In this document: piece by piece, positions 1-64,000 of the stretch
Layout: every line of letters begins with the position of its first letter
Numbering within the stretch: position 1 is the first letter of the stretch
Assembly (NCBI GenBank): GCA_950022655.1
Contig: OX465581.1
Location: 27,995,300 to 28,059,299 of the forward strand
Source: Alentia gelatinosa
Taxonomy: Eukaryota > Annelida > Polychaeta > Phyllodocida > Polynoidae
Direction: 5' to 3'
DNA: 64,000 nt
Notes under the pieces: model-generated
Told to the model about the DNA's origin: nothing
The model's database searches: none
The model's input: only the letters and a program-made list of their open reading frames with translations
Made by a program: the position numbers and the translations under genes

Positions 1-3000
1 CGTTCCGACACAAAATGTTCAACCTTTTGACACGGCTACAATGCCGGAATTTAGTGTCGGCCTCTTACACACGACACAATAACATTTTTGTATACCTTCC
101 GACACAGTCACGATAAATAAATTTTAATTTCTAGCCATCCTGGCTTGTGTCGGAAGCAGTGGGTGCTCGGTCAAAATCGTATTTCATGTATAGATTATAG
201 GCACAATACTTGGGTCACAGTTTTCGGAAAATGCCCAAATAAGTTTATAATAAAGTTGTAGGGTAAAGTGAAAAGTCTCTCTGTATTCTCTGACTGCCTC
301 AGGTGAGTGGAGGTGCCCGGGGTGACGTGAACGGAATGAGGCACTTCGCGTGTATGTCTGTTTCTACTTCTCGGGGCGAGCTCTTACCTGTAAGTGGGCA
401 TCGCAGCACAACACAGCGTCTCACCATTTATCGCTGCCATCTTTACCATGGAGTCATGAAGTCCATGTATAAGCCTCACATATACTGTTATGCGCACGGT
501 AAACTTCGGCCACACTATTAAGTATACTCCACCTCTTTTCCAATATCTTTCTCGTCCCTTATATGATATAAGCAAATATATAGCATCAATACATGTAGCA
601 ATGTTTACATGGTCTCTTCCAACATCCTATTGTTTATCGAATAGCGATGCATGTTGACCATAGCTTTGTTGTATAAACAGTACATGTAGTTACCTGAGCC
701 GGTTCGCACTCCTGGAATCAATCTGTAGAATATTCTTAACTCAGTCGTAAAAGACTCCTCTAATGGCAAATTCCTATGCTTTGTCCAGTAATAATAATGA
801 CACATCGATTCAGGGAGAGAACAATATCATTTCATGCTATGCCAATCACCTTTCTTTGTAGCAAAAAATGCCCATAAGGGAATACCAGAAATCAATACAT
901 GTACTTTTCTCCATAATTTCTCGTGATTGAAATTAGGAGTTGCCCCTTGGGTATTTGGCTCAGATAGCACCGATGACCGTAAGGATCCAACCCATATAAA
1001 CCCATGATGCTCTTTAAAAGGCGTGGCGTCAGATCGCCATCCTCCCCTGCTTCAATCCATGGCTGGGCAATATGAACAATACCCCATAACAGAAAACGCA
1101 ACAATGAGTAGAAAGGGTGACTAGAGGGGCCGACCAGAGGTGCCAATGACCCGGCTTCGAGAGTGGGACCAGGTGCGTCCACGCGAGACTTGCTCAAGTC
1201 TTTGATTATGGCCATTCAAAATTAAGATAAAGTATGTTGCAGTGCCTGGTCCAGGAATCAAATCGAGGAGAGGAGGTGTGAGGTAGGTGGATGGGTATAG
1301 GGACTTGGGCCATTCTATGTCCACGCATGCATGAACACGTGCGGCATGTTGGAAGAGTAGAACGGGTAGCAAGGTGTCCTATTTTGTCGGTCACTTATCG
1401 TACAAATATGAGATACGTCGACAGTCATCTAGCTACCAGTTGATGATATCTAGTCAGACGGTACACAAACAGAAAGAAAGGAAAGTGACACGCCCTTTCG
1501 TCCCAAGTAGAGCACAACAGTGCCAGAGGCGGACGCTTAATGTGTCAAATGCTATAGTTATCCGGGACAAGTTGTGGTAAAGCAGCAGGGATGAAATATC
1601 GGACGGAGGAACAAATCGGAAATTTAAAACGCTTATAGAACCAATAAATCATAACATCACTTTGGAACAGAATGACTAATCATCGATATATATTCTTACA
1701 CTGCAAATATTGCCGGTGTATACCAAATGTCGGAATTCCGTCCTTTGTCGGAAAACTGTATCCTGTTTTGAGTGTTATGTAACCTGACCTGATACGTCAG
1801 GGGCTGCCAATAAGGATTTTTTTGGATCTAAGTACTGTGGCGATACCTCACAGATCATAAGATGTGTACCCCATCTTACCAGTTCCAATCTGTTATTTAT
1901 GAGAAACAACTTTGTACGGCATTATGGGGTAAATTTATCTGGTTTTCCCGCCATAGGAGCTGGGATTCACTCAGCGTTTGATGCCTGTCCGGCATCCATG
2001 ACAGCCTAAGCGCCGCCAGGTATCCTAGCGTCCGGCGGGTGTCGTGAGACGCTCACCACACGCAAAATCCCGATGATAGCGTCCCAGGTGGCGCCACCCG
2101 CGTGCGGCACGTCATCAGCGCAGGTCAATTTGAAATGACTGCGTCCCCGTGTTATCCCTTGGCATTTGTATCACGTCTTAACATGCATTCCGCTCCTTCT
2201 ATGACGCCAGTGTTCGCTCTGCAGGTGTCGTAAGTTGAATGAGAAAAAAACGTACCAATGCCCACCGCATAAGTGCGCATCCACTGATACAGTTAGATTG
2301 TTGAACTCGAAAATTACATGTACATGTACTAAACGAATCCAATGCATCAAGCGCGATGGCGAAAAGGAGGTCATGTAATCTATTGCTACATTTTCCCTAT
2401 ACATGTAGAGTGCATATGTAGAACTGGTTCAAACTTGTAAACATGCTTCGTCTAAATAATAACACAAATGCCATGGGAGACCAGTTTGCAATTGAGGCCA
2501 CTTAGTCTTGGAACATATTCACTGTTTTCATGCTTAAGAAACGCTCACTCAACCAACCAGCCTGTGATTGCGACAACTAGATGCTAACGAGTTTTCTCCT
2601 AAACTTCGAATTGGAGACACTTTAATCTTATGCCAAGCTTCATAAATGCCTGTACCTGCGACAAACAGTAGGGAACATGGGGATTGGTTGGGATTAGGTT
2701 GGCGATAAGGTGACAACGCCCAGTTAAACCAGTCACGGACCATCCTCAGTCCTCTCTTACCAGGGCTACTGGTCATTTGTCAGTCCTAGGACCTGGTCGG
2801 TGTGCGCTAAAGTGTTCCCCAGAGTCCCGGCAGATCCCGGCCACGTCACGGGTCCGGCACCCGCGCCTTAGGTCATGTGGCCCGGAGCTTGCATGATTTA
2901 GGGCCCGCTCTGTGCTGGTCCTCCCCACCAGCCACTCACGATATGGGTGCAAGCCACGGTCCGTCACTATATGCGTGACAGCCTGAGACCAGCTTATCAA

Positions 3001-6000
3001 GACACAAGTTAAAGCCTCGTCGGAAAGAGTTAATCTTTGTTGGTTTAAAAGTTGAGAGATCCGTGACTTGATAGGATGGAAAGGGGCGGGTAATTCATTA
3101 AGCAGCAAGTTTTTGCCTTGTTGACGTCAGTCGCTTTTCCCCCCGCTTAAAATAGTTTCTTTTTGTCTTGTAATGTACCGTTCTGGATAGAAATGCTAGT
3201 AAGTCATATGATGCACACTAGAAAACCGCATCAATCTTGATCTAGAAATAAAGTAAATGACCTACAAGTGTAATTGCCGTGAACGGCGAATTACCGTTCA
3301 ACCAACGTAGGAAGTTTAGGAGGTCATATCTGTATACACCTACACGAGGTGACTTATATTGGTGAAGCACTAGTGGAGAATTGTAGTTTCTAAGGAACCT
3401 GAGTGTATACCGATATCCACACATAATTTTATGCTCTTTATCAAAGCCATATGTAAATTCATAGGTCTTTACCATACTCATCATTGGTTTCCAGTCCTTC
3501 TAATGGTAATGATGCCCTGAGGCCCTGATATAACAATTAGGATTGTGAGCTGTGCATGAATTATCCATGATAATACAATTATAATAGCGTCCTCTTTTTG
3601 GTGCATAAATTCTTCCTAAACCTGTCTGGATAATAATGGGGACATGAAAGATACTTCATGTAGATCTAGATATAGATGTACTTGTTCATAATCATTTGGA
3701 TAGCTGAAGGCAGCTGTAGTCTTGATCCTCCCCCCAATCTCCAGACCCCCACCCCCTCCTCTATGTATTAGGGATATCAGGGTTTATCTAGCCTCCATGT
3801 AGACGCATAAAGATATAGCAGTCACTGCTAAATGAGTGAAGGTGACCTGTTTGAAGTGTACGTTTTCTGCACCACAGGTGAAACGACGCGCCTTTCCTCA
3901 TCACAATACACCAACCATATATGACATCTGACACTAGGCTTTTGTCGATAATATCATGGGAGTGGTCCAGGTAACACGGTAATCACTGTAACTAGGCCGT
4001 GGAATGAATTTTGACGTATTCTCGAAACATTGTGTCATACTCATTTATGGATAGGTAATTACCCTATGTACTTACCTGTACTAACGGGGAATTGGGAGTT
4101 CAAACAAGAAAGTACAACGTTTGTGATCTAGGATAGCATACAGAACAACCGTAGCATGGACTTATACCAGACAAGACGAGATTTTATGCTACTTACGGAA
4201 CGAGGGCATGAAGTCAAGTTTCCGTAAATAACACACACCTCGAGTTTTGTGTTACACCACAGTAGGTTGTTCTATATTTATCATATACCCGAAATTAATA
4301 TCTTACTGTAAATTGGCATAGAAACCATGTAAAACTAAACGCCCACACACCGCCCATGTATCAACATCTGCCGTTTACCAGTATATGGTATACACAATAT
4401 AGACGGTATAGAGAACGGCAGTCCGTAACTGTTAAAAGTAGGGGGCGGCCCTCTCGAAAAAGGCGAGAGTAATGGGTATTAGTAAAGATAGGAAACCGAT
4501 CTATTACAAGACACATTGGTCATACGTGGCTAAACCTGTCTGAACACCACTAAACACACCCTTCCTCTAACAAAAAATGTATAATATACAGCAGAACCCC
4601 GCATAAGGTACTGAGGGGGACACCTATTCTAAGCCAAAACGTTGAGATGTCGTTCATCGGGCCTACGCACACTTTGAGACTGATCAACTCCAACCAACTT
4701 TGAGACTTTCGCTGTTTTCAGGGGTAAAGTCGGCACGTGGCCTGAAATGGTTTTCCTTGAGATATTATGTCAACCCTGCCCCCCCCCCCCCCCCCCTACC
4801 CCTAAACCGTACACAACTTATTTGGCAAATCTACTTGTTTATTCGTTTAAAACCGGTCAGACCTTACCTTTATAAGGAACAGCGTCTTATGTATAAGTAT
4901 CTAAAACGGGTAGATTTCGCGGGTCGAGTTCTCCTAAACGGTTTGAGTTCTGACAACTGCAGGTCGAGTACGTTTCGGGTCAGATTCTCCAGTAACCGTT
5001 TTGATACCAATCTACCCACGACGCACACACAATACACATCATGAACAATTTAGATATTCCCGAGTGTCATTCCCAATCCCTTCACATTTGATATATTGTG
5101 CTTCTAAAGCCTATAAGACAGCGACATGACCATTGTGCCCGATCACATCTTTGCCCGACGAATCCGTCGGGTCTGTCAGAATCGCGTCGCTGTAAGTACT
5201 TCACAGACCCGATTTTAAGCAGGTCAGGCATTATATGCCTTGGTGTAATGACCAACTATGCCCGACCTTAATCGTGTTGCTGTACGCACTTCACCAACTG
5301 TTCCCGATTCTGAGAAGGCTGTTTGAACAGCGATGCTACCTATCCCCAAGTCCGATTTATAAGTGCCTTATATCGATTTGTAGGGGAGACAGAGGCGATG
5401 ATGAATCTGAAAACCATTTCCCGATATCTTATTTGGATCCGAAGTTATTAAACTTTTGGAATCATTTTCTATGAATCCATACCAGCAGCCAGTGGCTCAA
5501 TCCGGCTTGGCTCCCAGGGGCTCTCTTTGATTTCAATATTTTCGCTGTACAAGGCCATATGGCATAAACTCGGGAGGTGTGATGGGCAAGCGCTGCTCTG
5601 TTCCTGTATGAGGGTTAAAGACAGCGACATTTTCCTTCCCGATTATGATCAGTGAGAATCTGTGGTCGATGTCGCTGTCTTATGGGCGGGCGTAAAGTGT
5701 CCCCTAGCCTTACAAGGGGTTAAGTAGCTTGTCTGTACTGAAAAAAATTTCCTATGGCAGGGTGTCCATAAATGCAGGGTATGCCTTAAGACAAGGTTAA
5801 AATACACATCTATTGAATGGAAAGATTTCGATTTCAAGCAAAAGAGTCCCCCAACGCGGAGAGTACTTTAGATAGTGGTTTACTTGAGGAACCACGATAA
5901 AGAACTTTTTTTGTTTTTGTCTATCCCCCACATCACAATTCATGATATGTTACAAATGGAGGAAGGTACTGAAAAAAACAGACGAAAACCACTTGTTTAA

Positions 6001-7600
6001 TCAAATACACAATAATCGGCTGTGTGATGAAGTGTTCTTGCCACGTATTCTAAACAAATACACAATAATTGCTGGTTTTATGTGTGAGTGGTGGTAATCT
6101 CCGACTAGCTGATAAGTAGATCTTGTTGACAGGGATAGATATAGGAAACGCTAATAGAATGAATACTGAACGATACGGTTGGAAGCCAGCATGCTTTAGA
6201 CGATACATTTTGTAAATTGGATGATATGCTTCGTTTTCGGGAGGTGACGTTCTCGCACTTGCAGTGAACGACATAACAGACAATGGCAAATAATCATATG
6301 TTGCCTATCCTAAATCAAGATATACGCTTATCAACTGTTTTCCGCACATCTTGAGGTAAATACTGATCTTTATTTGAAATTTCTGTGTGAGTTCTTGACA
6401 GAGTTCTGCCATAATTTGATTTCATTTTAATCGTCTTGAAATTCCTAAGAAGGTAGTATGTTTATTTCTATAGGTCATCACGATAGATTTTTCATTAAAT
6501 CACTGCGAAAGCAGGAAGATAACATGTTTGTGGTTTTTTTTTACCTAAACAATTCTGATGTTCAATCTTTTACAGGAAATCATAGACATAACACAGGTAT
6601 ATCATATATAAACCTACAGATAGGCTCAAGCCTCAGCTTTCTAAAAATGTTTTAATTGTAAAAATCGGACGTTTATTTACGACAGAAAAACAATTTATAT
6701 TTTCATTATCATAGTAGTATTAGGGCGCTTGCTGCAGTGTTGGCTTCACACTGACAGCGCTCGCCTCGTTCTGGAGTGTGGAAATTTCGCTGGTGTGCGG
6801 CTGGTACTTTTATCAAATACATAGAACCAGCGAAGCCCGTTACAACGGCGACCGCCGGGCCACGCTTATGTGCAAGAGGTGAATTACCACGGTGTGTCAA
6901 GGCCACCTGTATCAGACTGTGCCAGAGCTAATGTGTGTAGTAAACGTCTGCTCTGATGGCCAGTGTAGCGAGACAAAATCATATCAGTCGTAATTACTCA
7001 ATAAGGGTGGCCATGGTTTCTTGGTCTATTGTAGGTAAAGAATTACCCAATTCCCTCCCATTTCAGTGTATACATATATCATTATGTGCAATGACGCTTA
7101 TATATGATTAGTATTAAGCCAAATTCGGTCAAGATTTACTGACAAGTGCACCACACTACCAGTCTGATTTAGCGCCAAAATCCATGATATTACAGATTCA
7201 GACTAATTCAACTTAGAATGTAATTGATATCCTATTTCTATGAATTATCATTTTATGTAAATGCCATAATTTTATATTAAATTTCCTTTGGTGGGTCCTA
7301 TAATCTAATCTATACCGTATTTACCTGACTTTCAGACAGATAGGTAGACAAGGGAGAACATCCATATCCAACCTAATTTAGGGGTGGGGTTAATTTCCAA
7401 CAAAACAGGTAACCACAGCTGCCCAACTTCGCCTCTTTCGTCTATGAAACTGCGCTTGATTATTGATACTTTATCCGGTACCGTACTGTGAAGTCTCGAA
7501 GTCTAGATCTATCTAGATCTAGAAATGCGGACCTACTCCCAAACTTAACAGTAACACTAATGTAAATGCACTCTGGTTGGTGACAGAAAATAAGACTCTG
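1..7600. other. Intergenic, no recognised gene
   Basis: Open frames here are short, lack splice context and match no family I know. The stretch is AT-rich with GC-richer patches near 1960-2110 and 2780-2960. It holds a C homopolymer near 4780-4797, an inverted-repeat element at 5112-5684 (listed separately) and a motif near 4588 resembling the end of a pogo/Tigger-type transposon. I see no tRNA or rRNA gene. Confidence 0.6.
5112..5684. mobile_element. Short inverted-repeat element (about 570 bp)
   Basis: The left end reads ATAAGACAGCGACATGACCA and the right end is its inverse with one extra base (TGGTCGATGTCGCTGTCTTAT minus strand). A third partial copy of the motif, AAGACAGCGACATT, lies in direct orientation near 5620. 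Both ends abut TA, which would fit a TA target as in Tc1/mariner-like elements, but superfamily assignment is inference. No transposase frame is visible, so if mobile it is non-autonomous. Confidence 0.5.
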
Positions 7601-7635
7601 ATAAATCATTCTATGACGCGAATTGCACGATTCAG

Positions 7636-7898
7636 ACTTTATCTCGTTCACACATAGTCGGCTTTCGAGGTCGGTCTGTAGTTCCGACGACAGCGTGGCG
7701 TTTGTCAACAACCCGTCCGTGTCGCGATCAGCAGAGGCCGACCCCAGCGACGCCAGGGCAGGGGACTTGAAGCCACCTGTCGTGTCGGCAAATGCCTCGT
7801 CCCCAACGAGTATTAATACACCATCAAGCAACATTATAATATGGACTTACCTTATTTTGTCAATATTTTGTCTGGTTGTGAATCCACGCATAAAAAGC
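7636..7898 (+). CDS. Possible isolated exon of an unrecognised membrane protein
   Basis: The open frame runs from a candidate acceptor (TTCAG at 7631-7635) to a candidate donor (GTATGT at 7899) with no in-frame stop. It is clearly richer in G/C at third codon positions than its AT-rich surroundings, as real exons are. The translation is a Ser/Asp/Pro-rich, probably disordered stretch followed by a hydrophobic segment (WTYLILSIFCLVVNP) that could be a membrane helix. There is no in-frame ATG, so it would be internal. I do not recognise the family and found no partner exon nearby; it could be a chance frame or a remnant of a lost gene. Confidence 0.25.
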
Positions 7899-8199
7899 GT
7901 ATGTTTACTGGGCGGTACCACCATTGTCGATGCCATGGTTGTGTTCGTAGATGTGTTGATGGTTGGACTTCCTGCTTGCACAACGCGGTGCGGTCTGGGA
8001 ATGGAGGGGCGCAGTGTGTGGAGCCAACATTTATATTTAGTGCCACGCCTTTACAGGGGGCGCAGGCGACCAATCGCGACGGCGATCCACTGTCACAAAA
8101 CACCAATCCGTGCCATTCTTATTCCAACTTGTTATATATTTGTATGTACTTGAGGCAAATATCCGCTGACCAATTGGGATATTTATTGTATCGTCAGTA

Positions 8200-11100
8200 A
8201 ACTACAAGCTGCTTACTTTACACTATGTTCTAAAGACTTACAAAGTCTAGATACTAACTATGATCTAGAATTTAGATCTAGAGAGATCTCTAGTAGCACT
8301 ACCGTGCGAGGTCCATACATTTCCGGATAAAACGTCATTTACTCTGTTGATAGTATAGGGCCTAATTAGATTACAGTGTTGAAGCGGTCTTGTTGTGTGA
8401 CCTTGACTTTAATATGCACCAGTGTATGCACACAGAATTTGTTGCCATCTGGCTTCGGAGAAGAGAAATGCGCCATTGTTACTGGTGCTGCCACCTGGCC
8501 AATACTATAGTAACACTAACTAATGTTCAGCTACCTAAAGTAATGACTACCCATACAAAATTTGTAAATACACGTGGAAAGGGGTGGCTGCTACCACTTA
8601 CATGTTTTGGTCGTGTTTTAGGCGTCTTTGTCCACTCCCTCTGGCTCGCACAAGGTAAGAACACACGATGTATACTATTCTGAGTTGGTGTGTTTAGATA
8701 TAGTCGTAAAATTGATTAAATAATGCATTGAAATACCACCTGACAGAAGCATACCGGTTAATAATATGTTCTCCTACGAGATCTACTACTACTAGTGCTA
8801 TTGGTGATGATTACCTACAACTGAACGATGTGACTGTCAGAGTAATCAGCACAAGTATTTTTAAAGATTGAGGCAGAAAAAAACACTTTACAGAAGTCCA
8901 CTTGTAAATGGCTGGTGGCACAACAATTGTTAAGAGTCAGTCCGATTTTAGGTAGATCACATGAAAAATCTAAAATGATCTAGATCTAGATCTATTTACA
9001 TACTAACATAGAAAGTTGTGGTATCAAAATGATGCAGCTCATTGACATAATTTCAATGCTTTTTAAATCATGACTGTAGCTGTATTAGTTCAAAAGTAAT
9101 TCTAGATTTTAGCCTTGAGTCGAGAAATGGTGGTTTTTAAAAAATCACATTTGGAGGGTTTGCTGTGACCACCTTTACCCCTCCATCTCTCAAGATTCCA
9201 ATAAAATGATTAAATAGCATCTAGATCTAATGTATTTACCAGTACATTAAATGTACTATTCTAGCCATTGTGAGATGTATCATACAACAAAATTATAACA
9301 AAATAAACCACACATCATTGGAGAGATAATTATCCAAATATCTTATTATTATTCCTATTCTTATTATCTTAAGGTCTTACCTAAAATTGAAGCTCTGAAG
9401 ATGAAGACAAAGTTCTCAACTTAACTGAAATATCTAGAAGGTGCCAGAAATCTTACCAGCGGTTCTAAAGTGTAAACTGGGTTATACTTGATTGATTTAT
9501 AGGTCATATATGTCAAGTTGAACTAATTACAACGCCTATAACAATAATAATTGAAAAACCACTGCCCTGCTTCTTATGCAGAACTGGGTCACACAGAATG
9601 AGCAAAAACTGAGAACCAAACGGATTGTAACCATACTACCAAGTTGAATAATAGTTTTACTGTTTAGTGCCACCTCGTGGGGATTATTTCATTAAGTGCT
9701 GGTTCCACCAACACATAAGATATAGCAAGATTTGTAATGATTTGTTTGTCTTGCTAAATCTTACTATGTATTGAATAATCACATGTTTATTTGCTGTGAT
9801 GCATCAATCTGGTTAAGCATCTTTGCCGTGTTCTTGTCGTGATATGCCGCGGTATGCTGCGATATGTCAGCAATAGATCTTGAAGCTTCACAGTGGTAGA
9901 TCTAGATCGCCAAAATCTATACACGACATCATGAAAAGTACACATATCATCGTGCGCAACATGTCATGGCAAAGGAGGTAGACTATATCGTGGCAATGTA
10001 AGATATAACTAGACATACCAAGATATAACATGGCAAATGCATCATGTTGATGGAGTCAGCACTTTAGGCTGTCAGTCGGCTCAGTCTGGTCCCAAGTCTA
10101 TAGTGGTACACTACAACCACACCTAAAGCGTGAATGGTGGGTATGAATTCAGGAGTGTTTTTTGTTTGTTGAAAGACTAGGCTACTGGAACAAACTAGTC
10201 TGGGCCAAACAAGTCTGGCCTGTCTAATCTTAAGTGTAGATAGAAAGCTAATATCTTAAGGTGTTCCATCACCCAAGCGAAATTGGTGCAGGGTGGGGCC
10301 TGTAGTCAAGGGGGTGGCTTGTGCTCCGAAGGTGGCTACAGCCGCAAAAATTCAGCACAAGGCATTTGGCAGACACCTGCTGGAAGTTTGGCTGAGGTTC
10401 ACGAGGCAGGTAGCTGCTTGCTGCACACTGGTGGGCACTTCCTGGTGAAATGTTCACCTCCCTTACTATTCCACTGGACAGGACTCATGCCAGGTGTCAA
10501 ATTTGGCAGTGCCTCCCTTAAATAATTACATATTTTCGCCTGTTAGCGACTGCCTGTAATAACTGATTTATTAGTTTTCACCTGCTGGAGTGTGTCGCCT
10601 GTTCAATGCCTGATCACCCGGGTACACATCATTAACCCTGATCACTCCTCACTGCTTGCAATCATAAGGATTCGGTAGCATGAACGGGTGAAAGCGGGGA
10701 GGAGTTAATATGACCTGTCCAGATAACATAATTTTCTATCAAGGGTGAGCAGGTGTCGAACAGGTGATCAGTATTGAATCAGTTTTTGTCGCCGTCGGCC
10801 GGTAGTTGAAAATATGCAAATTTGTTATAGCAGGCAAACCTAAAGTGGAGGCCTGACACATGAGACTTTCCTGGTGGAATAACGACTTAGGAAATCTAAC
10901 ACAATGCCAATTCTTACTCGCGCTACTGTCACCCTAGGGCACTTCGAAAGTGTCCCTAGGCTTCGCAAGAACCCTAATTCTCCTTCATACTTATACCAAG
11001 GTAAGTATTCGGATAATTATCAATCATCTGCCAGGCCATGGCACGCACTGCACTGGGCAGGGGCCTGCAGGTGCCTACCAAGGGCCTGGAGGAGATGGTC

Positions 11101-12510
11101 CACTGGGCTGGTCATCGCCTGCTGGCAAACCCCGTATGGACCCTTTGTGGCTATTGCGCCTGGCCGGTGGAATATGTCCCTCAGAGAAACTTGTTATCAG
11201 GCAACAGGAGCAGCTACCTAGCCTCATGTATATAAGGTCAAAGAACACCTCATTGTTAGAAAACAGAAGACTTCGTACTAGGAGCGTGAATATTCTCTTC
11301 AAAATGATTTCTTGACCAACTGATGGTGAAATAATATTGATTTTGGGTATATGATAAATATATAACAACATATATTGGTCGTACATCATACAAGACTAGA
11401 TGAAGTTGATGTTATTAACGGTATTCAAGCCCATCTCGTCTTGTATGATGTGCAACAATTGTTTCTGAAATGATGTAGAACACCCACATGCTCCCAATAA
11501 AAAGAAGTCAACAGACACGAAGATAGTTGAGTTTGGTACGCCCTCTTTGAGCCTCTGTATTAGTGTATTGAATCTGCCAACGTTTCGGACGTTAGCCCTT
11601 CACATAGGACCACACATACAACTAGTGACAATACATCTAAAAATACTTGGTTTGTCAGAGAGATACTTTCTCTAAATTAAAAAAGGCTCTGCATAAATAG
11701 TGAATGAAACTAGAACGCAGCTAGACCAGAGACCAGCTAGACTGTGATGTGATTCTCGTCATTTTCTGTCCACCTCATCTGTTTGTAAACACACTCTTTG
11801 TAAACACACTCAACGCTCTGGGACTGTAATTATCGGCAGCCAGCACTTCGCTGTCTCTCTCATGCGGTAGCCTGTCGGTTCTAACCAAGGGAAATCCTCA
11901 TTTTAACAGTGAGAACCGCATTAGGACCACATAAGGAGTTGTCTTGATGACATCAACCTAGTCGCATATGTTGTCATTCAGGGCGCCTGGGTGAGCTTTG
12001 TTTAGTTAAGGCCATCACTCTGTCAAATATTGCACAATCTAGCCTCATGCTTTTATGATACAAAGCTATCACATATTGAATGTTAAAGGTTGTTGTCATC
12101 ACCAGGCTATTTTGATGGCATGTTATGACTGCTGGGACAAAGTAGTGTTGTAACATCGAATATGGCCCGTCTAGTTGTTAATTGCCTTGGTTTCACATAG
12201 GTAGAGATAAGTATACATGTTGGCCAGACCTGCCAATATGTTATAGGCCAGCCTTATACAGTGTCCCTGTTTTATCTAAACCATCTCTGAGGTTTTACTG
12301 GGGCGATATGCATGTTTACCTTTCAAAATGGAGCTGGAAAACCATGGATAACGATGCAATCACTTTATTTCTAAGAATAATCTTAAGAGATATTACAAAC
12401 GTATTATGTTCATACCCTCAAGCTTGTAATGCTAAAGAATATGTTGCTATGTAGTTGTTTGGTTGAAGTCCTTGCAATAACCAAGCAGATAAGGCGCAAT
12501 ACACGCTTGG
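8200..12510. other. Intergenic, repeat-derived, no recognised gene
   Basis: No exon with good splice sites and recognisable protein. Seen here: clustered AGATCTAG-type words (8240-8295, 8975-8992, 9220, 9895), a short palindrome around 10932-10960 (CCTAGGGCACTT then AAGTGTCCCTAGG), an inverted pair at about 11383-11400/11436-11451 (CATACAAGAC and GTCTTGTATG), and a degenerate hammerhead-like motif on the minus strand at 11574-11608. A GC-richer stretch near 10280-11230 has overlapping open frames without family resemblance. Confidence 0.5.
11574..11608 (-). ncRNA. Degenerate hammerhead-like motif
   Basis: On the minus strand the order is TGTGAA, a short stem (GGG with TCC around a CTAACG loop), then GAAACGTTGG. 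This matches the layout of the two better hammerhead-type motifs at 19591-19631 and 63253-63283, but the CUGANGA box is damaged (a CTATGTGA sequence instead). I found no convincing flanking direct repeat. Probably a decayed copy of a related insertion. Confidence 0.35.
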
Positions 12511-12514
12511 GAAA

Positions 12515-12629
12515 GGTCTGATAGGATAAACAAAATTCTACAGACCGAAAAACGCCCACACCCACTCCCGGGAATGAGGTTAGTCTGGAAAAAGTTTTAC
12601 CAAAAAAAAAAAAAAAAGGTCTGATAGGA
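12515..12629 (+). mobile_element. Short poly-A retroposon with 12-bp target-site duplication
   Basis: The direct repeat GGTCTGATAGGA at 12515-12526 and 12618-12629 brackets a 91-bp insert (12527-12617) that ends in a run of 16 A. If the As preceding both repeats are counted, the duplication could be 15 bp. Poly-A plus a 10-20 bp duplication is the signature of LINE-driven target-primed reverse transcription. The roughly 75-nt body (12527-12601) is not an RNA I recognise; it could be a truncated cellular transcript or a small SINE. Confidence 0.75.
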
Positions 12630-13780
12630 GGTTGTGTGGAAAATATCTTAATAATGAGCATACCGAACAGGATATCATAGGGAATGTAAATCTGAAAGAC
12701 CTAGTTGCTGTTCAAATTACACTAATATACACAGAAACCAAACGTCGTAGTTCCTCAGGCAATCACAAGGGACATAGGGTATTGTGGCATTGATATAATG
12801 ACTATAAGCAATGTAAGTCTCCTGATCATGGAGCTAACATTGTTCATAATAGCAACGGGTGTAGTATAACCTCTCTTATATGCAAATATGTACGTGCACC
12901 TTACTTTATATTGCTCATCAATACAAGTACTACTGTGCTCTATCGCCTTATGAAACAGTTTGAATACTACCTACATAAATGGGAATGCATTCTAAATACG
13001 TTCTGAACTTCAAAATTTTAATATACCAATCCCACTCAACGAGGGCACAACTTTATGCCCATTAGGCTTTTGTCCACACATCGATATCGGTATATTATTT
13101 TGTACTTGATATCTATTTATAGATCATTGAAAAGGAATCCTGGAGCCTGGGTTTAGGAATAACTTCTTTTATAAATGGCAAAAACATCATAGTCGACGAA
13201 AGCCAAGTCATTGAAGACTATAGATCCTATTTACAACTTTATGTCCCACAACGTTGTTTGTACGTTGGGTCCTGAACATGATGAGAATCTTTGGGACTCA
13301 CTTTATATGCAGGATGTTGCAACATATCAGTTATCTATTGAGTCAGGGGAACCTTGCACAACTGAAGCAGGCTAGGACAATATAAAGATAGCCTGGAAGC
13401 TGGCATTAACATCTTCGTGGTCGTATACTGTAGTACCGTCCCAGCGGCTGTGCTCAAATCCCTTCAACATAGCTGAAAATTCGTCGTTTCTTATCGACCA
13501 GGCTTCAAATCAATTCTAGTCGCAGATATGCAGTGTTATTCTCGTTCCAGGTTAATTTTTGGGATTTAGTACATCAAAGCCACAGGTAAGTCGAAAAATA
13601 TTCAAGAATTAAGCCCTCGGTGATGGTAATTGCTTATTCTATGTACATGTATATAACATTCCATTTCTATTGTGTAAATAGATCAAAGTAGATTTAAGTC
13701 CAGACCTAGCACACAGAAGAATTTCTCTGTTATAATTCAGGTCTGAGTGGAAATAAGTACAGTAGTACACAAGAAGAAAC
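12630..13780. other. Intergenic, no recognised gene
   Basis: AT-rich sequence with no open frame of note and no recognisable exon. I see nothing definite in it. Confidence 0.5.
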
Positions 13781-13782
13781 TA

Positions 13783-14009
13783 CCGTAAATTCCCGCGTAT
13801 AGGACGCCTCTCGCGTATAAGATGCACCCTGAGTTTGGGAGAAGGGAGAATGATAGAAGACGCACCTGGGACTTGATTTTGAAGGTTTTAGCACTGTTCT
13901 GTAATAATAAAAACCCACGTATAAGACACCCTGAGTTTGGGCGAATCCTTAAGATACAATAGGGGTTTGGTTCGCGTATAAGACGCTTCTAATACGCGGG
14001 AATTTACGG
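13783..14009. mobile_element. MITE with CCGTAAATTCCCGCG termini
   Basis: About 227 bp with perfect inverted ends, CCGTAAATTCCCGCGTAT on the left and its complement on the right, flanked by TA on both sides. The interior repeats a GCGTATAAGAC(G/A)C word several times. The same ends recur at 53547-54285 and, degenerate, at 16192-16345. TA flanks suggest the Tc1/mariner/pogo group; no transposase is present. Confidence 0.7.
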
Positions 14010-14335
14010 TACCATTCATTGAGAAAAACTTTGAATTTTAAGAGAGATTTATGGGGTTTATGGAAGTCTCATCTGATGAATATGCATTGAAATCTTTTAG
14101 CTGAATTCTCCTCAGCAGGCTAAAAATCAATCTCTGTTTCGCTTTTTATTCAATGTTCAAATTGAAAATTATAGAGAAACGAAATTCAAAAACATGTCTG
14201 ATCTTCCCATTCCCTGAGAATTCATTAGAAAATCGCATGACCATGAGGAATGGCCAAATGTGTCTCACGGTAAATTTGTGAGACATGGCATTCCTACTCT
14301 CTACTGCTATTTCGAAGGCTAATTCATTAGTTAGA

Positions 14336-14850
14336 CCGGGCACCCCCAACGCCGACACATGCCGATACACACCGATACAAAATGACCAAATCATAGCCTA
14401 TCGGGCGGCATATCGTAGTGTATTGGTGTGCGTCGTAACGTGTTGGGAGGGTGCATGAAAAAGATACCATGGTCCTGCTACACCCTGATATAGCTCACGA
14501 CGCAACTAGTAACATATTTCCTTTATAATTCCAGAAATAATGCATATTTATGATTGATATTTTAGATATAAATAAATTTATAGATATAAAACAATATTAT
14601 ATGATATTTTATGAAAACATCAGTTCCAAATTAAAGTATAAAGTATAAGTATACAAACTGATGCAAGCCAACACGCTATGACAATCGATGCATGATCGAT
14701 TGTCGTTGCACGTCAGTGTTTATCGGTAGCGTTATTGTAGAAATCTGACCAACTGTCCCGATATAGGCTATGATTTCGCTACGATATGGATTTTGTATCG
14801 GGAGGTCAATATCGGCGTGTATCGGTGCGTATCGGGAGCCCGATGGACCC
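14336..14850. mobile_element. Inverted-repeat element (about 515 bp)
   Basis: The left end has CGATACACACCGATACAAAAT and the right end has the inverse theme ATTTTGTATCGG... followed by several CGTGTATCGG/GCGTATCGGG words, ending in GGGAGCCCGATGG against ACCGGGCACCC on the left. The arms are imperfect (small insertions in the right arm), so it is probably an old non-autonomous DNA element. The AT-rich centre (14500-14660) has no coding frame. Confidence 0.45.
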
Positions 14851-15296
14851 CCCCTCCCCAAGGGCCAGGTAGTCCAAAGATGTTATAAGATCCTATGCTT
14901 GAAATTCTGTCACATACGCAATATGCTCGTTTTAAGTCATTATCCATCGACGTACATAGGAATGTATAAAGCTGTCAAAGGCTACCCGTATAATAGGATA
15001 ATATAAATGTTCTTAGTTTCAATAGAGAGTAGATTCCCACTATTACCACCACCTTTGGAACTGCGCCAAAATGGTCGCTTTGGCGAGGTGGTTGCATTGC
15101 TGAGAGTACAGGTACACCTCCTTTGCCAGAGTTGTTGGAATGTATTAACAAGAAAAACATCATTGCACTCATAAAACGTTAAATAGCGTATAGTGATTAA
15201 TAAAACTGTGTCACACCATCAAATCTTTCACAGTTATTTACTAATAACCTTTATATTGAATTCAGAGTCGGCTCCTATTTCTTACTGCTTCTTATT

Positions 15297-15435
15297 GGTG
15301 GGTGGACGGTCGGTCGCAGAGGTTATGGCTATAGCCTACTGTAGTACACCTACAAGGTGACCTGACCAAATTTTTGCTTTTTATAGCTTACTAAATACAG
15401 ATAGGAATATGATTTATGTTTTGGATAAAAGGATT
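15297..15435 (+). repeat. Interspersed repeat R1, copy 1
   Basis: Shares a long diverged stretch with 25207-25350: a GGTGGACGGT start, GGTTATGGCTATAGC, ACTGTAGTAC, GACCTGACCA, TTTTTGCTTTTT and AGGAATATGATTT in the same order and orientation. No coding potential seen. Confidence 0.7.
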
Positions 15436-16191
15436 ATGACAGTCAATATCTTACAGTTTTAATATTTAGCATTTTGACTTGCATTTTTTATATTTTGAGT
15501 GACATCAGTTGTAGAAAACACCTCTACTAGAGCACAAATTAGGAATTTCCTAATAGTTCACATTAACTTTTTTATATACAGACAAAAATTGTTTCACGAC
15601 AACCATGTATCTTTTTTATGAATGGAACATTCAGTTGAAAAAAATCCTTACTGATAGAACAACATTTGTGCCTCCTGGAAAACAGAGAGGAAAAATTCCA
15701 GAAATGGAAAAATATTTTACAAAGGATATGATCCTTGAATGAAATGGATAGTTATTGAACATCTAATACATTCCCATCATTGTTCAACCTCATCCTTCAT
15801 CACCATGTTTTGTCCTGTTCAACCCCCCCCCCCCCCCCAACCATTATAGCTATAAACTTTCAACCTTACTCCCCTTAAATAAAATAAGTTTTGTGTAATG
15901 GAAATGGGTAGAAAAACGTAAAGAAAATCTCCCGTATCTTGATGAATCAGTAGGCGAGGTACCCACCAATCATGACAGTAAACAACATATTGATGTACGA
16001 GATGAAGAGTGTAAAAATCCAAGTATCTTGATGTATAACAACATGAAAAGAAAGACTGCAGACACCTCAATTTAACCTTTCTGTGAATAAACGCTGCTAG
16101 GTATTAAAAAATCCTTTATGTATATATTTCTACCCCTAAGACTGGTTCAATCATAATATAATATGGCTCATTTGAAGAGAATAAGAAGTAG

Positions 16192-16345
16192 TACCGTAAA
16201 AGTAGTTCCCATGTATAAGACGTATAGATATATAAGACGTGGCTCGTACATGAACCAAACCCCCGGTGCATCATATAGGATTCGCCCAAAGTAGGGGCGC
16301 GTCATATATGCATGTTTTTCCCTCAGGCAGTTGAGAATTTTGAGG
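16192..16345. mobile_element. Degenerate member of the CCGTAAATTCCC family
   Basis: Starts GTACCGTAAAAGTAGTTCCC and carries the family words TATAAGACG, AACCAAACCCCCGGTGC and ATAGGATTCGCCCAAAGTAG, which recur in the 53.5-54.3 kb copy. The right terminus is not preserved. Confidence 0.5.
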
Positions 16346-16408
16346 GCTACCATTAGAGATGTCTTTACTGCTTAATAATGCATAGATACATAGTTCTATT
16401 TACCATTT

Positions 16409-16551
16409 TGAGGCACATGGCCAGGGAGCATGCAAACCAGGCTCAGTTACTGTGTGCACTGATCCATGAAGGTGTCACCATCAGGGAACCGACCTGTATT
16501 TCGAATGTGGGGAGGGCAATGCTGATTCTCAATTGAAATCGCCTACAGGTA
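16409..16551 (+). repeat. Interspersed repeat R2, copy 1
   Basis: Matches 25727-25845 with divergence: TTTGAGGCACATG, ACTGATCCATGAAGGT, CACCAT, AACTGAAATCGCC-like and CAGGTAG words in the same order. It lies downstream of R1 here and again at 25 kb, so R1 and R2 may be parts of one element. Confidence 0.65.
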
Positions 16552-18644
16552 GATAGATATACTCTAGATTCTAAAAAGGTTGAGTTTTCAATGTGTTCAC
16601 CCACTACTCTGGCCTTTAGAGGCTGTCATATACAGTAGCTAAGGCCTAATCTTACAGACTAGCTAACCCAGTGACAAGAAAATATCTTCTATACTAAATG
16701 AAGCAGACGGATAACCATACACAGATATGTATTAATAACATATATTATAACAAAGTATACAGTTACATAACAATTCTCATCAACATACAAAATCACATTC
16801 ACTTCTGTCAAGTTCATACGATACAAGCCCTCCTGGTTATAGCAGTACTCACAGTCTATCACTTTCAGTTATTGTTCAATGTCTCCTTGACTTGTGGATA
16901 TATATGATCCAAAGCAGTGGCATATGGTGGTAGCAGTCATCAATCTCTGTTCGTCCAGTGCTGGGGTGGTAGCAGCTTGTGGAGAGAACCCCAATCCTCA
17001 GTAAAGGCCTCTGTAGCCTAGTGTCCTATGGTATTTAAGCCTCCTCACTGTAGTGGTGGTAATGCTCAGCAGCCTGAAGATGTTGACGCTGTCTGGGTTC
17101 CAAGTGATCTCTGAGTAGAAATCTGCTTCCATGTATACCCAGTACCCTATCAGGGGGTCAGTCTAAATGAAGACGGGACGGTTCAAACACTGGGAGTGGC
17201 AGTGCAAACAGTTGGGCCTTAACCACTTTCTAGAGCGAGGGCCTATTAGGAGGCACCCTCTGATATTCTTGATAAATATATCACAAGGCCAATAGCTCTA
17301 TTTTAGATTGCACAATTAGCTCTGGTTATACATATGATGCACATTTCTGTCATATCTCCATACACTTTCAGAGAACCACTTTTCAAAGGAAATCCTTATT
17401 TCCATTTGATAAAACTCTCTTTATCTTCTCTAAGACAAAGACAATATAGATTGAGTGTCATTCACAACAATAAGCAGTGGTACAAACCTCCCTACACACG
17501 TAGTCAGTAGACACAAAACAGTAAATTGCACATGAACACTACCAGGGTATTTCCGCTTTTTTATTTACCCCCACTGACATCCCTTCACTTTAGAAAAAAT
17601 TCCCTGCTGCAGGTATGTGGATCGTCGCAGTTGTAAGAGCAAATATGACAGTTGGTCTTGAAAGAGTGGTCTGCGGCTAGGCAATCCCAGTAGCCAGATG
17701 GTAGCATTAGTGAAAATTGTACGAATATATAAAAGAGGGGAAAATGTTTGGGAATACTGTGTAATCTGTCCGCTAAAGCAGCGGCAAACCGGATATTTCA
17801 GGTGATTTTTATAGAAACACCTTGTTGAAAATGGTGAATGGTGCCACTCAGTTGCATGACAGAATTTGACGCCGCATACCTCACCCTCCGAGGTAAACTC
17901 TATCTAAAAGCATTAGATTATCTTTATCCATTCCGACCCAGACTACCAAATTACAGCTAAGCCCTAACTAATGTAATCTTTCTATCAATATGGACTTTCT
18001 TCCTTTAACATTACCTGTTCGATATAGAAAATATATTCATTTAATCGTATTTTTGATTAAATCCCCCAGTTGAAGAGTTTATCAGTATCGTCAGTCTATC
18101 AGTATTATGAAATATATTGACTCGTTAAGACTATGATGGAACTTTGCCATCTCCCCCACTGTTTAGGTTAATCCGATGTTCGACATGCCTATGTGTACAC
18201 GCACTTATACTTGGGTGAACGAATGTTATTATTGGTAAGCATTGGCTTGGGTCCTACGTTTTTCCGGTCACTAAATAAATGTGTATACCAGCCTGAAATC
18301 AGGGTGGGGCGGCTTTTTGTCCGTGCAGACTCCCAGTCTTGTAATCCCATTTGCCCTTTATACCACTACAAATGTTCGTTGGATTTGAGTAATTGTCATC
18401 TCCATTCCGTTTCTATTTTTAAATAAACAAGATAGTGGAAAGCCGGCGCATCATATATATATATTGTAAATATATGTGCTGGTGGTTGCTTTCTTAATTG
18501 TGATTAAAATGTGAATGTTCCGCACTTTCTTGGAAAAGGGGTACAACAGCAGTACTATGTCCTTGTTTATCTGTTTTTATGGATAAAGGAAAGCAAAATA
18601 CGTCGTGAGGAGAAAGTTGTCGCGCCCCTTTTTAAATGTCAAAT

Positions 18645-18793
18645 AATGAGTCAGTGCGCGTTGTGTATATATACAGTTCTATTTTTAGCATTTCAAGGTA
18701 AGTTAGACAAATTGATGTGAATCCGCGATAGCAATATGGAACTCAGTAGTTCTTCAGTTGGTTGACGTGTGTGTCCTGCGACTTGTGTTGTAG
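18645..18793 (+). other. Possible 5' untranslated exon and leader intron of QNG1
   Basis: A good donor (CAAG then GTAAGT, exon end 18697) is followed by an acceptor (TTGTAG, 18788-18793) 31 bp upstream of the QNG1 start codon. The upstream exon contains an ATG at about 18646 whose frame, if spliced, stops after about 22 codons before the QNG1 ATG, so it would be a short upstream frame. Its first residues (MSQCALCIYTVLFLAFQ) look hydrophobic only by chance as far as I can tell. Transcript data would be needed to show this leader is real. Confidence 0.3.
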
Positions 18794-18824
18794 ATACCAA
18801 CAGCTGGTGAGCCTAGTAGCCAAG

Positions 18825-18926
18825 ATGGGAGAGGTCCTACCACCACTCGAGTCTGCCAAACTTATTGCTGACACTAGCATCGACGTCTCTATCTCTGAAG
18901 AGGGGGTCAAGAAAACGGCGCAACTT
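18825..18926 (+). CDS. QNG1: QNG1 exon 1 (coding part)
   Basis: 34 codons from ATG ([16 protein letters not shown]...) to a GTGAGT donor, phase 0. The N-terminal pattern of Pro-x-Glu-Ser and a Val-Lys-Lys helix is typical of the family. Confidence 0.9.
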
Positions 18927-21900
18927 GTGAGTCTTAATTTTCTACCCTTTGCGTTGCTTCCATGAAATGGAAGATATTGGCTAGGTATTCTGCGATGTAT
19001 ATTTGATCATGACATAGAATACCGTTCCAGAATTCTGAGAATTGGCCTTGTTCTTCACGGATATATTTATAAAATATATAAATTCAATAGTGGGCTACAA
19101 TGAATATGTCGTTATATCTTTGGAAGTAACATGCAGAAAGCCTCGATTGCAGTAATTTTCATCTGAAAGTGTGTCGTGACTGATTTTTTGATTTTGCCAA
19201 AAATAGAATGCTGTCATATCATTCTTGTTCACAAATGATGGGCATTTCATTGCAGTGTATGATTGTTTTATTGCTATTCCCTATATTTCTTCTATTACGC
19301 AGATATATGAATGTGTGAAATCTAATGAACCAATTATACATACGGATCGATGGAAAACCCATGATCTGAATCCAAAAACAGAAGACAAGGCTGCAGTCGA
19401 TTGGTAAGTCTCTTCAGATAAATCCATCCATACTAAAGCTGTAAAATGACATTAATTACCAGGTATCGAATATAATTTCCTAGAGAATTTGTCTAATTTT
19501 TCGATACGAAACTTCCAGAAATAAGAAACTGAATGAGCCAAAAGTAAAGTTACATTTTCTATATGACGTTTTCCCAAACATTATATTTATTCACCTGAGG
19601 AAGCACATTGAATATGTGCGAAACGTCGTGACTAACTTTGATACCACCATGTACACCAATTGTCATCTTGGCCAATAATAAGATCTGTCAACAAGAATTA
19701 CTGTGTCTGGTTTTTTGTGAGTTTACCTCCATTACATTATATTTATTATTGGAAATGTTCGGTATGCTATAGTTTGCGGCGGAGATTTGTTTATGCGAAA
19801 TCGGAATCGTCCTAGCCCAAGGTATCGTTTGATCAGACGATAATTCATTGGAAATTGACCTTAACGTTATTCAGCAATAGTCTTGAACACTGACGAGTAA
19901 ATACATTGCAATCTCAGTGCCATAGGTAGGCGATGCATCTTACAGTGCTTCCTTGTGATTTAACGAGGACAGGAATTCGAAACGACCAACGTCGACACAG
20001 TTTGGGTTCTTTGAAAAGAAGGCTTTCTGTCGGAATTCTGATCTGGGTCAAAGTAGTTGAAACAGGGTTTTACTATGAAATTGATCTGTGCTGCTGTTGA
20101 ACAACGTCCGATATCAATTCGATTAGTAGAGGCCGTAGTGCAACTTTATGGGCGGAGGTTAACATAACTTCATCTCTTCTACGTTGTAGTTTTGTCAGTT
20201 AATCGACGATGTATTCCACACTAGGCTCAGCAAGGCAGATCCTGAGCCACCTGCTTATCCCATCTAATGACATGATTCTTGTATATATATTTATATATTT
20301 ATTTTGTATTGCCCATCAGGATTTTCCTCTCAGACGTTGGTAACTTCTCGTTCTGGTCAGATGATGAGAGGCACAAGTACATGGTGAGGTTTGGCGGCAA
20401 GGAGTGGACGGGGTACTGGTCATGGTGCGCCGCCATCAACAGAGCCCTCCAGGTGAGGATGACTTTATAAGTGTAATAATCACTGATACAATCGTACCGT
20501 TCATTCTGAAATAGACTTTTCCTTTTGACGTGGTTACAGATTATTCTGACTCATCTTTGAATTAAAATGAAATTAGCTACCATGAGGAGACCGATGTTTA
20601 CTTTCTTATCAATAATATTGTAAACTGTCGGATTCGTAAACTTGTATACAATATGTGTAGAAAGCTACATGTACTTGTACATGAACTACATGTTTGTAAT
20701 CTAGCAATATTGCTCGGGCAGCATACCCTCAGGGATGCAAGTTCTCCGTCAATTGACGGAATTCTGAACTTTCATACCTCCTGGCCGCATTCCTAGTTAT
20801 AGGATATTTTTGATGCCTTGACGGCCGCGCCAGGCCCGGCAACAAAGATGGGACTACCTGGGAACCAGTGCCGCGCTGTCAGGCGGCAATATAGCTGGGT
20901 ATTCACAGGAACCGTTGCCGGCCAGAGGGCCTCATTCAGCGGCTGTAAAACTCTCCCACTGTCGTGCTCACTGCTGACCTGGTTCCTTCTAACACCAGCC
21001 TTTTGGGTCGGCATAGAGTTATTTAAGTCCTTCACTTTTTATCTCATTTGTATGGTGATTTTGGTTCATTTGAGATTTATATTCAAAATGGCAGATATTT
21101 GACGATGTCTTAATTCGACTTGATAATGTTCTTTTGGGAACTCTTTTTATTTATCATATTTCCTAATTAACTCAGAAAATATCTTTTCTACTAAGAGAAT
21201 GATGCTGGTCTACTGTTTTGCTGCTGAACAAAAAGGGGATTGCCCAATCTCACTGAAATAGAACCAGGGTCTGTTTGACCTAGGCACAGGCATGCAACGG
21301 TTACAAGGTAATCAAGAGATATTAGAATGTATATCAATTCATAGTTATTCTGCTCCAAAGTAATGTTATAAATGCTTCTTTATTACAAGGGTTTTAAATT
21401 TCCGACTTTTTCCTCAGTCCTGACTTGCATCCCTGGTATATGTAGTTAATATGTAACAATGTGTTGTGGTCATACCTTGTTTGGCTGGTGTACTACTATC
21501 AGCATGGCCTATTTTGGACAGCATATCAAATTTTGAAGCTAAACCCCATTAGCCTAGCATATGTTGGACATTTTAGTTTTGATTGAGTTCATTCAAAGTC
21601 AGCATCTAATCTTCCATTCGAAATAAGTTAGTGAGTTATCACTGTACAAAGCAACAACGGCAACAACAACAACTAGTGAAAACTGTAAAATCCATGATTG
21701 AAATACCTATATCGACAAGACACCAAGCGACCACGAGTGTCGTATTGTAAACTGAAGCAACGTGTATAATTTTCTGGTTCAATAAAAGACAATATTTAAA
21801 AAAAACAAAATAAAAAAACCAAAACAAACATGTGTAGTAAATCGTATGTGAACTTGTTATGATCAGTTGTTGATCGACTCGGCACTATTCTTTATGCTGT

Positions 21901-24900
21901 ATTGCGATAGACCTGGAGTGCAATAATATATTGGGGGAAAGATATATGCTCGCTCCACTGTATTGCTTTACTAATTCATTATTCACCACGAGCTACTACA
22001 CCATGCTTCCCGTAATTGCTCTGATGTCAATGCTGGTGTGTGTTTGTAGGAGGGGATTCCCTTCACGGACGCGGCGTACCTGGCAGCTCTGACACGCGAG
22101 CAGCTCGCACACATCGTGCGGTCTGACTCGGACGTCCAGATGCCCATGATCGACGAGCGCCTGCAGGTACTCAGAGAGGCCGGCAAAGTGCTCACCGAGG
22201 TAAGCAGCTTCCCCTCTGGGGTTTATGCACTCATAGAAAGTAAAATAATTGAGACCCGACTCAATGTTCATTGCAGTGACGATGTATATATTAGACCGCG
22301 ATAGCCATTTTTAAATAATCGCACATCTTGTTATTCGTACACCAAAGAGCCATACACACATCAATGTACAATTTAAGTATCTAATCGTAATGTAACTATG
22401 CACATTCTTTAGGATGTAATGTTATCATTATCATCTTTATGTTTGATAAATTCCATGTCAGTATGACAGAGCAATAGAGTTTCATCACCTCCAGTTGTCT
22501 GGGTTAATGTATTCATCTCCATCGCATTGTTCATTGTATAACCCTGTTCGTTGTGTTTGTTTAACTGACTATATGTTATTCCAAGAACGTAATAGGCAAT
22601 CAGAGTAAAGGTAACTCTTACTTATAATTTGTACTAGGCAATCGGAGTAAAGGTAACTCTTATTTATAATTTGTACTAGGCAATCAGAGTAAAGGTAACT
22701 CTTACTTATAATTTGTACTAGGCAATCAGAGTAAAGGTAACTCTTACTTATAATTTGTACTAGGCAATCAGAGTAAAGGTAACTCTTACTTATAATTTGT
22801 ACTAGGCAATCAGAGTAAAGGTAACTCTTACTTATAATTTGTACCATCGAATCAATACCCCCCAAAAAGACATTGTTTTATCCATTACATGATATGTCGT
22901 TTTAATGGTGTCAAAACTGATATGTATGTATGGAGGTGATGTACTATTATTATATTCCTGTGTGTGAGTATCTCGCATTTATTGGTCAGCTGTACAAATT
23001 CCATTTGTCACAGAGTTACGAATGAATATAAATTGTTCCTCGGTAGTACATGACGTGCGTTCATTTTAAAAACGTAAACCCATAAACAACGGAGTAAAAT
23101 TGTTTTGTATTATACTTTCCAGAAATACGATGGGAGCTTTGTAAACGCCATTGCGCAATGTGGAAATAGTGCCCAGAAACTGCTGCAGCTTATAGTACAA
23201 GATTTTCCGTCTTTCCGGGATACAGCACCCTATAATGGTCGAACAGGTACCTAAATATTTGTTGAACTTAAAAGTCTACCGTTTCTGGAAAATGGATCAA
23301 AGTGCCTTTAGACACTGAAATGTATATATGAAAATGAGAACGAAACAATTTCATTAATTACCGGAATGCTGACATAAAACAATGATCGCCATGCCCACCT
23401 TATGAATCATAGTGTGGACCACTAGGCATCCAACCCAATATGGCAGTATCAATCTGCAGACAGTAAATCACTCTTTGCAGTGAGTCTCTTTATTCACCTC
23501 TTCATAACCTTGAACTGAATTGGGTCCAGGAGAACCTATTTGGACCCTAAACAGTGATAACGTCACATGCTTTGATATTAGCCAAAAATTAAGAATGCCT
23601 TTTGAGTCCGAATCTGATAAAACTGATCTCCCAACCCCCCTAATTATTTTGTATTAGGCTGACAACCAAGAAATCTGCTTGGCGTATCACTTTTCTAGAC
23701 CAGCTGCTGTGTCTGAAGAGTTGAGAGCATATCTATTAGCCATTCCCCTTGTTGGTTAGCTTGTCTTTCTTACTTTCCTTAGCCAATCTGACAAAAAGTT
23801 GGTTATAAAATGAGGGCATGGATTGTAAATGCTCAATACACTGTCCATGGTGAGACATACGGAGACTTCTGTTCTTTGCTGATCTTTATGTCTACTTGTA
23901 TTCAGTTGTATTTAATCAATTACTAATGTATAAACGAAGGATATATCTTCCTATTCCAGTGCTTATCACTAACACACTCCATGAAGAACCTCAGCATGGC
24001 CTGTTCACTAACATGTATTGCGTTTTTATCTGTCTGCAGTGGCCCTCTACAAACGTGTTCAGATCCTAATTGCTGACGTGTGGGCATGCTGCGGGGGCAA
24101 GGGCTACGGTGCTTTCACTGACATCGACACCCTCACCATGTTCGCCGATTACCGGTGAGTTCCACAGCATATGACACAAAGAACACTAAATTGTTATAGG
24201 CAGGGCATTTGATGTTGTTTTAAAACATGAACATCAGAGTCATGATAAAAGTAAAAAGATAGTTAGAGGTAAAGTTAATATATATGGTATGATATTCAGG
24301 GATGCCAGGAGGCCGTTTCACTAGGAGGGTAAGCTGTCATAGTGAGACCACAGTAATAGTGTGCGTTTCATGAGAAGGTGCAGTCAAGCGTGAACGCAAG
24401 TGAGGTAAGGAGTGAGACCAACAGTGAGAGAGTATGTTTCACTAGAAAATTAGGTCTCACTGTACCTATCACTGTTGAGGCACTATTAGTGACAGGGTAG
24501 TCCCTGTCGCTGTTGGGTTTAGAGCTTTGTTTATGTCAGAGGATGGCATGTTTTCACCCACTTCCCGTAAGAGTTAGGCAATGCAATTTTTGCACAAGTA
24601 AGGTATACATATAACCTATAATCGTCCCAAATATGAAGAAGATCGGGTGAAGCAATCTGCCGATATCGGCGTTTGAATTTTGTCATAGCAAATACTGCTC
24701 TGGTGGCCAGTGTCCCGCCGGCCTCCGGGGGAGACAAAAAGAACAGCCGAAACCCCGCCGCACTACGGAGGGAGTGAAAAAGAACAGCGACCAACAGAGT
24801 AGACGTTTGCAATGACGAAATTCAGACGCCAATATCGGCAGATTGTTTCACCCGATCTTCTTCATATTTGGTACGATTATAGGTTATATGTATACCTAAC

Positions 24901-27900
24901 TCGTGTGAAAGTCTCATCGCTTAATTCCTATGGGAAGGGGTGAAATTCCATGTCAACCCGGCCCGTCGACGAATAAATTCGAACATCAAACGCGTGTGTA
25001 TAGCGAGACCTGTGCCAACAGTGAGAGTTGGTCTCACCTCAACAGCGAGACCACTTATGAAACACAAATTTGGGCTTGACACTGTTGGTGTCACTGTTGG
25101 TGTCACTGTTGCAGTCCTACCTCTCACTTTGACCCCCCTACTAGTGAAACGGCCCCCTGGTTATTGTTGTGTTATACAGTATGAACATATGATTATAAAA
25201 ACATTATTAGCAGGTGGACGGTTGGTATTTAGGTTATGGCTATAGCATACTGTAGTACAACTGCTTGTAGAGTTATTTGGCGACCTGACCACATTTTTGC
25301 TTTTTGCTAAGTACAGCTAGGAATATGATTTCTCTTTTGAAAAGAAGATATTATGGTGGTACAATGCGGGAGGGACTTTCGTAGTCACAGGTCTATTTTT
25401 AAGAACGCCTTTATGGACAAACAGATGTTTCCTCAATATTGATTTACATTCAGTATTAGTTTAACATCTCCATAGGTGAAACTGACAGTGGCCTACACCC
25501 TAGGAAGTGTCACTATTTAGGTGAAATATATATTTGATATGCTATTCATGTATTTTTGCAGAATCTCATAATGGGAGGAGGGGGGAGGCAGCAGGTGTAC
25601 AAGTGGATGGTTTATTAAGCATATTTACACACAAATAGAATAAAACTATTTGCAATATCATTTACCACCAGATATTGGTTTGACATACTTTATTGGTGTA
25701 CATAGGAACAGAGTTTTTCTCCCAGTTTGAGGCACATGATCAGAGGGACACGTCTGTATGCACTCATCCATGAAGGTAGCACCATGAGGCAACTGGAAAC
25801 GTGGGCATTGTTGATTACCAACTGAAATCGCCCTCAGGTAGCTAAATACATGTGTGCACTGATCCATGAACTGCTGTGTTCGCAAAGGAGTAGGACTTTA
25901 AATATCCAATCTAAGCAGGCCCTTCCCTATTCATGGATGCCCTCCCTCCCTCCCTCCCTCCCTCCCTCCCTCCCTCCCTCCCTCCCTCCCTCCCTCCCTC
26001 CCTCCCTCCCTCCCTCCCTCCCTCCCTCCCTCCCTCCCTCCCTCCCTCCCTCCCTCCCTCCCTCCCTCCCTCCCTCCCTCCCTCCCTCCCTCCAGGGGGG
26101 CTTCCTTGTTATAATAGTAATTAATACTGGCAGACCTTTGAACTGTATTGAGTTTTAAATGCGTCCACCCATATAAAAGGAAAATAAGACGCCATGGTCG
26201 TGGTGGAGGAATGCGAGAGGACTGCCAATATGCGGCCGATAATAATAGTGTATATTTTTGTTTTTGATATATGATAAAAACATTCTGCCTTTCAGAATTC
26301 CACAAGCGCTAGTATGGTTTGGAGCACTGAAATATTCCGATCACTTGATGGAATTGCTTAACAAAAGTAAGTTTATGTTATTTGAGTTGGATTTTATTGA
26401 AAACTTTGTATGTACTTCATACTGGAACAAAAATAGGAGAAAACACTAGAAACCGAAATATGAAGACTCATACCGATTGAGAATGAAATGTTAATGTTCC
26501 CAGCATGCAGCTTTAACATTTTGAATATGAAAATTCTTATGATATCATAATCATCTCTCCCACGTATTCTTCCATTCCCTCTGCAGAGTCAAACTTCCAG
26601 AGTGGTGAAAGGCTTGAGGTAGAAATCCGCGGATGTTCCATATGGGCCGTGGAGGTAAGTGAAATGGTCTTTATCTCACCCCTGGTATGTTTTCTAAACA
26701 TTTTTTTCACAGGACCAATGACATGTCTAGAAAATAATGTGTACATGTAACCACAAACAACCACCAACCGGAACCAATGAAAATCCGATCTGGAACGGAA
26801 ATACGAGTCCAGCCCGGATTCGAAGTGAGAAAATAACTTACCTGATTAGTACACGTGTGGAAGTATATGGTCCCCTATACTGGTACCTGATTGTAACGCC
26901 GATTGTATGGTTGCATAAAAAACACTTGTGGTATTGGTGTCATAATTCACTGTATTACTAGCTGGCAGTGGCCCGCACGATAAAAACCAGCTCCTGTAAG
27001 AGCTGACGTGATAGGCCTCTTATATTGCTGTCCACTTTTGTATCTTCTAGATGAATATTTTACAGCTTGCTGTATCTCTAAAGACAAAATGTTCTGCTTG
27101 TAATTGAATGACGGCAATATAGAAATTGAAAAAGAAAAAATTAGTGTAGTCGTACATCGGACTCGGAACGCCTCGTCACTTACGTCTCATCTAGATACCA
27201 GTATTTGATAATTAAATAGAACTGAACGAGAGTTAGCCTGACTAGTTTTTATGCCACGACGGACAGGTCATGTATTACCTCACGAGGCGATAGCCGAGTG
27301 TAGTGAGTAGCAGACCTAACCGGAGTGGCTTGAAAACTAGTCAGGCTAACTCGAGTTCGGTTCTGTATTTATCCTTCCCCGTCTCTACACTTAAGGTGTG
27401 AGTTCTATTTTTCGATTATTCTGTATCACGCTAGCAACATCTGAATGGACATTTTGAGTGCAACCGGAACTTTTTTCGTAGTAGCTGACATCCTGGTCTC
27501 TGATTGGTCAATTCTTTTTATTACACTAGTGGCATAAAAACACTTTATGTCACAGCATGCCACATAAAATTTGCGTATGTTAAGTCTATAGCGGCTTTTT
27601 ATTAGGGGTAGGATAAAACCCTGTATCACCTTCCTGGCTGATCCTCATATCAGAACACCCCGAAAGGAATATCTGGAAGGGGACTTATTGGCTCTATGGC
27701 ATCTTTAACTGATGTTGACCTTATACTTACAGTTGGTGGTGCACATGGCCAAGGCCTTGGTGGCAGCAGACCCCGCAGTGCCAGACGACTTTGTGCTGAA
27801 CTCGGTTCACGTGGATCATTACCTGTGGGACTACCGGCGGGAGCACGCCAAGGAGACCGAGCACGTCCCTATCCACCGCATCCGCTGTATCTACTACTGA
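18825..27900 (+). CDS. QNG1: Queuosine 5'-phosphate N-glycosylase/hydrolase (queuosine salvage protein), complete, nine exons
   Basis: The enzyme releases queuine base from queuosine 5'-monophosphate so that tRNA-guanine transglycosylase can reinsert it at the wobble position of GUN-anticodon tRNAs; animals depend on this salvage. Joining nine exons (18825-18926, 19303-19403, 20320-20452, 22050-22199, 23123-23246, 24040-24154, 26296-26366, 26587-26654, 27733-27900) gives one 343-residue frame with all phases consistent; the human protein has about 341. Family hallmarks seen: NFSFWSDDE and [13 protein letters not shown] (about 75-112), [14 protein letters not shown] (about 132-145), [37 protein letters not shown] (Asp216 in the conserved ADxW), [29 protein letters not shown], and the C-terminal HRIRCIYY. 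The start is the only ATG that gives the family-like N-terminus. No break or missing block is seen. Confidence 0.95.
19303..19403 (+). CDS. QNG1: QNG1 exon 2
   Basis: Acceptor ACGCAG, donor GTAAGT. Encodes [10 protein letters not shown]...[13 protein letters not shown]; the Trp codon is split across the next intron. Confidence 0.93.
19578..19747 (+). mobile_element. Hammerhead-bearing short insertion with 14-bp target-site duplication
   Basis: A perfect direct repeat, ACATTATATTTATT, at 19578-19591 and 19734-19747 brackets a 142-bp insert in QNG1 intron 2. The insert begins with a hammerhead-type motif (listed separately) and ends in ...TTTACCTCCATT. There is no reverse transcriptase frame, so it is non-autonomous or a truncated copy. 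Hammerhead motifs of this compact kind are known from Penelope-like elements and related retroelements; assignment to that class is inference. Confidence 0.8.
19591..19631 (+). ncRNA. Hammerhead ribozyme motif (type I, very short stem III)
   Basis: Reading 5' to 3': stem I strand TCAC; core CTGAGGA (19595-19601, fits CUGANGA); one extra A; stem II GCACAT / ATGTGC around a TGAAT loop; core GAAA (19620-19623); C-G-T forming a minimal palindromic stem III (ACGT); C27 of GTC as the expected cleavage site at 19627; stem I strand GTGA pairing with TCAC. The extra A between the core and stem II is shared with the copy at 63253, so it may be a family trait, but it leaves catalytic activity uncertain. 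The 5' stem I strand overlaps the last base of the target-site duplication. Confidence 0.7.
20320..20452 (+). CDS. QNG1: QNG1 exon 3
   Basis: Acceptor CATCAG, donor GTGAGG. Encodes the most diagnostic block, NFSFWSDDE...[14 protein letters not shown], which lines the nucleoside pocket region in the family. Confidence 0.95.
20729..21437. mobile_element. hAT-like non-autonomous element in QNG1 intron 3
   Basis: The ends CAGGGATGCAAGT (20730) and ACTTGCATCCCTG (about 21424-21436) are inverted copies, and CAGGGRTG-type termini are common in hAT transposons. An 8-bp duplication is not preserved at the flanks (GCATACCC against GTATATGT). The interior, including an open frame at 20818-21100, does not resemble a transposase. 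Confidence 0.5.
22050..22199 (+). CDS. QNG1: QNG1 exon 4
   Basis: Acceptor TTGTAG, donor GTAAGC, 50 codons in phase 0. Encodes [18 protein letters not shown]...[14 protein letters not shown]...AGKVLTE. Confidence 0.95.
22593..22845 (+). repeat. 42-bp minisatellite, six copies
   Basis: Six head-to-tail copies of a 42-bp unit (AGGCAATCAGAGTAAAGGTA then ACTCTTACTTATAATTTGTACT), nearly identical; one copy has GGAG for AGAG and one has TATTT for TACTT. It lies in QNG1 intron 4. A multiple of three keeps an open frame on the minus strand, which I take to be chance. Confidence 0.95.
23123..23246 (+). CDS. QNG1: QNG1 exon 5
   Basis: Acceptor TTCCAG, donor GTACCT. Encodes [20 protein letters not shown]...[15 protein letters not shown]; the next Val codon is split. 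Confidence 0.94.
24040..24154 (+). CDS. QNG1: QNG1 exon 6
   Basis: Acceptor CTGCAG, donor GTGAGT. Encodes [17 protein letters not shown]...[13 protein letters not shown]. The Asp of IADVW (residue 216) is the conserved acidic residue of this block and a candidate catalytic residue. Confidence 0.95.
24303..25160. mobile_element. Nested inverted-repeat element in QNG1 intron 6
   Basis: Outer ends: CCAGGAGGCCGTTTCACTAG on the left and the complement CTAGTGAAACGGCCCCCTGG on the right, with GTGAGACC/CACTGTTGG words repeated inside. An independent inner inverted repeat pairs about 24585-24690 with about 24808-24905 (ATAACCTATAATCGT, GAAGAAGATCGGGTGAA, CTGCCGATAT on one arm). The inner arms flank a GC-rich loop at 24690-24808. 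The GGCCGTTTCAC terminus is reminiscent of PIF/Harbinger elements, which I offer only as a possibility. No transposase seen. Confidence 0.6.
25207..25350 (+). repeat. Interspersed repeat R1, copy 2
   Basis: Diverged copy of 15297-15435 in the same orientation, inside QNG1 intron 6. Confidence 0.7.
25727..25845 (+). repeat. Interspersed repeat R2, copy 2
   Basis: Diverged copy of 16409-16551, again downstream of R1. A partial further copy of the TGTGCACTGATCCATGAA word follows at about 25852-25870. Confidence 0.6.
25939..26093 (+). repeat. CCCT tetranucleotide microsatellite, about 39 copies
   Basis: An uninterrupted CCCT array of about 155 bp in QNG1 intron 6, about 200 bp upstream of exon 7. 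The strand is strongly polypyrimidine. Poly-Pro/Ser/Leu and Gly/Arg/Glu frames across it are artefacts of the repeat. Confidence 0.98.
26296..26366 (+). CDS. QNG1: QNG1 exon 7
   Basis: Acceptor TTTCAG, donor GTAAGT. Encodes [23 protein letters not shown], the conserved helix before the EVEIRG strand. Confidence 0.93.
26587..26654 (+). CDS. QNG1: QNG1 exon 8
   Basis: Acceptor CTGCAG, donor GTAAGT. Encodes [20 protein letters not shown] followed by VE. Confidence 0.93.
27221..27620 (+). mobile_element. Hairpin-repeat family, copy 1 (subfamily A)
   Basis: A long imperfect palindrome (arms near 27226-27252 and 27328-27356; loop with CACGAGGCGATAGCCGAG) is followed by TTTATCC(T)TCCCC and, about 240 bp later, by TTATTAGGGGTAGGATAAA preceded by TATGTTAAGTCTATAGCGG. 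The second half, including TTTATGTCAC and GTGGCATAAA, closely matches the copy at 49597. Located in QNG1 intron 8. Confidence 0.7.
27733..27900 (+). CDS. QNG1: QNG1 exon 9 (terminal)
   Basis: Acceptor CTTACAG, TGA at 27898-27900. Encodes LVVHMAKAL...[13 protein letters not shown]...[10 protein letters not shown]; the C-terminal RIRCIYY is the family's signature end. Confidence 0.95.
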   Translation: MVVHMAKALVAADPAVPDDFVLNSVHVDHYLWDYRREHAKETEHVPIHRIRCIYY

Positions 27901-28225
27901 AGAGCCCCGCACTGACGCACGACGCTAGACACTGCACGACCAACAACAGACACTTGACGTACGACGCAAGACGCTTCACTCCAGACGCAAGGTGATAACT
28001 GACTCGAGACGCTTAACACCAGAAGAATGACAACAAACACCCGATGCCAGACACTTGACTGATCACCGACACTAGATGCCCGATGCCCGATGATCGACAT
28101 CAGATACCTGACAACTGACGCTTGACAACCGACCCTCAACGACAGACGCCTGACAACCGGTCCCCGATACTTGACTACTGATGCCAGATACCGGACTCCT
28201 GAAGCCTGATACCCAACGATCTACG
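27901..28225 (+). repeat. Degenerate GAC-rich short-period repeat at the start of the QNG1 3' UTR
   Basis: Over about 300 bp directly after the stop codon, words such as GACGCTAGACAC, GACACTTGAC, GACAACTGACGCTTGAC and GATGCCCGATG recur with a loose spacing near 10-13 bp. It is T-poor and unlike the AT-rich sequence on either side, and ends near TCTACGCCTGGCC. It lies between coding sequence and the poly-A signal, so it should be transcribed. Confidence 0.6.
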
Positions 28226-28599
28226 CCTGGCCCTTGCAGCTCATGCTGTTGTCAACATGATAAGTTTGTCCCTTCCCTGACTATAATGAAAAATCATGGT
28301 GTACAGTGTTCTCTCATCTTAACTGATGTTTGCTAGAATCAAATGTGTGCTTGTGAATGTTGACACGGGACTTCTTGGTCCTCAGAAATTCTGTTGGACT
28401 TATTTTCCTGAAAGTGTTCAGTGATTATATTTTTGAAGTTGCGGATGAATACATGATCAATCACTTCCCCTACCAATTGATTCGTAGCCGTCACCTTGAA
28501 TCCGTTTCACATACGTTTCCCTTTCCGGGAAGGCCTCGGCAGATTTTTTGTTGTTTATAGATTTCTTTTGACAATTTGACAATACTGTAACATGGAGTC

Positions 28600-28605
28600 A
28601 ATAAA
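28600..28605 (+). terminator. Candidate QNG1 polyadenylation signal
   Basis: AATAAA 700 bp after the stop codon; it is the first canonical hexamer I see on the plus strand after the gene. A GT-rich element beyond it is only weakly visible. Confidence 0.5.
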
Positions 28606-31600
28606 GCGGCCACGGTATATTTATAGAGGTACAACAGACATGTGAACATGCCTTTACCTTTGAGTTAAAAGTAAATGTCGAAAAATCCCTTTGAAGAGCG
28701 TGTTCGGTGTACATTTGTATGTTTTGAAATGAAAGTGTTTCACATAATAAAGTATAGCCAAACAAAGAAAATATAAGAAAGACCCTCGCAAATCCCTCAG
28801 GTAAGTTCAAGGGAATGCCAGGTTTACCTATTTTAGAATGTGAGATGAAATATCTTAATGATTTGAAATGGGTCTTCTTAGTCAAATTGCTTTGGTTCAT
28901 AACGGGTACAAGCTCGTCCATGAAATATTGGTTTATTGTTTAGGTTGAAAAATACCCGCGTCGGGATCTCCTGGATAAATGATGCTGACGCAAATTGCAT
29001 TGAAGACCACTTTATGTACTAGAAGGTCAATGACTGATTTATATCAAATAAACGAATGATAGTAGCACAGCATGAGGCCCTTATTAATTTTTAATCCAGT
29101 TTAAGTAACTGCTCCCTCCTCTAAATGTATTATAAAAATCAAGTCAGCATCATTCTAGTACCTGTAGTGCTGTAATACGCAAACTGACACGTTTGAAAGT
29201 ATTCTGCTATTTAATAGATATTGATACAGATTTATACGATTATTATATTTTCAAGTATTTCCCACCGTCAGTTTTCCATATCCTCCTAATTGTTATTTGC
29301 CATGTACTTAAAAAAAGCTTGTATACTTAACTTTTTGTCATTCCTGGCCCATTCCATTTACATGGAACACATATTTATTATCCACCATTTCCAAAGACAA
29401 CTTTGAAAATATATAGGGACTCAGTATACCATGACCCAGTATATAAAACCTGTCAGATACCATAACTGTGGTATACAGATTCAAATCTGTAGTATGCGGC
29501 CTGAAAGTCATAGTCCATTTGTGCTATAGAGCAAAGCATATAGTCGCTATTGTAATACTTTTTTATATGGAAAATGCTGGGTTTAATTTATTTGAAAAAA
29601 TGGATGACACTCGCTAGCGCTCGTGTATTACGACGGGTCAACCTGTTGTGGTTTACGGCCGCCTGTCTACAGAACCATCATATTTTATTGTCTATGGAAC
29701 TGATCGATCAACAAATGAGTTACAATATTCATCTAAAACTTTACGTTTATGACCAGCTTTATCGATATCTTTAGTTTTTATATTGTTATTGACCTTAACT
29801 TTTTTTTATTATAAATCATTCTTTATATCATTGTGAATCTAGAAGCGTATATATAGCATATTGCTGGAAGTAACGGTTTACATATTGGTGTTTTATTGCG
29901 AAACCTGCCTGTAACTTTCCCGCGTTACCTAGTGGCGACACTGCAAGTCTAATGTATTGACATTTTGGGGATTTCTAAACAGGAATCTACTTTAAAACGT
30001 CTACCTGATATATTGCATGTAATTGGTTCAAAGAGTCTTGCATTTACTGTGGTACCCCACAATACCCATGATGCCAACCGTGCGCTTTAACCAGAAGTTA
30101 GACAAGCCGGAATCATGACGGCATAATATATGGTATCCCCATGGTGCTACGTGGGTGAACTATCTTTCCGAGATGATTCTATAATTCAGAGACAAAGTCA
30201 ACAGTGTATGTTATGAGAAGATTTTGATGAGTGTTGCATATTTTATGTCACAATGCGCACTTAATTGTGTTTTACCTCATATGCGGTAGGTGCTTACTCC
30301 TCCTGATGTAACATTGTATTGTTGTTTGTAGAATCATAGACTATTTAGGAGCCTACTTTAGCAGATTGCATATCTGTCTATTAATGTAGGTGTGTTTATA
30401 TAAGGAGGGCAATTGCTGATTGTAAGAAAGAAGTTATGTTTTAAGTAACAACAAATGATTATTGTGTTTCATTCTTGGCATATTTGAGTTCACCATAATT
30501 TGATTTTGAATACGCCTCTGAAGCCGGTATCTTGAATATGTTCAGTATCATAAATCAGAAACTAGTTGAAAAATATTAAATGGATGTTAGCTAACATGGA
30601 TGTAAAATTCGCAACTGAGATTTACCCATGGATGTTGAGAATGGTGGTGTTGTTTGTGTCAGTCTCTTAAGCTTGACCTACCATTTTCACAGTTCCTTTG
30701 GTGCTTGCAACTTGTTAATATTTCCAGTGTCGGAAATATAGGCCCGAAGGCCGAAGATAATATTTTCTTGTATCACAATTAGTAATCTTATCGTGCCCAG
30801 TGTACATTCTATTGATGTTATCTATGAGAAATGATAAAAGTTATATTTACCCCATCCACGTCTTTCAACAACCGTGTAAGTAGAAACGATATTTTGGGTT
30901 TGACTCCTCAGATTAACTAGTGATCCAGTAAATCTACCTTCAATACGTTCATTGTCTTATGAATATAATGAAATAGTGAACATTACTTATATTGTGCTGA
31001 GATCATTGAGATTGAATTTTGTAAAAGGCAAAGATTACACAAGACGATGCATAAGCTTCTGGGAGTAGGCCTATGATATGAGTCTTTGAGATAGCATTTG
31101 CAGATAGTGTACATGTTTGGGAGATATTAAAATTTAACCTGTCTGGCATGTACTTGCCGATAGTCCAAAAGCTTCCAGCTGCAAAATGAGTTATTCTACC
31201 TGTCCCGATGATGCAACCATCATAACTACCAGGTGACAACGTCTGAATTTTAAAAGACCAACCATTTGTTATATGTTGTATTGTTATAGTAATTCTCCCA
31301 TGTTAATATCGAGTTCACTTACGAGATGTTGTTAAAATGTTAGATAGAAAGTTTATTCCGTCGAGCTGCCGTCGTCCGTTTATAAATCTTTCAATACGGT
31401 CTTTCAGTGGAAAGATTAGAGATGAAACAGTAGGAGTTTTAAAAGATTAATGACATGATTAAAACGCATTATGGAACCTTGCCTGGATAATCAAGTTTGA
31501 AATATGATTTCTGATAATGAGTGTCTCCTGTTTACTAGGTTTTAGTCAAATCCTGACCTGCTTTAAAATGGTGTCTAACTGTACTTAGAATGTCATCTTT

Positions 31601-31925
31601 AGCCCACTAAATTGTTTAATATATGGCTAAAGTCAGGACGTAGTTTTCCCATTCACAGTGCGGGGAGGGTGTCTCATCATATTTGATTGCAGAAGAATGT
31701 GTCTCCGCTTAATAGTCTGGCATCTTCAATTGTGCAACCCCATTGGAGCCTTCCCAAACAACTTGAATTGTGGATCTATAAATATATAATTGCAATGCTG
31801 TTAAAATAATTATTAATGCCGTCTAGAGACCGTGGGTACACAAGCCCTCCCGAGTAGTTATAATGCTTCGCATATTGCTTTTACAAATTATTCTAAAGTA
31901 GACCTGGCATTATTGTTTCTTGTGT
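28606..31925. other. Intergenic between the convergent genes
   Basis: AT-rich, no exon recognised. A repeat segment at about 29610-29695 is also found inverted at 56705-56785. Nothing else definite. Confidence 0.55.
29610..29695 (+). repeat. Interspersed repeat R4, copy 1
   Basis: Contains GCTCGTGTATTAC, GTCAACCT, GGTTTACGGCCGCCTGTC, ACAGAACCATC and TATTGTC, matching the complement of 56705-56785 in the same order. Confidence 0.6.
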
Positions 31926-33226
31926 ACTGAAGAATAACACCCTGGCCATGGTCTATTATTATGAGCATATTTCAAAGGCAAGTCTTGATACAAGCAAGGA
32001 TCTGTCAATAATGTATGTACTAAATATTGAAAGTACCTGCATACATGCATATTTCTATGCCCTATAATAATCACAAATCGTTGTTAAGTGTTTGAAAAAA
32101 GTGTTTTCATATAATGATTGTGAAATATATGTTCAGTGGGCTTTATGGTGTTTCATCATATTAAAAATAAAGACTGAATTCGGGAAGTGTCAAGCCTCTC
32201 CCCCCCCCCCCCCCCCCACTGTCATCTCTGGTATTACTGTTTATGTATGTCATCAGGTTGAAATAAATACTGCAAAATATGCAAATACTGTGCATGTACT
32301 TCTTTCTATGATTCATCAAATTTGTGGTTACTTCTTTGCATTCAAACATAAAACTTTATCAACTTTACACAGAGGCATGGAATTTTCAGGATTTTTTTTA
32401 CATCCCAGTGGTCATGCATAATATCAATGTAATTTGAGGAGAAACTTCTATGATATAAGGAGTTGGAGTTCAAAATGAAGACAAGAAAGATGGACCGTAG
32501 TTTTACAAATGAATTCTGGCCTGATTAGCACTCCACCGAGATCGGTTGGGGGGGGGGGGGGGGCTGTTTTCCAGTCATGACGATCGCTAGTGGAGACCAT
32601 ATGAGGGGCGAAGTGTTTTTCAGTTGTGGCAATCTCTAGGGATCTCAGGGAGGGGCTGCGATGCGACCGTTTTGGGTGATTTGGTGTTTCTCAGTTGTGA
32701 CGATTGCTAATGATCGCTAGGGATCACAAGTTAAATGATCTCCCAAACAGTTACAACTTTAGACCAGTTGATACTTGTAATAACTTAATTTTTCAGGTGC
32801 TAAAACATTTTCAAAGTAAGAAATATTTGGGGAGAAGGGTACTAATAAGCTGACATTCCTATATCCCAAATTTCAGTTATCTTGTGGTTATCATGCATGT
32901 TAGAAATATTTGACTGAAAATATGAAAAATGCAAGGGCTGCACCACTCGGCCAGCTTGTGATTAACCTACTGTGATACTCGATTTTATTGGTCAAGGTCA
33001 CTCCATATCTATAAATAACAACACCCATTCACAAGTAAAACATGTCTCACTTATGTAATACTCAACAGAAAATTATGAAATTTTAGGATTGGATGAAACT
33101 GACATGGACAATTATTCGCTGTGAATATGGTTTAATTGGCGTAAGTGTAAGTGTCTCAAATAAATGATTTCCGATTGCAGAATCTTGTACCTGGTAGGAA
33201 ATTATTACTATTGATCTCAGATAGTA

Positions 33227-33530
33227 TGGAGAAACCAAACAAGAGTCAGTCGTGTTGTTGTTTATCGCACTACAGCAAGATCGCGTATTACTGCGCGAGG
33301 CGAAGCCGAGAGCAGTAATATGCGATCTTGCCGTAATGCGATGAACAATAACACGACTAACTCGAGTTTGGTTTAGAATTTATCCTACCCCGCCCGTCTA
33401 AATAACTTCTACATTAACAGATGACGTCATTTGTCAAGTGTATCCCACTAGAGCGATTTTTCTGAACTCAAGACCGAATACGGTGATCCAATGTTAAGCC
33501 TATGGAGTTTTTTATTAGGGGTAGGATAAT
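33227..33530 (+). mobile_element. Hairpin-repeat family, copy 2 (subfamily A)
   Basis: Near-perfect palindrome with arms of about 60 bp (AACCAAAC...GTCGTGTTGTTGTTTATCGC and the inverse) and loop GCGAGGCGAAGCCGAG, followed by TTTATCCTACCCC and later by ATGTTAAGCCTATGGAG and TTATTAGGGGTAGGATAA. The arm sequence is unlike that of the other copies. Confidence 0.8.
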
Positions 33531-36500
33531 GACCATTTTAGCGGTGATCACGCAGGCGCTCTCTGACCACGACTGAAAAACACTTGCCACCATTAAACAA
33601 CCAAACTGTCTCCCAATCGCTCATCGATCTCAGCTAGCGATCGTCACTACTGAAAAACAGGGCCCAGGAATTCACTAAATAAGGGTCATTGTACACAAAA
33701 ACATACAATGGGCGATTTCTTTACCCGCCTACATTCTACAGAAGCTCATAGTTTCTGTATTCACCTCACAGAGTTATATTTGGTATTCATGGACAGAGAA
33801 TATTATAATGTAACAGAAAATGTATATTATTAGGAGTTCCTTGCCAAACCAGGTAAATATATGTATTTTGATAGGAAATGAGATTTGACCAACATAAAGC
33901 AAAATAGTTTTTTTTTCTGTTCTGCAACTGCAATTATACGTTTTACCATATAATGACCAATATAGCTCAAAATGCAGAAGCTTCCGGCTCGCCCTCCTCA
34001 CCCCCACCCAGGCACTGTACCTGGGACAGGTTTATAGACCCAACCAGCGCCTTCGGCACTAGGAATCACATAGCACATCTATTTAAAAAAAGTTGTCTCC
34101 CTCTCCCCACCCCCACTGTGCGGTTTCTATCACCTTAATTGTGCCCCTGCAGATGACTGGGAAATTTTTACTAAATAGCGTGTTCATATTCCCTAGCGAC
34201 GAGGTCAGTAGTCAGATGGACGTAAACACAGTGTGATCGCACTGGAACGTCGGCATCTGAGTGGGAGTTTGAGCCTGTGTGCCCGTGCCCATGCCCTGGC
34301 GAGAACGGGATGTACTAATACATACTAACTAATGCAGCCTAGGTATGGCAGAACATGAATATTCAAATAGGCACGGATTTGAATTTTAACGTTTCATCAA
34401 TATAGCCTGTTTCCACACAATATTCCTCTACCCTACTTTTAACAAAAACCTTGAATATCTATTAACACTCTTTCAAATGAGGCAAAATAAACCATGATCG
34501 AACCGGTTTTGTGGGTAGTAATATCCATAAAGGAGTTCTTGAAAGATGACTGTGACTAAAAAAGCCCCCCCCCCCCAAAAAAAAACAACCCAACAACAAC
34601 CAAACCTTTTTTTAAATCCATGTCAAAACACTAAAACTGTAAGATATTGTATTGCCGAAAACCTTGTCCAAAACATTATATTCCTATCTGTACTTAGCCA
34701 TAAAGGACCTAGTGATATGAATAGCAGATGTACTATAGTAATTATAGAAACTTCTAACTAAATTCATTTTCAATTGACTTCTAATACTGTTGCAAGAGTA
34801 AAGTCGCTGTATGATTCAAATCTGGTTGCAGAAGAAAAAAAAACGTAACAAGATGTTCAAGTTTCAATATAAGCAACTTTATTTTGGTATCTGAACAACA
34901 GTCCCGTGTAACATCATCGGATCATATGCATTCCAAAGAAATGTATATAATAGTATATTTGTCTATTTCAACGCTGAGGAAAATACATAAACATGTATCG
35001 TATATTTAAATGCTTACTGCTAAATCCCGTTCAATATGATGAAATGCATGAAGAGCAAGAAATATGTTTTAATAGTAGAAATAACCTCTTATAATACTAT
35101 TCGGTGCACAACCCTCATCATAATACTAAGATTGTTCAAGGAATAAAATTTATGATAAACTCACGTCCAGAAAATACATTCTATGACATTTTGCGTTACC
35201 CTCCAGCATCACCACTCAATCCTGGTCAAAAATTCTTTCCAATATACTGGCCTAGATTGTCATATATCGAAGTCACACAAAAACTAGCAAACGTCCCCGT
35301 ATTCTTATACGATTGATCAAAAACAAATGGCATCTTAATCAACTGCATGTTACATGGCACATTGTTTTCTTCTCGTTTCTCCTAGCAATGGATCGTGTCT
35401 GTTTGGAAATGACATCAACGAACCATCACCTTTGCCTTTCCCGCTGTTGCGTATTAATAAAGTAAACAGCTTCTATAAAAAATAGTTAATGGTGGGACGA
35501 TTTAGGTGAGAAACACCGGATATGCATTTGTATATCACTATATACACTTTCAGAAAATATGAAAGACAAGTACAGGAGCACGTATATCATATCACATTAT
35601 CACCCAAGACAGTTGAAACAGTACTGCAACTGAATAGACGAGATCTACTCATTGAAATCACGCATCCTCGTATACCATGCCCAGTGAACTGTAATGCGAG
35701 GGGTACAAATACGCTCCAAAGCTGACAAGTGGTGAATTCAAGCACACAGGATACAACTATATATGGCAAGGGGAGAACCCTTTTTAATATGGAATTACTG
35801 GCTACATTGACACACACAAAAACACTAGTTAGATTGCTTTTTAAGTAGACCCGGAAACGGAAGGCTACAGACCTTATACTTTGAAATACCCTTTTTCAAA
35901 CCAGATCTTATGTATACTTTCCAGCAACATGAACACTGTAAAGAGTCGCTCATGAAAATAAGTAGATTCAATGAGAATGTTAGCTTAGATAACTGAGTAT
36001 TGGGTAGCAATGGCATTCCCGTCACCCTTTTTCACTAACCGAAATTTGTAATGTTTTTACATTCATATTAGAATAGAAAGCCTATATCACATGTTATATT
36101 CATTATTCCCCATCTCAAAGTCTAAATTCATTCCATTTCTGCGATTTTTCAGATATTGCGCATACACATTTAATACAACCACCGGGGCATTTCATATAAC
36201 ACGATATTAGTATGGCTGAGATTCCATAATGATTTACGAATACACAGGCCCAGTAAACGAGACCATATGGAGGAAGGAGTATAGATTTACACAAGGATTA
36301 TATAATACCATACTGAACACCAGGTCAGAAGGGTTGAACGATCAAATCCAATACTGTCTCTTTAACTTGGGGAGGATATAAATGCATACCTATCCTGAAT
36401 AGAAAACTATTATATCATGTATTTTACATTTTCCTTCGTTTCATTAGCATAATTTTCCAGAATGGAATCATAATTCCTACCTTCTGCACTGAAAATACTG

Positions 36501-36719
36501 AGAAATGCAGAACACATGCTAGCTTCTCCACGAATCGTCAGTATCTACACACCACGGCACCTCTAACGAAGCCAACCCATCCATACTAAAAGTATTTGTA
36601 GAAGTGAATTCTTTCTCAATATCTCTAAGTGAATAGTCTATAAAATTCCAAAGAACCAACACATGGCAATCCCAGTTTGTCTCGGACTTAATCTCTTTGT
36701 AAGGGACAGGTGTGGCTAG

Positions 36720-36835
36720 TTAATGGTGGATAGTGCGCTCTGTGGCCTGAATTCCCTCGTATTCCAGCCGCTTGAGGATGGGGCGGTACACCTGCTTGTC
36801 AAAAGGCAACATCATACCTTTGCCCTGGATTTCGC
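36720..36835 (-). CDS. AASS: Duplicate of the AASS terminal coding exon (distal copy)
   Basis: Identical in protein sequence to 42747-42862: acceptor TTTCAG, then 37 codons ([16 protein letters not shown]...ERTIHH) and TAA. It lies 6,027 bp beyond the proximal copy. Its acceptor is intact, so it could serve as an alternative last exon encoding the same C-terminus but followed by its own copy of the 3' sequence; or it may be unused because transcription ends earlier. Confidence 0.85.
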
Positions 36836-39253
36836 CTGAAACGATGAACAGAAAATGGTTAGGCATTGATGCACTTATCATGAGTTTTTTTCTTAACTTC
36901 TGACGTTGGTCCAATATTTAAGTTTTCTAAGGTAAAGTATCCACTCCGCGTGTTCATGTTGAAATGAACACGATTAAGTTTTTAATTCAAATTTCAATAC
37001 AGCAGCTTTTCGAGGAAAAACCTATGATGTCTATTGGTATGGCATTTGCCCTATCAAATGGGGGATCTGCCTGTACAGCCTATCAAATCTAATGAGAAAT
37101 TGATGAGAAAATTCATTAATAAAACACACCATGGTGATATTGATGAGAAAATTGAGATAAACATTAATTACATGCCTCTACATGTATCAGAATGGCACAA
37201 TTGTAACTTGACAGTTTGACAGAGTCTTATGTCACTAATACTAAAGTAAAATACAACAAATATTAGGTTACATTGCTTCAATATCCATTTCAAATTAAAG
37301 TAAAATAGGAGAATATCAGAGCACGTATCTTTCAACTTTGCTTGGAATAAGGCGGGGGAAAATACTGAAGTTTGTGGTGGGTTTTATGTTTGATTTAACG
37401 TTAAGTCAACCATTACAGGGCCTCACCAGTCTTCCTCAAGTTTTTTTAGACATGGTGTGAGAAGAATTGGCCTTTGATATAGCAGTAAAGCTACCGATGC
37501 TGGAGGTTACTAGTCCAGTGAAAAGCAATAGGCTACCTCCCCATCGCTTGTAGTGGGGGAGTTAGTGCTTATAGTCATCTATCATAAAATATTAATTCTA
37601 TAAATAACATCGAAGGTAGACAAAATAAATCATAAATATGGCTATAATTGGACAATAAATCTACTTTACTTCGTACCAGGGCTATAGAACATAAACGCCA
37701 GGTTTGCCCCTCTTTATCGATGTATACACTACCTCTAAGTGGATCTGTTCTGTAGAACTACCGGAGAAACAATTTGTCAGTAACCATTAATACCAACTGA
37801 GTTTGTTGCAAGATGAAGTAAAACTGAATTTTGACTATTTTTTCATTAAAAAAAACCCTACACAATCTGACGAGAAGAAAATGTACTGTCACTTAACATG
37901 CACCAAATACATATCAAGGAAGCAAAGAAAAAATATTATGGTATCCATATTCACAACTGAAGAATAACACCCTGGCCATGGTCTATTATTATGAGCATAT
38001 TTCAAAGGCAAGTCTTGATACAAGCAAGGATCTGTCAATAATGTATGTACTAAATATTGAAAGTACCTGCATACATGCATATTTCTATGCCCTATAATAA
38101 TCACAAATCGTTGTTAAGTGTTTGAAAAAAGTGTTTTCATATAATGATTGTGAAATATATGTTCAGTGGGCTTTATGGTGTTTCATCATATTAAAAATAA
38201 AGACTGAATTCGGGAAGTGTCAAGCCTCTCCCCCCCCCCCCCCCACTGTCATCTCTGGTATTACTGTTTATGTATGTCATCAGGTTGAAATAAATACTGC
38301 AAAATATGCAAATACTGTGCATGTACTTCTTTCTATGATTCATCAAATTTGTGGTTACTTCTTTGCATTCAAACATAAAACTTTATCAACTTTACACAGA
38401 GGCATGGAATTTTCAGGATTTTTTTTACATCCCAGTGGTCATGCATAATATCAATGTAATTTGAGGAGAAACTTCTATGATATAAGGAGTTGGAGTTCAA
38501 AATGAAGACAAGAAAGATGGACCGTAGTTTTACAAATGAATTCTGGCCTGATTAGCACTCCACCGAGATCGGTTGGGGGGGGGGGGGGGCTGTTTTCCAG
38601 TCATGACGATCGCTAGTGGAGACCATATGAGGGGCGAAGTGTTTTTCAGTTGTGGCAATCTCTAGGGATCTCAGGGAGGGGCTGCGATGCAACCGTTTTG
38701 GGTGATTTGGTGTTTCTCAGTTGTGACGATTGCTAATGATCGCTAGGGATCACAAGTTAAATGATCTCCCAAACAGTTACAACTTTAGACCAGTTGATAC
38801 TTGTAATAACTTAATTTTTCAGGTGCTAAAACATTTTCAAAGTAAGAAATATTTGGGGAGAAGGGTACTAATAAGCTGACATTCCTATATCCCAAATTTC
38901 AGTTATCTTGTGGTTATCATGCATGTTAGAAATATTTGACTGAAAATATGAAAAATGCAAGGGCTGCACCACTCGGCCAGCTTGTGATTAACCTACTGTG
39001 ATACTCGATTTTATTGGTCAAGGTCACTCCATATCTATAAATAACAACACCCATTCACAAGTAAAACATGTCTCACTTATGTAATACTCAACAGAAAATT
39101 ATGAAATTTTAGGATTGGATGAAACTGACATGGACAATTATTCGCTGTGAATATGGTTTAATTGGCGTAAGTGTAAGTGTCTCAAATAAATGATTTCCGA
39201 TTGCAGAATCTTGTACCTGGTAGGAAATTATTACTATTGATCTCAGATAGTAT

Positions 39254-39557
39254 GGAGAAACCAAACAAGAGTCAGTCGTGTTGTTGTTTATCGCACTACA
39301 GCAAGATCGCGTATTACTGCGCGAGGCGAAGCCGAGAGCAGTAATATGCGATCTTGCCGTAATGCGATGAACAATAACACGACTAACTCGAGTTTGGTTT
39401 AGAATTTATCCTACCCCGCCCGTCTAAATAACTTCTACATTAACAGATGACGTCATTTGTCAAGTGTATCCCACTAGAGCGATTTTTCTGAACTCAAGAC
39501 CGAATACGGTGATCCAATGTTAAGCCTATGGAGTTTTTTATTAGGGGTAGGATAATG
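39254..39557 (+). mobile_element. Hairpin-repeat family, copy 2 duplicated
   Basis: The duplicated counterpart of 33227-33530, carried along in the 6-kb duplication rather than an independent insertion. Confidence 0.8.
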
Positions 39558-42500
39558 ACCATTTTAGCGGTGATCACGCAGGCGCTCTCTGACCACGACT
39601 GAAAAACACTTGCCACCATTAAACAACCAAACTGTCTCCCAATCGCTCATCGATCTCAGCTAGCGATCGTCACTACTGAAAAACAGGGCCCAGGAATTCA
39701 CTAAATAAGGGTCATTGTACACAAAAACATACAATGGGCGATTTCTTTACCCGCCTACATTCTACAGAAGCTCATAGTTTCTGTATTCACCTCACAGAGT
39801 TATATTTGGTATTCATGGACAGAGAATATTATAATGTAACAGAAAATGTATATTATTAGGAGTTCCTTGCCAAACCAGGTAAATATATGTATTTTGATAG
39901 GAAATGAGATTTGACCAACATAAAGCAAAATAGTTTTTTTTTCTGTTCTGCAACTGCAATTATACGTTTTACCATATAATGACCAATATAGCTCAAAATG
40001 CAGAAGCTTCCGGCTCGCCCTCCTCACCCCCACCCAGGCACTGTACCTGGGACAGGTTTATAGACCCAACCAGCGCCTTCGGCACTAGGAATCACATAGC
40101 ACATCTATTTAAAAAAAGTTGTCTCCCTCTCCCCACCCCCACTGTGCGGTTTCTATCGCCTTAATTGTGCCCCTGCAGATGACTGGGAAATTTTTACTAA
40201 ATAGCGTGTTCATATTCCCTAGCGACGAGGTCAGTAGTCAGATGGACGTAAACACAGTGTGATCGCACTGGAACGTCGGCATCTGAGTGGGAGTTTGAGC
40301 CTGTGTGCCCGTGCCCATGCCCTGGCGAGAACGGGATGTACTAATACATACTAACTAATGCAGCCTAGGTATGGCAGAACATGAATATTCAAATAGGCAC
40401 GGATTTGAATTTTAACGTTTCATCAATATAGCCTGTTTCCACACAATATTCCTCTACCCTACTTTTAACAAAAACCTTGAATATCTATTAACACTCTTTC
40501 AAATGAGGCAAAATAAACCATGATCGAACCGGTTTTGTGGGTAGTAATATCCATAAAGGAGTTCTTGAAAGATGACTGTGACTAAAAAAGCCCCCCCCCC
40601 CCCAAAAAAAAACAACCCAACAACAACCAAACCTTTTTTTAAATCCATGTCAAAACACTAAAACTGTAAGATATTGTATTGCCGAAAACCTTGTCCAAAA
40701 CATTATATTCCTATCTGTACTTAGCCATAAAGGACCTAGTGATATGAATAGCAGATGTACTATAGTAATTATAGAAACTTCTAACTAAATTCATTTTCAA
40801 TTGACTTCTAATACTGTTGCAAGAGTAAAGTCGCTGTATGATTCAAATCTGGTTGCAGAAGAAAAAAAAACGTAACAAGATGTTCAAGTTTCAATATAAG
40901 CAACTTTATTTTGGTATCTGAACAACAGTCCCGTGTAACATCATCGGATCATATGCATTCCAAAGAAATGTATATAATAGTATATTTGTCTATTTCAACG
41001 CTGAGGAAAATACATAAACATGTATCGTATATTTAAATGCTTACTGCTAAATCCCGTTCAATATGATGAAATGCATGAAGAGCAAGAAATATGTTTTAAT
41101 AGTAGAAATAACCTCTTATAATACTATTCGGTGCACAACCCTCATCATAATACTAAGATTGTTCAAGGAATAAAATTTATGATAAACTCACGTCCAGAAA
41201 ATACATTCTATGACATTTTGCGTTACCCTCCAGCATCACCACTCAATCCTGGTCAAAAATTCTTTCCAATATACTGGCCTAGATTGTCATATATCGAAGT
41301 CACACAAAAACTAGCAAACGTCCCCGTATTCTTATACGATTGATCAAAAACAAATGGCATCTTAATCAACTGCATGTTACATGGCACATTGTTTTCTTCT
41401 CGTTTCTCCTAGCAATGGATCGTGTCTGTTTGGAAATGACATCAACGAACCATCACCTTTGCCTTTCCCGCTGTTGCGTATTAATAAAGTAAACAGCTTC
41501 TATAAAAAATAGTTAATGGTGGGACGATTTAGGTGAGAAACACCGGATATGCATTTGTATATCACTATATACACTTTCAGAAAATACGAAAGACAAGTAC
41601 AGGAGCACGTATATCATATCACATTATCACCCAAGACAGTTGAAACAGTACTGCAACTGAATAGACGAGATCTACTCATTGAAATCACGCATCCTCGTAT
41701 ACCATGCCCAGTGAACTGTAATGCGAGGGGTACAAATACGCTCCAAAGCTGACAAGTGGTGAATTCAAGCACACAGGATACAACTATATATGGCAAGGGG
41801 AGAACCCTTTTTAATATGGAATTACTGGCTACATTGACACACACAAAAACACTAGTTAGATTGCTTTTTAAGTAGACCCGGAAACGGAAGGCTACAGACC
41901 TTATACTTTGAAATACCCTTTTTCAAACCAGATCTTATGTATACTTTCCAGCAACATGAACACTGTAAAGAGTCGCTCATGAAAATAAGTAGATTCAATG
42001 AGAATGTTAGCTTAGATAACTGAGTATTGGGTAGCAATGGCATTCCCGTCACCCTTTTTCACTAACCGAAATTTGTAATGTTTTTACATTCATATTAGAA
42101 TAGAAAGCCTATATCACATGTTATATTCATTATTCCCCATCTCAAAGTCTAAATTCATTCCATTTCTGCGATTTTTCAGATATTGCGCATACACATTTAA
42201 TACAACCACCGGGGCATTTCATATAACACGATATTAGTATGGCTGAGATTCCATAATGATTTACGAATACACAGGCCCAGTAAACGAGACCATATGGAGG
42301 AAGGAGTATAGATTTACACAAGGATTATATAATACCATACTGAACACCAGGTCAGAAGGGTTGAACGATCAAATCCAATACTGTCTCTTTAACTTGGGGA
42401 GGATATAAATGCATACCTATCCTGAATAGAAAACTATTATATCATGTATTTTACATTTTCCTTCGTTTCATTAGCATAATTTTCCAGAATGGAATCATAA

Positions 42501-42746
42501 TTCCTACCTTCTGCACTGAAAATACTGAGAAATGCAGAACACATGCTAGCTTCTCCACGAATCGTCAGTATCTACACACCACGGCACCTCTAACGAAGCC
42601 AACCCATCCATACTAAAAGTATTTGTAGAAGTGAATTCTTTCTCAATATCTCTAAGTGAATAGTCTATAAAATTCCAAAGAACCAACACATGGCAATCCC
42701 AGTTTGTCTCGGACTTAATCTCTTTGTAAGGGACAGGTGTGGCTAG

Positions 42747-42862
42747 TTAATGGTGGATAGTGCGCTCTGTGGCCTGAATTCCCTCGTATTCCAGCCGCTT
42801 GAGGATGGGGCGGTACACCTGCTTGTCAAAAGGCAACATCATACCTTTGCCCTGGATTTCGC
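42747..42862 (-). CDS. AASS: AASS terminal coding exon (proximal copy)
   Basis: Acceptor TTTCAG; the first two bases complete Gly from the previous exon; 37 codons then TAA. This copy is reached first by the spliceosome, so it is the likely default last exon. Confidence 0.92.
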
Positions 42863-45800
42863 CTGAAACGATGAACAGAAAATGGTTAGGCATTGATGCA
42901 CTTATCATGAGTTTTTTTCTTAACTTCTGACGTTGGTCCAATATTTAAGTTTTCTAAGGTAAAGTATCCACTCCGCGTGTTCATGTTGAAATGAACACGA
43001 TTAAGTTTTTAATTCAAATTTCAATACAGCAGCTTTTCGAGGAAAAACCTATGATGTCTATTGGTATGGCATTTGCCCTATCAAATGGGGGATCTGCCTG
43101 TACAGCCTATCAAATCTAATGAGAAATTGATGAGAAAATTCATTAATAAAACACACCATGGTGATATTGATGAGAAAATTGAGATAAACATTAATTACAT
43201 GCCTCTACATGTATCAGAATGGCACAATTGTAACTTGACAGTTTGACAGAGTCTTATGTCACTAATACTAAAGTAAAATACAACAAATATTAGGTTACAT
43301 TGCTTCAATATCCATTTCAAATTAAAGTAAAATAGGAGAATATCAGAGCACGTATCTTTCAACTTTGCTTGGAATAAGGCGGGGGAAAATACTGAAGTTT
43401 GTGGTGGGTTTTATGTTTGATTTAACGTTAAGTCAACCATTACAGGGCCTCACCAGTCTTCCTCAAGTTTTTTTAGACATGGTGTGAGAAGAATTGGCCT
43501 TTGATATAGCAGTAAAGCTACCGATGCTGGAGGTTACTAGTCCAGTGAAAAGCAATAGGCTACCTCCCCATCGCTTGTAGTGGGGGAGTTAGTGCTTATA
43601 GTCATCTATCATAAAATATTAATTCTATAAATAACATCGAAGGTAGACAAAATAAATCATAAATATGGCTATAATTGGACAATAAATCTACTTTACTTCG
43701 TACCAGGGCTATAGAACATAAACGCCAGGTTTGCCCCTCTTTATCGATGTATACACTACCTCTAAGTGGATCTGTTCTGTAGAACTACCGGAGAAACAAT
43801 TTGTCAGTAACCATTAATACCAACTGAGTTTGTTGCAAGATGAAGTAAAACTGAATTTTGACTATTTTTTCATTAAAAAAAACCCTACACAATCTGACGA
43901 GAAGAAAATGTACTGTCACTTAACATGCACCAAATACATATCAAGGAAGCAAAGAAAAAATATTATGGTATCCATATTCACAACCTTTATCACTTTATAA
44001 CTATTTACCAGTATTAACATGCCGATTATAAATACAAATCAAGGCATGTATTTTCAGCTTATGATTGTTTCAAGGAAATCTCTATGGTTTCATATCTGCA
44101 AGGTTCTATCCAACAAAATAATGCCTTATATGCTAATTCCAAAAATAAAGGTTTTGAAGACTCCAGTATGATCCCTGGTGAGAATTTGATCAACAACATA
44201 CCCGCATTCAGGATTATCATACCACAGGGAGATTTATCTACCTATACCTAATATGCACCGGGTTAGTTTTTAATTAGCATATATTCATTTTCAATTTGAC
44301 TTACCCTCGAGCACCATTTTGGTGGCGATACCAGTGGTGAAGCCCACCGTAGCCGACATGGCCGAGTACTTGTCTGGATTACCGTAGTACACCAGGTCGA
44401 TGTGACGAGTTTCTCGTTGGTTATCAGGCCACTGGATGCCCACCTCGTGATGCATCACAATCAGATCGCGTTCTCTAGGTCCTGAGGGAGACAGCAATGC
44501 CTTGGGTTAATTCAAAGAAACTTTGGAAAGAAAAATTCTAACGACCAACGACCAAATTCTTTGTAGGTTTAAAAGAAAACATCTTCATACAAGTTATCTT
44601 TCTAGTCTTTCGTCCTTTGCAAGTGTTTGGGCCGTGCTGCCTTTCCCAAGGGCTGAAAGAATTATTAACTATATATCGGGGGATCTCACACCCCTTGAAT
44701 ACGAAATTACGAGATGGTGACAACACTGTATGGTAAAAAATATATCAGAATGAAACATAGACGCGCGACTAAGGTCAGGTCCCGAAATATACTTTAGCTC
44801 ACACAGTGACTCGGACCATACTTACCGTAAGCAAGCCGCTTTGAGAGGTAGTTGGATAGAGTATCAATCGGGGTATTTCTTTGGTCCACCAGTTCATCCT
44901 CAAGGAGACCAAGGCTATAAATATAACAACAGACATAGCATGAGTCACGAACAAGAAATAAATGCGATTCAGAAACACGGCATCTGCGATATTCTGAGTT
45001 CAGTGGGTTTCGGCATTAGTGGTATCACGGAAGTGTATTTCTTCTATCTTGTAATATGGAATTAATCAAATTTGATCCTCACTTATTAATAGAGTGCTTT
45101 AAAATGAACATACTTAATGTTGTAATAAATCTAAGGTAGTCTAAGCATGGTAAATACACTGACTTGTTTAAGTTATCTTTTTAGTATTATAGACGTGGCA
45201 ATAGAACCTCTGTGTCAAGCCGATGCTTAAAAAAAAATTAAAAATTTAAAGTTATTTTTTTAAGTAACAAGACTCACTCGACGATGCAGGACAGGAGCTG
45301 GTCGTCGTGTCCCAGAGCATCGTGCACAATAGACTGCAGAGAGTCAACCAGGATGTCCTGCTTCTGTCCCACCAGCTCACACATAAAGCTTCTCTAAAGA
45401 CGTAGAGAGTATGGATCAATAAAATGCATCTCTCTCTTGCCTAGGTCTAATGCAGGCTCATAACAAGTCATTTTTATATGAATATATCTGTAGGTGCAAT
45501 ACTATAATGCATGTTCAGTACATGATTGGAAAATCCGTATAAAATTATGAATCGTGGACTATACTTACACATAAAGAAATATAAGTAAAACGTATTACCA
45601 AATGGAGTTTTCCTGACAATATATGCCTTTTCATAGATTTTCATTTTTTGTTTTTTTTTTGTTTTTTGGTTGGGGTTAGAAGTGTTCTGAGCCACGTTTT
45701 CTAAATCTAGATTTTCATTTTAGTAAGACACATGGACGTTGTCGCGCTGACGAGTTGGCACAAATTGAATAAAAGGTCAACTGCTTTTGCCCTAATATAT

Positions 45801-48800
45801 ACCTTTTCCTAGCTCAATCTTTTATCAAAAAGAATATACGCGAGGGGTGGCTCTAATGGGCACAATGTGGTAAACACTATTCTATAATCCATGTATAATC
45901 CAAGAGCAGAACACCATAGATACACGGGGACAATGAAATGTGAATGATTATAGATAAACTCACCCATGTTATGTCTGGCCCTTTGGGATGCAACAATGGG
46001 TGCGGGTTCATATCAATGAGACCAATGTTCCATAGGGCCTGAACTGCCTTACCGAAGCCCTATTAAGTAAAGAAAAGTAAAACTGGACATCTCCATACCA
46101 TGCGAACAGTCAATGTCAAATATAGTCATGGGGCTTTTAAACATGCATGAAATTTGTCAGTGCAGTGATAGGTGTCTACCTGTGTACCAGCAGCGACAGT
46201 GACTACAAAGGTGATCGTCACGCAATGTCGACGTTTGTATTATGCCATTTACACCTTAGAAACGGGAGCCCTTTCTTAGTACTTCTCTTATCAGTTGCTC
46301 TATGTAGTATTAGACAACTATCCTTCATACAATACACTATACATTAAGAATCATATCTGCAACAACCTCACTCACAGGGGCGGGAGCGCCAAACCCGGCG
46401 TCCCTAGTTGAATTAATTGCCAAGCAAATGGGATAGTGCTTTATTTTTCACACTTTAATATGTATGTAATACCTGGATGGTCGGACAATGCAAAATGATA
46501 TAAACAACATAATTAAGGCTGCGAGGCGACGAGGCGATCTGACATCACGACCTGATGTCACGTCTGCTCTCCCTGTGTTGCCAGGCGAAATGCCTGGGAA
46601 CCACAAGCATAACCAACAAAGTAGATTGTAGATTATGTGAAAGGTGCCAAATAAAGGCAGAGAAAAACAAACTGATATTTGTGTGTGGAGGAGGTCAAGG
46701 TTTAGCTGGGATTGGTTCACCAGGCATCATAAACCTCTTAAAGGATTCTCAAGGTGATCAAATTAGCCTGATCTTATGTAGTATGGGGGGCTAAAGTGAT
46801 AAGCAAAAAAAAGCCCACAATCCCCAGTGCTTGGGTTACAAACCGACTCAAAGGCGTTCGTCGATCCTAAAATGGAAAAATTTCCCCAGCAGCCGTGGGG
46901 GGGGGGGGGGGGGGGGGGGACCAATAAAACCTCTTTAGTAACAAACATGAAGGCTGAAAGCTTGCCTAACCTTGAAGCGCAGTGTGCCGCGAATGACGTC
47001 CGTGGTGCCGGGAATCCCGTACGTGTCAATGTAGTGACACGAGTCGCGGTTGGGGAAGCCCTCCAGGTTGAAGCCAGGAAGGAAGTTCATCTCTTGTATG
47101 TTGTTAAGGAGCTGACCTTCAGGAATGTCGACCACTTTGCCGTCACGGAGGAACCTGGCCCCGGCAAGCACGTTCTTCAGCACGCCCAGCGGGCTCCAGT
47201 TGAACTTGTAGCGGAGCGGGTTGTCGGAGTTCTCGGGAGCAGGCAGACCACCGCACCACGACGTGAAGGACTTCACCTGAGTAAGAGTCAAGCAGAATAC
47301 AGAACCAAACTTTCAACTACGAACACAGGACACGGGAATATTCTCAAACTCGACATGACATGTAAATAAGCCTGATCAAAATTTATCGGCAGTGCTTCAC
47401 TTTTAAATATTGCGTTATACAATGCGGGACAGTATACCTGGTAGGCATAACGTCGGTGGCATAGGGAATATTCAACTTTTAAATCAAACAGTTGCCTATT
47501 TCGTATATGAATTTATTTATAGTATTAAGAAATTTACAGGATATAGCCTATAAGAGAATACTAATATAATATCCTGGCGTGTTTTCTTTATCTTAATATA
47601 TGCGTCACGTGAGGTTTGATAATTCAGAGGACTTTTTAACTTAACATTTATTTTCGTCGTTGGTGAACAAAAACATTAACATGCATTGCATTGGACATTT
47701 AAAAGGAAAGAGGTGTTCTTTAATGACGCTAAAACAAAATGGCAACGAAGGAAACTGACGCAAACGGTCAAACTAAGTGTATTTTCTATGCAAAGCTTTG
47801 AGTGTAAGGCCACCGTGGTAAGGCTTAAAACCAAAGGTAACGATGTAAAATAAAGACTTGCTAGGTTTCATCGAACACAAGTGAACGTCAGGACTCTACG
47901 ATGCAGGGAAACGAACATAGACACTAACCACCAGTACAGACATGGCAATCAAATGCATCATGTTCACATTAAAAAAAACAGCTAAAATTTCCCATATGAA
48001 ATTATCAATCAGGTACATCCCTCTGCCTTCGGCCTCGGGATGTATCTGATCAATAATTCTACCGTGTATTTTTGATACGAAGACAGTAAGCCCGTTTCTG
48101 TATATTACTGCCTGTGTGTTAGTCCAGAAAAATTCATAGAGAGCTGATGAATTGCGTTTCTCCACTTCAAGGAGTTCACAGCCTGCTCCTGGTAGTGTTA
48201 TCTGCCCAAATATCCCTATCAATCACGTGACAAATGCAGGGGGCAGGGACAAAAGACAGCAGGAGACAGTGTCTCTATCTGGTGGACACAAGGTGATACA
48301 TGTTTATCAAGCCCATCACAGTGTTGTGGCTCTACATGGGACTCACTAAACACCAACATGGCTACTGATGGCATTTTCGGGATTGGTACAATATTCGCGA
48401 ATGCTTAGTTCAGATTAGATAAAATGATCTTAATTCAGTATAATCGTATCAGATTTGTCTGAAAAACTCACTATTGTGAGAAATACTTTTACTCGATTGA
48501 AAAAAAAAAAATTGTATAAAATCATCGAATACCTAAACCCAGTGCACAGGTAATTTTATATATGTGCGAATACTATAAATACTAGCAAGTTTAAGAAGAG
48601 ACCAGGGCAATGTTTGGATTCCATATTTACCAAAGGTTATAGGACCAAACAATATCTTATGAATGAGCTATCTATCATACATACTGATATAATTTATCCA
48701 TGTATATAACAGGACAGAATACAATCATCCGATCATAAAGACAATCTAATTGAAAACCCAACTAATTTAAGGTCTCAGGGAATACATAGGCATGGTGTGG

Positions 48801-51800
48801 CGGTTGGATGGGCCTGTGGGAGCGAGGGTGGCCGTGCCCCGGGAAAGGGCGCTCGTGGGGTACCAGCAGAAGTCTCGGGGACTCTCGCGGGGGCCCGATA
48901 CTCGGCGAGTGATGTCGTCACTCGCTGGGTATTTAAGCGAGCGCGCTGCCCCGGGGCGGGCATTCTTGTTGTGCTAGCCTTAGGGCGTGGCCACCTCTCT
49001 CTCCTAGACCCATCTGTATCCCCCCAGGGGTGTTAGCCTAGGGTTGCGCTTAGAGAATTGTACCCGTAGGCTCATGAATAAAGACTAAACAACTTGTCCG
49101 TTGGCACTTGAATTTCCGCGTCTGTTAGGCTAATACACAATACTTGTTAAATGACCATTTGGTCGATCGCTTTCTCGCAAGGCTACGTTCTCAGGTGCTG
49201 TTGTGATAAAGCGATCAGTAATATACTGGTGGCTGGATGGTGACAGATAATAATATAAAATAGTGTGTGTGTTTCTTTATGTGAGGTTAGCGTTGTCAGT
49301 GCCGCACCTAAGAAGTTATTTTGATGCCCTATGTCACACATGGATAGTACTCTGTTCGTCTAATTGAGATTGCTCCAGACCTTCTATCAGACCATATGAA
49401 AAAGAAATTTGGCAACGGCACGGGATAACCTGTCTGGGTATGTCTCTGTCAATCCGTTCTCACGTGGAGGGCGATTTTAGACACAATTGTCATCATCAGG
49501 TACTACATGTGAAGGTGTGCACTGTACGACTCACCATCTTATATTTACCGTTTTTAAACCAGAAGAATGGGAACGGAGAGTAGCTGAGATTATGAAGAGA
49601 CGTCACGAGACGTAACACATTTTGTTGGCTCCATAATGTCACTTGTCTTCGACGCGTGAAATTATGGAGCCAACAAAATGTGTGGCATAAATAAACTCAA
49701 ACTCGTGGCGTCTAGATTTTATCCTACCCCATTTCCATATTTTTTCAGTATCAGAAAGTGGTGGCATAAACAACACTTTATGTCACACCTGTGACATAAA
49801 CAAATCCTATGTTAAACCTATGGCGTTTTTTATTAGGGGTAGGATAAAATGTGGTATTTGAATACATATGGTGAAAATGATGCAAATATTTAGTGGTTAT
49901 GTAATAGACTTTGCCAACCCTATACTATTGAGATGATTGTATGTATGTAGTTTATGGGCACCATGATCCACGGGGTAGATTAGCCTATACCATTTGTGAG
50001 ACTAAAGTTAACTAAAGTGCATGCATTAGCAACATATTCAGATTCTCTCTCAGCATATAAGTCTCGGTATCATGTCGGGAAGTGGAGGCAAATTCAAGAA
50101 CGAGGCACAGTTAAAAACATGCTGGCACTTTTGAATAAATAAGTTATTTATCATCAAATCACATAAAATATCTATTTACATTTTTTTTTAAATTAAGACA
50201 TTCTGCACATATACCAACGCCTCCTACAGGGAAAGTCAGTCAGTACCACACTACTAGGTGATGTCAATCGGCGTATAGGTTACTTAATGATGACTGTAAA
50301 ATGTCTGTTGACTGTGTGCTTCTCAGTGGTTCATTTCACAATGAATTTCACAAAAGACAGACAGAATAGACATAAAAAGTGACTGGCTTCTTGTATTGAT
50401 ATAGAATAGGAATATCACGAGTTTGAAATGTCAGTACTTTGCCACGGTTCAAATCTCACTTAATAGCAGGTCTTTGGTAAAAGTATTTGAATATAAGAAG
50501 AAGAAAAAACATCGAAAATCGAGAACAAATTTAGTCCTTCCACCAATTTCTAGCTTTGTACCTGGGTCTCTACTTTATGACATAATATCAAGAGTAATCT
50601 ACTGAACTCCAATGAATTACATTTTCTCTAATACCTTAAATTTTACAGGCTGGCCTCACCCATGAGCACGTGTGTAAAAAACACACGAGTCATCTATGGA
50701 TACCATCACACAGCCAATAAGTCCTTAAGACCATTACCCACTGAACGATTCATGTTCTTCGGACGAATATGGGCTTTATGGGCTGATATTGGTATGCACC
50801 TTGGGGGATATTTCTAAAGCTCTGTTGTCGGCGACAAAATTTATCAACACGTTGATGAATTAGTCCGATCCAATTTCAGAATATCTCCCCGGAGGGAATA
50901 GGACCAGTCCTAGGCAAATGACTGGGGGGGGGGGGGGGGGGGGGGGCACACTGGGCGATTCTGTACCGGAGCCTGGCCTGAGACAAAGGACTGTTTCCTT
51001 GTCTCAGATAAAGGTACATCCAAGTTCCAGAATCGTACAGTGGGTGAAGACCAATAATCATCAAGCAATTTCAGAACATCAATGTCCCTTTGTTGGCAAC
51101 AAAGAAACGGTATTTTGTCTCAGGCGAGGCATCCTAACAGAGTCTGCCCTAGTCGGTAGATGCGGCATCCTTTATGCATGGCGTGCCTGAGATTAGTGAA
51201 TGGCTCACACAGAGATGTTCTTCTGTCACTGACAAATTGTCGGCCGATTTTTTTAATTTATTTTTTTAAAGTTTTTATTCACGAAAGTTCGCGTACAGAT
51301 ATGTTGCGGTCTACCGATGTTCATAAATCACTCACGAGTTTATCAACATGTTGATAAATTCTGTTTCCGACAACGGAACATTGGTAATATCCCCCGTGGT
51401 GCTGGTGCCACACACAGTAATGCAGTGAGATGAGGACCCTCACCTATCATTCCAGTATCCCGCTGTGATGCCTGCATGCTGGTCGACCAAAAGCGCATTT
51501 TGCCTGAGACAAGTTCCCCGACAGCTATTCGAATTGGGAACTAATTGTTCAGTCCTCAATCGATAGATGTAAAAGAGGCTTTATGGTCCTTATACAGCAA
51601 TGTGCAACCAGGCAAACTAAATTCAGACTTAGATAGGCATAAGAACCTTCATGAAGTAAACTTCACACATATTGTGTCATGACTGCTCCTACCACTAAGA
51701 TGAGACTAATATTTATCGCATATATAAGAGTAACAGAACACATAAGATGTATTTGGTGTTTTTTTTGTTTACATAAGAAGAGGCGTTTTAAAACTAATTG

Positions 51801-54800
51801 GTGGTTTTACCGAAAGGTACATATTAACTAAAGGGAAGTCTTCAATCATGGTTGTCGAATTACGTCTATTGCTTAATGAGATCGTATTTCTATGCAGTAA
51901 TAAAATCTTAAAATGTATGTTATTTATTTAAGATAGTAGACTGCAGATTAAATTTTAACAGACTTTAGCTGAATGGGTCTAGTCGATGTGGTTCAGTTGG
52001 ATTAGTACGAAATCTTGGTCTTTTTGGTCAGCTTTTTTATTTTAGCCAGCACCGAAACGCCTTCTCTGTGTAGGTATTTGACATGGTTATTGCAGGCAAG
52101 TGTGGTTCAACGGGGAGACATTGAAAACATTCACAGAAGGAATTTGAAAAAAATACTACCTGGTGAAGACAACAAGTCTGAGTCTCAAGCGGTCTAATTT
52201 CATATTTAGAACTCAGCGGTTATGAAGCAATCGTACTATACAGAAACATCAACAGTTAAGCTAATTTTTCTGTATACCTACCGAGTCCTGGAAAAATTAA
52301 CAAAGCATTAACACATTATTTGCCTGCTGTGAAATGTGATATCTCCTCCAGTCTCCTGGAAAAGCTACACGGTATGAATAACTTAGAAGGAAACCCACGA
52401 AATGAAAATAGCTTGGTCCGTACTCCACCGAGTTTGACTACAGAGTAATTCACGAAGTGAAGCTGAGTGAATTACTCCGTGGTCAAACGAGGTGGAGTGT
52501 AGACCAAGTTATTTTCATCGAGTGGGTTTCTGATTTTATCTCACCCCGTATAACATTATTTATTGATGAGTAGAATCACCAAATTAGCCATTGAGTATTG
52601 GGCACACGAATCTCACTGCCGTGTAGTACGAGTTCCTAATGTTAAGCCTATGGAGAAAAATACCGGGGTGAGATAAAAAAACAAATCTCGAGTAAGTTTC
52701 TGCAAGGTTTTACCAGTGAATCTGGGGAGAAGACAGGGGTACATCTGATGTGAGAAGTATTAAAATACAGCAAACCTCCAGAGTTTGTTTTCTGTGTAGT
52801 TAGCAGCGATATTAGTCCTAACGGAAAACAGAGCATTTGAAATAGAATTTGGATGCCCTTTTTTTAACCCTTCACAGTTTCTAAGTCATAAGTTGAGAAG
52901 TGATCCAATCAAATCCGGTTTCGTACTAGACAGATTCATGATACCTAAGGAATGACGCCATGAGCGGTAGGCACACAGCAACACACTGTCCAAGTTGTAT
53001 ATTTATCAATCCAGTTTCTGTTGTAGTAAAGTGTGTGTTCCACCGGGGGTGACCTGATTTTGAGACCGTAAGGTGTCTACAAAACATGCTAATGGTGTAC
53101 AACACGCAGGTCTGTTCCACAATCAACGTCGTACGACGGCCATGCGGGCGTCGCCGCCAGATACCCAGCAATAGCTATTTCATTAGGTTTTATAGGACAT
53201 TGGCTGTTCCACTACCGTGCAGCCGATGCTGTTGAGCATGTGACCTACTCCACTGCAACTATATATCTACTTGACAGCCGTGACCACATTGGTCGTGGTA
53301 CCATATAGTCAGACCGGTGGAACACCCTCTTCACCAGCTCAGCAAATACACAACGTAAAATAAGGATCTCTGAGAACCATGAATGAAAATTCCTTACCCG
53401 TGCCCCATGGTCCCGTACTTCATCAAAGCATTGCATAGCTAGCATGTGGTCAATGCCTGGGTCGACACCAACTTCATTCATGACCAGAATCCCAGCTTCC
53501 TCTGCACTGGAAAAGCACAGGTTACAAAATACAATTACTACAAGTACCGTAAATTCCCGCGTATAAGACACGTCTCTTATGCAAACCAAACCCCTGGTGC
53601 GTTATAGGAAACAGAGTGATTGCTAATTCTGCCATCATCCGCTAGGAAATCGTAGTATAGCGCCACTGTAATGGAGGGGGGGGGGGGGGGGCAACCACTG
53701 TTATCAGTTGTTATAATCTATAGATATTGAAAAAAGGCTGAAACTCCTCCATGACAAGCCCCAAAATATTTCTGATAAATCCATTGATAATTGGTGCCAC
53801 CACCTGGTGTTTTAGATGGCGTCTGGGGGAAAGATGGCTGCTTCCGTAGCACAATAGCTACGTGCCCTATAGGATTCGCACAAATGCGGGGCGTGTCTCA
53901 TACATGGGCTTTTCCCGTGGGCAATTGAGAATTTAGAGGGTTACCATTAGAAATGCCTTCAAATCAAGGGATATACATATAATTATAATGATATATTATA
54001 TTACTGCATAATGATACATTTACATTGTCTATATGAAAAACACAAATTTTTTAAAACAAATATTTGTGCTGTGGGAGGCTGGAACCACATTCTTCCGCTT
54101 GAAATAACAAGGTAGGGTGGGTGCGGGAGAAGGTGAGCCTAGGAGCGGAGTGCATCTTATGGGATTTTCCCAAAGTCGGGGTGTGTCTTATACACAGGTT
54201 TTTACCCAAAACACTCAACCCCAGGTGCGTCTTATAGGACTTTTCCCGAAGTCGGGGTGCGTCTTATACGCGGGAATTTACCGTAATTACATGAGGTTCC
54301 GAACACTGAATATGCTGTATTTCCGTAAGCAAAGGAAGACCCAACGACAAGTCTAATTTCCATGCCCTATTAACAAATGAGATGTACTTACGCTTTATGA
54401 AGAGCTGTCATTCCAGGTGATTGGTAGCTGGCTGTCACCATATTCGTTTTGTGTTTAATGCACATTTTCATCACGTCGGGATGCAAAGCGTAGGGTAGTA
54501 AACTGTACACGCAAAACGTATAATATGAACAGAGAAAGCAGAGATATTAAAACTTATGCCCATTAGAACATTAGACTTATAAATGAGATTATAAAAATGG
54601 AACCATGCAATTTAAGAAACGTTAATTTCTGAATTTCATTTGAAATACACCAAGTTTGGGAAAAGATAGAATTAGATAAGGAATTCCATATTGGACGGAA
54701 TGAGACAGCTGATGTCTTTTTTTGTCCCGTTAATAGCTTCTCGGGTATCATAGGTATTTACCTATGGGTAAGTTTCCTAATTTGTAGGTACCCCTTTTAG

Positions 54801-57800
54801 TTTTAAGACATTTTTGGTAGTTTCTGCCTGTGCATTACAGATTTCAGCTGGTTCAGTTATGCCATATGTTTGAGCACTTGCAGTATATGATGTGTTCTAT
54901 AGTGTTAGTTTTTTGTTGGTTTGTTTGTTTAGTTAACATCTTTACATTTTTACATTAGACTATTATTTCTTAACATCTGCATATCCTATTGGAAAAATGA
55001 GGGTATGCTGCCGAGTTCATCTAAGCATCTTACTTTTCTACATTACATCTTATCGAAAATCTTGCAATTCCTAGTGTTCCGGAAAACACTTCACATTGCT
55101 GGTGTATTCTTTAGGAATTTTATCTTACTCTTTTCAGTGGCCTAGCAATGTAGCATGAGATGTTTTACACTCAACAGAGTTTTGCATGTCTGGCACAAAG
55201 GCAGTAATAATTTACCTTTGAACTGTGTCAGTTTGGGTCAATTTTACCTGTTGTGTTGGTCAGGTTTTTTCCCCTAAAGGTCTGGCTAGAACCCACAACA
55301 ATTTCTCATAGTTTGTTGTTTCTGGGGCAGTTCAAGAATTTGTGCCAATTATGATTGTGTTCCTTGGGCCATTGGTTCCAGGTCTGTATATGGAGCTGTG
55401 TGGGCTCCAATGTTTTTGGGTGTGTAATCTTCATGATTCTAATATGGCTCGGTAGGCAACACTACCTCTTTACCTCTGACTGCTTGATATCTCTATTGAC
55501 AGCATTAGTTGGATCAGGCTGCCCAATGGCTTGTAGACAAGATTTCGAGTCTGAGAAGACTACAAATATTTCTAGAGTTTTGACACCTTCATTCAAGTCA
55601 AGACATGCAATATTGCAATGGCCTCAGCAGTGAAGATGCTGCTTCTGACAGGGAGGGTTTTTTTCAGGTCACTGTATAGGGTGTGGACGCCAAATCCAAC
55701 ATGGTTACCTTCTTTGCAGTCATCAGTATACAGCGGTACATGGTTTTTGAAATGCTTCATCATGGTCTGGTATTTTCCAAGGAAGACAGTTTCAAAGCTG
55801 TCTTCTTTGAAACTGTGTTCTACTATAGTCTCCTGCTGTGCCCTCGTATATTATGTAGCATGACAGTACCAAAAACCAATCCTTTGTATTTCTACTCTAA
55901 TGCTCAGCCAATCCTACAGAACCGAAACTCTCGATGTATCTTTGAGTGTAACAGAATTATTTCTATTTTATCTCGAATTCACCTAATAACAATATCGTGA
56001 TCCTCGACGAGTTTCTCGACCTCGTCCTGGCTACGGTACATATCCAGGAGAACTGGGGTGGTGTTGGGATATACTGCCGACAGCTGGTCCACCTCCGATC
56101 GCAACTGAGAAGCTGTGAAAAGTCAAATATTATCAGATTCAGTCAATTATTATCGAAAATTCTGTTGGTGTTGACACCAAAGGGTACTTAAAAACATTAT
56201 CTTATAAACCATAAACCCTCAGTGTCCTGCTAGGCGATAACACTTAACACCTACCTATATGTACTACATCTAATGTGCAATTGAACACAATTACTTTATG
56301 TGTTTTGACATTAAAATAACTCCCTGTCATAATTGGGTTGTAAAGGGTGATATTCTCCACTGACACTGTCATCAAGAGCTCTGTCAATAACCTTTGTTGT
56401 TGACAAAATCTCTAAAAATACTGAAATCATTTGGTTTCAGGACTACTGGCAATTAGTTTGTTAAAGTGTAATATCAACCAAGCACAAAGATATGTCTGAT
56501 GATGAGAAGTATTTATTTAGAGCATTATACATGTAAATCTCTTCATTTTTCGCAGGATAAAACGAATACAGCTTTAAATACAATTTACTTAATAACGGAG
56601 ACAAACAGTGTGGCCATATTGTCATTTGCTCCCATTTTTGTGTTTTTTGGTACCTAAATCATGTGACGAAGGAAGATGGATTGGTGGGGGAACGCTAGAG
56701 GTACAGTGACAATAATCGATGGTTTCGTGGACAGGCGGTCGTAAAACAAGAGAGGTTGACATGTTGTAATACACGAGCGTCAAACTAAAGTGGTTTACAG
56801 AGCCGCCTGTTCACAAAACCACCACCCGTCTCAACTTTAGAGAAACAATAAATCACCGGTTCTGGAATCATACATTTAGATCCATTAGCCGCTCCCCACC
56901 GATAAGAACAAGGATGATAAGCAAACTAAACCCAGATGCAATATTACAATATATAAATTGTGACAAAACAAAGATTACCAGGGAAAGAATGGACTTTCCA
57001 TTGAGGTGGGAAGCAGTGTAGTCTAACTTACCAACAGTTACAGCTGTTTTGTCATCTCGGGTCAGGTAGTCTATGACTGGCGCAGACACAAAGCCGGACC
57101 CCAGAACCAATACTCGTTTTGAAGTGTTAGAGCAGGTTCCACTCTTGTGGCGTGAACTGTAATAAATCAACATAAACATCTGCGAACCAAATTCGATTTC
57201 AATAAGACTTTATGCGCATTTTACCGGACAATATGCATAAAACAAATATAATATATATGGAATTTGCACAAATAGACGCTAATGATACTTATTCAATTTG
57301 AATAGTATGAAGCACAGCGCGGCACATGATGGTATTCGAAATGTAATTCATCTAAACTCACTTTTACAAAGTATTTTTTCTAAATATGGCCATAAATAAT
57401 GGTTATTATCTGTTTAATAACACACTAAGAGTGGAGGTTATGGAAAGGTAATAGTGTAGGAAAAACTGTAATGTTAATAAAATTGTACGTATATACAAAA
57501 ATGTATAGATAAAAGGGCAAAATCAAATGGAACCCTCTGAAATCGAACTCCGTTATACTTAATAGAGACATACTTGGGGTTTATCCACACACTCCTACAC
57601 GTTCTTTATTTATATATATATATATATATCACTGCAATTCACTGCAAGCACACTATTGGAAATGTCAGTTACTTAAGGTGTCCAAATTCAATGTATGAGA
57701 TGTCGGTCACTCTCGTACCTTTCACTAAGTTGGACGAGGCTGTATAGGTCAATCAGGCATTCAGTGCAAGAAGAAAAAGTTATTAACACTTGTCATATCA

Positions 57801-60800
57801 TACGGAGCTCCTTTAAGTTTATAAGAGTTTCCATATACGATTGATATGCAGATTTATTCCTACCACAATGGACATTTCAGGTTGTTTCTTAATATGATGA
57901 GCTTAAATTTCATCCTAAATCCCCTATCTGTCTCAATTTTCCTTGAAATCTCCGTACATGACAATCAGGAGAATCAAGGAGGAATGAGTTCAAATTCTAT
58001 CGATGACTAAGCCACTCAATTTCAAAGAGGAATAAACTAAGTAGAAATTGGATAGCAAACCAATTTTCTCCGGAATAATCTTTGCCTATATAATCATTTT
58101 ATTTTTAAACCACTGTGGAGACCACCTATTTTTTCGTACCATATGATTATTTCTAAGGTTTTGCATTTTTATATATGAATCATCATCTACATATGCCTGA
58201 ATATTTGTCATTTTTGATGTGTAATTTATATTTCAGGTGGCAGTTCTCTCAGATTACATGAAGGTCGTTTGCTAGTCTATACTGTTAACACACATCAGAT
58301 ATGATGGAGTAGACTAATATTCTGAAAAATTTCTTTTCAATTTGCGTTAAATAATTGTCAATAATACTACTGGCTTTAAAAAAGTGGAAATATTTTTCAT
58401 GTGGAATTTGCTGCCTCTATGAGACTAAAGAACGTGGAATACACGCAAGTGTCGGCCATGACATGGGGCTGAGGGTCACACTTTTTTTTTTATGACGATG
58501 AGCCTCACTTTATATCATCTTTGTTTTATCTATGTAGTAACTACATTTATCTCACCCCAGATATTTTTTCTCCATAGACTTAACATTGGAAACTCGTATC
58601 TAACACCCATTAGATATTTAGGAAAAATATCCAATGGGGGATAATGTCACAAATGTTAGCCCATTAGTCAATATTAAGGGTGAGATAAATTCAGAAACCC
58701 ATTCAAGTTTAGGGTCAGAGCTTGATCCCATCTCATTTGAATCACATAGCAATTCACGCGGCTTCGCCTTGTGAATTACTACGTGATTCAAACTCGATGG
58801 GATACAAGCTCAGACCCTAAACTTTCATGGGTTTCCTCTATAGTATCTCTGATCCATCCCCAAAGGTATGTTGCTCAATAACACAGATTAGAATTAGGTA
58901 CAAGGTACATGTAGGTGACAAATATAAAGATAATTCACCGTGAAAACTATTCATTGTGCATTCAAAATAAATGATGAAAATGAAACCAATTTAAATAACC
59001 CTGATACTGACAACAAAGCTGGAGAAACTATATCTTTGTGTCAGGTCCGCGACAGAATACTAACATATTTGCAATGTAGTCTACGGAGTCCTCTAAAACT
59101 AAGTTGCAATTAAACAATTTTAATCAACAAAAATAGATAAGAAGCGAGTAATAAAATCTGCACTGTGATCAAGGCATAAATATATCTAGTTTGTTTTTGA
59201 ATTTAGAGAGGCTTATCCGAAAAGGAACTGAGCATGTTATCAAAAGTCAGTACTGGGCCAGTGTTGTGTATGTACAGTGGAGTCCCGTTTATTCCAGGCC
59301 AAAACGGTCCGGGTTACTCAAATTTATGAAATTTTCGTAGTAAAATAATATACATATATATCAGAATTAACGCTATTGAGTGGACCTTTGTCGTAACACA
59401 TATTTAATGCTCCTTCACGTATTGTTTAGGGTTTATCACACTAGTCCCCCGCCATTGTATCCCGACTGCCGGCTCACGACTGTACCCGTTAGCTGTTACT
59501 AGACAGACGGATACTCTCCAACGAACACTCCACCCATGGTCCTTCCATGATTTTTGGTGCCAATAGGAAGTAGGTGTCCTGCTTCAGGATATGATATTAA
59601 CATTTGGTTCCTGGGAATCGCCGCGATGCGCAGTTTTGGGAGGGCTTCTGTTAATGGTTTAAGAAAATCTGTTCTGAGCCTAAGAGATCCCTGTAAGGAT
59701 CCCAGAGTGGACCTATTATTGTGGTGGTCAGCAAATGAGTTCTAGAGTACATAACATTATCTTTTCATAATAGATGAGGACAACCACGTTTGGTCATTCT
59801 AAAAAGTTTCAGAAAAATATTTTGTTTTTTGGGTGTTTTTTTTGTGAGTTTCCACCTCCTGTATTTGCATTTTACTTGTCTCGGTGGTATCGGTCCAGGT
59901 TGATGCTCAAACACAGACAGCTAAAGAGGACAGTACACTACATAACAGCCTAGTTTGTTTGTTTGTTTGTTTAGTTTCAAGTCCAATATGTTCTATTAGA
60001 CTTACTTTGGGTTTCATCGAATCTATGAGAAGAATTTAAGTAGAAATCTCACCCCTACACATTTACCGAGGTGAGAGTTCTTTCACTTCCCACACCACAT
60101 AGACATGGTATGAGAACGATTGGCCTTTGATATAGCAGTAAGTCTACCACTGCTCGCGGTGGCCTAGTTTAACAGCATTGGCGCATAATGTGCAGAATAA
60201 TCTGTATGTATCATTCACCAAACTGAAGAGAACACCAATAAGCATGAAAATTATCTATCAACATCTTTAGTAGGTCAGATGTTATTGGACTTTGTATATT
60301 AAATTTTCTATGGAGAATTAGCGTCGCGGCGTGGTGCCCAAACCGGGAGGCGGCCAATGGTAACGCCACCTGGTGATATATTTGCAAATGACTTGTTGGG
60401 AAGTTCGAATGGTAGGTGGGTTGTCTACTTTGATTGAGGTAGTATTGGCAAAGCATTCATCAGTTTACGTTTTAATGGCAAATCCAACGCACCAAAAGCC
60501 ATCATTGTGTAACTGAGAGATTACGGGTCCCATGCAAACTTCCAACTATTCTAACAAGCTTACCCTTTGAGTCTACAGTGGAGGAAGATGTAGTCCATCG
60601 TTGTGTGCATAATACAGATTACGTTACTCGATACATCGATATAGTACATTTTAGTTTCAAAAGACATACACGACTGTTATAGTCAATGGTGTAAAACTGA
60701 CTTTTCAAAATGGGTGTTTCTTTCTATCATATTTCATTTGCAAAATGAACTAGCCGTGATATAGAGTTGCCACGTAGCCAGGCCAATAAGTTCTGGATGT

Positions 60801-62649
60801 CCCCACCCTATCTCCAAATCCGGTCTCCATTTTGAAGGTCGTTGCCCCAAGGGTCAAAATTTCTATTCCTGGCAGGCTGAATTCCAAGTGTTCAGCCTGG
60901 GCAACAAAAGTTCATTACAATATTATTGATAAATCTGATTTTCGATTTTCATGGCGATGCATTACACAGTGTCAATTGAGCTTAACTGTGCATATCATGT
61001 TATGTTTGGAAAACGAGGCGTACCAAAAGCTTCACGTCCTTACCCCAATTTTTCCCGAACTTCGGAACACAAATTCCAGCGGAACGGAAAAAATTAAACA
61101 AAAGAAAGTGCATATCATGTTACTTTCAGCATGTACAGTGTGTTCGTACACTGTCCATGTTTTCAATGAAGATTCTTTTTTTTTCAGTCCTACAAAATGC
61201 TTGCAGCATATTTATATAACTATCTATAAAGAATTTTTAAAGCAAAGGGAACTGGCTCACCTGCTTGACAACCGGAGGTCCTGAATGTACTTGAAGTTAT
61301 CTGTAATTTGGCCATTTGAGGTGATTGTTGCCTATAAAGAAACACCACAGCAGTGAGTAAAAAACACTAAGAAGGAGAATATAGAGTCGTGGATTGGTAT
61401 TTGGGTTAACTGTATCGGCTTATGCTATGACGCCACCAGCCAGTCAACTTTTATTGAACACTCAGTTTATAGTCAGTCAGCTGCCTGTCTATTGATGGGC
61501 AGTCTGCTGACAGTTTGCTGTAAGACTACCTACCCTCTGACTGACGGATCACAGACTGACAATCTGACTGACGGATCACAGACTGACAATCTGACTGACA
61601 AACAGTCAGTATACTGATACTCCATTGACGGTCAGTTCGTTGACAGATTGTCGCGTGACCTAAGTGATGCCATCATGATGAATGATTTCTTTTAAAACAA
61701 TATAAGGGATTTCACTCAATTCATTCCATATTCAAACACAATCCGTGTTTCGTTCTTATACTCATCGGGATATTTATAAATCCATAAAGAAATATAGGTC
61801 ACTCCCCGACGTACTGCCAGGGAATTCTCGTCTAGAAAGGGCTGATGAGATCAAAAAGGTGTAATCAGTTCTCCATTTCAGTAATGCTCCTATGATCATG
61901 TATAAACACCTCCCTGATGAGTACTACGAATACTATGAAATAAATCTTTATCATCTAAATAGAAAGACAACCCACCAGAGTTTATAGGGCAAATGCATGA
62001 AGCTTGCTCTGGCAATCATGCATACTCATAGATCCATGAACAATACAACCCTGGCCTCATATCAACCTGCTGCCAGGTTGATTTTAAGTCTTTAAAGACT
62101 ACTAGCTTCGTCATGAGACAATAGTGTACTTACATCTTTCACAACACGATTGGCATTGAATTCGGAGAACTGTGTTGCTGCATTAGATTTCATCTGTAAA
62201 AGAAAGGTCAGGTTTTACCACTGCACATACACAAAAAATAGTGGTTAAGGATTATACGCAAGGTTCATACGATCCAACTATTCTAGATAACATACGACAA
62301 AAAAATACAAAGTTAAAAGAATAATATTAACATACGACTTATTGTGCCAGATGGAAACTTGGTAATATTGTTCATCTCGCTGGAAGTCGACTATTCTACC
62401 TTGTAACCAAATGTGAAAACAAAACAATATGATGCTGAGTAGTCACGATAGATAAAACTCGTCTAAATTGCCGTTTAAAGGTACAATAGATCTCAGACAC
62501 GGTAATACATGGCAGTGACAGGAAGAGAAGTACGTACAATATCTTCAACATAGGGTAGGAGCAACCCGCCGAAGAAGTCAGTCGCTTCACGTGGAATTTG
62601 TGCCGGCATATTGTCAATGGAACAGATGAGCACTCCGTCCCCAGCGAAA
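42747..62649 (-). CDS. AASS: Alpha-aminoadipic semialdehyde synthase (LKR/SDH), C-terminal 13 exons, gene continues beyond right edge
   Basis: Mitochondrial bifunctional enzyme of lysine breakdown: lysine plus 2-oxoglutarate to saccharopine (N-terminal reductase half), then to aminoadipic semialdehyde and glutamate (C-terminal saccharopine dehydrogenase half). Thirteen exons join in one phase-consistent frame of 538 residues; the human protein has 926, so about 390 N-terminal residues lie outside. The first visible exon is the end of the reductase half ([18 protein letters not shown]). The dehydrogenase half starts with a Rossmann glycine motif ([13 protein letters not shown], visible residues about 95-107) and continues with [74 protein letters not shown] and SAMSATVGF. 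The gene is on the opposite strand to QNG1 and converges with it. Its last exon is duplicated. Confidence 0.95.
44305..44481 (-). CDS. AASS: AASS exon (SDH domain, [14 protein letters not shown])
   Basis: Acceptor CCTCAG, donor GTAAGT. Encodes [17 protein letters not shown]...HIDLVYYG...[20 protein letters not shown], the conserved C-terminal part of the saccharopine dehydrogenase domain. Confidence 0.95.
44826..44914 (-). CDS. AASS: AASS exon ([11 protein letters not shown])
   Basis: Acceptor TTATAG, donor GTAAGT. Encodes [20 protein letters not shown] followed by NYLSKRLAY; phase matches both neighbours. Confidence 0.93.
45278..45393 (-). CDS. AASS: AASS exon ([11 protein letters not shown])
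   Basis: Acceptor TCTTTAG, donor GTGAGT. Encodes [20 protein letters not shown]...LLSCIVD. Confidence 0.92.
45964..46059 (-). CDS. AASS: AASS exon ([16 protein letters not shown])
   Basis: Acceptor TTAATAG, donor GTGAGT, 32 codons, phase 0 on both sides; ends ...[10 protein letters not shown]. Confidence 0.94.
46971..47276 (-). CDS. AASS: AASS exon (largest visible, CGGLPAPE...GTLRFK)
   Basis: Acceptor TACTCAG, donor GTTAGG, 102 codons, phase 0. Holds the most conserved dehydrogenase blocks ([52 protein letters not shown]) that surround the saccharopine site in the family. An open frame on the plus strand across this exon is its antisense shadow. Confidence 0.96.
48796..49139 (+). mobile_element. 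Possible solo LTR in an AASS intron
   Basis: A sharply GC-rich block in AT-rich intron, with a TATA-like TATTTAAG at 48930-48937, AATAAA at 49077-49082 about 145 bp later, then about 57 bp ending near TTAGGCTAATACACA. A TG start at 48796 and CA end near 49139 give the order promoter, poly-A signal and tail expected of a long terminal repeat of about 344 bp. I could not find a matching target duplication and no internal retroelement sequence adjoins it, so a solo LTR is an inference; a CpG-rich intronic promoter is the alternative. Confidence 0.4.
49597..49850 (+). mobile_element. Hairpin-repeat family, copy 3 (subfamily A)
   Basis: Palindrome with arms AGACGTCACGAG...CATTTTGTTGGCTCCATAA and inverse, loop including TCTTCGACGCGTGAA, then TTTTATCCTACCCC, GTGGCATAAACAACACTTTA, ATGTTAAACCTATGGCG and TTATTAGGGGTAGGATAAAA. 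The second half is close to copy 1; the palindrome arms are not. Confidence 0.8.
52390..52680 (+). mobile_element. Hairpin-repeat family, copy 4 (subfamily B)
   Basis: Palindrome with arms AAACCCACGAAATGAAAAT...GAGTAATTCAC and inverse, loop GAAGTGAAGCTGA, then TTTTATCTCACCCC and, about 100 bp on, AATGTTAAGCCTATGGAG and CCGGGGTGAGATAAA. Compared with subfamily A, TATCCTACCCC is replaced by TATCTCACCCC at both places, keeping the inverted pairing. Confidence 0.8.
53398..53506 (-). CDS. AASS: AASS exon ([15 protein letters not shown])
   Basis: Acceptor TTCCAG, donor GTAAGG. Encodes [20 protein letters not shown]...DEVRDHGAR. Confidence 0.95.
53547..54285. mobile_element. Long member of the CCGTAAATTCCCGCG element family
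   Basis: Ends CCGTAAATTCCCGCGTATAA and, at 54262-54283, the inverse TTATACGCGGGAATTTACC; about 740 bp in an AASS intron. The right half repeats a roughly 50-bp module (CCCCAGGTGCGTCTTATAGG, then AAGTCGGGGTGCGTCTTATA) at least twice. A G homopolymer lies at about 53677-53691. No transposase frame. Confidence 0.7.
54392..54502 (-). CDS. AASS: AASS exon ([12 protein letters not shown])
   Basis: Acceptor TGTACAG, donor GTAAGT. Encodes [20 protein letters not shown] followed by MVTASYQ...MTALHKA; the LLPYxLHP strand borders the cofactor site in the family. Confidence 0.95.
55330..55870 (-). pseudogene. Decayed LINE fragment: RNase H domain
   Basis: On the minus strand the frame reads [18 protein letters not shown]...[19 protein letters not shown], then after a stop and frame change [16 protein letters not shown]. 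The YTD, TAE and SDSxS blocks in this spacing are the acidic motifs of RNase H domains at the end of non-LTR retrotransposon ORF2. Stops and a frameshift show it is dead. It lies in the same orientation as AASS, inside an intron; sequence down to about 54900 may be the element's 3' part. Confidence 0.8.
55983..56112 (-). CDS. AASS: AASS exon ([16 protein letters not shown])
   Basis: Acceptor TTCACAG, donor GTGAAT. Encodes [20 protein letters not shown]...[18 protein letters not shown]. Confidence 0.94.
56705..56850 (-). repeat. Interspersed repeat R4, copy 2, palindromic
   Basis: The complement of 56705-56785 matches 29610-29695. Here the element continues into a second inverted arm: GGTTTCGTGGACAGGCGG on the left pairs with CCGCCTGTTCACAAAACC at about 56803-56820. 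Confidence 0.6.
57032..57156 (-). CDS. AASS: AASS exon (Rossmann glycine motif)
   Basis: Acceptor ATTACAG, donor GTAAGT. Encodes [20 protein letters not shown] followed by [27 protein letters not shown] is the dinucleotide-binding loop that opens the dehydrogenase half. Confidence 0.96.
58546..58836 (-). mobile_element. Hairpin-repeat family, copy 5 (subfamily B)
   Basis: Inverted relative to copies 1-4. On the minus strand: AAACCCATGAAAGTTTAGGG...GTAATTCAC, loop AAGGCGAAGCCGC, inverse arm, then TTTATCTCACCC and later AATGTTAAGTCTATGGAG and TGGGGTGAGATAAA. The outer arm differs from copy 4 while still pairing with its own inverse. Confidence 0.8.
59274..59300 (+). repeat. pogo/Tigger-like transposon end
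   Basis: ACAGTGGAGTCCCGTTTATT resembles terminal repeats of pogo/Tigger elements (CAGT...CCCGTTTAT). No partner end was identified nearby, so it may be a fragment. Confidence 0.3.
59950..60170 (+). repeat. Interspersed repeat R3 with GTTTGTTTGTTT head
   Basis: GTTTGTTTGTTTGTTTAG is followed about 150 bp later by AGACATGGTATGAGAACGAT and TGGCCTTTGATATAGCAGTA, a segment also present at 37447-37490 and 43474-43517 (GAAGAATTGGCCTTTG variant). A related head, TTTGTTTGTGGTTTAACGTC, lies at 63810-63830. Such heads are common in bivalve repeats. Confidence 0.65.
61261..61331 (-). CDS. AASS: AASS exon ([17 protein letters not shown])
   Basis: Acceptor TTTATAG, donor GTGAGC. Encodes [20 protein letters not shown] followed by LSS; this is the linker from reductase to dehydrogenase halves. 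Confidence 0.95.
61532..61605 (+). repeat. 27-bp tandem repeat, about 2.5 copies
   Basis: CTGACTGACGGATCACAGAC followed by TGACAAT repeats head to tail, within a longer CAGTCAG/CTGAC-rich stretch (61438-61650) in an AASS intron. Confidence 0.85.
62134..62193 (-). CDS. AASS: AASS exon ([12 protein letters not shown])
   Basis: Acceptor TTTACAG, donor GTAAGT, 20 codons in phase 0 ([20 protein letters not shown]). Small, but its phase joins both neighbours and it aligns with the same block of animal AASS. Confidence 0.92.
62538..62649 (-). CDS. AASS: AASS exon (end of LKR domain)
   Basis: Acceptor TTAAAG, donor GTACGT. Encodes [20 protein letters not shown] followed by [17 protein letters not shown]. 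IDNMPAQxPxEAT is a hallmark of the lysine-ketoglutarate reductase half. Three tandem possible donors (GTACGTAC) exist; the first gives the phase needed by the next exon. Confidence 0.95.
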
Positions 62650-63239
62650 CTTTAAATCAAAGCAGATGAACAAGAAAAGAGAGGCATATTAAGTATTTTT
62701 GCTCTATTGTTATAGTAATGGATGTCAGGAATGTGCAGAGTGAGATATTGGTATTGGGTGAATGCAATGAACATAACTAGCCAGCATCCTCGGCGATGAA
62801 AACTGGACCCAGGGACTGCTCACTTACTATGTTCTTAGATTTTCCTGTGTGAATTCTAGTTTCTGGCGACAGAAGGATGAGAGTAACATTCGAAAGTTAC
62901 ATGTCATATGTTTTTGTTTAACAGTCGCGGTTATAAGGATTGATATCATTAAGATTGATATATACAATCATTTAAGTTAAATTCAATTATGCATGAAATA
63001 TTCCGGTTGAAACATGGGCTTTGAAATCACAAGACACACAGCATGTGTTATTTTTTATAATACCATGGCACAAGCTGTTCACTCTGACCATTTCAATGGC
63101 ATTCAATAGTTGTGAGGCTTGCCTGTATTGTGATGGCTGAATCAACAGAAACAGAAAAGCAATAGTCCTGCATGTAATAAAATGTTTCATAATGTGCTAC
63201 GATATCTGTCCTTACAGGCTAGACAATATAAACAATTTT

Positions 63240-63377
63240 GATTCTAATAATTCTTGACAAAGGCTGCTTACTGCCGAAACGTAGTAAAAATTACTGTCCA
63301 ATAAAAGCCAAATCACAAAACCAACTGGGGAAGTTGTTGAGTTGTACTTGCTGGGACTACCTTAGATTCTAATAATT
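63240..63377 (+). mobile_element. Second hammerhead-type insertion, 13-bp target-site duplication
   Basis: A perfect direct repeat GATTCTAATAATT at 63240-63252 and 63365-63377 brackets a 112-bp insert that starts at the hammerhead-like core and ends ...GGGACTACCTTA. As with 19578-19747, the insert's 5' boundary falls within a few bases of the ribozyme core. Confidence 0.78.
63253..63283 (+). ncRNA. Hammerhead-like motif, partly degenerate
   Basis: TTGACAA at 63254-63260 stands where CUGANGA is expected (T for C3 and A for G8), then one extra A, stem II GGC / GCC around TGCTTACT, GAAA at 63276-63279 and CGTA. The G8 change should impair catalysis, so this copy is probably inactive. Confidence 0.5.
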
Positions 63378-64000
63378 GGCTGAAAAGGCGCCTTTAAAAA
63401 TGTGACATACTTCTTAAAGTAATTAGATATAGATGTCAGTTGGGGTGAGGGAAAAATATATATTATGTGGAATCTACTGACTCAGAGACGGATAGATCTT
63501 GGAACACACATCGGTGTTGGCCATGGAATGGTGCTGAGGGTGTGTGGAGAAGTTCAAACCATCGTTTTTGAGTATATAAATGAAGCCAAATTTACACCAT
63601 ATTTGTTGTACGGTGGGCCATGGGCTGTGGGGCGTTAGCCGATATTAACCCCCGACTGAGAGTGGGTCAGGGGAAGCTCAGTACAACAACCGGCCGGCAG
63701 TTACCTGGGGCAAGGCGGATTACCATAGAGGAGAGACCAGCCCAGAATGGAACAGGCACTTTTTTTTTAAAGCTTTTTATTTTAGCTGCAGGTAGACTGT
63801 AGGCAACATATTTGTTTGTTTGTGGTTTAACGTCCCAGGGGATCCTGAGGGTATATAGGGACTTTTCACTTTTGTAGATTTATTTCAGTCAATTCTATTC
63901 AATGTTTTCAAATATCTTATATACAATCAAAGAGGTTTGTCTCTTTCAAAAACATGATATATTTCTTTGGAATAGCTTCAAATGTTGTTACTGTTTTTTT

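Follow-up and report, generated by a model that had tools for sequence, protein, structure and literature searches.

The locus examined here raises the question of why a short mobile unit begins exactly at a ribozyme. It lies in a stretch of 64,000 nucleotides of the polychaete Alentia gelatinosa (contig OX465581.1, positions 27,995,300 to 28,059,299 of the forward strand; called the window in the following, with positions counted from its first letter), in which an intron carries a 142-bp insert with a hammerhead at its 5' edge. Such an end could be made by the ribozyme itself, by the enzyme that copies the RNA, or by the start of the RNA that was copied.

The insert, its intron and its hammerhead

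The features on which the argument depends are all on the + strand:

19303..19403, +: QNG1-like exon upstream of the insert, with the donor GTAAGT from 19404 (limits by eye)
19578..19591, +: 5' copy of the target-site duplication, ACATTATATTTATT (mismatched-flank control)
19591..19594, +: 5' strand of stem I, TCAC; its T is shared with the duplication, and the source repeat reads ATCAC
19592..19733, +: 142-bp insert running from the ribozyme to the putative internal start of reverse transcription, probably the 5' leader of a Penelope-like element
19595..19601, +: hammerhead core CTGAGGA
19602, +: extra A between core and stem II
19603-19608 and 19614-19619, +: stem II, GCACAT/ATGTGC, with the loop TGAAT (covariation)
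19620..19627, +: GAAAC (19620-19624) and GTC (19625-19627), with a palindromic ACGT in place of stem III
19628..19631, +: 3' strand of stem I, GTGA
19628..19733, +: tail of ~105 nt, with blocks GATAC, TGTCTG and TTTT-GTGA common to 24 aligned representatives
19731..19738, +: 3' end zone ATTACATT, putative internal start of reverse transcription, its exact base blurred by the duplication (copy ends and analogy to PMC11167929)
19734..19747, +: 3' copy of the target-site duplication, ACATTATATTTATT (sequence identity)
20276..20467, +: open frame with the next QNG1-like exon (limits approximate)

The 142 bp (19592-19733) are flanked by 14-bp direct repeats (19578-19591 and 19734-19747) that agree at 14/14 bases, and the edge of the insert coincides with a minimal type I hammerhead, just as the first-pass annotation had it when it described a perfect 14-bp duplication bounding a 142-bp insertion. 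T19591, which is part of stem I, falls inside the duplication, and the source repeat also has a T at that position, so that this base of stem I may come from the target, as the first-pass annotation proposed, or equally from the element. The joined exons of the host gene match PF10343 (9e-50) and PDB 7ugk (2.2e-61), and these matches together with the duplication bear out a retroinsertion in a QNG1 intron, as had been proposed; the nearest named relatives of the QNG1-like protein are molluscan (Patella vulgata, 59%), and its best match reaches 84%. The insert lies in sense orientation in the intron after the exon that ends at 19403 (by eye), has a run of six T in its tail, and is at 142 bp too short for an RT-EN reading frame of its own, so that it is a fragment of a Penelope-like element (PLE) and not a PLE.

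Near the insert, the stretches ACAATGAATATGT and GTCGTGACTGATTTT (direct repeats at 19097-19109 and 19173-19187) resemble parts of the insert; by eye there is no full hammerhead core within 19097-19187, and these stretches are possibly a decayed older relative. The window also contains a long simple repeat of the GGGA type (25931-26305, + strand translation PPSLPPSL) and, on the minus strand, frames at 46935-47291 and 53245-53589 that by eye resemble exons of saccharopine dehydrogenase/AASS.

As to the hammerhead, CUGANGA, stem II, GAAA and H17 are found in type I order, which is what a minimal hammerhead consists of, and stem III is represented by AC/GT only, without a loop. By analogy with the hammerhead family, cleavage is predicted after 19627; the extra A at 19602 adds doubt on this predicted self-cleavage, which would possibly take place as a dimer, and the base at this place is A in 54 of 55 distinct CTGA-starting cores and C in one. 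The pattern CTGANGA..GAAACGT occurs once in the 64-kb window against 0.07 expected occurrences, and a single occurrence was seen in 7 of 100 shuffles. The stricter pattern CTGANGA..GAAACGTCGTGA is present at 461 places (213+248) of the 1.23-Gb genome (101 contigs), and its reversed control at none in the whole genome.

For a test of covariation, all 44 distinct 41-nt cores among the 55 distinct CTGA-starting cores were aligned. Stem II has 63 doubly changed cells versus a shuffle mean of 19.7 (0/500 as high), with 87% of the cells paired, and at most 12 doubly changed cells when the partners were slid; a first count on 32 of the 44 cores had given 50 versus 18.9. Two of the five measures for stem II were not above the shuffles (double-change pairs, 364/500 as high; pair types, 144/500), and as the cores are related sequences, the shuffles provide no strict probability. 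Because of the covariation above shuffles, we take stem II to be a conserved RNA structure. Folding of the core was uninformative on activity. A search with the Rfam hammerhead models gave no match at the gathering score in the whole window and none at E<=10 in 19050-20300, perhaps because stem III is nearly absent; snoRNA and miRNA matches from Rfam in 19050-20300 had E about 6, far below gathering, and were taken as chance. The core order, the 461 genomic places against none for the reversed control, and the covariation of stem II thus agree with the earlier assignment to the minimal type I hammerheads, with Rfam giving no match, and the motif can be seen as a tiny, presumed self-cutting one.

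The parent element and the ends of its copies

Out of 627 scored candidates, the 40 best genomic relatives, i.e. the window copy and 39 others, were read with 600-bp flanks. Sequence upstream of the ribozyme is common to 6 of the 39. Among these, L015 and L018 turned out to be the two ends of one 8.6-kb element in L048. This element has 546-bp direct repeats that are 99.8% identical and both contain hammerhead and tail, with a close copy of the 142 bp at the 3' end of the repeat. As nearly the same 142 bp are present in both of these repeats, the window insert, which has 39 other genomic copies, represents the 3' portion of the terminal repeat of a Penelope-like element. Between the repeats, a Penelope-type RT and a GIY-YIG endonuclease are encoded (RVT_1 at 6.4e-10 and GIY-YIG at 3.5e-8 in one 491-aa frame), and a search with the RT-EN piece gave 1112 relatives at E<=0.001, the best of them 57% identical. 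L048 thus combines an RT joined to GIY-YIG with direct terminal repeats (pseudo-LTRs) that carry a hammerhead, as is characteristic of Penelope-like elements, and the first-pass annotation was right to suspect Penelope machinery. In three other hammerhead families (L067, L076, L077), a PLE 3' reading frame of 52-76% identity is found upstream of the hammerhead repeat, and the link to PLEs is therefore not confined to the family of the window, the one PLE read at length being L048, itself broken by a nested LINE.

The nested element is a 956-aa APE-type LINE frame (Exo_endo_phos, RVT_1) on the reverse strand of L048 (3974-6841) that splits the Penelope RT. After GIY-YIG, and in the same reading frame past stops, there is furthermore a 416-codon frame with C2H2-like motifs (L048 reverse strand, 806-2056), for which no significant Pfam match was obtained; this frame is met again upstream of the repeats in L067, L076 and L077.

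The ends were compared in 107 distinct copies, comprising the window copy, the 39 others, 27 of 30 core-pattern loci (three duplicates were dropped) and 40 further places from the pattern matches listed, of which about 25 places were left out; all 107 were required to have an intact GAAACGTYGTGA. Duplications scoring at least 10 were found in 44 of the 107 copies versus 1 of 316 mismatched flank pairs, and 63 copies have no duplication scoring 10. The duplications have a length of 12-14 bp in 33 of the 44 and range from 10 to 16 bp, plus one of 20 in a simple repeat. In these 44 copies, the inserts start at -14 to +4 relative to CTGA (37 within -8 to +2, most commonly at -3 and -6) and end 95-113 nt after GTGA, where the terminal repeat ends. 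With repeat positions 136-536 as query, 34 of the 40 best matches start at 250-271 and 6 extend further upstream, the commonest start among the 34 being query 263 (10 copies), which is the A of ATCAC. Since longer matches would have ranked first, such starts at the ribozyme in 34 of 40 matches indicate that the 5' end is a property of the copying process. Most sampled copies start at (C)ATCACC beside the ribozyme, in line with the earlier view that the mobile unit begins there, and as many copies with the same core and ends exist in the genome, the first of the two refuting conditions named in the first-pass annotation did not hold.

Long copies were defined by upstream sequence shared with another copy; this holds for 19 copies, from which L078 and L079 were set aside because they match only each other, and in the remaining 17 no duplication was found beside the ribozyme. 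The tail pattern, with up to 3 mismatches, has 81 genomic places. The set of best relatives accounts for 40 of them, and 20 from the remaining 41 were inspected by eye. About 11 of the inspected copies begin at the edge of the ribozyme (two of them with internal deletions), 3 begin inside it, and 6 begin at the cut site or up to 12 nt beyond it. Among the last six, L134 has its tail joined at GTGA with CACTT before it, and the other five start 4-12 nt beyond the cut. L134 (205 bp) lacks the hammerhead between CAC and GTGA, which looks as though copying had skipped from one strand of stem I to the other, and in L059, L060 and L112, CCTGATCAC precedes the core, as if the end of the mRNA had been copied twice.

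The tail has its own conserved blocks. GATAC and TGTCTG (window 19628-19733 and relatives) vary little across families and could pair as GAUAC/GUGUC; RNAalifold, applied to the tails of 24 representatives, proposes a GATAC/GTGTC pairing as well, which is unproven because both strands hardly vary. These blocks could be a candidate binding site of the Penelope protein.

A putative transcription start at the ribozyme

When an enzyme copies a capped RNA to its end, a non-templated G is expected at the 5' junction, as known for other retroelements. For this aspect, 94 short copies were considered (88 of the 107, and 6 of the 20 tail copies that match the core expression), 65 of which have ATCAC directly before CTGA. 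The base before ATCAC is G in 18 of the 65 (28%) versus 70 of 780 (9%) at -9 to -20 (p about 1e-5), a background that is not flat, because G occurs in 1-7 of 65 at -9 to -17 but in 12, 9 and 14 of 65 at -18, -19 and -20, beyond the duplications. The next base outward from the one before ATCAC is G in 1 of 65. In the 17 long copies, the base before ATCAC is C (14) or A (3) and never G, and within the window's own family all 6 long copies have C there, and 5 of 18 short copies have G. Genome-wide counts, made for G and T only, gave 70 places with GATCACC..core and 31 with TATCACC..core, and in the flanks of short copies T outnumbers G nearly five-fold. The 48 GATCACC..core matches listed with letters span many stem II versions, including some whose long copies have C (L076, L094, L125; L104). 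The G stands between duplication and ATCAC in L024, L031, L040 and L128, and after CCT in L060; in L023, L046, L082 and L100, which are 4 of the 8 G copies with a duplication reaching G or ATCAC, it is inside the duplication and hence ambiguous, and 9 of the 18 G copies have no scored duplication. The window copy has TT, not AT, before CAC.

Most long copies share related blocks upstream of ATCACC (ACAGGAAG, CACCTAACCTAYGCT, GTATCATCACC), as would be expected of a promoter. On the basis of these blocks and the G enrichment, we infer that TATC[A]TCACC may serve as transcription start, with ATCACC as the beginning of the capped mRNA.

The insert is thus likely to be a run-off cDNA made on the 5' leader of a PLE mRNA, extending from an internal start of reverse transcription to the 5' end of the mRNA. 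Transcription would start inside the repeat at TATC[A]TCACC, giving a capped mRNA that begins with the hammerhead. The PLE protein would nick AT-rich DNA and then begin reverse transcription within the RNA, about 145 nt downstream, and if the template is the leader of the mRNA itself, copying would run to the cap and stop there, leaving an insert that reaches from the ribozyme to the start site and is flanked by a duplication of 10-16 bp; for a copy of full length, reverse transcription would have to begin further downstream, in a second repeat. Run-off inserts of this kind are what the internal initiation published for a lizard Penelope predicts for an internal start in the leader. As the insert spans the cut site, the hammerhead in the template would have been uncut, or cut and re-joined, and as the cut site is inside the insert, cutting does not set its ends. 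What places the ribozyme at the start of the unit is, we infer, the 5' end of the parent mRNA and not self-cleavage. As the putative promoter is located upstream of them, the inserts were probably dead on arrival.

The same PLE origin could be combined with a different cause of the 5' end, namely that the RT stops, or the RNA is trimmed, at the 5' border of a hammerhead that is folded or bound by protein. In many families, the 5' ends do lie close to the ribozyme, with a scatter of a few bases, but a stop caused by the fold would be expected at the 3' side of stem I, which the enzyme meets first, and the G enrichment before ATCAC as well as the upstream blocks that end there fit a capped start better, so that such a stop or trimming is rather unlikely. 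Hardly credible is a template whose 5' end was made by hammerhead cleavage. L134, which is 1 of the 20 further copies, indeed joins its tail at GTGA, the first bases of the 3' product, and five more copies begin 4-12 nt beyond the cut (by eye), but L134 has CACTT before GTGA, and most copies span the cut site, even if this last point has to be read with the requirement of an intact GAAACGTYGTGA in the 107-copy sample.

The first-pass annotation had regarded the insert as a non-autonomous passenger, and a true SINE-like passenger, which multiplies from its own copies and for which the PLE merely supplies the machinery, could account for hundreds of core copies, many of which are short with precise ends. 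Of the seven internal variants that are common to several copies (edge positions being omitted from this count), two (positions 9 and 66) are absent from the 6 long copies sampled from this family, which would suit such a passenger as well. However, the other five are found in long copies with the repeat as well, across four variant types, and the short copies therefore look like incomplete products of several such parent elements; the window copy differs from the majority sequence by two changes and has one of these in common with the long copy L039. As in addition the 142 bp belong to the PLE's own repeat, being its 3' part, and the promoter-like blocks are present in long copies only, the passenger view was not sustained and is improbable. 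A retrozyme, in which a circular RNA excised and ligated by the hammerhead is copied by the PLE enzyme, is more remote still: the small size, the type I hammerhead, the duplications and the co-occurrence with PLEs are as in animal retrozymes, so far as the parts of PMC7229834 and PMC7761336 considered here describe them, but animal retrozymes are tandem repeats, and a second unit within about 600 bp was found at 0 of 39 loci; moreover, the ends do not map to the cut site, and stem III is nearly missing.

Possible role and known systems

If the insert is a copied mRNA leader, the dispersed copies are retro-inserted leaders whose ends report the starts of transcription and of reverse transcription, and the ribozyme is placed beside the cap, which makes its role testable. 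Such an origin could explain why hammerhead motifs of this type are scattered through genomes, and an internal start of reverse transcription, for which one lizard element has provided in vitro evidence, would then hold for a distant animal as well. A further and speculative idea, to which only a small chance is given, is that the hammerhead, which would occupy roughly +2 to +42 of the capped PLE mRNA, is a self-decapping switch, and that dispersed minimal hammerheads are fossils of failed capped-mRNA copying. In this case, cleavage would remove the cap and the first 38 or so nucleotides of the mRNA; capped, uncut RNA would be translated, and its copying would yield only dead leader inserts, and cut RNA would leave translation, with a leader that can no longer give a complete leader insert. 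Such failed copying would then be recorded in the thousands of dispersed minimal hammerheads reported from animal genomes.

Minimal hammerheads in the pseudo-LTRs of PLEs have reportedly been described by Cervera and de la Pena in 2014 and by Lunse and coworkers in 2017. Their presence in Penelope repeats, and that of dispersed motifs in animal genomes, is known also from the part of PMC7761336 considered here, and with the PLE hammerheads described there the present ones have in common the minimal type I core, the nearly absent stem III, the position in a terminal repeat and the dispersed copies. The A between core and stem II, found here in 54 of the 55 distinct cores, may be a difference from the published ones. 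Unlike in the described cases, the short copies here are inserts with duplications, two defined ends and a G enrichment at the putative mRNA start; neither leader-only inserts nor a G at the edge of the hammerhead were found described in the parts of the open-access literature covered, which is weak evidence of novelty. Animal non-LTR retrozymes are, in the sections of PMC7229834 used here, tandem repeats with circular RNAs of about 170-400 nt; the inserts resemble them in their small size, the type I hammerhead and, when present, the duplications, but differ in being single units.

Closer parallels exist among Penelopes. Those of Adineta vaga, as far as the portion of PMC3846280 at hand describes them, have pseudo-LTRs, an optional 'tail', solo pseudo-LTRs, 9-10 bp duplications in two described inserts and, in one pseudo-LTR, a TCACT initiator-like (Inr-like) motif. 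Pseudo-LTRs, 'tail', duplications, the TCACT initiator-like motif and solo repeats are features shared with the element described here; unlike here, several of the solo pseudo-LTRs are without duplications, and that portion makes no mention of a hammerhead. For Poseidon_Ac of Anolis, it has been found that reverse transcription starts internally, about 85-92 nt 3' of the hammerhead cut, that ATT or AT-rich targets are preferred, and that insertion in vitro does not need hammerhead activity (PMC11167929). The part of that paper considered here deals with 3' ends and in vitro reactions and reports neither leader-only inserts nor a start-site signature, and what it does describe of the element agrees with the present inserts in the internal start of reverse transcription (here about 100-117 nt past the cut), the AT-rich targets and the position of the hammerhead at the junction of repeat and ORF.
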